A stretch of DNA of 54,567 nucleotides from Gammaproteobacteria bacterium HGW-Gammaproteobacteria-3 (GTDB lineage Bacteria > Pseudomonadota > Gammaproteobacteria > Methylococcales > Methylomonadaceae): contig PGZD01000009.1 in NCBI GenBank assembly GCA_002843155.1, forward strand, positions 1 through 54,567. The letters run 5' to 3'. A program made the position numbers and the translations under genes. The notes beneath the pieces are model-generated. The model was not told the origin of the DNA and searched no databases. It saw nothing but the letters and a program-made list of their open reading frames with translations. This document shows, piece by piece, positions 1 to 54,567 of this stretch (position 1 is the first letter of the stretch; each line of letters begins with the position of its first letter).

Positions 1-106
1 CAAACAGAGAAAGAAAGGCTGGAGGATGGGGAGAATCGATGGTGCGGAGAGGTGCTTTGGAAAGATGTGAAACGGGCGCAAACCCTTTAGAAACAAGGGG
101 AAAAAG

Positions 107-149
107 AAAACCCGTCACCCCGGAGAATGACCCCAGAGAGACGGGTTTG
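107..149 (-). terminator. Rho-independent terminator of ssrA
   Basis: On the minus strand, just past the tmRNA 3' end, AAACCCGTC pairs with GACGGGTTT around a loop of about 23 bases and is followed by TCTTTTT. The hairpin plus T-run, placed 12 bases after the CCA end, fits an intrinsic terminator for ssrA. Confidence 0.75.
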
Positions 150-160
150 TCTTTTCTAAA

Positions 161-554
161 TGGTGGAGGCGGCGGGGATTGAACCCGCGTCCGCAAGCAC
201 TCCGCCTAAAGCTCTACATGCTTATCCTGAACTTTTGATTTAACTGACCGCTACCCCGTCAGGCCAAGAAAGCTTTCAGCGATTCCGTAAGGTTTTAGCG
301 CATCAACTCCGGACAGGCGTCAGCGCGATCTTATGTAGTATGACCTCTGAGCGTCCCCGCCACCCCGAAAGGTTTTGCGGACTCTGCGCGCATAAGCACA
401 CACAGTCAAAGGAATGGTGCTGGTTTTAAGCAGCTAAAGCCATTGAGTAGTTTTCGTCATTTGCGAATACTTTTTTTCAGTAGGTTTTACGAGCTGTACT
501 GTGCTCGGCATGCACTCAAGGTTTTGCTACCCACGTCGAAGCCAGGTCGCCCCC
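161..554 (-). ncRNA. ssrA: tmRNA (transfer-messenger RNA)
   Basis: tmRNA rescues stalled ribosomes by adding a degradation tag. The minus strand starts with GGGGGCGACCTGGCTTCGAC, the conserved tmRNA 5' end, and finishes with CCGCCTCCACCA, giving an alanyl-tRNA-like acceptor stem with an encoded CCA. The T-arm sequence GGTTCAATCCCC equivalent is visible near 172-185. An internal reading frame at 464-426 (GCA resume codon to TAA) encodes the tag ANDENYSMALAA, ending in the usual hydrophobic LAA degron. The length of 394 nt is slightly above the E. coli RNA. A single-piece gene with no permutation. It lies downstream of, and in the same direction as, the two GTPase genes, but has its own plausible promoter and terminator. 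Confidence 0.95.
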
Positions 555-569
555 TTTTTGTGTTTATCG

Positions 570-598
570 ACAATAACAAAAAATTCAGTTTTTGGCAA
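570..598 (-). promoter_or_regulatory. Possible sigma-70 promoter of ssrA
   Basis: Minus strand: TTGCCA (598-593), a 17-base spacer, then TATTGT (575-570). The predicted transcript would begin some 6-8 bases upstream of the mature tmRNA 5' end, leaving a short leader for RNase P to remove. Both hexamers are imperfect, so this is tentative. Confidence 0.4.
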
Positions 599-629
599 GG
601 ATTGATTTACCAAAAACTAACAGTCATTG

Positions 630-2204
630 TCAGTCAATCAGCATTCGTTCCAGATCTTTATCGCTTGCCGCTGACCGAGCCGGACCATCGATGACGCAGT
701 CGGCCAAAATAGCTTCCACCTGGTTTATTAAGGCGCGCTGTTGTTTACGATTTTCGGCCAAAGCTTCGAGCACATCCGCTTCTATCAGCGCCATTGCATT
801 GACCAGACCTTTTTCGAGTCCCTTCAGCGCCGTTTTTTCCAGGGACGGTTGCAGTTTTTTCTGAATGAAAAACGGCACCAGCCAACTGATGGCAATCAGT
901 AAGGTGCTGTGTATCGCAAAGTCGGTACCCAGGTATTCCAGATGTTTCAGGCTGCTGTCATAAAAACCGGTCAGTAGTTGGTAGCCGACGCCGCTCATGG
1001 CGGCAAGCGGCAGCACTATTTCGCAAAAACACATCAATTTTAAGAAAAACCGCTGTATTTTGTTCCCGGGATTAGCCAATGCCTGTCTCATTCCAAGCTG
1101 GCTTTGCTCGATAACTATTTTCGCCGCTTTGCCGCGCGGGGCGCTCAATTGCTGTTTAAGCGGTCGTGTTGGCAGTTGTTTGGCCTCAGCCTGGATAAAA
1201 ATATCATCCAGGGCGTCCTCAAACAGGCTTTGCGCCCAATCGTCCCAGATTGCCAGGGAACCGTCGGCGGGTATTTTATTATGCTTGAGGTAAAAATTGG
1301 CCAGTTGTTTTATGGGCCAGACAAAACCTTTGTGCAGGGTTTCGGTCGTTTGCTGCCAGCGCTTTTGCCAGATGCTATCCAAACCCAGACTTTCTCTGTC
1401 ACTGCCCAGGATAGCAAGGCAAGCCGTCAATCGCTGGCGTAGCGCATCGGTACGAACCTGAGTGCTTCGAGTATTGAGTTGTTTAATGGTGTTTTCGTTG
1501 GCCAGAGATTCAACTTTGCTGCGTAATGCGTCAAATTCGTCCTCTTTGTCTTCAATGCAGATCGTTCTGAAAATCAAGGGATCATCAAAACCTGCCAACC
1601 CCAACTGTTTTTTGAAATCATCAAATTGCACGGCATCTCCTTTGTCCCACTGGTTCAGCACAAAGAGCCAGGCATGTCGGTTACCTTCAGCCTGTAACAT
1701 ACGCCAGGCTTTATTGTCCCGATAGCGCTCGGGACTGACCACATAGATCAGCAAATCAATGTAGGGCAGCCAGGCCTGGACAATTTCCTTGTTGTGCTGT
1801 TCGGTACTGTCAAAATCCGGCATATCGATCCAGATCAGGTGTTTTTTGGTGTCGTCATCATGATAGGCTGTTTTGATCTGTTCCAGCGGCAACATTTCCG
1901 GCAGTTGCTGCATTTGCAGGCTGCGATGATGATACAGCGTCACTTCTTTTGACGTGGGGCGCTCCACGCCGGTGCGGGCGATGGCTTGTCCCGCCAGCCG
2001 GTTCAGCAATGAGCTTTTACCGACGCCGGTGCCGCCCATAAAAGCCACCATCAGTGGGCGCCCCTGCCCCAGCAGCGCTTGCGGCGTTCTGGCGTCAATA
2101 TCGAGTAACTCCTGCGCCGCAGCTTGGTTAATCCAGCCCGCATCTGCCGCCTGCCCGGCCCAGTTTTTTGTTTTTGCGACCAATTCAGAGTAATCGTAAT
2201 CCAT
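630..2204 (-). CDS. Large membrane-associated GTPase (dynamin/Era-like)
   Basis: 524 aa. A P-loop GGTGVGKS (residues 57-64), a G3-like DMPDFD (127-132) and a G4 NQWD (184-187) mark an N-terminal GTP-binding domain. The middle is mostly helical. Around residues 395-450 there are two hydrophobic stretches (CEIVLPLAAMSGVGYQLL and STLLIAISWLVPFFI) that could be a membrane hairpin, as in dynamin-like or YcjX/EngA-related membrane GTPases. The gene starts inside the end of the upstream GTPase gene (20-base overlap), so the two are co-translated. Substrate and role are unknown. Membrane remodelling, stress protection or a paired-GTPase switch are all possible and none is shown by the sequence. Confidence 0.85.
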   Translation of the reverse strand: MDYDYSELVAKTKNWAGQAADAGWINQAAAQELLDIDARTPQALLGQGRPLMVAFMGGTGVGKSSLLNRLAGQAIARTGVERPTSKEVTLYHHRSLQMQQLPEMLPLEQIKTAYHDDDTKKHLIWIDMPDFDSTEQHNKEIVQAWLPYIDLLIYVVSPERYRDNKAWRMLQAEGNRHAWLFVLNQWDKGDAVQFDDFKKQLGLAGFDDPLIFRTICIEDKEDEFDALRSKVESLANENTIKQLNTRSTQVRTDALRQRLTACLAILGSDRESLGLDSIWQKRWQQTTETLHKGFVWPIKQLANFYLKHNKIPADGSLAIWDDWAQSLFEDALDDIFIQAEAKQLPTRPLKQQLSAPRGKAAKIVIEQSQLGMRQALANPGNKIQRFFLKLMCFCEIVLPLAAMSGVGYQLLTGFYDSSLKHLEYLGTDFAIHSTLLIAISWLVPFFIQKKLQPSLEKTALKGLEKGLVNAMALIEADVLEALAENRKQQRALINQVEAILADCVIDGPARSAASDKDLERMLID

Positions 2205-3924
2205 GAGGCTTTTGTTTGAGCTGCTGTTCCGCCGCCTGCAATTGCTCCGGCGTCAGGTTGAAATAGGTATCGTAGACTAATTGCTGAGGCAATTGATATA
2301 AAGTGCGCTGTAACTGTTCAATCAACAGAGTTTGCCTGACTGTTTGAAGTTGTTGTTGTTTCAATTCGGTTTCCACCTTGCCGACATACGTTCCGATGGC
2401 GCTTTCCGCCAACAAGGAGGTCACCGACAACATGGCCGGTGTAATAATCAGATCATGCAGGCCGATACCGCCGGCATAGAACGACAGGGCGACGGCGGCG
2501 GCATCGGTGCTGACCCGGGTCGCGCGCAGACTGTTCAAGACTGCGGGCTGTTTTTGCAATTGGTGGTATAAACGAAAAGCGGCGGCGTCGACTTCCTGCT
2601 GAAACTGTTCATGATAGCGGTTGGCCGCCGAACTGTATTCAGCCAATAACGCTTGACGCCGAGCGCGCAGTAAACCGACGGATGCTTTCCACCACTGATT
2701 GCCGTAATTTTGTTCGGCTTTATCCAATAATTTATCAGCCAGTTGGATCAACAAATGTTCCGCCAATTGATTCAGTAACACCACTTCCTGACTGCTGTCC
2801 GCCAGACGCAGTTTTCGTGAACCCAGTCTGAACAATTGTTTCACCGGCCAGGTCAGGACTTTGCGCGTATTGGCCAGCACCCTGGCCAGACCCGGGATTT
2901 CAAGCAAATTGAGCAATGCGGCCATTGCGTTTTGAAAAGTCTCGTAATGATGCGGATGGTTCAGGTAATCGCGTTGGTACTGATGCAGGGCCTGTTTGAT
3001 CAATTCATCTATCAACATTCGCCATTCATGCACAGCCTGATGTTCGGCGGCGATTGGCTCCAGCCAGTTTTGCCAGTGTTGCTTCAGATAATCCTGAAGC
3101 CGCGCATCATTTTTATCGCGCTTGAGCCCCCGTGGCAAAGCCCGCATACTGCCTGCCAGAGCATCCGGCACAGCAAGCGCGACCGGATGCTTTTGATACA
3201 ACAAGGGCACTATGGCAGGCAACTCATCGCTTCGTGCTTGCCGCCATTTTTGCTTTAATGACTCTATAACAATCGTTTCGGAGCCTTCCACCAGTTTGTT
3301 GATGCAAATAAGCGTGGGTTGTTGCAAAGCTTGAATGGAAGACATCAAGTCCCAAACCGATTGGTCGGCATATTTTTCCTTGCTGACGACCAGGATAATA
3401 ACATCGGCCAGGGCCAGTGTGCGTATCAAAGCTTCACTGTAGCCTGCAGCATCGATCGAATCAAAATCGGGTGTATCCCAAATAACGCAAGCAGGCAGCA
3501 ATGTCGATCTGCCGGTATTTTCGCTGAGCGCATAGCAATCATAGCGGTCTTTACTGAGTTGGACCGGGCTTACTTGCTGAAAGCGTCCGAAATACTGTTG
3601 CAAGTCACTGCATCGATCATGGCTCAGGCCGTTACAAAAGCCTTGGGAGTGGACGGTATAACCGGCCAAGGGACTGACTCCTGCGTCCTGGCTGTTCAGC
3701 AGCAGATTGACCAATGTGCTCTTACCCGCTTGCGTTGGCCCGACAACCGCTATTTGCAAGGGATGTTCGGGGTTCCTGTTGAGTAAATCACCTTTTCTTA
3801 TCAAGGCTTCAGCCAGAATTTGCTGATCGATCCGTTGCTGGTAGACTGACCGAACCGATTCACTTTTTATGTATTGCGAAATGGTTTGATAGCGCTGTTT
3901 TAATAATTGAATAAATTCCAGCAT
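2185..3924 (-). CDS. Large GTPase, partner of the downstream GTPase
   Basis: 579 aa. The GTPase core shows P-loop GPTQAGKST (62-70), G3 DTPDFDS (150-156) and G4 INKLVE (about 208-213). The long C-terminal part is helical and Gln-rich, with one weakly hydrophobic glycine-rich stretch near residues 475-515 (ALSFYAGGIGLHDLII and following). The G3 motif DxPDFDS is shared with the next gene, so the two are diverged members of one GTPase group rather than unrelated neighbours. The promoter should lie in the 110-base gap shared with the divergent lipoprotein gene at 4035. Function not recognised. Confidence 0.85.
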   Translation of the reverse strand: MLEFIQLLKQRYQTISQYIKSESVRSVYQQRIDQQILAEALIRKGDLLNRNPEHPLQIAVVGPTQAGKSTLVNLLLNSQDAGVSPLAGYTVHSQGFCNGLSHDRCSDLQQYFGRFQQVSPVQLSKDRYDCYALSENTGRSTLLPACVIWDTPDFDSIDAAGYSEALIRTLALADVIILVVSKEKYADQSVWDLMSSIQALQQPTLICINKLVEGSETIVIESLKQKWRQARSDELPAIVPLLYQKHPVALAVPDALAGSMRALPRGLKRDKNDARLQDYLKQHWQNWLEPIAAEHQAVHEWRMLIDELIKQALHQYQRDYLNHPHHYETFQNAMAALLNLLEIPGLARVLANTRKVLTWPVKQLFRLGSRKLRLADSSQEVVLLNQLAEHLLIQLADKLLDKAEQNYGNQWWKASVGLLRARRQALLAEYSSAANRYHEQFQQEVDAAAFRLYHQLQKQPAVLNSLRATRVSTDAAAVALSFYAGGIGLHDLIITPAMLSVTSLLAESAIGTYVGKVETELKQQQLQTVRQTLLIEQLQRTLYQLPQQLVYDTYFNLTPEQLQAAEQQLKQKPHGLRLL

Positions 3925-4034
3925 ATTGAAGTGGCTTAGGTTTATACTTACCCGGTATTTTACTTAGTTTGGTAAGCATACGTCACACATAATTAAAAGA
4001 ACAGATCATCACCAAACATTCGAGGTTAAACTTT

Positions 4035-4457
4035 ATGAGGAATCTATCCGCTTTTTTTCTGATCGTTGCCACTTTCTCTCTACTCGGCTGCGGCAAAGCA
4101 GACCAAATCAACGGGCACAACAGCCGCACCGCTTACCGTTCGGTTAAGGTTCTGAAAGAGCGTTTGCCGCCCGAAAAAAGAATCGAATTTGAAGTGTCTT
4201 TCTGGACCATTCGCGACGCCTTCCCCGACACCGATGCTTTCCTGAGCCAGGTTGACGGCAAAAATCCCAATGAAATTATAATCATAGGGCGTGAAATTTA
4301 TCAACACCGCAAAAACCAGGGTTTTGAAGCTTATGATAAATATCAATCCTGGGAAGACATGATTGCCCAGTTCAGCAAGGAGCGTTTGCAGCAAGACCGA
4401 ACAACCAAAGCGGACAGAATCAAAGAAAAAGCCAACGACGTACTTTACAAGTTGTAG
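4035..4457 (+). CDS. Small lipoprotein (DUF6694-like)
   Basis: 140 aa with a short signal peptide ending in a lipobox (LLGC, Cys at residue 19), so a lipid-anchored envelope protein. The mature part is charged and helical, with IDG/ING followed by a conserved-looking segment that resembles the DUF6694 lipoproteins of Gammaproteobacteria; this family assignment is from memory and tentative. No enzymatic motif is seen. It is divergent from the GTPase operon and convergent with the DUF2959 gene, from which it is separated by only 10 bases. Confidence 0.75.
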   Translation: MRNLSAFFLIVATFSLLGCGKADQINGHNSRTAYRSVKVLKERLPPEKRIEFEVSFWTIRDAFPDTDAFLSQVDGKNPNEIIIIGREIYQHRKNQGFEAYDKYQSWEDMIAQFSKERLQQDRTTKADRIKEKANDVLYKL

Positions 4458-4467
4458 GCCAAGCTTA

Positions 4468-5151
4468 TTAATTCCGACCCGGATTGGGCAGGGTTTTAGG
4501 CTCGATCAGGCTGGCGACAAACTGGTTGGCCTCCAGAATGGTTTGCTCCATGACCTTGATCAAGAGCGATAAATCCGCGCTTATTTCAATAAACTCATGT
4601 TCGAGCGCGGCAATAGCCTGGGCATTGAGATTATGCTTGAGAAACAAAACCTGATCCTTGAAGGCCGCCAACACCGGCAGCACTTTGCTCTCCGCGCGCC
4701 GCATCGACTTGACCAAGCGCGCATAATGTTGCCGGGACAGCTTCAATTGCTGCCTGCTGCGCGATTTTAAAGCGTTATTGCTGTATTCATTGAGTTCCGA
4801 CGCCCATTCGGCGAACAAGGCGTCACTGACTTCTTCAATCGCCCGAATCCTGTTGCCGACATTGTCGGCCCTGGCTTTACAAAAATCATATTGCTGCTGC
4901 AACAGTTTATATTTATATTCCAGACTGGTATCGTCAATAATGACGATGGTCTTGAACCGTTGCAAAGCGCCTTCAAAATGCACCTTGGTTTCTTCCAGGC
5001 TCTCGCAAGCCTGCGAGACATGATGTACTACAATATTGCGTTTAGGCTCGCCCAGCGTTTCCTTGGCGTAATAATAAGCGCCGCGCAGCTTTTTTGAAAA
5101 AAACTGCCTGAACAAATTAAACACGCTTTGACTCAGACTCTTGTTCAGCAT
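4468..5151 (-). CDS. DUF2959 family protein, last gene of cofactor operon
   Basis: 227 aa, almost entirely helical with heptad-like patterns, suggesting long coiled coils. It shares blocks DALFAEW, RRAE and FKDQVxxLKHNLNAQAIA with the DUF2959 lipoprotein at 18228, so the two are paralogues. Unlike that protein, it has no lipobox; its N-terminus (FNLFRQFFSKKLRGAYYYAKE) is basic and amphipathic. The start codon overlaps the stop of the MfnE-like kinase gene (ATGCTGA, 5145-5151), so translation is coupled to the methylofuran genes. DUF2959 has no established function that I know of. A scaffold or envelope role is only a guess. Confidence 0.85.
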   Translation of the reverse strand: MLNKSLSQSVFNLFRQFFSKKLRGAYYYAKETLGEPKRNIVVHHVSQACESLEETKVHFEGALQRFKTIVIIDDTSLEYKYKLLQQQYDFCKARADNVGNRIRAIEEVSDALFAEWASELNEYSNNALKSRSRQQLKLSRQHYARLVKSMRRAESKVLPVLAAFKDQVLFLKHNLNAQAIAALEHEFIEISADLSLLIKVMEQTILEANQFVASLIEPKTLPNPGRN

Positions 5152-5702
5152 GACAGTGAATCTTTATTGATAATCGTTATTTTATAGGTTGCTTGCGCAG
5201 TAAACCGAGGCAATGCCGGATCGACAATACCGCGCCCGGCCAAGGCTTCAATGTCGGCGTCAGCCGCAACTTTCGCCGATTTTACTAAGACCAGCTCCTG
5301 TGCTCCCAGTTCAGTCGCCAGCCACGCGGCCAGACTATCCGAGGTAATATCCCAACTAGCGGCGATGTCTGCGGCATCCAAAGCGGAGATAGCGGGCGAC
5401 CACAGCGCAATTCGACCGGCCGCGAGCGCGCTTCTGATGGCGGCGACCGAGCCTTTCATCTGCAATGCCGGTTGCAGCGCTTTAAACAGCAAGGCCATTT
5501 GCTGCATGGCCAGAATCGCCATGTGATGCGCGGATACCTCGTCAAAACCCCAGCGTTGCTGTGCAAGACGCACCTGTTCGGCAAACAGGCCGCCGCCCGG
5601 CACAATGACGAGCCCTTGTCGATTTTGTTTGATGACCCTATCCAGGCAGATCATCAAGTCGCCCGAGCGTTCGAGGCTGCCGCCGATTTTAACCACTTTC
5701 AT
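5145..5702 (-). CDS. Amino acid kinase family protein, MfnE-like
   Basis: 185 aa. Begins VVKIGGSL (Lys/Gly-rich nucleotide loop of the amino acid kinase fold), followed by VIVPGGGLFAEQVR and a late ITSDSLAAWLA segment and VLVKS, all typical of this fold, though the protein is shorter than aspartate or glutamate kinases. In archaea the family member MfnE phosphorylates aminomethylfuran-methanol phosphate to the diphosphate during methanofuran synthesis; bacterial homologues occur with H4MPT genes. The start overlaps the pabB stop as ATGA (5699-5702), and the end overlaps the DUF2959 gene. The assignment to methylofuran synthesis rests on fold plus context. Confidence 0.75.
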   Translation of the reverse strand: MKVVKIGGSLERSGDLMICLDRVIKQNRQGLVIVPGGGLFAEQVRLAQQRWGFDEVSAHHMAILAMQQMALLFKALQPALQMKGSVAAIRSALAAGRIALWSPAISALDAADIAASWDITSDSLAAWLATELGAQELVLVKSAKVAADADIEALAGRGIVDPALPRFTAQATYKITIINKDSLSC

Positions 5703-7072
5703 TGAACCTGAAACGCCTCCAGCAAGGCTAGCATGGCGGCGGCTTTATCGAAAGTTTCCTGGTATTCATCGGCCATCACCGAATCATTGACGATGCCGCC
5801 ACCGGCCCAAAAACGAATCGTACCGCTTGAGTGCACCAGGGTTCTGATAGCGATATTGGTGTCCATGTTGCCATCGAAACCGATATAACCGATGGCGCCG
5901 CAATAAACGCCGCGCCGGTGCGACTCCAGTTCTTCGATGACCTGCATTGCCCTGACTTTGGGCGCGCCGGTAATCGAACCGCCGGGAAAGCAGCTTTTCA
6001 ACAAATCCAGGGCATGACGCCCTGCATCCAGCACGCCGGTAACGGTACTGACCAGATGATGCACTGTGGCATAACTTTCGATAGCGAACAATTCCGGAAC
6101 CTGAACCGAACCTTTTTGACAGGTTTTACTGATGTCGTTGCGCAGTAAATCGACAATCATGACATTTTCCGCACGGTCCTTTTTGCTGTTTTGCAGTTGC
6201 CGCACTTGCTCAAAGTCTTTGGCGGCATTCTTTTTTCGCGGGCGCGTGCCTTTTATGGGCTTGGTTTCGACCAGCCTGCCGGACACTTTTAAAAAGCGTT
6301 CAGGCGAAGAGCTCAAGATTTGCACTCCGGGCATGTTCAGGTAGGCACTGAACGGCGCCGCATTGAGCTTGCGCAATTTTAAATACGCCTGCCAGGGGTC
6401 GCCTTGGCAGGGCGCGCTGAAACGCTGCGCCAGATTGATCTGATAACAATCGCCTTCTTTCAGATAATGCTTGATCCGGCCGATAGCGGCGGCATAGCGC
6501 GACCTGTCCATATTGGCCTCGATTGACCCTGTCACTTGAAAACTTGAATTTCGGCAGGGCTTTGGCAACCGACTGAAACGTTCGGTCAAAACTTTACGCT
6601 GGCTGTCATCGAGCAATCCGACCAAATAGCTTTGTCGCTTCAGGTGATCGACTATCACGGCCCAGGCATAAATGCCGACAGCCATTTGTGGGATATTTTC
6701 CGCATCCTGACTGATAGCGGGCAATTTTTCCAGGCGCCGGGCCAGATCGTAGCCGAAATAACCGATGGCGCCACCCTTGAAAGGCACGTCGGCAATGCCC
6801 GGCATTTCGGGCAAAAGCTGCTGTTTTACCAAAGTAAACGGATCGTCCGTCGAGGTGGTTGCAAGGTGTTTGTGCGTTACCGTTGTAATATCGCCGCAGG
6901 TCAGCAAGGTGCAGACCGGCTCGGTCGCCAGAATATCGTAGCGCCCCTGCTTACTCAGTGGATAGCCGCTATCGAGAAAAACAGACCAAGGGTGACCTGC
7001 AATCGGCGCAAACAATTCGGCGCTGTTTTCAAAGTAAGGAAGCGATTGAATAATGGGTTTTGACACCGGCAT
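5699..7072 (-). CDS. pabB: Aminodeoxychorismate synthase component I
   Basis: 457 aa, the usual PabB length. PabB uses ammonia and chorismate to make 4-amino-4-deoxychorismate, the precursor of p-aminobenzoate. The chorismate-binding domain shows GDCYQINLAQRF, SSSPERFL, ETKPIKGTRPR and PGGSITGAPKVRAM. The Lys in PIKGT is the nucleophile that marks PabB; anthranilate synthase TrpE has Ala there (PIAGT). pABA feeds both folate and tetrahydromethanopterin, which explains its place between MfnF- and MfnE-like genes. It lies 40 bases after the MfnF-like gene and overlaps the kinase gene by 4 bases. No glutamine amidotransferase domain is fused; a PabA is expected elsewhere. Confidence 0.92.
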   Translation of the reverse strand: MPVSKPIIQSLPYFENSAELFAPIAGHPWSVFLDSGYPLSKQGRYDILATEPVCTLLTCGDITTVTHKHLATTSTDDPFTLVKQQLLPEMPGIADVPFKGGAIGYFGYDLARRLEKLPAISQDAENIPQMAVGIYAWAVIVDHLKRQSYLVGLLDDSQRKVLTERFSRLPKPCRNSSFQVTGSIEANMDRSRYAAAIGRIKHYLKEGDCYQINLAQRFSAPCQGDPWQAYLKLRKLNAAPFSAYLNMPGVQILSSSPERFLKVSGRLVETKPIKGTRPRKKNAAKDFEQVRQLQNSKKDRAENVMIVDLLRNDISKTCQKGSVQVPELFAIESYATVHHLVSTVTGVLDAGRHALDLLKSCFPGGSITGAPKVRAMQVIEELESHRRGVYCGAIGYIGFDGNMDTNIAIRTLVHSSGTIRFWAGGGIVNDSVMADEYQETFDKAAAMLALLEAFQVQ

Positions 7073-7112
7073 TTATAGAGTCATCTTGATAGAGAAAGTA
7101 TATTCCTGGGCA

Positions 7113-8159
7113 TCAGCAAGCGCCGGATGCCGACAGCGCAATCGCTATGGCCGGTGCGCAATCGGCCGGAGTAGAGGCCGATTGTACGCAAGTTTGCGGC
7201 AGCAAGTCGTTAAAATCGACATAATCATGCCCCAATCCGGCCGCCAGTTGCTTGACCAAAAACCGGCCCACGCCCGCGCCTACAAAAGGCTCTTGCGGCA
7301 ACAGTCGGCCCCGGGCCGCATGACTTTTACAACTTTGCGCGATTTTATCCAACTGCCGGGCACGAAGATCGAAAGCCAATTGCCGCCAGTCATCGAAATC
7401 AAAATCAGCGTATTCGCAGCCTATCATGCGGGCCAGACGGCGGGCGCTGGCGCTGACGGTTTTGGCGCCGCCGTCGGCGCTTTCGGCCTGGTCATGCGCT
7501 TCGTTCAACTCGCCGGTGAGCCGATAGACATCGGCCATGGTCGCAAAATATTCCGCCATTAAACCGACTTTACACGCTTTAAACAAGACCTCCTGCGCCA
7601 CCGCCATCACCGCAGTGCGGACAATGCCGGTATAAACCAGCTCAAAGGACACCAGCCGCTGATAATCCGTCAACCCTTGCGCCTGAACCCGGCCTTCACT
7701 GAACAAAATAATATCCGTGGTGGTGCTACCGATATCGACCAACAGGCCTTTGCCCAATTTACCGGCGGCATAAGATGCGCTGGCCAGCCAGTTGGCTGAA
7801 GCGATGGCGCTGTAATGTTCGGGTAACACCGCTCGCGCCGACAAGATTCCAAGACGGCCTGCATAAACCCACAAATCGGCGACCGGCAACAGCGTCGATA
7901 GCGCGGCTATAATAGTCTCGACACCCTGCTCCCGGTGATCGAACAGATCGACCAGTTCGCCGGTCATAGTGACGACATGCCGACAAGGCACTTTCGGCAA
8001 TTCGGCCTGCAAAGTTTTGACGGCCTTCTCCAGCCAATTCATGCCTTTCCATAACGGACAAGGCTGCTGCATGACTTTCAGCACGCTGCCATCAGCATCG
8101 ACAACAGCCGCCTTGAGATGCGCGCCGCCAATATCCCAGCCGATATTATAGTGAGGCAT
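7113..8159 (-). CDS. H4MPT-linked hydantoinase/oxoprolinase-family protein, MfnF-like
   Basis: 348 aa. Two glycine-rich phosphate motifs of the ASKHA/hydantoinase fold are clear: GWDIGGAHLKAA near the N-terminus and VDIGSTTTDI near residue 145. This matches the family long described as a probable H4MPT-linked C1 transfer pathway protein. Its archaeal member MfnF condenses the furan diphosphate with glutamyl-tyramine in methanofuran synthesis; bacterial methylofuran carries tyrosine instead, so the acceptor here probably differs. The start lies within the end of the upstream ATP-grasp gene (14-base overlap). An Ala/Ser-rich tail closes the protein. It is one of the best C1-metabolism markers in the window. 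Confidence 0.82.
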   Translation of the reverse strand: MPHYNIGWDIGGAHLKAAVVDADGSVLKVMQQPCPLWKGMNWLEKAVKTLQAELPKVPCRHVVTMTGELVDLFDHREQGVETIIAALSTLLPVADLWVYAGRLGILSARAVLPEHYSAIASANWLASASYAAGKLGKGLLVDIGSTTTDIILFSEGRVQAQGLTDYQRLVSFELVYTGIVRTAVMAVAQEVLFKACKVGLMAEYFATMADVYRLTGELNEAHDQAESADGGAKTVSASARRLARMIGCEYADFDFDDWRQLAFDLRARQLDKIAQSCKSHAARGRLLPQEPFVGAGVGRFLVKQLAAGLGHDYVDFNDLLPQTCVQSASTPADCAPAIAIALSASGAC

Positions 8160-9162
8160 TTTTTGTACCCGCCGTTATTGCGACATCGATAGTGCGGTTT
8201 AGGGTAGATTCGATCACAGGGCTATGCGTCAAAAGCGACAACACCAGCCCCGCCACATTGATGCCTAAAGCCTGATAAAGGCCGACATAAGAAGTCGTCA
8301 AGCGGGGATTGATTTCCAGGATTACCGCGCCTTCCGCCGTTTCAATAAAGTCGATGCCGACATAACCCCACAAGGCAGGCAATGCTACCGCAACCTGATC
8401 GATCAATTTTTGATAGCGGCGGGAGTCGGCCGATACATTGACTTTGCAGGCCAATAACTTGAACTGCCGATGCCTGATTTCAACGACCTGATCATTGACA
8501 CTCAACAGCCAGCCCTGGCCCTGCCTGAACAAACAGCTCAAACTTTTGGCCGCGCCTTCGATAAAAGGCTGCATAATATAACACTCAGGCGCGGTCGAAT
8601 CCTGCAACAGGCGAACACTATCATTCGCTTCATCGACCAGGAAAGTTTGCGTGCAACCCGCGCCGTCTATCGGCTTCAGCACCCACTTGGCGGTTTTTTC
8701 AAACACGACATCCGCCAATGATTCAGTCGGAACGGCAGCAATGCCGCAAGCTGCCAGATGCCGACAGGTTTTGAGCTTGTTCGCGGTCAGCTCTACTACG
8801 GCCGACGGCGAAGACAACACCGGCTTGCCGTACTGTTCAAGCCTTCGCGTCAAGTCGAACAGGCTGTCATTCATTTCCGGGGCGATGGGCCATACCGCAT
8901 CGCAGTCGGCGATAGCTTGCTCCAGCACGGCGTAAACAGCATCCGCGCGCCCGACCGGAACACGACTGACGCGCCCGTCCAAAACGCCGATCGAGCCAAG
9001 CAGGCGGACATCGAGCAATAACACCGGTTCAATGCCGTCCAGCTCCGCCAAATCCCGCAGCAAGGCTTTGAGCATCAGCAAGGCTTCGGTAATCAGCGCG
9101 TCCGGCAAATCCTCCTGCGCCAGACCGCCGCCGGTAACGTATTCAAAAATGAGTATTTTCAT
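8146..9162 (-). CDS. ATP-grasp ligase, MfnD-like
   Basis: 338 aa. ATP-grasp landmarks are visible: KWVLKPIDGAGCTQTFLV (nucleotide lid), YIMQPFIEG (adenine site) and GIDFIETAEGAVILEINPR (Mg-binding E and N). The family includes MfnD, which ligates glutamate to tyramine in methanofuran synthesis, and the ATP-grasp protein found in bacterial H4MPT/methylofuran gene clusters. Here it probably forms a glutamyl bond on the tyrosine or tyramine part of methylofuran. It overlaps the MfnF-like gene and follows tusA by 57 bases. The exact substrate cannot be read from sequence. Confidence 0.8.
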   Translation of the reverse strand: MKILIFEYVTGGGLAQEDLPDALITEALLMLKALLRDLAELDGIEPVLLLDVRLLGSIGVLDGRVSRVPVGRADAVYAVLEQAIADCDAVWPIAPEMNDSLFDLTRRLEQYGKPVLSSPSAVVELTANKLKTCRHLAACGIAAVPTESLADVVFEKTAKWVLKPIDGAGCTQTFLVDEANDSVRLLQDSTAPECYIMQPFIEGAAKSLSCLFRQGQGWLLSVNDQVVEIRHRQFKLLACKVNVSADSRRYQKLIDQVAVALPALWGYVGIDFIETAEGAVILEINPRLTTSYVGLYQALGINVAGLVLSLLTHSPVIESTLNRTIDVAITAGTKNASL

Positions 9163-9219
9163 TGAGTGGGATGGCGGATTAAATCTGAGAATCCCTGAAG
9201 GAAATCAAGTATTGGTTTC

Positions 9220-9471
9220 TCAATGCTTTCTGATATAAAAAATCCGGCAATCCGAATCTTTGATATATTCTATGATGGTGTGCCCCGCCTGCTCGGAATA
9301 GACGCCAAAATCCAGATGCGCGGCAGGATCAGTGACCATTACTTTAACGATATGGCCGCTCATTACCTCATTCAGGGCTTTTTTCAAGCGCAATAAAGGC
9401 AAAGGGCACAACAAGCCTCTGGCATCGACTTCAAAATCAAATTCAATCATTGATCCGGTTTCAGTTTTCAT
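9220..9471 (-). CDS. tusA: TusA-like sulfurtransferase
   Basis: 83 aa. The signature is DARGLLCPLPLLRLKKAL, with the CPxP motif whose Cys carries persulfide sulfur; this family passes sulfur to tRNA thiolation or to molybdopterin and related cofactors. An ATG at residue 8 (9450) is an alternative start that fits the family length equally well. It leads the minus-strand operon into the MfnD-like gene 57 bases on. Formylmethanofuran dehydrogenase-type enzymes use molybdopterin, so a cofactor link is conceivable but is inference. A miniature transposon lies just upstream, between this gene and cysG. Confidence 0.85.
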   Translation of the reverse strand: MKTETGSMIEFDFEVDARGLLCPLPLLRLKKALNEVMSGHIVKVMVTDPAAHLDFGVYSEQAGHTIIEYIKDSDCRIFYIRKH

Positions 9472-9494
9472 CGTCGTTCAAACAGTATATTTTC

Positions 9495-9626
9495 GTAATT
9501 ATTCAGTGAAATTTATAACTATTCAGTGTTTAATACTGATGCAGCTACATGTTTATTTTTGTAGGGTGGAAAGCTAAGCGCATCCAGCCTACTGTGTGCT
9601 TCCTGTTCAGCAGACTGAATAATTAC
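9495..9626. mobile_element. Miniature inverted-repeat element, copy 1 (IS66-type ends)
   Basis: 132 bp bounded by perfect 12-bp inverted repeats, GTAATTATTCAG (9495-9506) and CTGAATAATTAC (9615-9626). It is flanked by a perfect 8-bp direct repeat ATATTTTC (9487-9494 and 9627-9634), a target-site duplication. No transposase is encoded. Ends starting GTAA with 8-bp duplications match the IS66 family rule, so mobilisation by an IS66-type transposase is likely. An extra internal end copy (TAACTATTCAG, 9516-9526) follows the left end. Sits in the tusA/cysG divergent promoter region. Confidence 0.8.
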
Positions 9627-9696
9627 ATATTTTCTAAAATATCGGCCTCCTGCTTATAATACCATCCTTGATAGAATACGCACATGCCCGCCCCTT

Positions 9697-11100
9697 ATGG
9701 AATATTTCCCGCTGTTTGTAAAATTAAAAGACCAGCCCTGCCTGATTGTCGGCGCTGGCGCCATCGCCGCTCGTAAAATCGACTTGTTAGCCCGTACCGG
9801 TGCAAAAATCACGGTCATCGCGGATAAAATCAGCGTCGGCGTCCGGGCAATGAAACCTGGCTTCGGATTGACCCTTGTGGAAAAACGCTTTGAAGCGGCC
9901 GACCTTTCAGGATTTGCGTTAGTCGTATCGGCCACCGACGACAGCGAAACCAATCATTTAGTCGCCCAATGCGCCCATGCACAAAAAATTCCGGTCAATG
10001 TGGTCGATACTCCGCATTTGTGCAGTTTTATCTTTCCGGCCATCATCGACCGCTCGCCCTTGATTGTCGCCGTATCGTCCGGCGGCGCCGCACCGGTATT
10101 GGCCAGACTGCTGCGCGCCAAAATCGAAACCTTGATCCCCGCCGGCTATGGACGTTTAGCGCGGCTGTCGGAAAAATTCAGGCCGCAAGTCAAACAGCGC
10201 ATCAAAGACTCCAATCAACGGCGTATTTTCTGGGAAAACGTATTCCAGGGCAGCATTGCCGAGCGGATGTTTTCGGGCAAGGACAGCGAAGCCGAACAGC
10301 AGCTCAGCCGAGCACTGAATCAGCACGACGGCTCACCTTGCCCTGGGGAAGTTTATTTGATCGGCGCCGGTCCCGGCGACCCGGATTTATTGACTTTTAA
10401 AGCGCTACGCCTGATGCAGCAAGCCGATGTAGTGGTCTATGACCGGCTGGTGACCCCCGCCATCCTCGATCTGGCGCGCCGCGACAGTGAAAAAATCTAT
10501 GTCGGCAAGCAACGCAGCGAACATACCCTGCCCCAGCAGGAAATTAATCACCTGCTTGCCGATCTGGCCAAACAAGGCAAGCGGGTAGCCCGGCTCAAAG
10601 GCGGTGATCCTTTTATTTTCGGTCGCGGCGGCGAGGAAATCGAAACCCTGATGGAACAGGGCATTCAATTTCAGGTTGTGCCGGGCATTACCGCCGCATC
10701 CGGCTGCGCGACTTATTCGGGGATCCCCTTGACTCACCGGGATCACTCGCAGTCCTGCACTTTTGTGACCGGCCATTTAAAAGACAACCGCATCAATCTG
10801 AACTGGCAACAGCTCGCCCAGCCCAATCAAACGCTGGTCATATACATGGGATTGATCGGATTACCGTATATTTGCCGGGCACTGATCGCCCACGGCGCGC
10901 CTGAAGACCTCCCCGCCGCTTTGGTTCAGCAGGGGACGACCGAACATCAGCGCGTATTCACCGGCACCTTGACCTCCTTGCCGGAAATTGCCGCCCACGA
11001 GTCGATTACCCCGCCGACTTTGATTATTATCGGTACCGTGGTCAAACTGCATGACAAGTTGAAATGGTTCACCCATAATCAGGCTGCTACATCGTTATAA
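9697..11100 (+). CDS. cysG: Siroheme synthase (trifunctional)
   Basis: 467 aa, full length. CysG makes siroheme, the prosthetic group of sulfite and nitrite reductases. The N-terminal precorrin-2 dehydrogenase/ferrochelatase domain has the Rossmann motif [11 protein letters not shown] and later VVSATDD; a linker follows; the C-terminal uroporphyrinogen-III methyltransferase domain (from about residue 225) has [43 protein letters not shown] and [23 protein letters not shown] (motif split over this stretch). It methylates uroporphyrinogen III with SAM, oxidises with NAD and inserts iron. It is followed after 19 bases by a WD40 lipoprotein gene that may share its transcript. Confidence 0.96.
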
Positions 11101-11119
11101 CTGTTAGAGACCAAAGCCC

Positions 11120-12070
11120 ATGAAACCCAAGGCATTGCTCACCCTTTTTTGCGCCGCCCTGCTCATCGCCGCCTGCGAGCGCACGCCCAAAGCCGAAAAA
11201 ACGGTGCTCATGGCGCCCGACGGCGTTTTTGCCGCCGCGCTTACCGAACAATACGCGCTGATTGCCACAGCCTCGGGACCGGCCCAACTATGGCAATTAA
11301 ACCCCAAATCGCTACTGCACAACTGGCAACACACCGACGCCAACAACGGTATCGTCAAAGTCGCGTTGTCCGCCGATGAACACTACGCCATCACCGCCGA
11401 GAAGGATTCACTGGCCTGGTGGCGTATCGCCGATGGCGCCTTGCTGAAAGTTTGGAGCTTTCCGGACATCGGCGCCATCAGCCTGTCTGCCGACGGCCGG
11501 TTCGCACTGATCGGACTCAAAGACAAAGCCATCTATTTCGCCTTGCCGTATGGCCGCACACAGTATGCTTTTGCGCATGACAATCCGGTATTGGCGACAG
11601 CTTTATCCCGAAACGGCGATTATGCACTGACAGGCTCTGAAGACAACACCGCCAAATTATGGGATTTGAAGAACGGAACGCTCCAATATATCTGGCCGCA
11701 CCCCAATCAAGTCACGACCGTGGCACTGAGTGCTGATGGTGCATACGCAATGACTAATGCCGCTCTCAGTCAGACGCACTTATGGAAAACAGCCACCGGC
11801 AAGGTTCATCAGGACGTTGGCCCGAAGCTGTTGACCCTGTCGGCCGCACAATTTTCCGACAACGGCAATTATTTGGTGACCGGGCGCATCTCTCAACGTA
11901 TCGATTTATGGAATGTCAAAACCGGCAAACTTTTGAAATACTGGCGTCCGCAAAAGCAGGAAATCTGGCGCCCATCGGCGGCGAGCATCGTTGCCTTGGC
12001 CTTTACAGACAATGACAAGAAAATAACCAGCATGGCAACAAACGGATTTCTACAGCGCTGGAGAAGATAA
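11120..12070 (+). CDS. WD40-repeat lipoprotein
   Basis: 316 aa. The signal peptide ends in a lipobox (LIAAC, Cys at residue 19), so the protein is lipid-anchored and probably periplasmic. The mature part holds about six or seven WD40/beta-propeller-type repeats of the form ALSADGxYAxT...LW(D/N)xxTG, for example SRNGDYALTGSEDNTAKLWD. This would fold as a single propeller used for protein binding; no catalytic motif is seen. Partner unknown. Placed 19 bases after cysG on the same strand. Confidence 0.85.
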   Translation: MKPKALLTLFCAALLIAACERTPKAEKTVLMAPDGVFAAALTEQYALIATASGPAQLWQLNPKSLLHNWQHTDANNGIVKVALSADEHYAITAEKDSLAWWRIADGALLKVWSFPDIGAISLSADGRFALIGLKDKAIYFALPYGRTQYAFAHDNPVLATALSRNGDYALTGSEDNTAKLWDLKNGTLQYIWPHPNQVTTVALSADGAYAMTNAALSQTHLWKTATGKVHQDVGPKLLTLSAAQFSDNGNYLVTGRISQRIDLWNVKTGKLLKYWRPQKQEIWRPSAASIVALAFTDNDKKITSMATNGFLQRWRR

Positions 12071-12131
12071 CATTATTCAGTTATCATTCAGCGGCAGTTG
12101 AAATAATTAAACCCTGCATTGTTTTAATTTG

Positions 12132-12304
12132 GTAACTATTCAGCCTATCATCCTGATTGAGCGATGCATTTGTCTGTAGGGTAAGCGTAAGCGCATCCAC
12201 CAAAGCTGCTCTGCGTGGCTACAGCCTAAAGGTGAATGCGGCTTAAGCTTATCCCTACACTGTTGCCTTTCAAAAAGCTCTCGCGGGATGGACTGAATAG
12301 TTAC
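12132..12304. mobile_element. Miniature inverted-repeat element, copy 2 (IS66-type ends)
   Basis: 173 bp bounded by perfect 12-bp inverted repeats GTAACTATTCAG (12132-12143) and CTGAATAGTTAC (12293-12304). Flanks TTAATTTG and TTGCTTTG agree at 6 of 8 bases, a decayed 8-bp target duplication. The interior shares GTAGGGT...AAGCGCATCCA with copy 1 and contains its own inner inverted repeat (GTAGGGTAAGC against GCTTATCCCTAC). No coding capacity. It fills most of the 370-base gap between the WD40 gene and the cytochrome gene. Confidence 0.78.
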
Positions 12305-12440
12305 TTGCTTTGTAACTCTAAATAAATTGATTGAATTTTTACGTTAAACCCTTTATCATTCCCGGGTTTAACTTTTTAATTGAACTGCGCCAATAACTCG
12401 AATGTTCAGCAGTTCTTTTTCTTCACCAGGAGAGGTCAAC

Positions 12441-12770
12441 ATGAAAAAATCATTAATCGCAGCAGCAGGCTTTGCTTTTATCGCTTTGAGCGGCCAGGCA
12501 ATGGCCGACGCCGATCTGGGCAAAAAAATCTATGATCGCGCTTTCGGTCGCGGTTGCGGCGCTTGTCACGACATTTCTTCCAACCCGCAATTACGCGAGT
12601 TGATCAAAAGCGGCGCCTTGGATCGTGAAAAATTCGGCACCGTGTTAAAAGAAGGCAAAAACGGTATGCCCAAAGCAACCGGTCAAATCATGAGTCTGGG
12701 CCCTGTCAAAAAAGCAGGCGTGACAGAAGAACAAGCTATCGACGCAGTTTACGAATACCTGAGCAAATAA
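12441..12770 (+). CDS. Small periplasmic c-type cytochrome
   Basis: 109 aa from the ATG at 12441, chosen because AGGAGAGG precedes it by 7 bases and it opens a clean signal peptide (cleavage after AMA). An earlier in-frame start at 12402 would add a leader without sense. The mature protein is about 87 residues with one heme site, CGACH (residues 39-43), and a likely distal Met in NGMPKATG. It should be a class I monoheme electron carrier in the periplasm. The partner is not shown by its neighbours; in methanotrophs such carriers can serve methanol, formate or respiratory routes. Confidence 0.88.
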   Translation: MKKSLIAAAGFAFIALSGQAMADADLGKKIYDRAFGRGCGACHDISSNPQLRELIKSGALDREKFGTVLKEGKNGMPKATGQIMSLGPVKKAGVTEEQAIDAVYEYLSK

Positions 12771-12798
12771 GCTTAAAAGCCGTTAAAACGCCCCACAA

Positions 12799-12834
12799 AA
12801 AAAGCCGCATCGAAACTGATGCGGCTTTTTTTTC
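12799..12834 (+). terminator. Terminator after cytochrome c gene
   Basis: AAAAGCCGCATC pairs with GATGCGGCTTTT around a 5-base loop (GAAAC-like) and is followed by a T-run, 30 bases after the cytochrome stop. A strong intrinsic terminator. Confidence 0.9.
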
Positions 12835-13064
12835 CTGCCTGTCTGCGCCGCGAACACGACAAGGCACCGCCCCCAACGCTTGGTTTTTGAAAGATTTTTC
12901 GGTTTATGAACTATCCCAGCACCGAACCGACATTGATCCTCACTGAAACCCTCACGCAATTGCTGCTCTTGGTGTTGCTCAAATCAAAAAACCGCATCGA
13001 ATAACAATCGTTGCCGTAATCGGGCACGGTGCCGTGTCAGATACGGTTGGTGCAGTGCATTGAC

Positions 13065-13470
13065 TCAGCGCAGTTTCATGCCGGGTGCAATACCTAAGGG
13101 CAGAAAATCCAGCCTTGCCAGGGCTGGCGCGATCACCAGCACACCCCGTTCTTCAAAGCTGATCAGAAAACGGTCGAACAAGGCGTCCAGATTGGCGCTG
13201 AGCAGAAAGCCGTTAAACACATCCAGCCGTTCGGCGTCCGTCGCACATTCGGCCCAGGGTTTGGCGTGGCTGGCGCGCAGCACCTCGGGCAGGCCATACG
13301 CAGGCGCCGCCCCAGTAATCGAGCATGACGCTGCGGAAGGCCTACTGGCCGACACGCTGGCGCACCAGCCGCTCCACCTCGGTATTTTTCAGTTCATCTG
13401 GTAGTTGCGCCAGCTCCTGCTGCAAGATCGCCTGATAATCCTGTGCCACTTGATCGGGCAAGGCATGGGC
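13065..13470 (-). pseudogene. HNH endonuclease remnant (stop plus frameshift)
   Basis: Two reading frames together spell an HNH restriction-type endonuclease. The upstream part ends EVERLVRQRVGQ at a TAG (13342-13344). The same frame continues past the stop as AFRSVMLDYWGG, the expected next segment. The sequence then shifts frame into GLPEVLRASHAKPW, followed by ERLDVFNGFLLSANLDALFD and FLISFEERGVLVI. The SHAKPW His and the NGFLLSANLD Asn are the HNH metal and catalytic landmarks. The C-terminus also stops early, after GMKLR. The gene is therefore broken by a stop, a small deletion and a truncation. It belonged to a restriction or defence gene set; the fragment just upstream points the same way. 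Confidence 0.72.
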
Positions 13471-13752
13471 CAGTTCAGCTTCGTGCGTGGAGTCGGCGGC
13501 CCAGTCCTTGCGGTCCTTGTCGGTGTAGCGGAAACGTTGTTCAAGCAGTTGACGCCTTCCGGCGTCCATCTGCGCGGTGTGCTCTTGCGCCTCAAAATCG
13601 AAGAGGGGATGGTTTTGCCAATAGCGTCCTTCGTCATATTGCCGTTCCACTTCATCCCTGATACCCGGTGCAGCGATGCGGGAAAAGCTTCGTGAAAACG
13701 CGCTGTATGCGCGGATGAGCCGATCGCAAAAATCAAATACGCCGTTATTCAT
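13471..13752 (-). pseudogene. Helicase remnant (DISARM DrmA-like pieces)
   Basis: From the ATG at 13752, MNNGVFDFCDRLIRAYSAFS and then SFSRIAAPGIRDEVERQYDEGRYW resemble the N-terminal end of large SNF2/DEAD-type helicases of defence islands, as I recall from DrmA-like proteins. The text then jumps to NHPLFDFEAQEHTAQMDAG...EQRFRYTDKDRKDW, which belongs far downstream in such helicases, and fuses to the HNH remnant. Helicases of this class are usually over 1,000 residues; about 94 codons remain. This indicates large in-frame internal deletions. The family match is from memory and moderate. Confidence 0.5.
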
Positions 13753-13913
13753 TGATTTTGTCCTTCCCGTGGAGGTCGTAGCCGAATGGTACGGCATTCT
13801 TGACGCCATGCAGCGAGAGGTGCTTCAGCCAAAGCCGGTATCCATGGACTGCCATTAAACTCGATATTTTGCGGAGCTATGCTTTCGAGCGGTCATGTTT
13901 GTGGTTTTTTTGA

Positions 13914-14215
13914 CCCAGCACCTGAATTATTTAGCACATAAGGTGGATGCGCTTAGGAATGGGCATGAAATAACTTGCGCAACTGACGCCAGGATTTTTG
14001 CCCAGCACCTAAATTGGCTATGATTCAAAATCATAGCCAATAACCTTTGGAATTTAGGTGCTGGGTTCAAAGCGTGCAAACTTAGCGATAGTGAACTATG
14101 TAACTGTTTGCGCAAAGCGCCGCTCTTGGCTCACGCCCCTTACCTACATCCCTGTAGGCAACGCAGAAGACGGACAAAAAGACAAGTCAGTTGCGCAAGT
14201 TATAAAATGCACGTT
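13914..14215. repeat. Palindromic repeat cluster (CCCAGCACCT family, copy A)
   Basis: The core at 14001-14065 reads CCCAGCACCTAAATTGGCTA ... ATTTAGGTGCTGGG, an interrupted palindrome. A partial end CCCAGCACCTGAATTA lies at 13914-13929. The flanking unit TCAGTTGCGCAAGTTAT occurs twice: inverted at about 13962-13986 and direct at about 14187-14206, the latter after CGGACAAAAA. The same core and flank recur at 48357-48470. No protein is encoded. The structure suggests a non-autonomous mobile or REP-like element that landed beside the decayed defence genes. Confidence 0.75.
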
Positions 14216-14283
14216 TCTTATCTTTTCACCCTACAAAAAATACACGTATAGCGGCATCAGGATTAAACACCGAAAGTTATTCC

Positions 14284-14889
14284 CTAAGGCTTACCCAAAA
14301 AACCCTGGCGCATGGCCTTGTAAGGCAAGCGCTTGCGATTTTTAAACCAGACACCCACGATTGCCGCCAGCATCAAGCTGCACGAGGCGAGGGTGAAATA
14401 AATCAAATCTTTTAATTGGGATATTTCCTTGAGCACCTGCTCACTGGGTAAATCGGCTTTTACTTCGACTGGACCCGAATAATTGCGCAAAACTTTCACA
14501 TCGTTTTTAAGCTCCTCGATAGTCCCCAGAGAATAAGCGATGCTGCCCGATTTAACGCTTTGCTCCAGTGTGCGCAGTTTACTTTCAATCGAACCGCTGA
14601 CCAGGCCGACCACTTGCGCCTTTAAAACATCAATTTCCGCCGATAGCACCGGATTGGTCTTGGCTTTGTAGGCTGTTTCGAACGCGATGCTTTTATAAGC
14701 TGTATCACGCGCGTTGTGTGACGGCAGCAAAAAAAAACCCATCAAAAAAACCACCGCCATTAAACAAATAACGGCATAGATGAGATATTTATTGACCTTG
14801 ACCAAGTCCCGGTGTAGCGGCATTACTTCAAAAATGACCGGACTGCGCCGCTGCACATCATCAGAATGGGTGTCTCGCATTTCGCTCAT
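14284..14889 (-). CDS. Two-pass membrane protein with coiled-coil periplasmic domain
   Basis: 201 aa from the ATG at 14889 (MSEMRD), preferred over one 23 codons upstream because that extension is Arg/Ser-rich with no homology feel and GAGGGG precedes the later ATG. Transmembrane segments lie at about residues 36-56 (LIYAVICLMAVVFLMGFFLL) and 160-180 (IYFTLASCSLMLAAIVGVWF). The roughly 100 residues between them are helical with heptad-like Leu/Val spacing and should be periplasmic. The C-terminal tail is basic and cytoplasmic. The layout recalls small sensor or chemoreceptor-like modules, but no signalling domain follows. Not recognised. Confidence 0.7.
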   Translation of the reverse strand: MSEMRDTHSDDVQRRSPVIFEVMPLHRDLVKVNKYLIYAVICLMAVVFLMGFFLLPSHNARDTAYKSIAFETAYKAKTNPVLSAEIDVLKAQVVGLVSGSIESKLRTLEQSVKSGSIAYSLGTIEELKNDVKVLRNYSGPVEVKADLPSEQVLKEISQLKDLIYFTLASCSLMLAAIVGVWFKNRKRLPYKAMRQGFLGKP

Positions 14890-15189
14890 TACCTGGTTTC
14901 CCCTCGATTCGGAGCTGTTACGCCGACAGCACCTCGACCGAAAAATTTTTATTCTCACGCAACAAAAACCGAATTAGGCTTACATTTGTTATTGCGTGGA
15001 TTATACAAGTTTAATCGAAATTGTCCTGCATTTTATCGAAACGACAACTATTCCGACACACGGCGCACTTGCAAGGTATTCACTTAAAAGCACATAAAAC
15101 GTCTGATAAAACTGACTTTTCTTTTTTCTATAACAGGATTTCAGGCCAGTTATTGGTGCTCGGCAGAGAATGCTTGCTTCAGCCGAATT

Positions 15190-16401
15190 TCAATGTTGTT
15201 TTTTTGCCGCGATGCGCATTCTTAACGCATTGAGCTTGATAAAGCCTTCGGCGTCTTTTTGATTGTAGGCGCCCGCATCATCTTCAAAAGTTGCAATCGC
15301 CTCATCAAAAAGACTGTCGGTATCGGATGCGCGCCCGACCACGACAACATTGCCTTTATATAATTTGACACGCACTTTGCCGTTGACATGTAGCTGTGAA
15401 GCATCGATCATGGTTTGCAGCATATTCCGCTCAGGACTCCACCAATAGCCGTTATAAATCAAACTAGCGTAGCGCGGCATCAGCTCATCTTTTAAATGCG
15501 CGACCTCCCGGTCCAGGGTCAGCGACTCGATGGCGCGATGCGCTTTCAGCATCACGGTACCGGCCGGTGTTTCATAACAGCCACGGGATTTCATGCCGAC
15601 ATAACGGTTTTCAACAATATCCAGACGCCCGACACCGTTGGCGCCAGCCGTTTTATTTAAAGTTTCCAGAACTTGCGCCGGCGTGTGCTCCGCGCCATCG
15701 ATGGCGACAATATCGCCTTTCCGATAAGTCAGATCAAGATATGTCGGCTGGTCGGGTGCCGCTTCCGGGGCGACAGTCCAGCGCCACATGGCTTCTTCCG
15801 GTTCCGCCCAAGGGTCTTCGAGAATGCCGCCTTCATAAGAAATATGCAGCGAATTGGCATCCATCGAATAAGGCGACGCCTTGCCCCGTTTCATCTCGAC
15901 CGGAATACCGTGCTGCTCGGCATAAGCAATAAGTTTTTCACGCGAATTCAGGTCCCATTCTCGCCAAGGTGCGATAATATGAATGTCCGGGCGCAAGGCG
16001 TAAGCGCCCAGCTCGAAACGCACTTGGTCATTGCCTTTGCCGGTGGCGCCGTGAGAAATGGCATTAGCTCCGGTGTCATTGGCGATTTCGATTAACCGTT
16101 TGGCAATCAGCGGTCGCGCAATCGAGGTTCCCAGCAAATACTCGCCTTCGTAAATAGTATTGGCGCGGAACATCGGAAACACATAATCACGGGCGAATTC
16201 TTCCCGCAGATCGTCGATATAGATTTCCTTGATACCCATGGCTCGCGCTTTTTCCCGCGCCGGCTCCACTTCCCCGCCCTGGCCGATATCGGCCGTGAAA
16301 GTAACCACTTCGCAAGCATAAACATCCTGTAACCATTTGAGAATAACGGAAGTATCCAACCCGCCTGAATAAGCCAACACCACTTTATTTATATCCGACA
16401 T
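15190..16401 (-). CDS. argG: Argininosuccinate synthase
   Basis: 403 aa. Catalyses ATP-dependent joining of citrulline and aspartate in arginine synthesis. The N-terminal PP-loop AYSGGLDTS (about residues 10-18), [22 protein letters not shown] and the citrulline-site [17 protein letters not shown] are all present, and the length is normal for the type I enzyme. Transcribed alone; it follows prfC on the same strand after about 140 bases with no other gene between. Confidence 0.97.
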
Positions 16402-16544
16402 AAGACCTTAAATAGCTTGAGTTAAAATTGGACTGATTATACCGGAAAATATCGCTCCATGGGGTTTGCCGTTTGCTTCAAATAGGGCAAACATTTGGGA
16501 CGGGGTTAGTTCCGCAAAAAAGCCTTCAGACGCACTGTATTGCT

Positions 16545-18125
16545 TTAAACTTCGCGGGTTGCGCTGAATTTAATATCCGGCCAGCGTTCTTCAGTCAACT
16601 GCAAATTGACCCGGCTGCTGGCCAGATACACCAAAAAACCACCGCCATCTTCGGCCAGACTGTCAAAAACTCTTTTTTTGAACTCTTCGAACCGCGCCGG
16701 TTTGTCGGAGCTGACCCAACGCACGGTATTGACGGAAACTGCATCATAAACGCATTCGACATTGTATTCGGCCTTTAACCGGTAAGCGGTCACATCAAAC
16801 TGCAACACACCCACCGCGCCGAGAATAAGATCATTATTTTTCAGAGGTTTGAATAACTGCGTCGCGCCTTCCTCGGTCAATTGAAGCAAGCCTTTCTGTA
16901 AGGCCTTGGCGCGTAGCGGGTCTTTCAACACCACGCGCCGGAACAATTCCGGCGCAAAATACGGAATGCCGCCGTATTTGAGCTTTTCACCCAACGTAAA
17001 AGTATCGCCGACTTGTATGGTGCCGTGATTATGCAAACCGATAATATCGCCCGGATAGGCTTCCTCGACATTTTTTCGGCTGTCGGCCTGAAAAGTAATG
17101 GCGTTGGCAACCTGAATATTTTTACCGATACGGACATGATAAATTTTCATGCCTTTGTCGAATTTACCCGAGCAGATCCGTAGAAACGCCACACGATCCC
17201 GGTGCGAAGGATCCATATTGGCCTGTATTTTAAAAACAAAACCGCTGAAGTTGGGTTCATCGGGCATAACCTGCCGTTGCTGGGCTTCGCGCGGTCGAGG
17301 CGATGGCGCGTATTCGGCGAAAGCGTCCAGCAACTCCAGTATCCCGAAATTATTGATGGCGGAACCGAAAAAAACCGGCGTTTGCTTGCCTTGAAGATAG
17401 GCGTCCAGATCAAATTGATGACTGGCGCCTTTAACCAATTCGATTTCGTCTCTGAGCTCTTCGGCCTGATCCTGCAATAATTCGTCGAGTTTGGGATTAT
17501 CCAGCCCCTTGATAATTTCCGCCTCGGCGATCTTGCCGCCATGTTGCGCGCTGAACAAATGAATTTCATCTTTATAGAGATGGTAAACCCCTTTAAATCG
17601 CTTGCCCATGCCAATGGGCCAGGTCATCGGCGCGCAATTGATATTCAGCACCTGTTCGACTTCATCAAGCAATTCGATAGGCTCACGCCCTTCCCTGTCC
17701 AGTTTGTTGATAAACGTCAGAATAGGCGTAGAACGCAAACGACAGACATCCATCAGTTTGATGGTTCGGTCTTCAACGCCTTTGGCCACGTCGATCACCA
17801 TCAAGGCTGAATCCACGGCTGTCAGCGTCCGGTAAGTATCTTCCGAAAAATCTTCGTGTCCCGGTGTATCCAGCAGATTGATAATGCAACTTTTATGTTC
17901 GAACTGCATGACCGAGGTGGTCACCGAAATACCGCGTTCTTTTTCCATTTCCATCCAGTCGGACGTGGCATGGCGCGAAGCTTTCCGCCCCTTTACAGAC
18001 CCGGCCAATTGAATAGCGCCACCAAACAGCAATAACTTCTCGGTGAGCGTGGTTTTCCCGGCGTCGGGGTGGGAAATGATGGCGAAAGCGCGCCGCCTGC
18101 GTAATTGCGAAACTAATTCTGACAT
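16545..18125 (-). CDS. prfC: Peptide chain release factor 3
   Basis: 526 aa. RF3 is the GTPase that recycles RF1/RF2 from ribosomes after termination. G motifs: [10 protein letters not shown] (G1), [10 protein letters not shown] (G2), [14 protein letters not shown] (G3; the FSEDTYRTL stretch separates RF3 from EF-G), [11 protein letters not shown] (G4). Domains II and III follow, ending in the RF3-type [18 protein letters not shown]. Length as expected. Confidence 0.97.
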
Positions 18126-18227
18126 ACTGATTAAAAAAGAAATTTTCCGGATAACCTTGTATTATAATGCATTATCGATACCGGTGTATTTTCAATATAC
18201 AATGCACTACATCTAAAGGAGAGGGGC

Positions 18228-18887
18228 GTGACTTATTTACAGCGTGGTTTGGTTTTTACTTTTGTGGGCGTTTTGAGCGCTTGTTCCAGCCTTTATTACA
18301 GCGGCCTGGAAAAAATCGGCATTCCCAAGCGCCTGGTTATGGTGCATCGGGTCGAGAAAGCCCGCGACACCCAGGAAGAAACCAAGGAGCAGTTCAAATC
18401 CGCGCTGGAGCAGTTTACCGCACTGACTCAATTTAACGGCGGCGATCTGGAAGCGACTTACAATAAACTCAATGGCGAGTACGAAGCCAGTGCGGCAAAA
18501 GCCGAAGAAGTCAAAAAACGCATCAGTGATATCGAAGATGTATCCGAAGCCTTGTTTGCCGAATGGGAAGAAGAAATCACCCAATACAGCAGTGCGTCGT
18601 TGAAACGTAACAGTCAGCAAAAGCTGAACAGCACCAAACAACAGTACCAGCAACTGATTTCAGCGATGAAACGCGCGGAAGCCAAAATTGAACCTGTTTT
18701 GACAGTATTCAAGGATCAGGTCATGTACCTGAAGCATAACCTCAATGCTCAGGCCATTGCGTCTTTAAAAGGTGATCTGGCGGCGATCAAAACCGATGTT
18801 TCGACGTTGATTGACGCGATGGAAAAATCCATCGATGAAGCCAATGCTTTTATCGAAACAATGGATGCCAAATCCAGCTCAAACTGA
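18228..18887 (+). CDS. DUF2959 lipoprotein
   Basis: 219 aa. The signal peptide ends at a lipobox (LSACS, Cys at residue 19), so the protein is lipid-anchored in the envelope. The start follows AAAGGAGAGG by 5 bases. The rest is helical coiled coil. Blocks DALFAEW (here EALFAEW), MKRAEAKIEPVLTVFKDQV and LKHNLNAQAIASL match the coupled DUF2959 gene at 4468-5151. In this copy the lipoprotein form typical of the family is kept. Function unknown. Confidence 0.9.
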   Translation: MTYLQRGLVFTFVGVLSACSSLYYSGLEKIGIPKRLVMVHRVEKARDTQEETKEQFKSALEQFTALTQFNGGDLEATYNKLNGEYEASAAKAEEVKKRISDIEDVSEALFAEWEEEITQYSSASLKRNSQQKLNSTKQQYQQLISAMKRAEAKIEPVLTVFKDQVMYLKHNLNAQAIASLKGDLAAIKTDVSTLIDAMEKSIDEANAFIETMDAKSSSN

Positions 18888-18980
18888 CTAAAGCAAATGG
18901 CGCAGCGCAGTCAGCATCAGCTTCCGGGGTTATAGGGTCATGCTAAAATCAGAATTATTGAAAATACTTGGGAGTAAGCC

Positions 18981-19520
18981 ATGACCGATGATGAACTCAA
19001 AGCCTTGGTTGCCAGCCTGTCTGTTGCCCAAAAAGCCACTGATGAACAAATACGGCGCAATGATAAAAAGCTGACCGAAAAGCTGGAGCGGATGGGCATT
19101 ACTTTAGGCAATATAGCCAACAATCAGGGTGATGTAGCCGAAGAATTTTTCTTCACCAATTTAGCTAATGATACGCATTTTAGGCATATCCGTTTTGACG
19201 ACATTGAAAAAAGCAGTCACAAACGACGCGGAAAAACCGAAGAGGAATATGACATCATTATGACCAACGGTGACGCCATCGGCATTGTCGAAGTCAAATA
19301 CAAAGCCCATACCAACGATTTGGACAAGCTGGATCGTAAAATGCGCAATTTCAAAGTTTTGTTTCCGGTTTACCGGAATTACAAACAATACGGTGCCATT
19401 GCCTCCTTCCATATCAATGACGAGGCCAAAAAAGAAGCCTGGAAACGCGGCTATTTTGTTCTGCAACGCAGCGGTGATTTGGTGCATACCGAAAGCGGCA
19501 AGCATTTGACGGTGTTGTAG
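18981..19520 (+). CDS. PD-(D/E)XK nuclease-like protein
   Basis: 179 aa. The first 45 residues are a helical coiled coil (LSVAQKATDEQIRRNDKKLTEKLE, split). A core then shows Glu in GDVAEEFF (54/55), Asp91 in YDIIM and the dyad IVEVKYK (Glu104, Lys106), the arrangement of PD-(D/E)XK nucleases with hallmark D...ExK. Similar proteins are often annotated DUF3782 or restriction-fold hypotheticals. It has a GGAGT site 5 bases before the ATG. It is convergent with the HerA-type ATPase gene 66 bases away, but not co-transcribed with it. Confidence 0.75.
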   Translation: MTDDELKALVASLSVAQKATDEQIRRNDKKLTEKLERMGITLGNIANNQGDVAEEFFFTNLANDTHFRHIRFDDIEKSSHKRRGKTEEEYDIIMTNGDAIGIVEVKYKAHTNDLDKLDRKMRNFKVLFPVYRNYKQYGAIASFHINDEAKKEAWKRGYFVLQRSGDLVHTESGKHLTVL

Positions 19521-19586
19521 TGCACTGTTTGGATTGACGACTTTATCGTCAATCCAGCCTTATGGCTCATCGTTTCCGGTCAGCTT

Positions 19587-21245
19587 TTATTTACGGGTCT
19601 GTGTGCGCCAGAGCTGTACAATCTGCTCAACATCGATATCGTCCGGGCCTTCGCGCCAACCGTCAAAATAATCGACATCATTACTTTTAGGTTCGGGATC
19701 AGGCCGGTAAATCTGTACCCGTGTCGGCAAAGGCGCCGCTTCGCCCAGAACCAGCGCTTCGCCTCGGCCCAGCGAAGTCAGTATATCGGTCAGATCGCCT
19801 TCGGCTTCCGGCACCAGGCCTTTGATATAAGCCTGATCGTCAGGGTTGGTGGTGCGCAGGCAGATAAACGAGCTGCATTGGGACAGCATGGTTTCGGACA
19901 ATTCAGTGGGCCTTTGGCTGACGACGCCGATAGAAACACCGTATTTACGGCCTTCCTTGGCAATTCGCTCCATCATTTTTTTGGTGCCTTCAAAGGGCCC
20001 GCCTTTTTCCCTGGGAATATAGGCGTGGGCTTCTTCGCAAATCAGCGTGATCGGAAACTCCCGGCGCTTGGGGTTCCAGTAATTGAATTCATAGGCCAGG
20101 CGGCCGACCTGGGCGGAGACGGCGGGCCTGACATCGGTCGGCACGGAGCTCAAATCCACTACCGTGATATTGGCTTTATTGTCGCCCAGGCCGATAAATT
20201 GCCGCAGCAAATCCGCCATCCCGGCCGAATTATTGCGTTTTTTGGGTTTGAGCAAAAAATCATAACGGACATCGTTAAAACGGCTTTGCATCCTGATCAG
20301 AAAGTCATCGAACTGCCCGAACAAGGCGCCTTTGGTTTTGCCGAAGTCTTTACGCTCTTCATTGGCGTTTTTGAACTGCATGTACATTTCGGCCAGGGAA
20401 AAATATATCGGTGTATCGATGGACACGACGCCAAGACCTATGGCTTTGGCTTCCTTACGTTTAAGCTGCTGCAATATTTCGCGCATGAACGCCATCTGCA
20501 TCGAAGCGCCCTTGTCGTCACGGTCGATGAACAAATCCACCAGCTCGGCATACGTCATCATCCAGTAAGGCATTTCCATTTCCATGGCATCGACATAATT
20601 CACCCGTTCACAAGGAAATGCAGAATGAATTTCGCCGCCATCGCCTTTCCAGCAATATTCGCCATGCAGATCGAGCATGATCAAATGAGCTTTGGGCATC
20701 GCTTTAAGGGTGTGCTGGATCAGACTGGTGACGGCCCATGATTTTCCTGAACCGGATTGTCCCAGGATGGCGAAGTGACGGCCGAACAAGGCGCGCGGAT
20801 CGAGGCTCAGGTGATAATCTTTGTGCGTCGATAGTTGGCCGATAAAAAATTCATAATCCCTGAACTTGGAAAAAATGGCGTTGATCTCATTCAGACCCAC
20901 GGCATAAACGTTGGCGCCGGGCGTTGGATAATGTCTGACGCCCCGGATAAAGGTACCATCCTCTTGAATTTCACCCACCGGAATCAGGGAAATGTAGCGA
21001 TCCGTCCGGCGCTCGTCGGCGCCGTCAAAACGGTCTTTTTGCCACATCTTGAACACCAGCGCCAAAACACCGATTTCGGCCTGCCGGATAATGACATAAG
21101 AACCAATGTGCCCCGCCAGCAATTCCTGATCATCTATCTTGATGAGCGGCAAATCGCCCGCGTGTTGTTCCGTTATTCTGGCATCCATGCCGTCGCCTCT
21201 TACTTCGGATAAATAGCCGATGAGAATGCTGTTTGTTTGTTGCAT
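19587..21245 (-). CDS. HerA-family DNA-translocating ATPase
   Basis: 552 aa. The N-terminal beta-barrel (HAS-like) region precedes a RecA-type core with Walker A GQSGSGKSW (162-170), Walker B LICEEAHAYIP (about 405-415), and an RPTELSETMLSQC sensor/arginine region, all characteristic of HerA/FtsK-superfamily hexameric translocases. Archaeal HerA works with the nuclease NurA in end resection; bacterial HerA proteins also pair with Sir2, DUF4297 or other effectors in phage defence. No NurA or Sir2 gene adjoins it. The nearest nuclease-like gene is convergent (18981-19520). Role here is open. Confidence 0.9.
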   Translation of the reverse strand: MQQTNSILIGYLSEVRGDGMDARITEQHAGDLPLIKIDDQELLAGHIGSYVIIRQAEIGVLALVFKMWQKDRFDGADERRTDRYISLIPVGEIQEDGTFIRGVRHYPTPGANVYAVGLNEINAIFSKFRDYEFFIGQLSTHKDYHLSLDPRALFGRHFAILGQSGSGKSWAVTSLIQHTLKAMPKAHLIMLDLHGEYCWKGDGGEIHSAFPCERVNYVDAMEMEMPYWMMTYAELVDLFIDRDDKGASMQMAFMREILQQLKRKEAKAIGLGVVSIDTPIYFSLAEMYMQFKNANEERKDFGKTKGALFGQFDDFLIRMQSRFNDVRYDFLLKPKKRNNSAGMADLLRQFIGLGDNKANITVVDLSSVPTDVRPAVSAQVGRLAYEFNYWNPKRREFPITLICEEAHAYIPREKGGPFEGTKKMMERIAKEGRKYGVSIGVVSQRPTELSETMLSQCSSFICLRTTNPDDQAYIKGLVPEAEGDLTDILTSLGRGEALVLGEAAPLPTRVQIYRPDPEPKSNDVDYFDGWREGPDDIDVEQIVQLWRTQTRK

Positions 21246-21360
21246 AGATCCTGCCTTGCCATGTTATTGGTTATCATGCCATAAGCTTAGATCAGTTTCG
21301 CGGGTGTGCAAGAAGCAAAACAACGGTAATTACCCGGGGAGCGAAATTTTCGCCCCTCAT

Positions 21361-21888
21361 TCATTTTTCCACTTCGTCGTTCCAGATAGGATTGTCACGA
21401 TCTTCAGGCGTCAATTTGACGGCATCTTCAGGATAGATATGCCAGAATGATTTATCGATGGCGCCTTCCCGATAATCTTCCTTGTTGGCGTGGGTAAACG
21501 GGCACCACCAGTTCTCGACAATTTTAACCATGTAGGCATGCCATTCGAACAAGGCGACACTGACCGGACAGTACCAGGTGCAGTTTAAAATCCAGAACAG
21601 CCTGGACTGCGCGAGGCTGGCTTTGAAAGAGCCTTCCATGGTGATTTGGCTTTTCAGATCATAACGATGGCTGCTGCGATTGGGAATAAAATCGCCCAGA
21701 GTTTTAATATTCCTGGCTCCCATCATGCGCAAGTGAAAGTAGGTCAGATAGGCGCTGATAATGACAAAAGGAAAAGTCAACAGCGGCAAATAAATCAGAA
21801 CCAGGCCCACGGCTCTTTGCAAAACGGGGGTTTGTCTATGGTTTTTGCCGATTTCGACGCGGGTGGCACAGGTTTCACAAGCCTTCAT
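21361..21888 (-). CDS. Cys-rich membrane protein of unknown function
   Basis: 175 aa from the ATG at 21888, which has AGAGGT 9 bases upstream; a longer in-frame form from 21945 would overlap the preceding gene. It opens MKACETCATRVEIGK with a CxxC, has one long hydrophobic stretch (VGLVLIYLPLLTFPFVIISAYLTYFHL), then a soluble part with NCTWYCPVSVALFEW and ENWWCPFTHANK. Several Cys and aromatic residues could bind a metal or form disulfides. It lies 7 bases after the small CxxC gene at 21896, with which it forms a unit. I do not recognise the family. Confidence 0.75.
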   Translation of the reverse strand: MKACETCATRVEIGKNHRQTPVLQRAVGLVLIYLPLLTFPFVIISAYLTYFHLRMMGARNIKTLGDFIPNRSSHRYDLKSQITMEGSFKASLAQSRLFWILNCTWYCPVSVALFEWHAYMVKIVENWWCPFTHANKEDYREGAIDKSFWHIYPEDAVKLTPEDRDNPIWNDEVEK

Positions 21889-21895
21889 TATAGTA

Positions 21896-22081
21896 TTACC
21901 TCTTTTTTTTAGTTTGAATGGAATCGGTAAGCGTTTTATTGTCATTGAGCAATGGATAAATACTCAGGCAGCCCGCACAGCAAAAAGACAGCTTGCCTGT
22001 TTCGGTTTTCAGGTCAAAACCTTTAATTTCGACGGCTTGGCCGCATAATGCACAAACCGGTTTTTTCTTTTCAACTGCCAT
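21896..22081 (-). CDS. Small metal-binding-like protein (CxxC, FCCxGC)
   Basis: 61 aa from the ATG at 22081; a TTG eight codons earlier gives an implausible extension. CALCG and FCCAGC form a four-to-five-Cys site. The FCCxGC pattern also occurs at the N-terminus of FixI/CcoI-type copper P-type ATPases, hinting at copper or zinc binding, but no ATPase is present. Tail is Lys/Arg-rich. Co-transcribed with the Cys-rich membrane protein that follows. It starts just after the rlmI remnant, so its own promoter may lie in or before that remnant. Confidence 0.65.
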   Translation of the reverse strand: MAVEKKKPVCALCGQAVEIKGFDLKTETGKLSFCCAGCLSIYPLLNDNKTLTDSIQTKKKR

Positions 22082-22154
22082 AGGGAACCGTTGGGTTGCA
22101 AACAACGCAATTCAACCTGCACCTGGATGCAGAGCGCACATAGACCAGGCCTCC

Positions 22155-22253
22155 AGGACTGAACGCGTCGATTTCATGACTGAAAATCCACTGATGACCT
22201 TGACGCAAACGCTTGTTTTCATTTTTTCGTAAATAAAGCTCAGGATGAGTCAT
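22155..22253 (-). pseudogene. rlmI: Truncated rlmI (5' end only)
   Basis: From an ATG at 22253, HPELYLRKNENKRLRQGHQW and then IFSHEIDAF match the PUA-domain start of the 23S rRNA m5C methyltransferase RlmI (YccW), normally near 396 aa. About 32 codons are preserved. After FSPG the frame runs into unrelated sequence (VYVRSASRCRLNCVVCNP) and stops at 22071. The methyltransferase domain is absent, so this is a deletion relic or an insertion junction. The start is 2 bases from the stop of the DUF3426 gene, as in a once co-transcribed pair. Confidence 0.7.
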
Positions 22254-22254
22254 A

Positions 22255-22902
22255 TCAAATCAGTTCAAAAATATAGCCGCCCAAGATTATATCGGGCGCG
22301 ATAATATCGAGTGCAATGGTCAAGGATTGGTCGCTTTCAATAACGGCGTCCGGAGCCTCCCGGTAATCGTCGGGTCGAAAAATTCTGGCGGCAAACGGCT
22401 CGCCGCCTAACCTGATAAAAGTGAGATCGAGGTTGGGCGGACGCTGCGGGAATGCGGCCTGATTATGAATAACCGCCTGAAAACTATAATAGCCACCCTC
22501 AGCCACGGTTAATGAGCTTTCAATGACTGCAAAATAGGCAGGATTACGGTACTCCGGCAAGCTACAGCCAAGGCTCCTGCAAGCCTTGTCCAGCCAAGGC
22601 CGCAGTGTTTCATTCTGAAGGGCGGCGGAACTTTCGAAATAAATCAGTTGCCCGATCAAAACGAAAAAGCCCAACAGTACAGCCAATCCCCAATAGGCAC
22701 TCGATGCAGACGCAGACTCCGCTGCCCAAGGCTGGCCAACCGTTTCCTCAGGCGGTATCTTACCGGGTGTGGATTCGCTCAATCGCTGCAAGGCGTCAAA
22801 TAAAGCTGAACAGTTCGGGCAGCGGATTATGCCCCGACTTTCCCGAAGCTGCTCAACGCCCAGTGTCTGAGTCCTGTTACAGTGCGGGCATTGGGTGTAC
22901 AT
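22255..22902 (-). CDS. Zinc-ribbon / DUF3426 membrane protein
   Basis: 215 aa from the ATG at 22902 (MYTQCPHCNRTQ), which lies 2 bases after the prmA stop; this is the family's usual beginning. An N-terminal zinc ribbon has CPHC and CPNC with the RCPNCSALFDAL signature of MJ0042-type fingers. A single transmembrane helix follows near residues 70-92 (YWGLAVLLGFFVLIGQLIYF), then a periplasmic DUF3426 beta-rich domain with CRSLGCSLPEYRNPA. This prmA-DUF3426 order is common in Gammaproteobacteria. Function unknown. Confidence 0.88.
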   Translation of the reverse strand: MYTQCPHCNRTQTLGVEQLRESRGIIRCPNCSALFDALQRLSESTPGKIPPEETVGQPWAAESASASSAYWGLAVLLGFFVLIGQLIYFESSAALQNETLRPWLDKACRSLGCSLPEYRNPAYFAVIESSLTVAEGGYYSFQAVIHNQAAFPQRPPNLDLTFIRLGGEPFAARIFRPDDYREAPDAVIESDQSLTIALDIIAPDIILGGYIFELI

Positions 22903-22904
22903 CG

Positions 22905-23786
22905 CTAATGATTCCTGTGTCCATCCAGCCGACACCAGTCTTCCCGTGCAACCGGCGGATTCAATTCAATAACGGAGCGATAAGCCGCACTGACTGCGGC
23001 CGCCTGTTCATTTAAAATGCCGGAAAGTACCAGATCGCCGCCGGGCGCGACTAATTGCGCAATTTGCCCGGACAAATCGATCAAGGGTTGCGCCAGAATA
23101 TTGGCCAGCACCACATCCGCCTCGAAAGCCACGAATTGTTCCGGTAAACAGCATTTTATACGCTCGGCGATGTTGTTTTTCAAGGCGTTATCCTGAGTAG
23201 CCGTCAATGCCTGCGGGTCGATGTCCAGCGCATGTGCTGTCTTTGCCCCCAATAAAATGGCGGCCACGGCAAGAATACCGGAACCGCAGCCGTAATCGAT
23301 CACCGTCTTGCCGGTCAAATCATGACTGGCCAACCATTGCAGACATAAGGCCGTGGTCGGGTGCGTGCCGGTGCCAAAGGCCAGACCGGGATCCAAAGTC
23401 AGACAAACCGTGCCGGGTTCGTGCCGTTCCTGACCGCTTGGGCAAACCCAGAGCCGGTCTGCAAATTTCATCGGATGGTAATAGGCCATCCAGCTACGCT
23501 CCCAGGCCTGATCTTCCAATCGCTCGGCAAACCAGTCCTGCAATGGATGTTCTTCAAATTGATCGAACAAGGCTTCCCTGATGGACTCAGGTTCGGCGTC
23601 GAGTTCGAATAAAGCGATAATCCGGGTATTAGGCCAGATTTTAGTTTCACCGGGCAAAGGCTCGTACACAGGCCGGTCCTCAGCATCCATGTAAGTTACC
23701 GAAACCGCGCCAAGCTCACTGAAAAAGTCGGCCACGTCCGGCGCGATGAGCTCGGTGCCAATAACAGATAACTGATGCCAAGCCAT
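22905..23786 (-). CDS. prmA: Ribosomal protein L11 methyltransferase
   Basis: 293 aa. PrmA trimethylates several amino groups of ribosomal protein L11 using SAM. The N-terminal substrate-recognition domain precedes a Rossmann methyltransferase with TVIDYGCGSGILAVAAILLG (SAM motif I), DIDPQA and DVVLANILAQPL (NILA is typical of PrmA). LDPGLAFGTGTHPTT is the conserved linker. Standard length; accC lies upstream on the same strand, separated by about 240 bases with a terminator. Confidence 0.95.
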   Translation of the reverse strand: MAWHQLSVIGTELIAPDVADFFSELGAVSVTYMDAEDRPVYEPLPGETKIWPNTRIIALFELDAEPESIREALFDQFEEHPLQDWFAERLEDQAWERSWMAYYHPMKFADRLWVCPSGQERHEPGTVCLTLDPGLAFGTGTHPTTALCLQWLASHDLTGKTVIDYGCGSGILAVAAILLGAKTAHALDIDPQALTATQDNALKNNIAERIKCCLPEQFVAFEADVVLANILAQPLIDLSGQIAQLVAPGGDLVLSGILNEQAAAVSAAYRSVIELNPPVAREDWCRLDGHRNH

Positions 23787-23800
23787 GTTCCCTTCCGTAT

Positions 23801-23828
23801 CAAAAGAAAAGGCGGAACCTGTCCGCCT
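23801..23828 (-). terminator. Probable terminator downstream of accC
   Basis: On the minus strand, AGGCGG, 7 bases, CCGCCT, then TTTCTTTTG. It would end read-through from accBC just before the prmA start at 23786, so prmA needs a promoter of its own or depends on partial read-through. Confidence 0.6.
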
Positions 23829-23921
23829 GTATAAAATTTAATCCCACTTTGCAAACACTAAATGCGTTGCACGCTTTTTGCACGCCAACATGCACCGAAA
23901 TCGCCTGAATCGCCAGATACA

Positions 23922-24019
23922 GCGTGGGCACGAACAGCATGTGCCCACCCTACGCGGCTTATCCATCACCCTACAGAATCAACGCATCGTTCAATCAGGA
24001 TAATAGGCTGAATAGTTAC
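23922..24019 (-). repeat. Miniature element, copy 3 (one end only)
   Basis: On the minus strand this begins GTAACTATTCAG (24019-24008), continues CCTATTATCCTGATTGAACG, nearly identical to copy 2 over about 35 bases, then GTAGGGTGATGGATAAGC. The opposite GTAA-type end is not found. A hairpin GTGGGCACATGC...GTGCCCAC lies near the inner edge (about 23923-23948). It reads as a truncated copy in the accC-prmA gap. Confidence 0.65.
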
Positions 24020-24025
24020 GCTGGG

Positions 24026-25369
24026 TTAATGAATTCCCAACAATTTTTCAAGATAGTGGATATTTCTTTGACCCTCGATAAAACCGGTATCGCTCATGAT
24101 TTCTTTCTGTAAGGGAATATTGGTTTTAATGCCGTCAATTATTATTTCGCTCAAGGCAGTATTCATTCTGGCTATGGCGCTACCGCGATGCTCGCCGTGA
24201 GCGATCAGTTTGCCGATCATCGAATCGTAATAAGGCGGCACCTTGTAACCATTGTAAATATGCGTTTCACAACGGATACCGGGGCCTCCCGGCATATGAA
24301 ACTGATTGATCGTGCCGGGGCACGGCATGAAAGTTTTAGGGTCTTCGGCATTGAGACGACACTCGATGGCGTGCCCCTGAATTTTGACCTGCTCCTGCGT
24401 AATCGACAGCGGCAGGCCATAAGCTATGCGCAGTTGCTCCTTGACAATATCGAAACCGGTAACCATTTCCGTCACCGGATGTTCCACCTGTACGCGGGTA
24501 TTCATCTCGATAAAATAGAAATTGCCTTTTTCATACAAAAACTCGAAAGTACCCGCGCCTAAATAACCAATATCGCGGCACGCTTTGGCGCATAATTCCC
24601 CCATAGTGCGGCGCTGTTCTTCGGTAACACCGGGGGCCGGCGCCTCTTCGACCACTTTTTGGTGGCGGCGCTGCATCGAGCAGTCGCGCTCACCCAGATG
24701 AACGGCGTTGCCGTGCGCGTCCGCCAGCACCTGAAATTCGATATGGCGCGGGTCTTCGAGAAACTTCTCCATATATACGGTCGCATTGCCGAAGGCGGAA
24801 GCGGCTTCGGCCTTGGTCAAGCTGATGGCGTTGATTAATGCTGCTTCCGTGTGTACCGTGCGCATACCCCGGCCGCCACCGCCGCCGGAGGCTTTGATGA
24901 TAATGGGATAACCGATTTCACGCGCCAGTTTCAGGTTGTGGTCGTTGTTATCGTCTAAAGGTTCGCCATTGCCTGGCACACAAGGGATACCGGCGGCCTG
25001 CATGGCTTTTTTGGCGGATATTTTATCGCCCATCAGGCGAATGGTATCGGCTTCGGGGCCGATAAAAACAAAACCGCTCTGTTTGACTTTTTCGGAAAAG
25101 TCGGCATTTTCCGATAAAAAACCATAGCCCGGATGGATGGCTTCGGCATCCGTCACTTCGGCGGCGCTGATAATGGCCGGAATATTCAGATAACTTTCAG
25201 AGGACGCGGCAGGGCCTATGCACACGGATTCATCGGCCAGACGCACATGTTTCAGGTCGCGATCAACATCCGAATGCACGGCGACCACTTTAATGCCTAA
25301 CTCGCGGCAGGCGCGCAAAATACGCAGCGCAATTTCGCCGCGATTGGCGATGACAATTTTATCGAACAT
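24026..25369 (-). CDS. accC: Acetyl-CoA carboxylase, biotin carboxylase subunit
   Basis: 447 aa. Carboxylates the biotin of BCCP with ATP and bicarbonate, the first step of fatty acid synthesis. [20 protein letters not shown] opens the protein; [11 protein letters not shown] is the ATP-grasp glycine loop; [20 protein letters not shown] (split) holds the catalytic Glu, Asn and Arg. Follows accB by 20 bases. Confidence 0.97.
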
Positions 25370-25389
25370 GATGGCTTACCGTCCGTGTG

Positions 25390-25833
25390 CTATTCAATGA
25401 CAAACAAGGGCTGGTCATATTCAACGGGCTGACCGTTTTCAACCAGAATTTGCGTGATAGTTCCGCTTTTATCGGCTTCGATCTGGTTGAGAATCTTCAT
25501 CGCTTCGATGATACAGAGCGTGTCGCCCACTTGCACCGAATGCCCGAGTTCCACGAAAGGTTTCGCGCCGGGTGAGGAGGAACGGTAGCAAGTGCCCACC
25601 ATCGGCGATTTAACCACATGACCCGTGATTTTTTTCTCACCGGCTTCGGCTGTCGGTACTGGCGCGGCAACTGTCGGTGCCGGTACAACAGGCGGCGGCG
25701 CATAAGCTGCCTGTGCCGGGGCGCTGGAATAACGATTAATGCGGATAAACTCCTCACCCTCACTGATTTCCAATTCGGCAATACCTGATTCTTCAACGAT
25801 CTCGATCAGTTTTTTTATTTTTCTGATATCCAT
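25390..25833 (-). CDS. accB: Biotin carboxyl carrier protein
   Basis: 147 aa. N-terminal helix ([20 protein letters not shown]), a Pro/Ala-rich flexible linker (about residues 38-64) and a C-terminal biotinyl domain with EAMKI, where Lys113 carries biotin. Stop is 20 bases before accC; it follows aroQ by 4 bases. The aroQ-accB-accC order is typical of Gammaproteobacteria. Confidence 0.97.
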
Positions 25834-25837
25834 TATG

Positions 25838-26284
25838 TTATTGTCTCTCGGCTAATATCTGATGAGCGGCCAACAAGGCCAGTTCGTACCCGACAGCGCC
25901 CAATCCGCAGATAACGCCGACGGCGATATCCGAAAGATAAGAGTGCTTCCTGAACGCTTCACGGGCATGGACGTTTGATAAATGAACTTCTATAAACGGA
26001 ATTTTTGTCGCCAGCAGGGCATCGCGGATAGCCACGCTGGTATGCGTGAAAGCGGCGGGGTTGATGATGACGAAATCAACGCCGCCCTTCAGGCCGTGCT
26101 GAATCAGTTCGATAATTTCGTGTTCGGCGTTATGCTGAGCAAAACTGAGCCGATGCCCCAACTCCGATGCTTTGACGGCCAAAACCTGCTCGATGTCGGC
26201 AAGGGTTTTTTTACCGTAATGGCCGGGTTCTCTAAGACCCAGTAGATTAAGGTTCGGGCCATTGATTACGGAAATATTCGCCAT
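25838..26284 (-). CDS. aroQ: 3-dehydroquinate dehydratase, type II
   Basis: 148 aa. Dehydrates 3-dehydroquinate in the shikimate pathway. [17 protein letters not shown] carries the catalytic Tyr loop, [16 protein letters not shown] the substrate-binding residues, [17 protein letters not shown] the conserved His and Arg. Length is normal for the small type II enzyme. First gene of the aroQ-accBC operon. Confidence 0.96.
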
Positions 26285-26453
26285 GCTTTATCAAGAGTTT
26301 GAAATGATTTTATTGCGCTAATTCTCCCTAATTTGCAGGGTTTTGTCCAGATATATGTCACTTTGCGTCAGTTAGCGGCAAAAAACCGTTATTTACAGGG
26401 CATTACCGAACATTTGCTGCACAACGCTGTTTTTTTAACGCTGCGTAGAACCC

Positions 26454-27365
26454 TCACCCCTGCGACGGCAAGCTGTCGACAGGCGGCATACTGCGCTGGG
26501 CATGATCCACCAAACCCCGGACATACTCCAACTGCACATCTTCAGGACGTGTCGCCAGATACATGGTCTTGTGCAAAGGCAAATTTTCAAAGCGCAGACC
26601 GGTCAAGGACAAGCCGGCCGATTTTTCGCTCACCAGCCATTGCGGCAACAGGCAGACACCCCGCCCACTGGCGGCAAACTGCAACATGATGTCGGTTTCT
26701 TCAACCGTGATATGCGCCAGCGGCTCGATATTATACGGTTGCAGCACCTGTCTGAACATATCCAGACGCTCCCGCTCGACCGGATAGGTCAAGACCGTCT
26801 CTCCGGCAAGATCGCAAGGCTTGATGAAGGGCCGTTCGGCCAGCCGATGTTGATCCGAAACAATCAGCACCAGCTCGAAAGCGAACAAGGGTTGATAACT
26901 GAGGCACCGGTTGAAGCACGGATCGGAAGTCAGCAGGGCATCGAGCTTGTATTGCTCTATCGCCGCCAGTGAATCGAAGCGAAACCTGGAGGTGACCTCG
27001 ATCGCCAGGTGAGGCCAGGCTTTGAGATAAGGCTGCAAAATAGTCCGAAACCATTCATAACAAGCATGGCAATCGATACCCAGCGTCAACTTGCCGGTTT
27101 TGCCCGCAGCCAGCAGGTTCAAATGTTCTTCGGCTGACGACACGGTGGCGATAACCGATTCGGCGACATCGGACAAATACTGCCCGGCTTGCGTCAACAC
27201 CAGAGAGCGCCCTTGCTTATGCCAAAGGATGATGCCCAGTCTTTTCTCAAGATTTCGCATCTGGTGCGACAAAGCCGATTGGCTTAAATGCAGGGACCTA
27301 GCCGCCGCAACCAGTGTTCCGCGCAGTTTGAGCGCCAATAGAATGCGAAAATGAATCAGCTCCAT
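26454..27365 (-). CDS. metR: LysR-type regulator MetR
   Basis: 303 aa. The N-terminal winged helix (LVAAARSLHLSQSALSHQMRNLEKRLG, split) is a LysR-type HTH; the remainder is the periplasmic-binding-protein-like effector domain, which in MetR senses homocysteine. MetR activates metE. Divergent transcription from metE, with two MetR-like sites in the 98-base gap, supports the identity beyond general LysR similarity. Confidence 0.92.
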   Translation of the reverse strand: MELIHFRILLALKLRGTLVAAARSLHLSQSALSHQMRNLEKRLGIILWHKQGRSLVLTQAGQYLSDVAESVIATVSSAEEHLNLLAAGKTGKLTLGIDCHACYEWFRTILQPYLKAWPHLAIEVTSRFRFDSLAAIEQYKLDALLTSDPCFNRCLSYQPLFAFELVLIVSDQHRLAERPFIKPCDLAGETVLTYPVERERLDMFRQVLQPYNIEPLAHITVEETDIMLQFAASGRGVCLLPQWLVSEKSAGLSLTGLRFENLPLHKTMYLATRPEDVQLEYVRGLVDHAQRSMPPVDSLPSQG

Positions 27366-27367
27366 GA

Positions 27368-27401
27368 TGAATTTTTCTCATATAAAGATGAAAAACAATC
27401 A
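27368..27401 (+). promoter_or_regulatory. Two MetR-like operator sites
   Basis: MetR consensus is TGAANNNNNTTCA. Here TGAATTTTTCTCA (27368-27380) and TGAAAAACAATCA (27389-27401) each depart from it at one or two bases and are spaced 21 bases apart, two helical turns. The second abuts the candidate metE -35 box, as expected for an activator. Confidence 0.55.
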
Positions 27402-27402
27402 A

Positions 27403-27431
27403 TTTATATCATACATAATACGCCCTAGAAT
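27403..27431 (+). promoter_or_regulatory. Candidate metE promoter
   Basis: TTTATA (27403-27408), a 17-base spacer, TAGAAT (27426-27431). The -35 box is weak, as is usual for an activator-dependent promoter. Transcription would begin near 27438, leaving a leader of about 25 bases to the metE ATG. Confidence 0.45.
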
Positions 27432-27463
27432 AGTGTTTTTTAACGACACAGGTAAAGACAGCA

Positions 27464-29752
27464 ATGATCAAAATTCATAATCTGGGGTTTCCACGACTGG
27501 GCCCCAACCGCGAACTGAAATTCGCCCTGGAGCGTTATTGGCGCGGCGACATCGACCCACAGGCTTTAGAGGCGGTGGCGGCGCAAATCCGCAGCGACAA
27601 TTGGCGGCTTCAGGCCAATAACGGCATAGACTATATTCCAGTGGGCGATTTTTCGCTGTACGACACGGTGCTGGACACCAGTGTGCTGCTCGGCGTAATA
27701 CCGGAACGCTTTGAAGCCGGTCCGGCGAGGGGCACCCTGTCCAACTATTTCAGAATGGCGCGCGGTCAGGCACAGGATGGTAAACAATACCGCGCTTTGG
27801 AAATGACCAAATGGTTTGACACCAACTATCATTTTCTGGTGCCGGAATTACAGCCCCGACAAAAATTTAAATTAACCGGCGACAAATTATTCAGGGAAGT
27901 AGAGCAATTGCAGGCCTTGGGTTTTCAAGCCAAGCCTGTGCTGCTGGGACCTGTGACCTGGTTATGGCTGGCCAAGGGTATGGGTGCGGACGACAAACTA
28001 ATGTTGCTGGAAAGTTTACTGGCGGTTTATGCGCAAATTCTGAATCACCTGGCCGATCTCGGCGTCCATTGGATGCAACTCGACGAACCTTTGCTGGTGC
28101 TGGATTTGCCGGTCGAATGGAAAAACGCCATCGAGATGAGCTACCACCGCCTGCACAACAACCGGGTCAAAATTCTGCTCGCCACTTATTTCGGCGGCCT
28201 GGCTGAAAATACTTCTTTTGCCTGCAAATTACCGGTTGCAGGTCTCCATATCGATTTAATCCGCGCGCCCGAGCAATTGACGCCGGTACTGGATAATTTT
28301 CCGGCGCACAAGGTTTTATCCTTAGGCTTGATCGATGGCCGCAACATCTGGCGCAGCGATTTACGGCAAGCACTGGCAACGGTCGCACAAGTCCAGCAGC
28401 GCTTTCAGGGCGAATTGTGGCTGGCGCCTTCCTGTTCGCTGCTGCATGTGCCGGTGGACCTGGATAAAGAAACCGGTCTCGACCCTACCGTTATAACCTG
28501 GCTCGCTTTCGCGCGGCAAAAACTGACCGAACTGAAAGTATTGCGCCTGGCTTTGGAAGAAGGTGAGGCGGCGGTAGCGCAAGAATTGCAGGCATCGGAC
28601 GAGGCTGTCAGGTCGAAGCGGACATCGCCTTTGATTCATAATGCCGCGACGCAATCCCGTTTGAATTCAATCACAGCCGATATGCTGCAACGCCAGAATC
28701 CTTATGAACGAAGAAAAAAGCGGCAACAAGAATCCTTGCCATTGCCCTTATTTCCGACCACTACCATCGGATCGTTCCCGCAGACTCAGGATATACGCAA
28801 ACTCCGGCAAGATTACAAAAAAAGCCTGATCACACCGGCCGACTACACTGAAGCCATGCAAAGCCAGATTCGCTATTGTATCGAGGAACAGGAAAAACTG
28901 GGCCTGGATGTATTCGTGCATGGTGAAGCCGAGCGCAACGACATGGTCGAATATTTTGGCGAACAGTTGCAAGGCTTTGTGTTCACCGGCTATGGCTGGG
29001 TGCAATCTTACGGCTCGCGCTGCGTCAAACCGCCGATCATTTATGGCGACATTAGCCGCCCCAAAGCCATGACGCCTGCCTGGATAAGCTATGCGCAGTC
29101 ATTGACCGACAAACCGGTCAAAGGCATGTTGACAGGCCCGGTGACGATTCTGAACTGGTCGTTCGTACGTAATGATCAGGATCGGGCCGTCACCGCCAGG
29201 CAACTGGCGCTGGCCTTACGCGATGAAGTCCAGGATCTGGAACAAGCCGGGGTCAAAATCATTCAGATCGATGAAGCCGCCTTGCGCGAAGGCTTGCCGC
29301 TGCGCCGCTCGGCCTGGCAGGCTTATCTGGACTGGGCGACCGGCGCCTTTCGCCTGACCGCCGGCGGCGTCAACGATGCCACGCAAATTCACACGCACAT
29401 GTGTTATTCGGAATTCAACGATATTGTGGACGCCATCGCCGACATGGACGCCGACGTCATTACCATCGAAACTTCACGCTCCAATATGGAGTTGCTGGAA
29501 GCTTTCGTTGATTTTCACTACCCGAACGACATAGGACCGGGTGTTTATGACATCCACAGCCCGAACATCCCTGAAACCGGACAGATTGTGGCGCTTCTCA
29601 AGCAGGCGAAAGACAGAATCAATGCCGACCAGCTTTGGGTCAATCCTGATTGCGGCCTGAAAACCCGAACCTGGCAAGAAGTACGGCCCGCCCTGCAGAA
29701 CATGGTGCAGGCTGCGGCCATTTTGCGGACGGAGTCAATGGCCGTGAAATAA
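27464..29752 (+). CDS. metE: Cobalamin-independent methionine synthase
   Basis: 762 aa. Transfers the methyl group of 5-methyl-tetrahydropteroyl-triglutamate to homocysteine. The N-terminal half starts HNLGFPRLGPNRELKFALER. The catalytic C-terminal barrel has FPTTTIGSFPQT, VFVHGEAERNDMVEYFGEQL, GMLTGPVTILNWSF, QIDEAALREGLPLR, QIHTHMCYSEF and VNPDCGLKTRTW, with the zinc ligands His, Cys (HMCYSEF), Glu and Cys (PDCGLKTR). Complete length. Its regulator metR is divergent. Confidence 0.97.
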   Translation: MIKIHNLGFPRLGPNRELKFALERYWRGDIDPQALEAVAAQIRSDNWRLQANNGIDYIPVGDFSLYDTVLDTSVLLGVIPERFEAGPARGTLSNYFRMARGQAQDGKQYRALEMTKWFDTNYHFLVPELQPRQKFKLTGDKLFREVEQLQALGFQAKPVLLGPVTWLWLAKGMGADDKLMLLESLLAVYAQILNHLADLGVHWMQLDEPLLVLDLPVEWKNAIEMSYHRLHNNRVKILLATYFGGLAENTSFACKLPVAGLHIDLIRAPEQLTPVLDNFPAHKVLSLGLIDGRNIWRSDLRQALATVAQVQQRFQGELWLAPSCSLLHVPVDLDKETGLDPTVITWLAFARQKLTELKVLRLALEEGEAAVAQELQASDEAVRSKRTSPLIHNAATQSRLNSITADMLQRQNPYERRKKRQQESLPLPLFPTTTIGSFPQTQDIRKLRQDYKKSLITPADYTEAMQSQIRYCIEEQEKLGLDVFVHGEAERNDMVEYFGEQLQGFVFTGYGWVQSYGSRCVKPPIIYGDISRPKAMTPAWISYAQSLTDKPVKGMLTGPVTILNWSFVRNDQDRAVTARQLALALRDEVQDLEQAGVKIIQIDEAALREGLPLRRSAWQAYLDWATGAFRLTAGGVNDATQIHTHMCYSEFNDIVDAIADMDADVITIETSRSNMELLEAFVDFHYPNDIGPGVYDIHSPNIPETGQIVALLKQAKDRINADQLWVNPDCGLKTRTWQEVRPALQNMVQAAAILRTESMAVK

Positions 29753-29763
29753 CCCGCCCACAA

Positions 29764-29795
29764 GGTTGGGGTGCACGTTTTTTGCAACCCAACCT
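29764..29795 (+). terminator. Hairpin after metE
   Basis: GGTTGGGGTGCA and TGCAACCCAACC pair with one mismatch around CGTTTTT. No T-run follows, so it is a weak terminator candidate or a repeat. A related sequence (TTTGCAACCCAACG on the minus strand) lies at about 22089-22102. Confidence 0.4.
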
Positions 29796-29881
29796 GACCT
29801 GCACTTTGTCCTATCCTCAAACTGGTCTATCATTTATTATGCACTGCCGTTTTTTTTCAGCCCAGCCCCGGCGCTTTATTA

Positions 29882-32425
29882 ATGATACCCAAAACCACCC
29901 GCTTTTTACGTTTATGCCTCGTACTGCTTGGCGTTTCAGGTCTTGCTTTCTGCCTGAAACTTGACGCGGCCAATACGCTACTGAATCCTGAAAGCGTTGG
30001 AAAACTCAGTATCGGGAGCTACACATTAGGCTTTACAACGTTGTTTTTTATCGCCTTTTCTCTCTGGCTGGCCATCTCTATCAATAAAAGCCGCCGACTG
30101 GCACAAACAGAATTACAGCAACGCAACACGGCTTTGGCTTTGGAAATTCAGCAGCGCAAGCATGACGCACTGAAATACCGGGGATTGGTCGAAAGCGCCC
30201 GCGTCATTGTCTGGAGCGCGGATCCTGCCACATTCCAACTGACCTATGTCAGCAAGGAAGCGGAAACTTTGCTGGGTTATCCTCTGGCGTCCTGGACCAG
30301 CGAACCCGATTTCTGGCCACGGCACATCCACCCGGATGACAGGGAATGGGCGGTCTCCTATTGCCTCACCGAGACGACAGCGCATCGGGAACACAAATTT
30401 GAATACCGGATGATGGCCGCCGATGGCCGTATTGTCTGGCTCTATGACATCGTCGAACCGATCATAGAAGACGGTAAGCTTAAGGAACTGGTGGGCGTGA
30501 TGGTGGATATTACCGAACGCAAGCAAGTGGAAGCCGCGTTTGCCAACCGCACCGGTGAATTGACCTTGCAAAACCGGGTTCTGCGAAACATTAATCAGAA
30601 AATGACGCTGGATCAGGTACTGGACACCTTGACGCGTCAAATCGAGGCGCTGCATCCTGAAATGATTTGCTCGGTTTTGCTGCTGGATGCGCATAACAAA
30701 TTGCGCCACGGCGCCGCCCCCAGCCTGCCCGACGCTTACAACCGCGCCATCGATGGTCTTGCCATCGGCATAGGCGCGGGTTCTTGCGGCACGGCGGCAT
30801 TTCTGGGCGAGCGTGTCATCGTCGCCGACATAAAAATTCATCCCCTCTGGTCTTCATATCAAGACATAGCGCGTAATGCAAATATTCAAGCCTGCTGGTC
30901 GCAGCCCATCAAAAACAGCACCGGGCAAGTGCTGGGCACTTTCGCCATATACCACCGGCAGCCCACTTTACCCACCGATTCCGAAATCCTCCTGATCGAA
31001 CGTTATGCCGAACTGGCATTACTGGCTATCGAGCATGATAGGGCCGAGGCAACCATTCGCAACCTGGCTTACTACGACCCCTTGACCCAGTTGCCTAACC
31101 GCCGCTTGTTGATGGAGCGGCTCAGGCATGGCCTCGCTATGGCTCGACGGGATAATAACCCGCTGGCCTTGCTGATGCTGGACCTGGATTATTTCAAAGC
31201 GGTCAACGATAGCCTGGGGCATTTGGCCGGTGATGATTTATTGCAGCAAGTCGCCGCCCGCATTAAAACGCGGTTGCGCAGTGCGGATACGATCGCGCGT
31301 CTGGGCGGCGATGAATTTGTCGTGCTGCTGGAAGATATGGCGCATCAGGAAGATGCGGCTCGGGTGGCCAAGTCGCTGGTCACCGACCTGGAGCAAGCTT
31401 TTTGCATCGGTCAACGTGACGATGTGCGCATCAGCGTCAGTATCGGCATCAGCCTGTACCCGCAACACGCACACACTCCCGAACAATTGATGGATCAAGC
31501 CGATGCGGCGCTGTATCAGGCCAAAGACGCAGGCCGGGGTTGTTTTGCTTATTATTCCGAAGCCATGACGCAGGCGGTACGCGAGCGGATTGAACTGGAA
31601 GCGCGTTTGCGCAAAGCGATCGAACAACAGGAATTGAGGGTTCATTATCAAGCGCAAGCGGCTATTGCCAGCGGCCGGATTATCGGCGCGGAAGCTTTGG
31701 TGCGCTGGCAAGATGCGGACGGCAAGACCATTGCGCCCGGAGAGTTTATTCCCATTGCCGAAACCAGCGGTCTGATTGTGGCGTTAGGTGAATGGGTGCT
31801 TGCCGAAACCTGTCGGCAGGGCCGCCGATGGCTGGATGCAGGATTGCCGCCTTTGACCCTGGCGGTCAATGTTTCGCCGCACCAGTTTCGCAGCAGCGAC
31901 ATGAGCGCCCTGGTGGCCAGGATACTTGAAAAAACCGGTTTTCCCGCCGAACACCTGGAACTGGAACTCACCGAAAGCGGACTGATGGACAATCAAACCA
32001 AAGTGATGGAAATCCTGAATGACTTGCGTGCCCAAGGAATTCGTCTTGCCATCGATGATTTCGGCACCGGCTATTCTTCGCTGGCCTATCTCAAGCGATT
32101 TCCGGTGAATGTGTTGAAAATCGATAAAACCTTTATCGACGATATCCCTCACTCGCAATACGACATGGAAATCACCTCAACCATTATCGCCATGGGGCGG
32201 ACTTTGGGCTTTAAGGTTCTGGCTGAAGGCGTGGAAACGGCCGAACAACTGGCTTTTTTAAAAGCTAAGGGCTGTGATTATTATCAGGGTTATTTCAAGT
32301 GCAAACCGGTACCCGGCGACATTTTCGCCGAATTATTACGTCAGCAACAGGTCGGCGGTGACAACGTGTGTCCGCCCGATAAACCGGCCGCCACCTATCT
32401 GCCCGCTACGCAACAGGCAGGATGA
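29882..32425 (+). CDS. PAS-GAF-GGDEF-EAL cyclic-di-GMP enzyme
   Basis: 847 aa. Two hydrophobic segments near the N-terminus (LCLVLLGVSGLAFCLKL and LGFTTLFFIAFSLWLAISI) anchor it in the membrane. A PAS domain (about 100-215, ending VMVDITERK), a GAF domain (about 225-380), GGDEF (about 476) and EAL (about 603) follow. An RxxD inhibitory site (RSAD) lies exactly 5 residues before GGDEF. EALVRW and DDFGTGYSSLAYLK indicate an intact phosphodiesterase. Both catalytic signatures look active; which activity dominates cannot be read. The neighbouring genes do not reveal its input. Confidence 0.92.
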   Translation: MIPKTTRFLRLCLVLLGVSGLAFCLKLDAANTLLNPESVGKLSIGSYTLGFTTLFFIAFSLWLAISINKSRRLAQTELQQRNTALALEIQQRKHDALKYRGLVESARVIVWSADPATFQLTYVSKEAETLLGYPLASWTSEPDFWPRHIHPDDREWAVSYCLTETTAHREHKFEYRMMAADGRIVWLYDIVEPIIEDGKLKELVGVMVDITERKQVEAAFANRTGELTLQNRVLRNINQKMTLDQVLDTLTRQIEALHPEMICSVLLLDAHNKLRHGAAPSLPDAYNRAIDGLAIGIGAGSCGTAAFLGERVIVADIKIHPLWSSYQDIARNANIQACWSQPIKNSTGQVLGTFAIYHRQPTLPTDSEILLIERYAELALLAIEHDRAEATIRNLAYYDPLTQLPNRRLLMERLRHGLAMARRDNNPLALLMLDLDYFKAVNDSLGHLAGDDLLQQVAARIKTRLRSADTIARLGGDEFVVLLEDMAHQEDAARVAKSLVTDLEQAFCIGQRDDVRISVSIGISLYPQHAHTPEQLMDQADAALYQAKDAGRGCFAYYSEAMTQAVRERIELEARLRKAIEQQELRVHYQAQAAIASGRIIGAEALVRWQDADGKTIAPGEFIPIAETSGLIVALGEWVLAETCRQGRRWLDAGLPPLTLAVNVSPHQFRSSDMSALVARILEKTGFPAEHLELELTESGLMDNQTKVMEILNDLRAQGIRLAIDDFGTGYSSLAYLKRFPVNVLKIDKTFIDDIPHSQYDMEITSTIIAMGRTLGFKVLAEGVETAEQLAFLKAKGCDYYQGYFKCKPVPGDIFAELLRQQQVGGDNVCPPDKPAATYLPATQQAG

Positions 32426-32441
32426 ACCCATTCCTTTGGCC

Positions 32442-34829
32442 TTACTCGCCCCCTTCTTCTTTATCCTCTTCGTGCGCCATGTCCGATATTTCCCGTAACC
32501 GCGAAATGGCTTTGAAATTGATACTGTCTTCAGGGTAATTGCCCGCCTCGTCGATAACGCCAACCGTTTGCCCGGTCAGAATTTCCAGGCATTCATCAAC
32601 ACTGGAGACCGCGTAGACCCTGAACAAATCCTGCGCCACGGCATCGATGACCGCCTGCATCAGCATCAGGTTGCGTTGATTGGCGGCCGGAATGATGACG
32701 CCTTGCTCGCCCGTGAGCCCCCGCGCCTGGCACAGCCGGAAAAAACCTTCGATTTTTTCATTGACGCCGCCGATGGCCTGTACTTCGCCGTATTGATTGA
32801 TCGATCCGGTCACCGCGAAAGATTGCTTGATCGGCGTCCGCGTCAAGGCCGAAATCAGGCAACACAACTCCGCCAACGATGCGCTATCGCCGTCGATGTA
32901 GCCGTAAGATTGTTCGATGGCGAGACTGGCGGAAATGGCCAGCGGAAACTGCTGCGCATAGCAGTGGCCGAGATAGCCGGTCAGGATCATCACGCCTTTG
33001 GAGTGAATGGCCTGCCCCAGTTCGGCTTCGCGTTCAATATCGACAATGCCCCGGGAACCCGGATACACCGTCGAGGTAATCCGGGCCGGCGCACCGAAAC
33101 TGCTGTCGCCGACTTCCAGCACGGTCAGGCCATTGGCTTTGCCTATGGCCGTGCCTTCGGTATCGATCAGGATGGTGCCGTCCAGCATTTCTTCCAGAAT
33201 GGCTTCGGATATTCGGCCATTACGCTGTTGCCGTGCGTTCAACGCCAGCTCGATATGGGGCTTGTCGATATGGTTGACAGCATATCGTCGGCACAGCAAG
33301 CTGGCTTCACCGATGATTTCCAGGCAATCGTTGATGCGCGCCGACAAGCGCTGCTGGTTTTCGGACAGCCTGCAACTGTGTTCGAGCAAGCGCTCGATAG
33401 CGCCTGCCGTCAAAGGCTTGGCGCCGGAATCGTGGGCCTGTTTGACCATCAGCGAGGCGAATTTCTGGATGGTATCCGGGTCGATTCGGATATGGTTGTC
33501 AAAGTCGGCCAGTACGCGGAACATTTCATTGAATTCGTCATCGAGTTCCTGCAACAGATAATAAATGTCGCGGGAACCGATCAGGATGACTTTGACATCG
33601 AGCGGAATGACTCCGGGCTTTAACGTCATCGTGTTGACGCCCAGTTCCGAGTACGGCGATTCGATTTCGATGCGGCCCGATTTCAGGGCGCGCTTGAGAC
33701 CTTCCCAGACAAAAGGATAAGTCAGCAGCTTATCGGCATCCAGGATTAAATAACCGCCATTGGAACGATGCAATGAACCCGGACAAATCCGCCGGTAATT
33801 GGTGACCAGCGTGCCTTGATCGCTGACATACTCGATGCGTCCGAACAAATTCTGATACAGAGGATGCGGCTCGTAAACAACCGGCGCTCCCTGATCCTGC
33901 GAATAATCGACTAAAATGTTGGGCGCGTATTGTTCGATCAGCACCTGACGCCTGGCCGCCTCGCCACGGCTGTCCATGGGCGAGGCGGCCAGCAAATCGA
34001 CAATATTCCTGCGCACGTCTTTCTTGATTTCTGCCAGATAAGTGATGACATCATCGATATTCCGATAGCGCTCGGCCAATTCGTCAAACAATGGCTCGAT
34101 GGCCTGATTGATGGTGTTGTCGTCCAATTGCTTGAGCTGCGTCATCAGCGCCCGCCGCCATTGCGGCAACTCCAGCAGGGCATCACTCAAATAGTTTTCC
34201 AATTCTTCCGTATGCGCGTGAAAAGCCTCGCGCTCAGCTTGCGGCAACTGGGCGAATTGGTCATCATCCAGCGCTTTATTATCCCGCGCAGGCACAAAGG
34301 TAATTGCTTCGCTTTCCCGATACAATGCGACATCGAGCGTCAACGCTTTGTTTTCGACCCGATTAATGGCCGCGTTATAGCGTTGATTGAAAGCGCGCTC
34401 GATCGAGGCCTTTTTTTGCTGATACGTCGGACTTTCAAAAACGGTCGGAAAAGTCGCCAATAAATTACCAATCAATTTATCGATATCTTCGGCAAACTTG
34501 CGGCCCTGGTTGGCGGGCAATTCAACCGAAACCGGCTCACGCGCATTATCGAAGTTATCGACATAGGCATAACTCGGCGGCGTTGGCTGTTTATGCGCCA
34601 ATAAATCCAGATGCTGGGTCACCATCGATAAGCGCCCGGTTTCCGACTCACCCATCACATAGATGTTATAGCCCGGACTGTCCATGGCAACGCCGAATTC
34701 CAGCGCCGATTGGGCGCGGCTCTGCCCTAGAATGGCGGGATCGGTTTTAGAAACCTGGGGATAGTCGAACTCGGCCAGGTTGACCGTTAGTTTCAGGGAT
34801 TGAGGCGGCAGCGGGGTAAGCTTGGACAT
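32442..34829 (-). CDS. Lon-family ATP-dependent protease (YcbZ/LonB-like)
   Basis: 795 aa. The C-terminal Lon protease domain shows YIDGDSASLAEL with the catalytic Ser, and the Lys in GVNEKIEGFF 43 residues later, the same spacing as the Ser679-Lys722 dyad of E. coli Lon. The N-terminal AAA-like half has GESETGRLS where a Walker A would be, with Arg in place of the usual Lys, as in the YcbZ group. A LonB-type SHRSNGGYLILDAD-like block (LHRSNGGYLILDADKLL) is the Walker B region. Monocistronic; substrates unknown. Confidence 0.9.
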   Translation of the reverse strand: MSKLTPLPPQSLKLTVNLAEFDYPQVSKTDPAILGQSRAQSALEFGVAMDSPGYNIYVMGESETGRLSMVTQHLDLLAHKQPTPPSYAYVDNFDNAREPVSVELPANQGRKFAEDIDKLIGNLLATFPTVFESPTYQQKKASIERAFNQRYNAAINRVENKALTLDVALYRESEAITFVPARDNKALDDDQFAQLPQAEREAFHAHTEELENYLSDALLELPQWRRALMTQLKQLDDNTINQAIEPLFDELAERYRNIDDVITYLAEIKKDVRRNIVDLLAASPMDSRGEAARRQVLIEQYAPNILVDYSQDQGAPVVYEPHPLYQNLFGRIEYVSDQGTLVTNYRRICPGSLHRSNGGYLILDADKLLTYPFVWEGLKRALKSGRIEIESPYSELGVNTMTLKPGVIPLDVKVILIGSRDIYYLLQELDDEFNEMFRVLADFDNHIRIDPDTIQKFASLMVKQAHDSGAKPLTAGAIERLLEHSCRLSENQQRLSARINDCLEIIGEASLLCRRYAVNHIDKPHIELALNARQQRNGRISEAILEEMLDGTILIDTEGTAIGKANGLTVLEVGDSSFGAPARITSTVYPGSRGIVDIEREAELGQAIHSKGVMILTGYLGHCYAQQFPLAISASLAIEQSYGYIDGDSASLAELCCLISALTRTPIKQSFAVTGSINQYGEVQAIGGVNEKIEGFFRLCQARGLTGEQGVIIPAANQRNLMLMQAVIDAVAQDLFRVYAVSSVDECLEILTGQTVGVIDEAGNYPEDSINFKAISRLREISDMAHEEDKEEGGE

Positions 34830-34942
34830 GAACTGTTAATGATGGACTGATGCGAAACCGGATATTTTAACAGTGTTTACACGCTGACGCCTCAAACGCA
34901 TCGATTCGAGTTCGGAAAAAGAGAAAGCTATGTCGCCTTGTC

Positions 34943-36025
34943 CTACACCAGCGTTGGGTAATCCGTATAGCCTTGCGCGGTACCGCCATAAAAACTATCC
35001 GGGTCGGGCGTGTTCAGTGCCGCACCGGTTTTAAATCTCGACACCAGATCGGGATTAGCGATAAAAAGCTTGCCAAACGCCACCAGATCGCAACGCCCGG
35101 CCGCTATGGCCGCATCCGCGCTGGCCGCGTCATAGCCGCCGTTAGCGATATAAGGCCCTTTGAATTGATTTTTTAAAGCGACGAAATCAAAATCGTCGTC
35201 ATCGGCTCCCGCCGCCATGCGTTCGACAATATGCAGATAAGCCAATCCGAACCGATTGAGTTGCTCCGCTACATAATTGAAATGTTGTTGCGGAGCGCTG
35301 TCGGACATACTGTTAAAGGCATTGATCGGCGACAGGCGAACACCGGTTTTGTCGGCTCCCATGACTTCGACCACGGCTTCGATCACTTCCAGAAGCAAAC
35401 GCGCACGATTTTCGATACAGCCGCCGTAAGCATCGGTGCGATGATTGCTACCGTCACGCAAAAACTGATCCAGCAGATAACCGTTGGCGGCATGAATTTC
35501 AACGCCGTCGAAACCTGCGGCCAAAGCGTTGCTGGCCGCCGTCCGGTACTGTCCGATAATGCCCGGAATTTCATCCGGAGCCAGCGCGCGTGGCGTTACC
35601 AAAGGCTTGAAACCTTGTTCAGTAAAAGCCTCCCCTTCCGCTTTGATGGCGGACGGCGCTACCGGCAACGCGCCATCCGGTTGCAGGTCGGGGTGAGAAA
35701 TACGGCCGACATGCCATAATTGCAAAAAAATCAAACCGCCCGCGCCATGAACCGCATCGGTGACCAAGCGCCAGCCTTGTATTTGTGCGGCGCTGTAAAT
35801 GCCGGGCGTATAGGCATAACCTTTGCCTTGCGGCGATATTTGGGTCGCCTCGGCAATAATCAGTCCGGCGCTGGCGCGCTGTTGATAATAGTCGGCATTC
35901 AATGCCCAGGGAATGTCGCCCGGTTGCTTGGAGCGGCAGCGGGTCAGCGGCGCCATGATGATACGGTTAGGCAAGGTATAACGGCCGACGGTTACCGGTT
36001 TAAATAAAGCGTTTGCAATTTGCAT
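34943..36025 (-). CDS. Old yellow enzyme family alkene reductase
   Basis: 360 aa. FMN-dependent TIM barrel of the NemA/OYE type. LPNRIIMAPLTRCRS opens it, FLQLWHVGRISHP and GFDGVEIHAANGYLLDQFL hold the FMN and substrate (His-Ala-Asn) residues, and RTDAYGGCIENRARLLLEV and GRCDLVAFGKLFIANPDL are classic. It reduces activated alkenes or nitro esters with NAD(P)H. Named nemA in some genomes; exact substrate not determined by sequence. Confidence 0.92.
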   Translation of the reverse strand: MQIANALFKPVTVGRYTLPNRIIMAPLTRCRSKQPGDIPWALNADYYQQRASAGLIIAEATQISPQGKGYAYTPGIYSAAQIQGWRLVTDAVHGAGGLIFLQLWHVGRISHPDLQPDGALPVAPSAIKAEGEAFTEQGFKPLVTPRALAPDEIPGIIGQYRTAASNALAAGFDGVEIHAANGYLLDQFLRDGSNHRTDAYGGCIENRARLLLEVIEAVVEVMGADKTGVRLSPINAFNSMSDSAPQQHFNYVAEQLNRFGLAYLHIVERMAAGADDDDFDFVALKNQFKGPYIANGGYDAASADAAIAAGRCDLVAFGKLFIANPDLVSRFKTGAALNTPDPDSFYGGTAQGYTDYPTLV

Positions 36026-36140
36026 CGTTGAATCCTTGAATTCAGGTTACGGATAGAGGGAAACGAGCGATTAATTTAACACAGGCTTTTTATACTTATC
36101 ACACATGAAGTTTTGACATCGGGATATGGGTCGGAGTCAC

Positions 36141-36192
36141 AGCCTCATCAAACGTTAGGGACGGGGTTATAAACCTCGTCCCGCGTGAGGCT
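36141..36192. repeat. Nested inverted repeat
   Basis: An outer pair AGCCTCA / TGAGGCT encloses an inner hairpin GGGACGGGGTT / AACCTCGTCCC with a 3-base loop (one mismatch). It lies in the 195-base gap between the ampD and OYE genes. It has no T-run on either strand, so a terminator is not clear. Confidence 0.6.
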
Positions 36193-36220
36193 TTGACGGA
36201 TGCGCTATCGCTTAACCGCC

Positions 36221-36778
36221 CTACGCCGTTTTGTTTTCAGCCAGCAAATCAAATAATTTTGCCCAATCAAACGCGATACCGGGGTCGGTTTTACGGCCGG
36301 GCGCAATATCGCTGTGACCGGTAAGAGTATCTTTTGATAACAACGGATACTGTTCAAACAAGCAGGTAATGACGGCGGCTAATTGCCGGTACTGTATTTC
36401 AGTGTAAGGCACCGTTTCCGTCCCTTCCAGTTCGATGCCGATCGAAAAATCGTTACAGTGGCTGCGTCCCTGATATAACGATGGCCCGGCATGCCAGGCG
36501 CGTTTGTCGAACGGCACATATTGGATGATTTCGCCACTGCGTCGAATCAATACATGCGCCGATACCTTGATTTGATGAATAGTCTCAAAATAGGGATGTT
36601 CAGCAGGATTTAACTGATTGGCAAACAACCGGTCGATGTAATCTGCGCCGAATTCATTGGGCGGCAGGCTGATGCAATGCAGCACCAGCAAGGCGATATC
36701 GCCGGGGTCGGGCCGTTCATCGAAATTGGGGGAAAAGCCGTGTTTGATACCGGTGAGTTTGTGATTTATGATCTGCAT
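36221..36778 (-). CDS. ampD: 1,6-anhydro-N-acetylmuramyl-L-alanine amidase AmpD
   Basis: 185 aa from the ATG at 36778 (MQIINHKLTG), preferred over an upstream in-frame start that would overlap the divergent nadC start. AmpD cleaves anhydro-muropeptides during cell-wall recycling. The zinc ligands appear as LVLHCISLPP (His), and TGHSDIAPGRKTDPG (His and Asp); RAWHAGPS is also conserved. Cytoplasmic, no signal peptide. The nadC start lies 34 bases away in the other direction. Confidence 0.94.
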   Translation of the reverse strand: MQIINHKLTGIKHGFSPNFDERPDPGDIALLVLHCISLPPNEFGADYIDRLFANQLNPAEHPYFETIHQIKVSAHVLIRRSGEIIQYVPFDKRAWHAGPSLYQGRSHCNDFSIGIELEGTETVPYTEIQYRQLAAVITCLFEQYPLLSKDTLTGHSDIAPGRKTDPGIAFDWAKLFDLLAENKTA

Positions 36779-36811
36779 ACCGCATAACGCTGAACCTTGG
36801 AAGCAAACAGT

Positions 36812-37654
36812 ATGACGCAACAATCCATCATTGACCAGATAGCACAGTTTTTAGCCGAAGATGTGGGCAGCGGCGATATTACCGCAGCCCTGGTTCCGGC
36901 AACGACACGCGCCGAAGCCGAGGTCATTACCCGGGAGGCCTTTGTTTTGTGCGGTCAAGCCTGTTTCGATGCGGTATTCCGATTGCTGGATCGGGACGTG
37001 CATATCAACTGGCTCGCGGACGAAGGCGCCGAGGTCGCCAAAGACACCGTGTTATGCCGCTTGCACGGCCACGCTCGGGGTTTGCTGACCGGTGAGCGCA
37101 CGGCCTTGAATATACTGCAAACATTATCGGCCACCGCCACCGTGACAAAGCGCTATGCCGACGCCGTGGCGGGCACACACTGTAAGGTGCTGGATACGCG
37201 CAAAACCATTCCGGGGCTTAGAAAATTGCAAAAATACGCCGTTGCCGCAGGCGGCGCCGGCAATCATAGAACCGGCCTGTATGACGGTGTTTTGATCAAG
37301 GAAAATCATATTATCGCCGCCGGTTCCATCGCCGCCGCAGTCAAAGCGGCTCGTGCCAACAGCACATCGATACCGGTTGAAGTGGAAGTCGAAACGTTGC
37401 AGGAATTCGAGCAGGCTCTGGCGGCAAAACCCGACCGCATCATGCTCGACAATTTCAGCCTGGAACAATTACGGACGGCGGTCAAACTCAACCAGGGCGC
37501 GGTTGAACTGGAAGCTTCGGGCAATATTGAACTGGCTACGCTGAAAAACGTCGCCGCAACCGGGGTCGATTTTATTTCCATCGGCGCCTTGACCAAAAAT
37601 ATCCAGGCCGTCGATTTATCGATGCGCATCACTCTGGTGCATCGGCATGACTGA
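36812..37654 (+). CDS. nadC: Nicotinate-nucleotide pyrophosphorylase
   Basis: 280 aa from the ATG at 36812 with GGAAG 8 bases before it. Makes nicotinate mononucleotide from quinolinate and PRPP in NAD synthesis. ALVPATTRAEAEVITRE, GERTALNILQTLSATAT, DTRKTIPGLRKLQKYAVAAG, NHRTGLYDGVLIKENHI and VEVETLQEFEQAL are family landmarks. The stop overlaps the flavin reductase gene by 8 bases. Confidence 0.96.
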   Translation: MTQQSIIDQIAQFLAEDVGSGDITAALVPATTRAEAEVITREAFVLCGQACFDAVFRLLDRDVHINWLADEGAEVAKDTVLCRLHGHARGLLTGERTALNILQTLSATATVTKRYADAVAGTHCKVLDTRKTIPGLRKLQKYAVAAGGAGNHRTGLYDGVLIKENHIIAAGSIAAAVKAARANSTSIPVEVEVETLQEFEQALAAKPDRIMLDNFSLEQLRTAVKLNQGAVELEASGNIELATLKNVAATGVDFISIGALTKNIQAVDLSMRITLVHRHD

Positions 37655-38147
37655 AACCAACCAAAGTTTATTCAAACTGATCAGCCAGGGCGTCTATATT
37701 GTCGGTGTCGGAAACGGCGCACATGGCAATGCCTTTACCGCCGCCTGGGTGATGCCGGTTTCATTCGATCCGCTCATGCTCGCGCTCAGCATCAACCCCG
37801 CGCATCATTCTTATCAACTGCTCAAGACCGGCGGCGTTTGCGCCATCAGTGTCTTGGCCGATAAGCAGTTGTCTGTCGCCGAGCATTTCGGACATTCCGC
37901 ACCCGACAAAATGGCCGGATTCGACTGGCTGAAAGCCAAAACGGGCGCGCCGATACTGACGCAAAGTCTGGCTTATTTTGATTGTGAAGTCAGCCATTTC
38001 AGCCCGGCCGGTGACCACCATCTCGCGGTGTGCCGGGTCGTCGAATCTGACCGCCTCAATCCGGGTCAACCTCTGCTATACATCGCAACCGGCAATATGG
38101 ACAAAATCTCAGAAAGCACCGGTAAAACCGAAAAGTTGAAACCCTGA
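37647..38147 (+). CDS. Flavin reductase domain protein
   Basis: 166 aa. A flavin reductase-like split beta-barrel (QGVYIVGVGNGAHGNAFTAAWVMPVSFDP and HLAVCRVVES, first stretch split at GNGAHG). Such proteins bind FMN and reduce it with NAD(P)H. Its start lies within the end of nadC, so the two are coupled; whether it relates to NAD synthesis is unknown. Confidence 0.85.
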   Translation: MTETNQSLFKLISQGVYIVGVGNGAHGNAFTAAWVMPVSFDPLMLALSINPAHHSYQLLKTGGVCAISVLADKQLSVAEHFGHSAPDKMAGFDWLKAKTGAPILTQSLAYFDCEVSHFSPAGDHHLAVCRVVESDRLNPGQPLLYIATGNMDKISESTGKTEKLKP

Positions 38148-38300
38148 AGCGATCAAAACGGCTTCGACAACAAGAATGAACAAACCCATCAGTATCGGCC
38201 GGTGTGTTGTAATTTTTAATCCTTTATCTACAATAGTCTTTAACATCGGCAATTAAAGCTGCCCTTCATCGGAATCGTTCCGACACAACCTGCCCAACCT

Positions 38301-39566
38301 ATGCTGCTGATCATCATTCCGATATTCTGGTTGTTACTGACGCTCTTGCTGTTTTTATGGAAACGCGATCTTTTTTTAAAAACCTGGAAAGAACCTTATT
38401 TCAGCGACACGCCCCTACTCATTGAAAGCGATGACTGGGGCCCGGGCGGAGACTTTCATGCTGATCGCTTGAATATACTGTTTGAGACGTTATCCAAACA
38501 TAAAGACAGTATCGGTCGGTGCGCGGTATTGACAGCCGATGTGGTATTGGCGGTGCCGGATACCGGCGCAATCAAAAGCGCCCCGGCCGATCAATATCCT
38601 AGAAAATTACTCGACCGTGATTTCCCGAAAATTTATCGGACTATGCTCCAGGGTATTGCAAACGATGTCTTCGTACCTCAATTACATGGCCTGGAACATC
38701 TGAACGGCGAAGCCTTCGCCAAGCTATGCCAGAGAGAAGACCCCCGCACCGAAAAAGCGCTCGCCGATTCGAATTGGTGGGATTGGGAAACGCTCGACTC
38801 GCCGCTACAGGGACATTATGTCGATGGCAGTTCATTGCCGACCCGGCCGATCACGCCAGCCAAAGCGCAAGAACTCATCACCACCGCCACCGCAACTTTT
38901 GAAAACCTGTTCGGCCAGCCCAGTTTGACGACAGTCGCTCCGTGTTATCTCTGGAACGACGACATCGAATCCGAATGGAGCCGCCATTCGATTCTGGCCA
39001 TACAGACAGCCGGTTACCGTTGCCCCGGAAGAGCGCAGGACGGCCGTTATATTCAGGATAAACCTTTAATTAGAGCCGGTGACGCCAACGCACTCGGTCA
39101 AATTTATCTGGTCAGAAATGTCATGTTTGAACCGGTTGACGGCAAAAACACACCGGAAACCGCTTATCAGGAAGCATTACAAGCCAGACGGCAGGCTTCA
39201 GCGATTACAATTTCGACCCATCGCTATAATTTCACGCGCGACGAAGATGAATTCAAAGCGTCCCTGGCAGGGCTTGACAGTCTCCTGGACAAACTGACCC
39301 GGCATCTGAACCCTACGCGCTTTCTCTCCTCTTGCGAATTGGCCGAAACCTTGCGTCAACCCAGGCAGCCGGTCATCAATCATTTCAATAAAAAAACCTG
39401 GCCGCACGTCAGCCGGGTCATGGGAATCGCTAAATTAAGCCCTTTTTTATACCGGCTTTATTACCGTCATTCCAAACTCGTGACCATCAGTTACCTGAGC
39501 GGCTTGATTGTGCCCGCCTGGCTGATTTGCCAAACCCTAAACCGGTTAAACCCTGTCAAGTCATGA
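38301..39566 (+). CDS. Polysaccharide deacetylase-like membrane protein
   Basis: 421 aa. An N-terminal transmembrane helix (LLIIIPIFWLLLTLLLFLW), then a NodB-like barrel candidate with LIESDDWGPGGDFHADR, whose paired Asp resemble the metal-binding Asp-Asp of the family, VPQLHGLEH (His pair) and ITISTHRYNF (His near the C-terminal end). Another hydrophobic segment lies near residues 390-415 (LVTISYLSGLIVPAWLI). The GlcNAc deacetylase activity is inferred and the motifs are loose. First gene of the glycan locus; its stop overlaps the next ATG. Confidence 0.7.
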   Translation: MLLIIIPIFWLLLTLLLFLWKRDLFLKTWKEPYFSDTPLLIESDDWGPGGDFHADRLNILFETLSKHKDSIGRCAVLTADVVLAVPDTGAIKSAPADQYPRKLLDRDFPKIYRTMLQGIANDVFVPQLHGLEHLNGEAFAKLCQREDPRTEKALADSNWWDWETLDSPLQGHYVDGSSLPTRPITPAKAQELITTATATFENLFGQPSLTTVAPCYLWNDDIESEWSRHSILAIQTAGYRCPGRAQDGRYIQDKPLIRAGDANALGQIYLVRNVMFEPVDGKNTPETAYQEALQARRQASAITISTHRYNFTRDEDEFKASLAGLDSLLDKLTRHLNPTRFLSSCELAETLRQPRQPVINHFNKKTWPHVSRVMGIAKLSPFLYRLYYRHSKLVTISYLSGLIVPAWLICQTLNRLNPVKS

Positions 39567-40537
39567 ATATCAGTGCTGTCATACCCGCTTATAACAGCGC
39601 CGGATTTATCGCCGATGCCGTCCGGAGCATTCTTGCACAAACCAGCCCCGTCACCGAAATCATTATCGTCGATGATGGCTCAACCGATAACACCCAGCAA
39701 ATCGCAGGCGCCCTGCCCGGCCCAATCATTTATATCAAACAGCAGAATCAGGGGCCCTCGGCCGCCAGAAACGCCGGAATCAATGCCGCAAAAAGCGAAT
39801 GGATCGCTTTTCTCGATGCCGACGACCAGTGGACGCCGGACAAAATCGATAAACAACTCAAACGACTGCAAAAAAAACCCGAACTTGTGCTGATCGCCGG
39901 TGATATGGCGGAAATCGACAATCACGACCAGGTAATCACCCCATCGGTACTGGACAAACATCATTTACTGAACAAGTTTCAAGCGCTCCAGGATCAAGCC
40001 ATCCCCAACGCGCTGGCCGAACTGGTGACGAAAAACTTCATTCCCACCGGCACCGTACTGGTCAAAAAATCGGCCCTCATCGAAGCCGGTTTATTCAATC
40101 AAGCGCTACGTTTCGGCGAAGACCTGGAATTATGGGCTAAAATTGCCGCGAAACATCCGATCGCCTGCTTGCCCGAAATATTGATGCTGCGCCGTCAACA
40201 CGGCAATAATGCGACCCAACTGACCGCGCCGTTGCTCACCGACCTGGTCAAAGTCATGCAATCGATCAAAAGCACCGCCACAACAGCATTGGCGGCTCAG
40301 CATATCGATGCCGACCGGCTCGTTGCCGACGCCTATGCCAACCTCGGTTATTGGCATTTCACCGAATACGAATCAACAAAAGCGCGTCAGGCTTTTGCGG
40401 CCAGCTTCAAACAAAAACCGAATAAACGCGCCCTGCTCTATGGCTTGAGTTGCCTGTTACCCGTAAAATTGATCCAAGCGCTACGCGCCGTTAAAAACAG
40501 GCCGGGGGTAACGTCCTTGCAAGCCAACATGAAATAA
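39563..40537 (+). CDS. GT2 family glycosyltransferase
   Basis: 324 aa from the ATG at 39563, which overlaps the previous stop as ATGA. GT-A fold: SAVIPAYNSAGFIADAVRSI, VDDGSTDNT, QGPSAARNAGI and AFLDADDQWTPDKI (the DxD-like metal site). A C-terminal domain follows, with GEDLELWAKIA. It transfers a sugar from a nucleotide donor during glycan assembly at the cytoplasmic face. Acceptor and donor unknown. Confidence 0.92.
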   Translation: MNISAVIPAYNSAGFIADAVRSILAQTSPVTEIIIVDDGSTDNTQQIAGALPGPIIYIKQQNQGPSAARNAGINAAKSEWIAFLDADDQWTPDKIDKQLKRLQKKPELVLIAGDMAEIDNHDQVITPSVLDKHHLLNKFQALQDQAIPNALAELVTKNFIPTGTVLVKKSALIEAGLFNQALRFGEDLELWAKIAAKHPIACLPEILMLRRQHGNNATQLTAPLLTDLVKVMQSIKSTATTALAAQHIDADRLVADAYANLGYWHFTEYESTKARQAFAASFKQKPNKRALLYGLSCLLPVKLIQALRAVKNRPGVTSLQANMK

Positions 40538-40549
40538 GAGACCCCAAAC

Positions 40550-41773
40550 ATGTCAATCCTTAATGCCCCCAAACGCATTCTCTACATAGAAAACGGCATC
40601 GGCTATGGCGGTGCCATCATCTGCCTGCGGCACCTGGTCAGAAACCTGGACCGTTCAAAATACACCCCGCTGGTGGTTACCGGAAGAAACGGCCCTCATT
40701 ACCGGGAAATCGCCGAAGAAGCACAATGGCGACATATCCCGGATCGCCATATCGACATCGTCGGCGCGCATCGAAAAATCGATCCATTGAAATGGCCCGA
40801 TAAAATCCCGGGCTTGCGCTTCATCATCAACCAGATTCTTGCCCGAACCGACGATATAGCGAACTTCCTGCCCTTTTTTATCCGATTGCTCTACACCGCC
40901 AAAAAATTTAAAGCCGACTTGATTCATGCCAATAACGAACCGCTGTGTAACCGGGCGGCCTTGATGGTTGGTAAGGTGTTAAATATACCGGTCGTCTGCC
41001 ATGTCCGTGGCAATCAAGACGGCTCCCGGTTGATGCAATGGGCCTACAGTCTTCCCGACCGATTAATTTCGGTATCGCACTGGGTCGCCAGAAATATACA
41101 GGAAAAACTGGCAATTCCGGCCGACACCATCGATGTCATTTATGACGGCATAGAGCTGGAAAAGCTGGATATTAATGCCGACGGTAACGCCTTCAGAAGC
41201 AGGCACAACATCGCTGAAAACGATTTTGCAGTAGGGCTGATTGGTCTGTTGATTCCCTGGAAAGGCCAGGAAATTTTTCTCGATGCCGCTAAAATACTCA
41301 AGCCGAAAATTCCCCATCTAAAAATGCTGATCGTAGGCGGCACCCCGGACGAATGCAAATCTTATGAAGCACTGTTAAGGCAACGCGTCATCGGGGAGCG
41401 ACTTGAAGACACCGTAATCTTTACCGGCCATATCGCTAAAATGGAGCCCGTCTACAACGGACTCGATGTGGTCGTATCGGCTTCGACAAGCCCCGAACCT
41501 CTCGGTACGGTCGTCATCGAAGCCCTGGCCATGGGCAGGCCGTTAATAGGCCCTCATCACGGCGGCGCGGCAGAAATGATGCAGCACGACAAAACCGGCC
41601 TGCTGTTTACGCCCAAAGATGCGGCTTCCCTGGCGGAACAAATCGAAAAATACTATAACAACGCCCAACTGCGTAACACGCTGGGCAACAATGCCCGCCA
41701 ACATGCGTTGAGAACTTTTGCGGTAAGCACCCATGCCGAGAAAATCCAGACAGTCTATGAAAGCCTGTTGTAA
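40550..41773 (+). CDS. GT4 family glycosyltransferase
   Basis: 407 aa. GT-B fold: an N-terminal GYGGAIICLRHLVRNL loop and a C-terminal donor-binding domain with VGLIGLLIPWKGQEIFLDAAKIL (split), FTGHI and SPEPLGTVVIEALAMGRPLIGP, where EPLGTVVIEA is the GT4 EX7E-type motif. A retaining enzyme. It is 12 bases after the GT2 gene, clearly in the same operon. Confidence 0.93.
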   Translation: MSILNAPKRILYIENGIGYGGAIICLRHLVRNLDRSKYTPLVVTGRNGPHYREIAEEAQWRHIPDRHIDIVGAHRKIDPLKWPDKIPGLRFIINQILARTDDIANFLPFFIRLLYTAKKFKADLIHANNEPLCNRAALMVGKVLNIPVVCHVRGNQDGSRLMQWAYSLPDRLISVSHWVARNIQEKLAIPADTIDVIYDGIELEKLDINADGNAFRSRHNIAENDFAVGLIGLLIPWKGQEIFLDAAKILKPKIPHLKMLIVGGTPDECKSYEALLRQRVIGERLEDTVIFTGHIAKMEPVYNGLDVVVSASTSPEPLGTVVIEALAMGRPLIGPHHGGAAEMMQHDKTGLLFTPKDAASLAEQIEKYYNNAQLRNTLGNNARQHALRTFAVSTHAEKIQTVYESLL

Positions 41774-41928
41774 GGGTTTAGTAGCTACGAAAAAACAATC
41801 ATTACTGCCCAAAAATATCTTAAACGTATTAAAATTTAAATCGATCGAACAATCTCAAAATACAAGCTGAAATAGAGAAAACTATTTCAGCATATACAGA
41901 AACATAACATCATCATCCGCAACACACC

Positions 41929-42609
41929 ATGAAAATAAAAGAACTCATTCCCTGGCGCATCCGCAATTACTGCAACAATCTATTGGAAAATAAAATTCGT
42001 CAAAAATCTCATAGACTCTATAAATTTCTTAAATTTGGCCGCACAAACATCAATACACCGGATTACTGGAATAATCAATGGGCAAACGATTCCGTCCAGA
42101 GAAATTATGACAAGTTGTTCGCCCTCATCCTTGAACAAATCCCACCCGACGCAAAAGTTTTGGATGTGGGCTGCGGCGTAGGGCGCCTCAGCAAATTGAT
42201 AAAACAACAGCGTAACGCCGACCTGACGTGCCTGGATTTTTCAGAATGGGCCTTGGCGCAACTGCAACAGGAAGGTTTCAAGACCGTTTGCAGCGCATTG
42301 CCCAATATACCCTTACCGGACAACCGTTTCGACATAGCGGTCGCAACGGAAGTTTTCGAACATCTCGATTATCCCGAAAAAACCATTGCGCAAATGGTTC
42401 GCGTGGTGAAACCGGGCGGAATCGTCATGTGCAGCGTCCCCAACGATACACTCCATCCCCACGAAGAACTGGAACATCAACAAATTTACACCGTGGAAAA
42501 AATCACCACCATCCTGTCAAAATACGGCGATAAAATAAAAACAGAAACAGGTGAATTATTTCCCGGTTCTGAACATGAATTTATATTGGGCATTTTAAAA
42601 ACCGATTGA
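41929..42609 (+). CDS. SAM-dependent methyltransferase
   Basis: 226 aa. Class I methyltransferase: VLDVGCGVGRLSKLI is motif I, LTCLDFSEWAL motif II, FDIAVATEVFEHLDYPE motif III/IV and VVKPGGIVMCSVPN motif V. The N-terminal 50 residues are basic and hydrophobic-patchy without a signal peptide. Likely methylates a sugar or lipid carrier intermediate. It is preceded by a 155-base AT-rich gap. Confidence 0.9.
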   Translation: MKIKELIPWRIRNYCNNLLENKIRQKSHRLYKFLKFGRTNINTPDYWNNQWANDSVQRNYDKLFALILEQIPPDAKVLDVGCGVGRLSKLIKQQRNADLTCLDFSEWALAQLQQEGFKTVCSALPNIPLPDNRFDIAVATEVFEHLDYPEKTIAQMVRVVKPGGIVMCSVPNDTLHPHEELEHQQIYTVEKITTILSKYGDKIKTETGELFPGSEHEFILGILKTD

Positions 42610-42634
42610 TATTTCTCACTCAATAGAAAAGCAC

Positions 42635-44095
42635 ATGCAAGCTGGCGCATCAATTCGTAACAATACACTTTGGCTTTTTGCAGGCAACATATCGCAAAGA
42701 ATTCTGGATCTGGTATTCAGTATTATTCTGGCCCGCTTGCTTTTGCCTGCGGATTTCGGATTACTGGTCACGACACAAATTTTCACCGGTGTCGCGGGCT
42801 TCATTGCCGGAGGCGGCATGGGACAAGCCCTGATTCAAGCCAAAGAAATTACCCGAAAACATTTTCATGTGGTGTTCACCCTTCAACTAGGCATCTGCAT
42901 AGCCATTTATTCAAGTTTTTTCTTCTCCGCCCCTTTTATCGCGGCATGGTTTGAGCAGCCAATTTATTCCGATTTACTCCGCGTTTCCGCCTTGAATTTT
43001 CTTATTCGGCCATTCGTGAATATTTCAATGTCAAAACTCAAACGTGAAATGCGCTTCAAATCGGTGTCCATCATCAGCTTGTTGACCCTGATTGTGTCAA
43101 GTTCAACCAGTGTTTTGCTGGCCTTGAACGATTATGGCGTCTGGAGCCTCATTTATGGCGGCCTGATCGGTTCATTGTTTTCATCGCTGTGTTTTATTTT
43201 TTATAGCCGATGTTATCCCATATTTGCTTTTAACAGTAAAATAGCCAAAAGTTTAGGCGCCTACGGGCTTAAATTCTCCCTCAATGACATCATCGAATAC
43301 CTGCGCCTGCAGACACCTAATTTTTTACTCGGCAAATTCATGGGTACTCAAACCGTCGGCCTATTCAACAAAGGCTATAGCCTAAGCGAATATCCTGTCC
43401 GTTTAATTGCCGGTTCCGCTTATCAAACGGTATTTCGCGCTCTGTCTTCCACACAAGAAAACCTTGATCAAAGTAAATATATTTATCTTCGAACCATCAC
43501 GCTCGTATGTGTTTATACTTTTCCTTTTTATATCGGTCTGTTATGGTTGGCTGAGCCTTTTGTAACGACCCTGTATGGAGAAAAATGGCGCCTGGCGGCA
43601 ATACCGCTACAAATATTCTGCATTAGCCAAATGTTAAGCTGTTTTGGTAACGCATCAGGCGCGGTAATGGCCGCTCAAAACATGCTGGGTACCGAAATCA
43701 AAATTCAATCCGTCACGTTTTTGTTAGTTGCGCTGGGTTGCTGGTACGGCATTCAACAAAACGATATTGCCATGGTTGCCTGGGGTATGATTCCCGGGAG
43801 CGTATTTTTATATGCGGGTGTGGCCTATTGCGCCTGTAGACGGCTCAAAGTGACCTTCCTGGAATTTTTAAAAGCCCTCGCCCCGGCTTCATTTTTAAGC
43901 ATACTTCTGGCAATTGCCTTGGCTTTGAGCCAATACGGTTTTACTTATTACGCAATTGGCTTGACACCCATTGGCTACATGCTCAACCTGACCGCTATCG
44001 GCGGCATGACTTATGGCTTGTTTTTCTTGTTTTATCCCATAGCATCGTTAAAAACCGAACGTGATCGCTGGAAGAGAAAGCTACGGATAGCGTGA
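42635..44095 (+). CDS. Wzx/MATE-type oligosaccharide flippase
   Basis: 486 aa with about 12-14 hydrophobic segments. The start (IRNNTLWLFAGNISQRILDLVFSIILARLL, split) and GVAGFIAGGGMGQALIQAKE are typical of WzxC/RfbX-like lipopolysaccharide biosynthesis proteins. It moves lipid-linked glycan units across the inner membrane. Together with an O-antigen-ligase-like protein later, this indicates a Wzx-dependent pathway. Confidence 0.9.
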   Translation: MQAGASIRNNTLWLFAGNISQRILDLVFSIILARLLLPADFGLLVTTQIFTGVAGFIAGGGMGQALIQAKEITRKHFHVVFTLQLGICIAIYSSFFFSAPFIAAWFEQPIYSDLLRVSALNFLIRPFVNISMSKLKREMRFKSVSIISLLTLIVSSSTSVLLALNDYGVWSLIYGGLIGSLFSSLCFIFYSRCYPIFAFNSKIAKSLGAYGLKFSLNDIIEYLRLQTPNFLLGKFMGTQTVGLFNKGYSLSEYPVRLIAGSAYQTVFRALSSTQENLDQSKYIYLRTITLVCVYTFPFYIGLLWLAEPFVTTLYGEKWRLAAIPLQIFCISQMLSCFGNASGAVMAAQNMLGTEIKIQSVTFLLVALGCWYGIQQNDIAMVAWGMIPGSVFLYAGVAYCACRRLKVTFLEFLKALAPASFLSILLAIALALSQYGFTYYAIGLTPIGYMLNLTAIGGMTYGLFFLFYPIASLKTERDRWKRKLRIA

Positions 44096-44179
44096 ACGAA
44101 AAAGTCTTTTTCACCAACGAAACTGCCCATTCCCTTCAGCTTTTCCCTGGTATCACGGTTATTATACCTTTCGCACTTC

Positions 44180-44223
44180 AAATTTCGGCCCCTCACCTAA
44201 CGCTAAGTGAGGAGCCGAATTTT
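44180..44223. repeat. Hairpin with TTCAAATTTCGGC ends, copy A
   Basis: AAATTTCGGC and GCCGAATTTT flank CCTCAC / GTGAGG around a CTAACGCTAA loop. A similar hairpin with the same CAAATTTCGGC start lies at 54034-54074. No T-run, so not a plain terminator. Confidence 0.55.
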
Positions 44224-44317
44224 GATTTACGATGAGTATATTTTGAACAAGTATTTTCCACGAAACCATCTTTAGAACATGTCCGGTTTCCATTAACCCT
44301 GTACACAAAAAAATATC

Positions 44318-45091
44318 ATGCCATCGAATCGCAGCCCCCTTGTTCTCATGTATCATGGAACGCCAAAGCACCCGCCTATTTCCAACTATTCGATACCGGC
44401 CGCCCAATTTTATAGGCACTTGACTTATTTAAAAAAAAATGGCTGGCACACCACAAGTATCAGCGACTTGCTCAAGTCAAGCAATTTACCGGACAAAACC
44501 GTAGCGCTCACGTTCGATGACGGCTATGCCGACAATTATGAAAATGCTTTTTTGCCTTTGCTCGAAAAAAACATGAAGGCGACTTGGTTTATAACAACGG
44601 ACTGCATAGGCCGACACGCAAAATGGATGGGGCAGCCTTCAAGCCAAACGCAAATGCTGACTACCGGACAATTACGCGAAATGTCCGCCGCAGGCATGGA
44701 AATTGGCTCTCATACCTGCTCGCACCCCGACCTTTCGACATTATCTTTTCAGCAACAAAAACAAGAGCTTTCAAAATCCCAACATGTATTAGAAGACTTG
44801 CTGCAAACGTTTGTCACCGGATTTGCATACCCTTATGGGCGCTACAACGAAGAATCGCTCACGGCAGCTAAAGAAGTCGGCTATCACTGGGCTTGCAGCA
44901 CACGGTCAGGATGGCTCCATAAAGAGCAAAACCCGTTGTTGATTCGGCGTGTTACTATTTTTGCAGGCGATACCACGGCGGTACTGGCACGCAAACTGAT
45001 TTTTGCCGACAATGACGTAGGCTGGAAAAAAATGGTTGCTTATTATGGTACGCGGCTGAAAGGAAAATGTCTGAAAAACCTGACAACTTGA
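44318..45091 (+). CDS. Polysaccharide deacetylase (NodB domain)
   Basis: 257 aa. TFDDGYADNYENAF carries the metal Asp pair (DDGY), GSHTCSHPDLSTL the two metal His, and FAYPYGRYNEESL the conserved Arg/Pro. This is a complete NodB deacetylase, probably acting on N-acetylated sugars of the locus product. It begins 218 bases after the flippase gene, across a hairpin and a gap, so it may have its own promoter. No signal peptide is seen. Confidence 0.93.
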   Translation: MPSNRSPLVLMYHGTPKHPPISNYSIPAAQFYRHLTYLKKNGWHTTSISDLLKSSNLPDKTVALTFDDGYADNYENAFLPLLEKNMKATWFITTDCIGRHAKWMGQPSSQTQMLTTGQLREMSAAGMEIGSHTCSHPDLSTLSFQQQKQELSKSQHVLEDLLQTFVTGFAYPYGRYNEESLTAAKEVGYHWACSTRSGWLHKEQNPLLIRRVTIFAGDTTAVLARKLIFADNDVGWKKMVAYYGTRLKGKCLKNLTT

Positions 45092-45144
45092 ATTTTATCA
45101 ACCATAATTAAGCGGCCTTTTTTTCTTCAAACCAAGCTATAACG

Positions 45145-46080
45145 ATGCCATATCCGCCTGAAATTTCAATCATCATGCCCTGCTTCAATGCCGAGAAAAG
45201 CATCGGGAAAAGCATTGACAGCGTTTACCGGCAGACTTTTACGGACTTTGAATTGCTGGTCGTCAATGACGGCTCGACCGATGGTTCTTTGGACATATTG
45301 AACGAACTGGCGAAAATCCATGATAATTTGCGGGTAATCGATCAAGCCAACAAAGGTCCGGGCGCCGCCCGGAATCATGGCATTAAAGAAGCGGCGGGTG
45401 AATTTATCGCCTTTCTCGATTCGGATGACAGTTGGCATCCGGATTGTTTATCGAAACTTCATCGCGCATTGAAGACCGATACCGATGCCGCCATTGCATA
45501 CTGCGGCTGGCAAAACATCGGTCTGTCACCCGGTCGTTGCAAGCCCTTTGTGCCGCCCGACTATGAAAAACCCGATAAAATCGAAACGCTATTGCGCGGT
45601 TGTCGATGGCCGATTCATGGCGCACTGACCCGTAAATCAGCGATTGCTGCGGTACAGGGGTTTAACGAACAATGGACCTCTTGCATGGATTACGATTTAT
45701 GGTTAAAAATCGCCTCTTTCAACAAAATTATTCTGGTTCCCGAAGCGCTGGCTTTCTATCATCATCATGACGGCGAACAAATTACCAAGAATCGCTTAAA
45801 AATTGCATTAAACCATTGGCAAATTCAACTCGACTTTCTGGCAACGCATCCTGATATTGCTCAAACGCTCGGAAGCCAAAAAGTTGCTGAAATAACCAAC
45901 GGCGAATTGTTAAAACGTGGCTTCGAATGCTACTGGAAACGTGATCTGGAAACGGCGCGAACTATTTTTAGAAAAGTTATGAGGCAAAAGTATGGTTCTG
46001 CCAAAGAATGGCTTTATATGTTACCTTCCTTATTACCTTTTTTCCTGCATCGTTCACTGATAAACCTGTTGAGCCGATGA
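45145..46080 (+). CDS. GT2 family glycosyltransferase
   Basis: 311 aa. ISIIMPCFNAEKSIGKSIDSV, VNDGSTDGSLDIL, KGPGAARNHGIKEA and AFLDSDDSWHPD form the usual GT-A core (first motif 21 residues, given in part). It resembles the gene at 39563 more than the others in the locus. The next GT2 ATG overlaps its stop. Confidence 0.92.
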   Translation: MPYPPEISIIMPCFNAEKSIGKSIDSVYRQTFTDFELLVVNDGSTDGSLDILNELAKIHDNLRVIDQANKGPGAARNHGIKEAAGEFIAFLDSDDSWHPDCLSKLHRALKTDTDAAIAYCGWQNIGLSPGRCKPFVPPDYEKPDKIETLLRGCRWPIHGALTRKSAIAAVQGFNEQWTSCMDYDLWLKIASFNKIILVPEALAFYHHHDGEQITKNRLKIALNHWQIQLDFLATHPDIAQTLGSQKVAEITNGELLKRGFECYWKRDLETARTIFRKVMRQKYGSAKEWLYMLPSLLPFFLHRSLINLLSR

Positions 46081-47039
46081 TAATTCAAAACTCTGATAAA
46101 AAACAGCTCACATTAGCTTTTTGTACTTACAACCGGGCCGATCGATTGGACAAATTGGTCGCGGCAATCCGGCGACAAGAATCACCCGTACCTTTCGATA
46201 TTCTCGCTGTCAACAACAACAGTAAGGATCACACCTTACAGGAGCTGGAACGGCTTTCGAAATTGCCCGGGCCGACCTTGCGTTATGTAACCGAGTCTGT
46301 TCAGGGAATAGTGGCGGCAAGAAATCGTGCTATTGAAGAGAGTTTGAACGCTGACATCATGATTTTCATCGATGATGATGAGACGCCTTTACCCGGCCTG
46401 ATTGAATCGGCCGCCCATGCCATTCTTGATAAAAACGCCGAATGTGTGGGCGGACGAATTGAAATTGATTTTTCAAAATACCCAAGACCGCATTGGCTCA
46501 AAGACGAACTCTTAGGATTCCTCGGGGCAAATGATCACGGTAACCAAGCCTTTCAGATCCAAGATAATACCACGCCGATCTGGAGCGGAAATATTGCCTA
46601 CGATATGAAGGTATTCAGAGAAAATTCTGAATTTCGTTTCGACCATCGCTATGACCGAAAAGGCAGTGGAATCGGAGGCGGAGAAGATGCCGCCATGTTC
46701 AAGGCTTGGCTCGGACAGAGCAGGCGCATTTTTTATAGTCCGGGCATGTGTGTATTGCATGATGTCGAACCCTGGCGACTCAACCGCAGTTATTTTATCA
46801 AATTACATTACCGCTCGGGACTTCGAACCGCACGAAACGAACTCCCGGTTTATAACCGGGCTTTCCTGGGCATCCCACCCTTTATGTTCAGCCAGTTTTT
46901 CAGACATTGCCTCAAAACAATATCCATGTATCTAACTTTTAATCCGGGCGCGCTAAGACAAGCGATGAATGCTTCTTTTGCTTTAGGAATGATCACGGGT
47001 TATAGAACTAAATTTACAAATCAAGGTATTAAGGAGTGA
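46077..47039 (+). CDS. GT2 family glycosyltransferase
   Basis: 320 aa from the ATG at 46077, which overlaps the previous stop as ATGA. LAFCTYNRADRLDKLVAAI, VNNNSKDHTL, GIVAARNRAIEES and IFIDDDETPLPGL form the GT-A core. The middle carries PHWLKDELLGF and GGEDAAMFKAWL, a pattern shared with the genes at 49629 and 52976 (see findings). It ends 137 bases before the Rpn gene. Confidence 0.92.
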   Translation: MIIQNSDKKQLTLAFCTYNRADRLDKLVAAIRRQESPVPFDILAVNNNSKDHTLQELERLSKLPGPTLRYVTESVQGIVAARNRAIEESLNADIMIFIDDDETPLPGLIESAAHAILDKNAECVGGRIEIDFSKYPRPHWLKDELLGFLGANDHGNQAFQIQDNTTPIWSGNIAYDMKVFRENSEFRFDHRYDRKGSGIGGGEDAAMFKAWLGQSRRIFYSPGMCVLHDVEPWRLNRSYFIKLHYRSGLRTARNELPVYNRAFLGIPPFMFSQFFRHCLKTISMYLTFNPGALRQAMNASFALGMITGYRTKFTNQGIKE

Positions 47040-47175
47040 CTTAATGAACAGTAACTATTTAGGCCCCAAGGCAACTGAGGAGCTTAATAGTTGCTCTCCA
47101 GGTATATCGTTTGAGTGCCTTCCTTAATGCCGCTGCCTGTATTGATTCTCGTTACGGATTCTCGGACATGATTCA

Positions 47176-48093
47176 ATGAAAACCGACAGCCTTTTTTATC
47201 GACTCTTTAAAAACGCGCCCGAACTCGTACTGGAACTGGCCGATTTAAATTATGCCGATGCACAAAACTATAATTTTCGATCTGAGGAAATCAAACAAAC
47301 CGCATTCCGTCTGGACGGGATTCTGACGCCGCCCTTAGAAAACAAGAGCCTACCGATCATTTTTGTGGAAGTGCAGTTTCAAACCGATGCGCATTTTTAT
47401 AGCCGTTTCTTTTGCGAAATATTTTTCTATTTGCACCAAAACAAACCGGAGCAACACTGGCAAGCTGTAGTCATTTACCCGACGCGCCGGATTGAAACGG
47501 ATGGCAACCTGCATTATTCAGCCTTGCTCGAAAGCGACTGCATTAAACGCGTCTATTTGGAAGACTTGGCCAACCTGCCGGAGGATAGACTCGGCCTGCA
47601 ACTGATACAGCTCATCATGGTCGAAGAACAGCAGGCTGTTATCACTGCGCAAAATCTGCTAAAACGTATTAAAATTCAAACCGACCCAAAAACCACCGCG
47701 CACTGGCTGAAATGGGTGGAAACCATCCTGGTTTACAAATTACCCCGGCTAAGCCGCGAGGAGTTGCAGAAAATGTTAGGTTATAATGATATAGAACTCA
47801 AACAAACCCGATTTTACCAGGATGTATTTTCAGAAGGTCTTAAGGAAGGCTTGCAAGAGGGATTGCAAGAGGGATTGCAAGAGGGATTGCAGAAAGGGCT
47901 TCAAAAAGGCTTTCAAACAGGTGAAGCTAAAATCATATTAAGGCAGTTACAGCGTCGTTTCGGTGACCTGAACCCTGATGTCGTAAACCGAATCAAAAAA
48001 CTTAACAGTGACCACCTGGAAACACTGGGCGATCATTTGCTGGACTTTACGGCACTCAACGAACTCAATACCTGGCTTGAACAATTAAAATAA
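47176..48093 (+). CDS. Rpn-family PD-(D/E)XK nuclease/putative transposase
   Basis: 305 aa. DSLFYRLFKNAPELVLELA is the family start (YRLFxxxP); RLDGILTPP and IIFVEVQFQTD are the D...ExQ core of the PD-(D/E)XK fold, with VVIYPTR after it. The C-terminal part, from about 220, has LQEG repeats encoded by an in-frame 12-bp DNA repeat (47851-47886), then a GEAKIILRQLQRRFGDL DUF4351-like tail. Rpn proteins are DNA endonucleases linked to recombination and often vary by such repeats. It sits oddly between glycan genes. Confidence 0.88.
   Translation: MKTDSLFYRLFKNAPELVLELADLNYADAQNYNFRSEEIKQTAFRLDGILTPPLENKSLPIIFVEVQFQTDAHFYSRFFCEIFFYLHQNKPEQHWQAVVIYPTRRIETDGNLHYSALLESDCIKRVYLEDLANLPEDRLGLQLIQLIMVEEQQAVITAQNLLKRIKIQTDPKTTAHWLKWVETILVYKLPRLSREELQKMLGYNDIELKQTRFYQDVFSEGLKEGLQEGLQEGLQEGLQKGLQKGFQTGEAKIILRQLQRRFGDLNPDVVNRIKKLNSDHLETLGDHLLDFTALNELNTWLEQLK
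47851..47886 (+). repeat. In-frame 12-bp tandem repeat (3 exact units)
   Basis: TTGCAAGAGGGA three times, followed by a diverged fourth unit TTGCAGAAAGGG (47887-47898). Each unit encodes LQEG/LQKG, so unit gain or loss keeps the frame and changes the length of the Rpn protein linker. Confidence 0.9.
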
Positions 48094-48356
48094 CAATACT
48101 CGAACGTAGAGGTGGCGGCGCCACTCACTTGCTTTAGAAACAAGTCTGGTAGGAGACCGGTAAACCTAAGCGACGGGCGTGGCGCGAATTTTTATCACAC
48201 CCAAACCTTGACACGTAACGGTCGGTTCCTTCGCTTATGCCCAATCGGGTATTTTTCATTTGAAGGTTTTGGCTTCGTTTATCGCCCGATGAATCGGGCT
48301 CCTACGACGGTACGCAATGTGTGAGTCCGATTCAATGTCTGTTTGCGTGCCTTGAA
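48094..48356. other. Gap without gene before repeat copy B
   Basis: About 260 bases with no convincing reading frame. It contains short palindromes such as GTGGCGGCGCCAC (48111-48123) and TCGCCCGATGAATCGGGC (48281-48298). These look like intergenic repeat debris. Confidence 0.55.
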
Positions 48357-48470
48357 CCCAGCACCTAAATTAGCTATGATTTTGAATCATAGCTAATTTA
48401 GGTGCTGGGCGAATACGGACAAAAACCCCGACATCAGTTGCCCAATCTATTTTCTTCGCCCATTCCTAAC
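48357..48470. repeat. Palindromic repeat (CCCAGCACCT family, copy B)
   Basis: CCCAGCACCTAAATTAGCTA to AGGTGCTGGG (48357-48409) is nearly a perfect 53-bp palindrome centred on ATTTTGAAT. The right flank (CGGACAAAAA ... TCAGTTGCCCAA ... CCCATTCCTAA) matches copy A flanks at 13950-14010 (inverted) and 14170-14206. TTGAA precedes the left end here and TTCAA follows the right end in copy A, so the ends may extend by 5 bases. Confidence 0.8.
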
Positions 48471-48485
48471 AAAACAAAAAACAAT

Positions 48486-49403
48486 ATGCACCCGTTAGCT
48501 GAAAAAATAATCAAGACGCTCGATTACCACGTTAAAAAATGGCTCATAAAATTTCGCGGCCTGATTTATTCGTTAGACAAAAAGTCGTTGACACAACCTA
48601 TCTTTATCATCGGTTGCAGCCGGGTTGGAACTACGCTGGTTTATAAAACCTTCTCAAAGTCCCGCCATTTAGGAAGCCTGAACAAGGAAACACATGGTTT
48701 TTGGGTTAACTTGCATCCCTTGGCCGAGCGCAATTGGGAATCGCACGCAATAAATCCTGCATGGGCGAATGAACAGGATAAAAACGTAGTTTCGCGTTAT
48801 TTTTATACCCTTACCGGCAAACAACGCATTGTCGATAAAAACAATCAAAACAGCCTTTCGATTCCTTATTTATACCGCTTGTTTCCCGACGCCCATTTTG
48901 TTTATGTCAAACGCAATCCGGGTGACACAATCGATTCCTTGATCAATGGCTGGGGCAAAGCCGATGAATTCGGTACCTGGTCGGAAAAGTTGCCGGTAAA
49001 AATAGCTATCGAACATGGAAAATACCGACGCTGGTGTTTCTTTTTGACCCAAGGTTGGGAAGAATTATCAAAGGCGACTATTCAAGAGGTTTGCGCCTTT
49101 CAATACCAGACGATTAACGAAGCCATTTTATCGGCAAAACAACTGATTCCATCCGGGCAATGGCATGAAATCAGTTATGAAACTTTAATTGAGGCGCCTG
49201 TCGATGAATTTAAAAAAGTTTTTACCGCTTGTCATGTACCTTTCGATGACGCCATGACAACGCATTGTCAATCCGTGCTCGATACGCCTTACAATACCTT
49301 TTCCGCTATCGGCGTCGGCAAGTGGAAAAATAGTCACAATAAAGAAAAAATCAGCTCCGTTTTACCTCTGATTGCCGATGTGAGCCACAAAATGGGATAT
49401 TGA
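48486..49403 (+). CDS. Sulfotransferase-like protein
   Basis: 305 aa from the ATG at 48486 (MHPLAEKII); earlier in-frame starts fall inside the palindromic repeat and are rejected. IFIIGCSRVGTTLVYKTF is the 5'-phosphosulfate loop and FVYVKRNPGDTIDSLINGWG the 3'-phosphate site of PAPS-dependent sulfotransferases. It may sulfate a glycan of this locus, but no PAPS synthesis gene is in view. No clear Shine-Dalgarno site precedes the ATG, and the promoter must lie in or before the repeat. Confidence 0.82.
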   Translation: MHPLAEKIIKTLDYHVKKWLIKFRGLIYSLDKKSLTQPIFIIGCSRVGTTLVYKTFSKSRHLGSLNKETHGFWVNLHPLAERNWESHAINPAWANEQDKNVVSRYFYTLTGKQRIVDKNNQNSLSIPYLYRLFPDAHFVYVKRNPGDTIDSLINGWGKADEFGTWSEKLPVKIAIEHGKYRRWCFFLTQGWEELSKATIQEVCAFQYQTINEAILSAKQLIPSGQWHEISYETLIEAPVDEFKKVFTACHVPFDDAMTTHCQSVLDTPYNTFSAIGVGKWKNSHNKEKISSVLPLIADVSHKMGY

Positions 49404-49502
49404 TTTTTACCGTGACCAAGTTTCATTGCAATCAGCCCAGTCTACAGGTTTAAAAGCAAGCCCTTTTCGATTCAAGCCCGCAGATCACGCAGTGATTCGT
49501 AG

Positions 49503-49527
49503 GCCGGATAAGCATTAGCTTATCGGC
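49503..49527. repeat. Short palindrome in intergenic gap
   Basis: GCCGGATAAGC ATTA GCTTATCGGC, a near-perfect REP-like hairpin within the 225-base gap between the sulfotransferase and GT2 genes. Nothing else is seen in that gap. Confidence 0.5.
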
Positions 49528-49628
49528 AAAGGGATGTGCGCATAGCGTTTATCAGCATCAAATGCTGAATGACTACAAATTTTTCTGCTTTGTAACCCAC
49601 TCAATTGCATTAGACGTCCCAAAAACAA

Positions 49629-50558
49629 ATGAAATTAACTGTTACAATTTGCACTTACAACCGCAGCGAACTGCTGTTAAAAACGCTGGCATCGATCAAT
49701 AATGCGTCGATTCCTGATTCAGTGTCTGTATCCATTTTGGTTATTGCCAATGCCTGTAGCGACGATACTTTAGCCAAACTCAAAGATTATCAAAACCGGC
49801 AAGTTTCTAAACCCTGGCTACCGCTTACCTTCGCACAAGAGCCAAAGCCTGGAAAATCCAACGCTTTGAATAAAGCCTTGACACTTATTTCAAAAGGCTG
49901 GGTTTGTTTTATCGATGATGATCACCGGCTGGATAAACATTATTTCCAGGCCGTGTCCGACGCTATTGCACAATTTCCCGAAACCACCCTGTTTTGCGGT
50001 AAAATCATTCCGGACTGGACCGGACAGGAACCTGCCTGGGCGCATGAACAAGGCGAGTTCAAGATCACGCCGTTCCCGGTTCCCTACTTCGACCTGGGCA
50101 ATGAGCCCTTGACATTGTCGGGTGATAATTCGATACCGGGCGGCGGTAATTTAATCGCCGCGCATGAAGTATTCAGGCGCATCGGCGGTTTCTCGGCAAA
50201 CCTCGGACCCCAAGGCCATGATTTAATGGGCGGCGAGGACAGCGACTTTGTGTTGCGCGCATTGAATGGGCATGAAACGCTGCGCTACATACCGCATATC
50301 GTTCAGTATCACTATGTCAACCCCCTCAGCTTTAAACTTATCTATGTAATGCGCAAGAGCTTTCAAAGGAATCGTTCAATTACGCTGGCCCATCAACCGG
50401 AGCGGGCTAAAATCCCGCACTACTTATGGGGCCAGCTAATACGTTACTGTGCGGGCGCCTTGTTCAGCTTCAAGCCTGACAAAATACGTTTCTTTTTGAC
50501 CCGACTTGCCGGAGTGCTCGGGCAAATGTTCGGCACCTTACAATCGAAAATTCACTGA
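49629..50558 (+). CDS. GT2 family glycosyltransferase
   Basis: 309 aa. VTICTYNRSELLLKTLASI, GKSNALNKALTL and VCFIDDDHRLDKHYF form the GT-A core. The acceptor half has PAWAHEQGEFKI, FDLGNEPLTLSG, GGGNLIAAHEVFRRIGGF and GGEDSDFVLRAL. This layout recurs in the genes at 52976 and, more distantly, 46077. It precedes the O-ligase gene by 9 bases. Confidence 0.92.
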   Translation: MKLTVTICTYNRSELLLKTLASINNASIPDSVSVSILVIANACSDDTLAKLKDYQNRQVSKPWLPLTFAQEPKPGKSNALNKALTLISKGWVCFIDDDHRLDKHYFQAVSDAIAQFPETTLFCGKIIPDWTGQEPAWAHEQGEFKITPFPVPYFDLGNEPLTLSGDNSIPGGGNLIAAHEVFRRIGGFSANLGPQGHDLMGGEDSDFVLRALNGHETLRYIPHIVQYHYVNPLSFKLIYVMRKSFQRNRSITLAHQPERAKIPHYLWGQLIRYCAGALFSFKPDKIRFFLTRLAGVLGQMFGTLQSKIH

Positions 50559-50567
50559 CTTTGAATC

Positions 50568-51851
50568 ATGCGCGATATTGTCGTTCTTCTGTTTGTCACC
50601 GGCTGTATTGTTGCCGCTCTCAAAAAACCCTGGTGGGGCGTGCTATCCCTCGCCATATTCAGCTACCTGAATCCACATGCCTATGCCTGGGGCTTCGTGC
50701 GCGGCTTACCGCTTTTCCAGGTGTTGTTTTTTGTGGTGGCCATCCGCACACTCTCCGCCCAGGACAAACAGGCCATTCCTAAAGACTGGCGCGTCGTTTT
50801 CTTTGTTTTGCTCTGGCTGTATTTTATTTTTACTACCACTCAGGCCTATTTACCAGATGCGGCCTGGCAGAAATTCTGGTTTGTCACCAAAATTTATATT
50901 CCCTTTTTTTTCACATTGGTGCTGATCAATACCCGGGAAAAGCTCTACTACCTCATCGTCACTATTGGCGCATCCATCGGCATCGTCGCAGTCAAAGGCG
51001 GTATTTTCGCATTGCTGACAGGCTTTGCCCATCGCGTGTACGGGCCGCCCGCGACCCAATTTGAAGAGAACAACGCTTTTGCCGTCGCCGTTCTGATTGC
51101 GGTTCCTTTACTTTTAGTCTGGCAAAAACAAGCCTTGAATCCTTTGATCAAAAAAGGAGTGGCCCTGGCAATACCTTTGATCTACGCAGCCTCCCTGTCT
51201 TCCTGGTCGCGCGGCGCTCTGTTGACGATGACGGCATTGACTTTAATGCTTATCTGGCACAGCAAACATAAATTGCTGGCTATTCCCCTAGTGCTGATTG
51301 GTGCTTATTTTGCTATCGATTATCTGCCTCAGGAATGGTTCGGGCGCATGAATACAATTGAAACCTATGAACAGGATGCCTCGGCTATGAGCCGTATCAG
51401 AGCCTGGACAGATGGCTGGCATCACACCCTTGAACATCCTTTCACCGGCGCGGGCTTTGAAGGCTGGATTTATGTAACCGAACGTGACTGGCACAGTTCT
51501 TATGTCGAAATGTTTGCCGAACACGGCTTTATCGCTTTCGGGTTGTGGTTTTCGATGATTTTTGGCACGGTAATCAATTTAACTTTTTTGCCTAAAAAAA
51601 CCAAAAATATTGAAGGTATGGAATGGGTGGGGAATTATTGTTTCATGCTGAGAGCATCGCTGATTTGTTATATGGTCGGCACTGCCTTTTTAGGCCTGTC
51701 CTATTGGGATTTGCTGTATCATTTAATTTTTATTTCTGTATTGCTTAAAAAATTCGCCATCGAAGAACTCAAACAAAAAATGACCGTTCCTGCAAGACGA
51801 GGCACAACCGAAATACAGGGCAGAAACCGTCCTTATATCGTTGCAAAATAA
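50568..51851 (+). CDS. O-antigen ligase-family protein, exosortase A O-ligase-like
   Basis: 427 aa with about 10-11 hydrophobic segments. MRDIVVLLFVTGCIVAALKK followed by PWWGVLSLAIFSYLNPHAYAWG is the start I associate with the probable O-glycosylation ligases of exosortase A systems (TIGR03097-type). A periplasmic loop holds RIRAWTDGWHHTLEHPFTGAGFEGW with H/R/E residues of the Wzy/WaaL catalytic region, and HSSYVEMFAEHG. It would join the glycan to protein or lipid in the periplasm. No exosortase or PEP-CTERM gene lies in the window. Confidence 0.8.
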   Translation: MRDIVVLLFVTGCIVAALKKPWWGVLSLAIFSYLNPHAYAWGFVRGLPLFQVLFFVVAIRTLSAQDKQAIPKDWRVVFFVLLWLYFIFTTTQAYLPDAAWQKFWFVTKIYIPFFFTLVLINTREKLYYLIVTIGASIGIVAVKGGIFALLTGFAHRVYGPPATQFEENNAFAVAVLIAVPLLLVWQKQALNPLIKKGVALAIPLIYAASLSSWSRGALLTMTALTLMLIWHSKHKLLAIPLVLIGAYFAIDYLPQEWFGRMNTIETYEQDASAMSRIRAWTDGWHHTLEHPFTGAGFEGWIYVTERDWHSSYVEMFAEHGFIAFGLWFSMIFGTVINLTFLPKKTKNIEGMEWVGNYCFMLRASLICYMVGTAFLGLSYWDLLYHLIFISVLLKKFAIEELKQKMTVPARRGTTEIQGRNRPYIVAK

Positions 51852-51864
51852 GGTTTTCACTCAA

Positions 51865-52950
51865 ATGATTCAAGCTAACACCTTCACTTCGGAACTGCTT
51901 TTTGCAAAGGACATTCCCACTTGCGTACAACTGATTCAAGCCAATTTTGAGGAGCTCCAACATCACTCCGAGCTTATCGACCAATGGTTTACCCAACGCA
52001 TCGTCCATAACCCCTGGCAAACTTCTTTAGCGGGTATCGGTGTCGGCATTCGCCATCATGGCCGCCTGATCGCTTGCCGCGCAATTTTTGCCCAACCCTG
52101 GTGGCTGCAAGGCCGGTCAACAGTCATCGCTTTTTGCGCCAATACGGCCGTGGATAGAAACTATCGCGGCCAGGGACTGGCCTCTTTACTGATGGAGGCG
52201 TCCAGTCAGCTTGCCCACCTTACCGGCAGTACAACGGCTGGCGCAATCACCCAAAAAGCCTATAATAAACTCAGTTATCAGGCTATCGGGGGCACCGATA
52301 ATGATTTTTACCGGCTACGGAGTTGTTATTCGGGTTCGGCTGTCAAACATTTCGGCAAATACCTTGGCGTCGGCGTGGGCAGGTTGCTGAATATCGGCCT
52401 GCAATTAAGAGAGCGGCGGCATAAACCGTCCCAACGCTTTTATTTACAGGCTCCCCGGCGTTGCGGCCAAACTTTTGATGAATTATGGCAACGCGCCCGC
52501 AATGGCTATGGTTCTTGCCTTGAACGCAGCAGCGCCTATCTGAATTGGCGGCTTTTTGATGCCCCGACCTGTCCGCTCAAACTATCCGCGCTACGCGATG
52601 ATGACGGCCTGTTAAGAGCTTATGCCATTTGGCATGCCACCGAATTTCCGGGCGCTATCCGCATGGCGGTATTAAGGGATTTGTTTTGCCCTGTTGAGGA
52701 TGAAACCAGCATACAAGCTTTGCTTTATTTGCTGATCAATAATTGGCGCGCATCCGGCATAAGCTGGATCAGCCTGGAAGTGTCGGCGCCGCATTTGACT
52801 GAAATTTTCGCCGGTAACGGTTATGAGTGGGTGCCTTCCCGAGGCAACCGCTATTATATTCACAGCGACACCCCTCTGGATGATCATACTCTCGCCCATT
52901 GGTTTCGCAGCGGCCTGGACGGCGATTATTTTGACCTGCCTTTTAAATAA
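51865..52950 (+). CDS. GNAT-family acyltransferase
   Basis: 361 aa from the ATG at 51865 (MIQANTF); a TTG eight codons earlier would overlap the ligase end. The acetyl-CoA loop RNYRGQGLASLLMEASSQLA (GNAT motif A, RGQGLA) lies near residue 100. The C-terminal half repeats a GNAT-like sheet (LLRAYAIWHATEFPGAIRMA). Two tandem GNAT-type domains are a possible reading. It probably acylates a sugar or amino sugar of the locus. Confidence 0.82.
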   Translation: MIQANTFTSELLFAKDIPTCVQLIQANFEELQHHSELIDQWFTQRIVHNPWQTSLAGIGVGIRHHGRLIACRAIFAQPWWLQGRSTVIAFCANTAVDRNYRGQGLASLLMEASSQLAHLTGSTTAGAITQKAYNKLSYQAIGGTDNDFYRLRSCYSGSAVKHFGKYLGVGVGRLLNIGLQLRERRHKPSQRFYLQAPRRCGQTFDELWQRARNGYGSCLERSSAYLNWRLFDAPTCPLKLSALRDDDGLLRAYAIWHATEFPGAIRMAVLRDLFCPVEDETSIQALLYLLINNWRASGISWISLEVSAPHLTEIFAGNGYEWVPSRGNRYYIHSDTPLDDHTLAHWFRSGLDGDYFDLPFK

Positions 52951-52975
52951 CTATCCCCCCGGTACGGCCTGAACT

Positions 52976-53929
52976 ATGTTAAAAGCCTCAGTCATTATCA
53001 GTACCCGCAATAGAGCGGCCCTGCTACCGCGATTGTTCAACGCGCTCGCCACTATGGAAAAAGTATACCGGGACGATTGGGAATTGATTATGGTGGATAA
53101 TGGCAGCACCGATACCACCCGCGCACGTTTCGACGCTGAGATACAAAACAATAGACTGCCAATAGTGGCGGTGTCGGCGCCGGTTCCAGGCAAATCACGC
53201 GCACTCAATTTAGCCTTGAAACAAGCGCGTGGCGACTTGGTAATTTTCACTGACGACGACGTGGAACCCGAGCCGTTGTGGTTGGCCTCTTATATCGAAG
53301 CGGGCCTATCCCACCCTGAATTGAATGGCTTTGCCGGTCGTGTGCTGCCTCGCTGGCTGGGACCCATCCCCGCCTGGTTACATACCGAGGGAGAATTCGC
53401 CCTGCCCCGTGGCATTACCAACACCCGGGATTTCGGCAATGAACCTCATATTTTACCCGGGGATATTATCCCCGGCGGCGTCAACACCGCGCTGAGAAAA
53501 ACGGCGCTGCTGCAAACAGGGGGATTCAGGGAAGATATTGGTCCGGGAACATCGGTACCCTTCGCTGAAGATACCGAATATATGGCGCGCTACAAAAACC
53601 AGGGCGGACTTTTTTTCTATGTGCCGAAAGCATTACTATATCATTGCAATGAACCGGTCAGAATGACAAAGGACTATGTAACGCATTGGCAATATGAAGT
53701 AGCAAGATGCCAGGTTCTGGCGTTCAACGAAACTGCCGACAAAACCCTCTTTGGCGTACCTTTCTATTTAATGCGTCAAGCCATTGAAAGAATGATGAGC
53801 TGGACTTTGGAAGCCGGAAGTAAACAACGTTTACAGAAAAAAATGAAACTATGTTTTATTTTAGGAAAAATAAAAGGGCACCGGCAAAGGCGTAAGTTTG
53901 GCCAAAAAGCTAAAACAGTTGCTGATTAG
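52976..53929 (+). CDS. GT2 family glycosyltransferase
   Basis: 317 aa. VIISTRNRAALLPRLFNAL, VDNGSTDTTRARF, GKSRALNLALKQARGDL and VIFTDDDVEPEPLWL form the GT-A core. PAWLHTEGEFALP, FGNEPHILPGDIIPGGVN and FREDIGPG parallel the gene at 49629, so the two are paralogues. Last gene of the locus, 25 bases after the GNAT gene. No terminator hairpin with a T-run follows immediately. Confidence 0.92.
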   Translation: MLKASVIISTRNRAALLPRLFNALATMEKVYRDDWELIMVDNGSTDTTRARFDAEIQNNRLPIVAVSAPVPGKSRALNLALKQARGDLVIFTDDDVEPEPLWLASYIEAGLSHPELNGFAGRVLPRWLGPIPAWLHTEGEFALPRGITNTRDFGNEPHILPGDIIPGGVNTALRKTALLQTGGFREDIGPGTSVPFAEDTEYMARYKNQGGLFFYVPKALLYHCNEPVRMTKDYVTHWQYEVARCQVLAFNETADKTLFGVPFYLMRQAIERMMSWTLEAGSKQRLQKKMKLCFILGKIKGHRQRRKFGQKAKTVAD

Positions 53930-54033
53930 CTGTTTAATCCCAAAATTTACTGGTGCAATTGCACAATATAAGAAGGAAACTTTTGCGCTTCATACAGAGT
54001 AATAACACAAAAAATAGAACCGGTCGCACCTCA

Positions 54034-54074
54034 AATTTCGGCACAAGCTCATGGCGACACCCTGTGCCGAAATT
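54034..54074. repeat. Hairpin with AATTTCGGC ends, copy B
   Basis: Perfect 12-bp inverted repeat AATTTCGGCACA / TGTGCCGAAATT around a 17-base loop. The CTCAAATTTCGGC start is nearly shared with the hairpin at 44180. No T-run follows. Confidence 0.65.
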
Positions 54075-54474
54075 GAACTGAAACGTATATCTACAGTTTA
54101 TCCCCGTTAAAAATCGGGGTATTGCCATCACAGCAGTCGTTGTTAATGATAGCCTTCGATTTCTCATTAACTGGCGTGTTAACGTCCAATTTCTCAGTCC
54201 GAAAAACCAGCCTAAAAAATCAAACTCAGGCAAACCCAATCGACAAACCCCACCTCTCGACTCAACTGAAGGTTTCGTAGCATCAGCATGACATGTTGAA
54301 AAACAACCAACATCTGCTGATCAGGTGTTGATTTTTCAACTGATTGACAACCCGAACGAGCCAGTTTCCAGCCAAATTCAAAGGCGACCGCGACAAAACG
54401 GTCCATTCATGTCCTTATCTACAGAGGTTATAAGCTCCAGGCGGCCAGATTTTGTAATTTTACCCGTGTTGCGT

Positions 54475-54520
54475 ATTCTGATTAATTTGAACAGTGATTC
54501 TGGCCGAACTTGAACACCTA
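54475..54520. mobile_element. Possible IS21-like end repeats
   Basis: Two direct units spaced 22 bases: ATTCTGATTAATTTGAACA (54475) and ATTCTGGCCGAACTTGAACA (54497). IS21-family elements carry such short repeated transposase-binding sites at their ends. A further AGTGTTCAA lies at the window edge. The element itself would lie beyond the window or be lost; this is tentative. Confidence 0.35.
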
Positions 54521-54567
54521 AAACCTAACGCATCGGTGGAAGTTAATTTTTACTCTAAGTGTTCAAC

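Follow-up and report, generated by a model that had tools for sequence, protein, structure and literature searches.

The window, by which we mean the whole analyzed stretch of 54,567 nucleotides, contains two adjacent cysteine-rich genes on the minus strand (Table 1). The first encodes a 61-aa protein, here called P2, with the motifs CALC and FCCAGC. It is followed, after a gap of seven bases (21889-21895), by a gene for a 175-aa protein, P1, with the motifs CETC, NCTWYCP, and WWCP. A previous sequence-only reading of this DNA described both proteins, their cysteine motifs, and the distance between them, and all of these are present. The genome (3.1 Mb in 135 contigs) carries one copy of P1. 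Only the first part of the rlmI-like gene lies ahead of P2, and its product in relatives has 398 aa. None of dusB, fis, purH, and purD, and no copper P1B-ATPase, is encoded within the window.

Table 1. Features of the P2-P1 locus; residues are numbered in the window proteins.
Feature	Position	Strand	Remark
P1, predicted cysteine-rich membrane protein, 175 aa, without known family	21361..21888	-	
P2, putative stand-alone PF12156/TRASH metal-binding protein, 61 aa	21896..22081	-	
P1 N-terminal CxxC (Cys4, Cys7)	21868..21879	-	not invariant
P1 first transmembrane segment (predicted), about residues 26-50, invariant Pro35 and Pro40	21739..21813	-	
P1 predicted second long helix, residues 96-128, marginal hydropathy	21505..21603	-	
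P1 motif NCxxYCP, Asn102-Pro108, invariant Cys103 and Cys107	21565..21585	-	122/122 copies
P1 motif (W/F)WCPFxH, residues 127-133, invariant Cys129 and His133	21490..21510	-	122/122 copies
P1 motif SxWH, residues 147-150, invariant Ser147, Trp149, and His150	21439..21450	-	122/122 copies
P2 first cysteine pair, Cys10 and Cys13	22043..22054	-	invariant, 41/41
P2 FCCAGC, residues 33-38; Cys34, Cys35, and Cys38 invariant	21968..21985	-	41/41
GAGG 5' of the P1 start, beside the P2 stop codon; possible ribosome-binding site	~21899-21902	-	read from sequence
rlmI-like remnant (name by eye), context, not part of the pair	22092..22280	-	

Judged by its sequence, P2 is a recognizable stand-alone PF12156/TRASH domain that probably binds metal. 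All 41 aligned P2 proteins match PF12156 (ATPase-cat_bd, a putative metal-binding domain of cation transport ATPases) at E ≤ 0.01, the best at 1.1e-7, and 32 of them also match PF24273 (HVO_1752 TRASH); both families share the CxxC and FCCxGC core of P2. The window copy matches both, PF12156 with E 2e-4 and 22.3 bits, below the curated cut-off of 27, and, in contrast to the ATPase domain described by this family, P2 stands alone. The five cysteines are invariant throughout the alignment, and the window protein has Pro at the position of the nearly invariant Gln43. A structural model of P2 (pLDDT 74) yielded weak treble-clef/TRASH matches, among them L24e (4v9f_U, TM 0.51), 2das, and the TRASH domain of ZMYM5, all at E > 0.3. 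P2 is the only PF12156-like stretch in its genome at E ≤ 1. The accessible part of PMC12617631 contains nothing on a domain of the P2 type.

P1, in turn, appears to represent a family without a description in the literature or the family libraries that were searched. Searches of Pfam, NCBIfam, and the PDB sequences yielded no significant match to it, nor did PADLOC for the window copy, and no relative is found among the IMG/VR viral contigs or PLSDB plasmids. The best weak Pfam match, DUF3007, was obtained for four of 19 members (best E 0.007) and discounted as a match of the hydrophobic segment. Neither protein is named in the titles or abstract starts covered by the literature search, which is weak evidence, as hypothetical proteins are rarely named. 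Thus, the earlier view that both proteins are unrecognized holds for P1 and should be given up for P2.

The hydropathy profile of P1 contains one clear segment (residues 19-51), in agreement with the single helix proposed previously, together with a marginal segment at residues 97-115 (mean KD 1.03). The AlphaFold2 model built from 63 sequences differs from that proposal: it has one long helix at residues 22-55, another at 96-128, and no strand (mean pLDDT 65, pTM 0.58, with residues 129-150 under 50). No PDB fold matched the model in Foldseek and VIA-align comparisons, and, given this and the moderate confidence of the model, we derived no site geometry. Both the N-terminal part and the loop 52-96 carry a positive mean net charge (+3.1 and +4.4, respectively), and therefore the topology was left unassigned.

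A pattern scan of one genome per species (84,980 species) revealed 169 stretches encoding P1 relatives, and hence the observation of the P1-P2 pair is not due to chance. The best 80 of the 169 are 69-79% identical to P1 over nearly the full length. They come from Methylobacter, Methylomicrobium, Methylicorpusculum, Crenothrix, the methane-oxidizing symbiont of Gigantopelta, and bacteria labeled as Methylococcaceae or Methylococcales; one of the 80 (L105) is labeled simply as a proteobacterium. Strong purifying selection acts on P1: dN/dS is about 0.1, with values of 0.07-0.12 against four relatives (at dS > 1.2) and 0.03-0.12 for five other pairs. In 51 loci that retain all neighbors, the mean pairwise identity of P1 (0.81) is close to that of PrmA (0.82), RlmI (0.85), DusB (0.78), Fis (0.77), and PurH (0.85). 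P2 varies more, with a mean of 0.56 in 34 loci.

We aligned 122 copies of P1, some of them near-identical, as two collections were used, some about 50% identical, and one from outside the order. In this alignment 38 positions are invariant, including C103, C107, C129, H133, H150, W99, W128, and W149, as well as P35, P40, N102, E125, N126, D145, and S147. The core of P1, as it reads from these sequences, is C-x3-C-P, W-C-P-F-x-H, and S-x-W-H. Other Cys and His residues vary: Cys7 is replaced by Ser or Thr in five of the 122 copies, all from genus g20, His117 is replaced in five copies, and the protein from outside the order, as read, begins downstream of the N-terminal CxxC motif. By the predicted helix limits, C103/C107 and C129 are near opposite ends of a single helix, which argues against a single site per chain.

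P1 is almost confined to Methylococcales, as far as sampled. Of 61 relatives, 39 carry it, and so do 177 of the 251 genomes sampled from the order. Within family f1, which contains Methylobacter and by inference corresponds to Methylomonadaceae, 165 of 177 genomes carry it (counted by hand). Of the matches in the order, that in G044 covers 38 residues and contains two stop codons, and the scores mark a few more as incomplete. Four of 274 genomes in a sample of the class match P1, three being carriers inside the order; without these three known carriers, P1 is present in one of 271 genomes. In the sample of the phylum, only the window's own genome matches among 398, the other 397 being without P1. 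This restriction was observed within the order, class, and phylum samples, in which the alphaproteobacterial and verrucomicrobial methanotrophs were not singled out. The spread to non-methanotrophs by which the sequence-only reading would have been refuted was looked for in these samples and not found, and the restriction of P1 to an order of methanotrophs is supported within them.

The single carrier outside the order, the gammaproteobacterial genome G285, contains a divergent P1 (48% identical; L122, 1901-2455), which adjoins a DUF302-like gene (named by eye). Because this genome has a completeness of 86% and a contamination of 6%, the P1 may have been misbinned. Four P1 matches each were observed in G097 and G178, and two each in G102, G230, and G244, against one in each of the other listed carriers; split genes may account for the higher numbers in these five genomes.

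The sequence-only reading also named co-occurrence with particulate methane monooxygenase (pMMO) as support for a copper role, and a tie of P1 to pMMO was not supported. The pmoA family (PF02461) has a match in 207 of the 251 genomes of the order. By a count made by hand, 160 genomes have both P1 and PF02461 (G044 among them), 47 have PF02461 only, 17 have P1 only, and 27 have neither. All 17 genomes with P1 only are drafts of 20 or more contigs. The 47 genomes with PF02461 only include 12 from family f7 and two from f8, whose matches are weaker (E 1e-85 to 1e-111) and may represent other hydrocarbon monooxygenases; 33 genomes remain without these two families. In nearly closed genomes such as G046, G055, and G057 (one to three contigs each) pmoA is present and P1 is absent. 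In the incomplete genome G285, a search that covered pmoB yielded no match; two P1 carriers inside the order (G003 and G148) also lack a pmoB match, so the absence in drafts means little. Finally, where P1 and pmoA are on one contig, the nearest distance is 0.38 Mb (G023), followed by 0.72 (G054), 0.73 (G039), 0.77 (G027), and 1.09 Mb (G186), and in the window's genome the two genes are on different contigs.

In relatives, the usual gene order is prmA-(DUF3426)-rlmI-P2-P1-dusB-fis-purH-purD; the neighbors were named by eye, and PrmA alone was checked by Pfam. Among 78 evaluable loci (L088 and L074, with contigs ending inside P1 or the P2 position, were left out), a P2-like ORF is located 5' of P1 in 55, at most 50 bases away or overlapping it by four. 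The four-base overlap occurs in 12 of these 55 loci and suggests translational coupling of P2 and P1. The other 23 of the 78 loci lack P2 next to P1 or have it in decayed form; remnants can be recognized in L044, L049, and L085. A search of 39 chosen genomes revealed a P2-like protein in 25. Twelve f1 genomes lack P1; eight of them have a P2-like protein, and four, from genus g21, have none. Five g20 genomes (L215-L219) carry P1 after zwf-pgl (names by eye), with no P2 in the fetched stretches and with gnd also present near P1 in L215, L217, and L218. Thus, P1 and P2 are loosely linked: P2 is optional, and P1 can relocate. Mostly housekeeping-like genes surround P1 and no neighbor is common to all its placements; we therefore inferred no function from the neighborhood.

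Some of the relocated copies have further neighbors. Farther on in L215-L219 there is a gene for an unrecognized MSNCC protein, about 105 aa long except in L218, where it is shorter, and a gene resembling that of asparaginase, and in L215 a transposase-like gene lies in between. In the Gigantopelta symbiont and a relative (L017, L104, and L106), P1 follows cobalamin-like genes resembling cobS and bluB (named by eye) and not rlmI.

A second setting is observed for paralogs of P2, denoted P2'. We considered 20 places with P2-like genes (L165-L184), and at 15 of them a copper-type ATPase is part of an operon. The order in this operon is an 83-aa membrane protein, P2', a protein of about 110 aa, an HMA2-like protein of about 200 aa, and the ATPase; in eight of the 20 places a DsbD_2-like protein on the same strand extends it. 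L182 has the smaller operon genes without the ATPase, and L173, L175, L183, and L184 have no operon. An example is provided by L172, where the ATPase contains HMA and HMA_2 domains, reads CPCALGLA, and passes the TIGR01511 model of copper-translocating ATPases (595 vs. 397 bits), P2' passes the PF12156 cut-off (35.3 vs. 27 bits), and the DsbD_2 protein is present.

The same operon can occupy the chromosomal slot of the pair. In four g20 genomes without P1 (G019, G094, G119, and G171) it is located directly 3' of rlmI; dusB lies on its far side in G094 and G119 and is unseen in the stretches fetched from G019 and G171. In G232 the operon is located ahead of dusB, and no rlmI was seen up to the contig end. 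These loci (L174, L177, L224, and L225 after rlmI, L176 before dusB) are all from genus g20; an EcsC-family-like protein was seen in some of these operons.

Slot and operon proteins separate in a tree of the 38-residue core, with the reservation that the alignment is short: the 40 slot P2 all cluster together (support 0.76) with a single intruder among them, and the 18 P2' all cluster likewise (support 0.79) with two. The HMA2-like operon protein is present in 28 of 61 relatives. Counted by hand, 20 of the 61 genomes have both it and P1, 19 have P1 only, eight have the operon protein only, and 14 have neither; hence there is no strong link between P1 and the copper operon. The window's own genome contains no HMA2-like operon protein, and the operon was judged to be missing there.

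The closest described counterpart of P2 is provided by the archaeal copTMA system. According to the accessible part of PMC3595675, CopM1 (71 aa) and CopM2 (56 aa) of Sulfolobus metallicus are TRASH proteins co-transcribed with CopA, an ATPase with the CPCALGLA motif. CopM is, like P2, a small stand-alone TRASH-type protein, and its position beside CopA resembles that of P2' beside the CPC-motif copper ATPase. The likeness is one of description, and there are differences: a TRASH protein adjacent to a copper P1B ATPase is observed for P2', whereas the window P2 adjoins P1, and no CopT-type regulator was seen. The available text of PMC5829832 mentions a CopA whose N-terminus carries a TRASH domain, and that of PMC8475189 mentions two N-terminal metal sites of Rhodobacter CcoI.

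For P1, comparable proteins are more distant. PmoD/AmoD of methane and ammonia oxidizers are, like P1, small cysteine-containing membrane proteins of copper-dependent oxidizers. The part of PMC6189053 consulted describes for PmoD a signal peptide, a periplasmic domain whose fold resembles the CuA domain, and a single helix at the C-terminus. Judged by its sequence and model, P1 shows none of these three features: it starts with MKACxxC, its clear helix is close to the N-terminus, and the model is helical, and we rejected the PmoD/AmoD-type architecture.

Cx3C-type copper motifs, which the C-x3-C-P of P1 loosely resembles, are also found in Sco-type copper chaperones. The likeness to CuA sites is equally loose and consists of this motif and of His117, which follows Cys107 at a distance of ten residues and is kept in 117 of the 122 copies. 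Unlike CuA sites, the Cx3C of P1 would lie in a predicted helix, with no strand predicted. The canonical CuA motif Hx34Cx3Cx3Hx2M (quoted in the accessible part of PMC6189053) is absent from P1, where the His comes ten residues on and Met120 is variable; accordingly, a CuA protein was rejected as a candidate.

Tentatively, and with somewhat less than an even chance for the reading as a whole, we propose that P1 is a membrane metalloprotein of Methylococcales, most likely a Cu(I) one, and P2 its optional CopM-like accessory. P1 would be anchored in the membrane through two helices, the first certain and the second probable, and would bind a transition metal, most likely Cu(I), via C103-x3-C107-P, WC129-P-F-x-H133, and SxW-H150, holding or passing it at the membrane. 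P2 may be a small cytosolic TRASH/PF12156 protein of the CopM type that probably buffers the metal or delivers it, perhaps to P1, being helpful and not needed. Three Cys and two His invariant in 122 sequences, with neighboring Trp/Tyr residues, are consistent with such a site. Copper is the likeliest metal because a sister protein of P2 is encoded in a copper pump operon, as CopM is in Sulfolobus; handling of metal by the pair is thus suggested by association. The earlier proposal that the cysteine pattern points to copper or zinc is supported as to a metal, by the PF12156 matches of all aligned P2 and by P2' in the copper ATPase operon, whereas the two metals are indistinguishable from sequence. 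The occurrence of P2-like proteins in genomes without P1 speaks against the proposed partnership.

In another scenario, compatible with the other readings, P2 and P1 have unrelated jobs and share the slot after rlmI, P2 being a relic of the kind of copper-ATPase operon present in this slot elsewhere. We consider it plausible, if not quite probable. The place after rlmI is filled by either P2-P1 or the operon, P2 is absent or decayed in a part of the loci, and P1 has no P2 nearby in the five relocated copies of g20; on the other hand, a relic is hard to reconcile with the separation of slot P2 from P2' in the tree, the four-base overlaps, and the retention of all five cysteines.

A structural zinc site is less likely. 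P1 would then be a subunit or scaffold of a membrane complex or of intracytoplasmic membranes and would have no part in metal traffic. The invariant Cys3His2 set with aromatic residues and the lack of a transporter-like architecture agree with this role, as do the near-universal presence of P1 in f1, usually in one copy, conservation similar to that of housekeeping neighbors, and the dispensability of P2. However, relatives with the pmoA family, which would be expected to share the membrane systems, often lack P1, and by the helix limits of the model the ligand pairs would be far apart.

Binding of heme or a thiol-redox activity via YCP, WCP, and the His residues is improbable. A Cys-Pro dipeptide can serve as a heme regulatory motif, and P1 contains two invariant ones along with invariant His133 and His150; yet it matches no heme-protein family, and the TRASH protein that is probably its partner suggests metal instead of heme. 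Least probable is a PmoD-like supply of copper by P1 specifically to pMMO: the 160 of 177 P1 genomes with a pmoA-family match and the restriction to the methanotroph order are in its favor, but it is opposed by the 47 of 207 PF02461 genomes without P1 (33 without f7 and f8), including the nearly closed ones, by the carrier outside the order with no pmoB match, and by the distance between P1 and pmoA.

Returning to P1 as a membrane metalloprotein, P2 is a known kind of protein, and the novelty lies in P1. The conservation of P1, its lack of a known family, its near-restriction to one order, and its probably metal-binding neighbor P2 point to a probable metal-handling step that is still undescribed. 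A bolder version, which we regard as rather unlikely, makes P1 the first member of a new membrane metalloprotein family whose CxxxCP/WCPFxH/SxWH site is novel; as an old component, nearly fixed in f1 and kept by some relatives, it would serve in metal or electron handling at the membranes of these bacteria, outside any described system. The gammaproteobacterial methanotrophs matter as a biological sink of methane, and their growth depends on metals. Strongly conserved, usually single-copy, kept by nearly all sampled members of f1, and invariant in its Cys/His core, P1 is well suited as a candidate for an undescribed step in the metal economy of these bacteria. Its role is testable in genetically tractable methanotroph strains; a genome-wide CRISPRi library is available for Methylococcus capsulatus, as stated in the accessible part of PMC13108547.

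On the other side of P1, the window differs from its relatives. The place held there by dusB-fis-purHD is occupied by a gene for a HerA-type ATPase (19587-21245, minus strand), convergent with a gene for a 179-aa protein (18981-19520, plus strand). The ATPase matches PADLOC HerA models with up to 449 bits and the NCBIfam anti-phage HerA model with 361 bits, below the cut-off of 850, and the 179-aa protein has weak PD-(D/E)XK-like matches. The two genes possibly form a defense pair.
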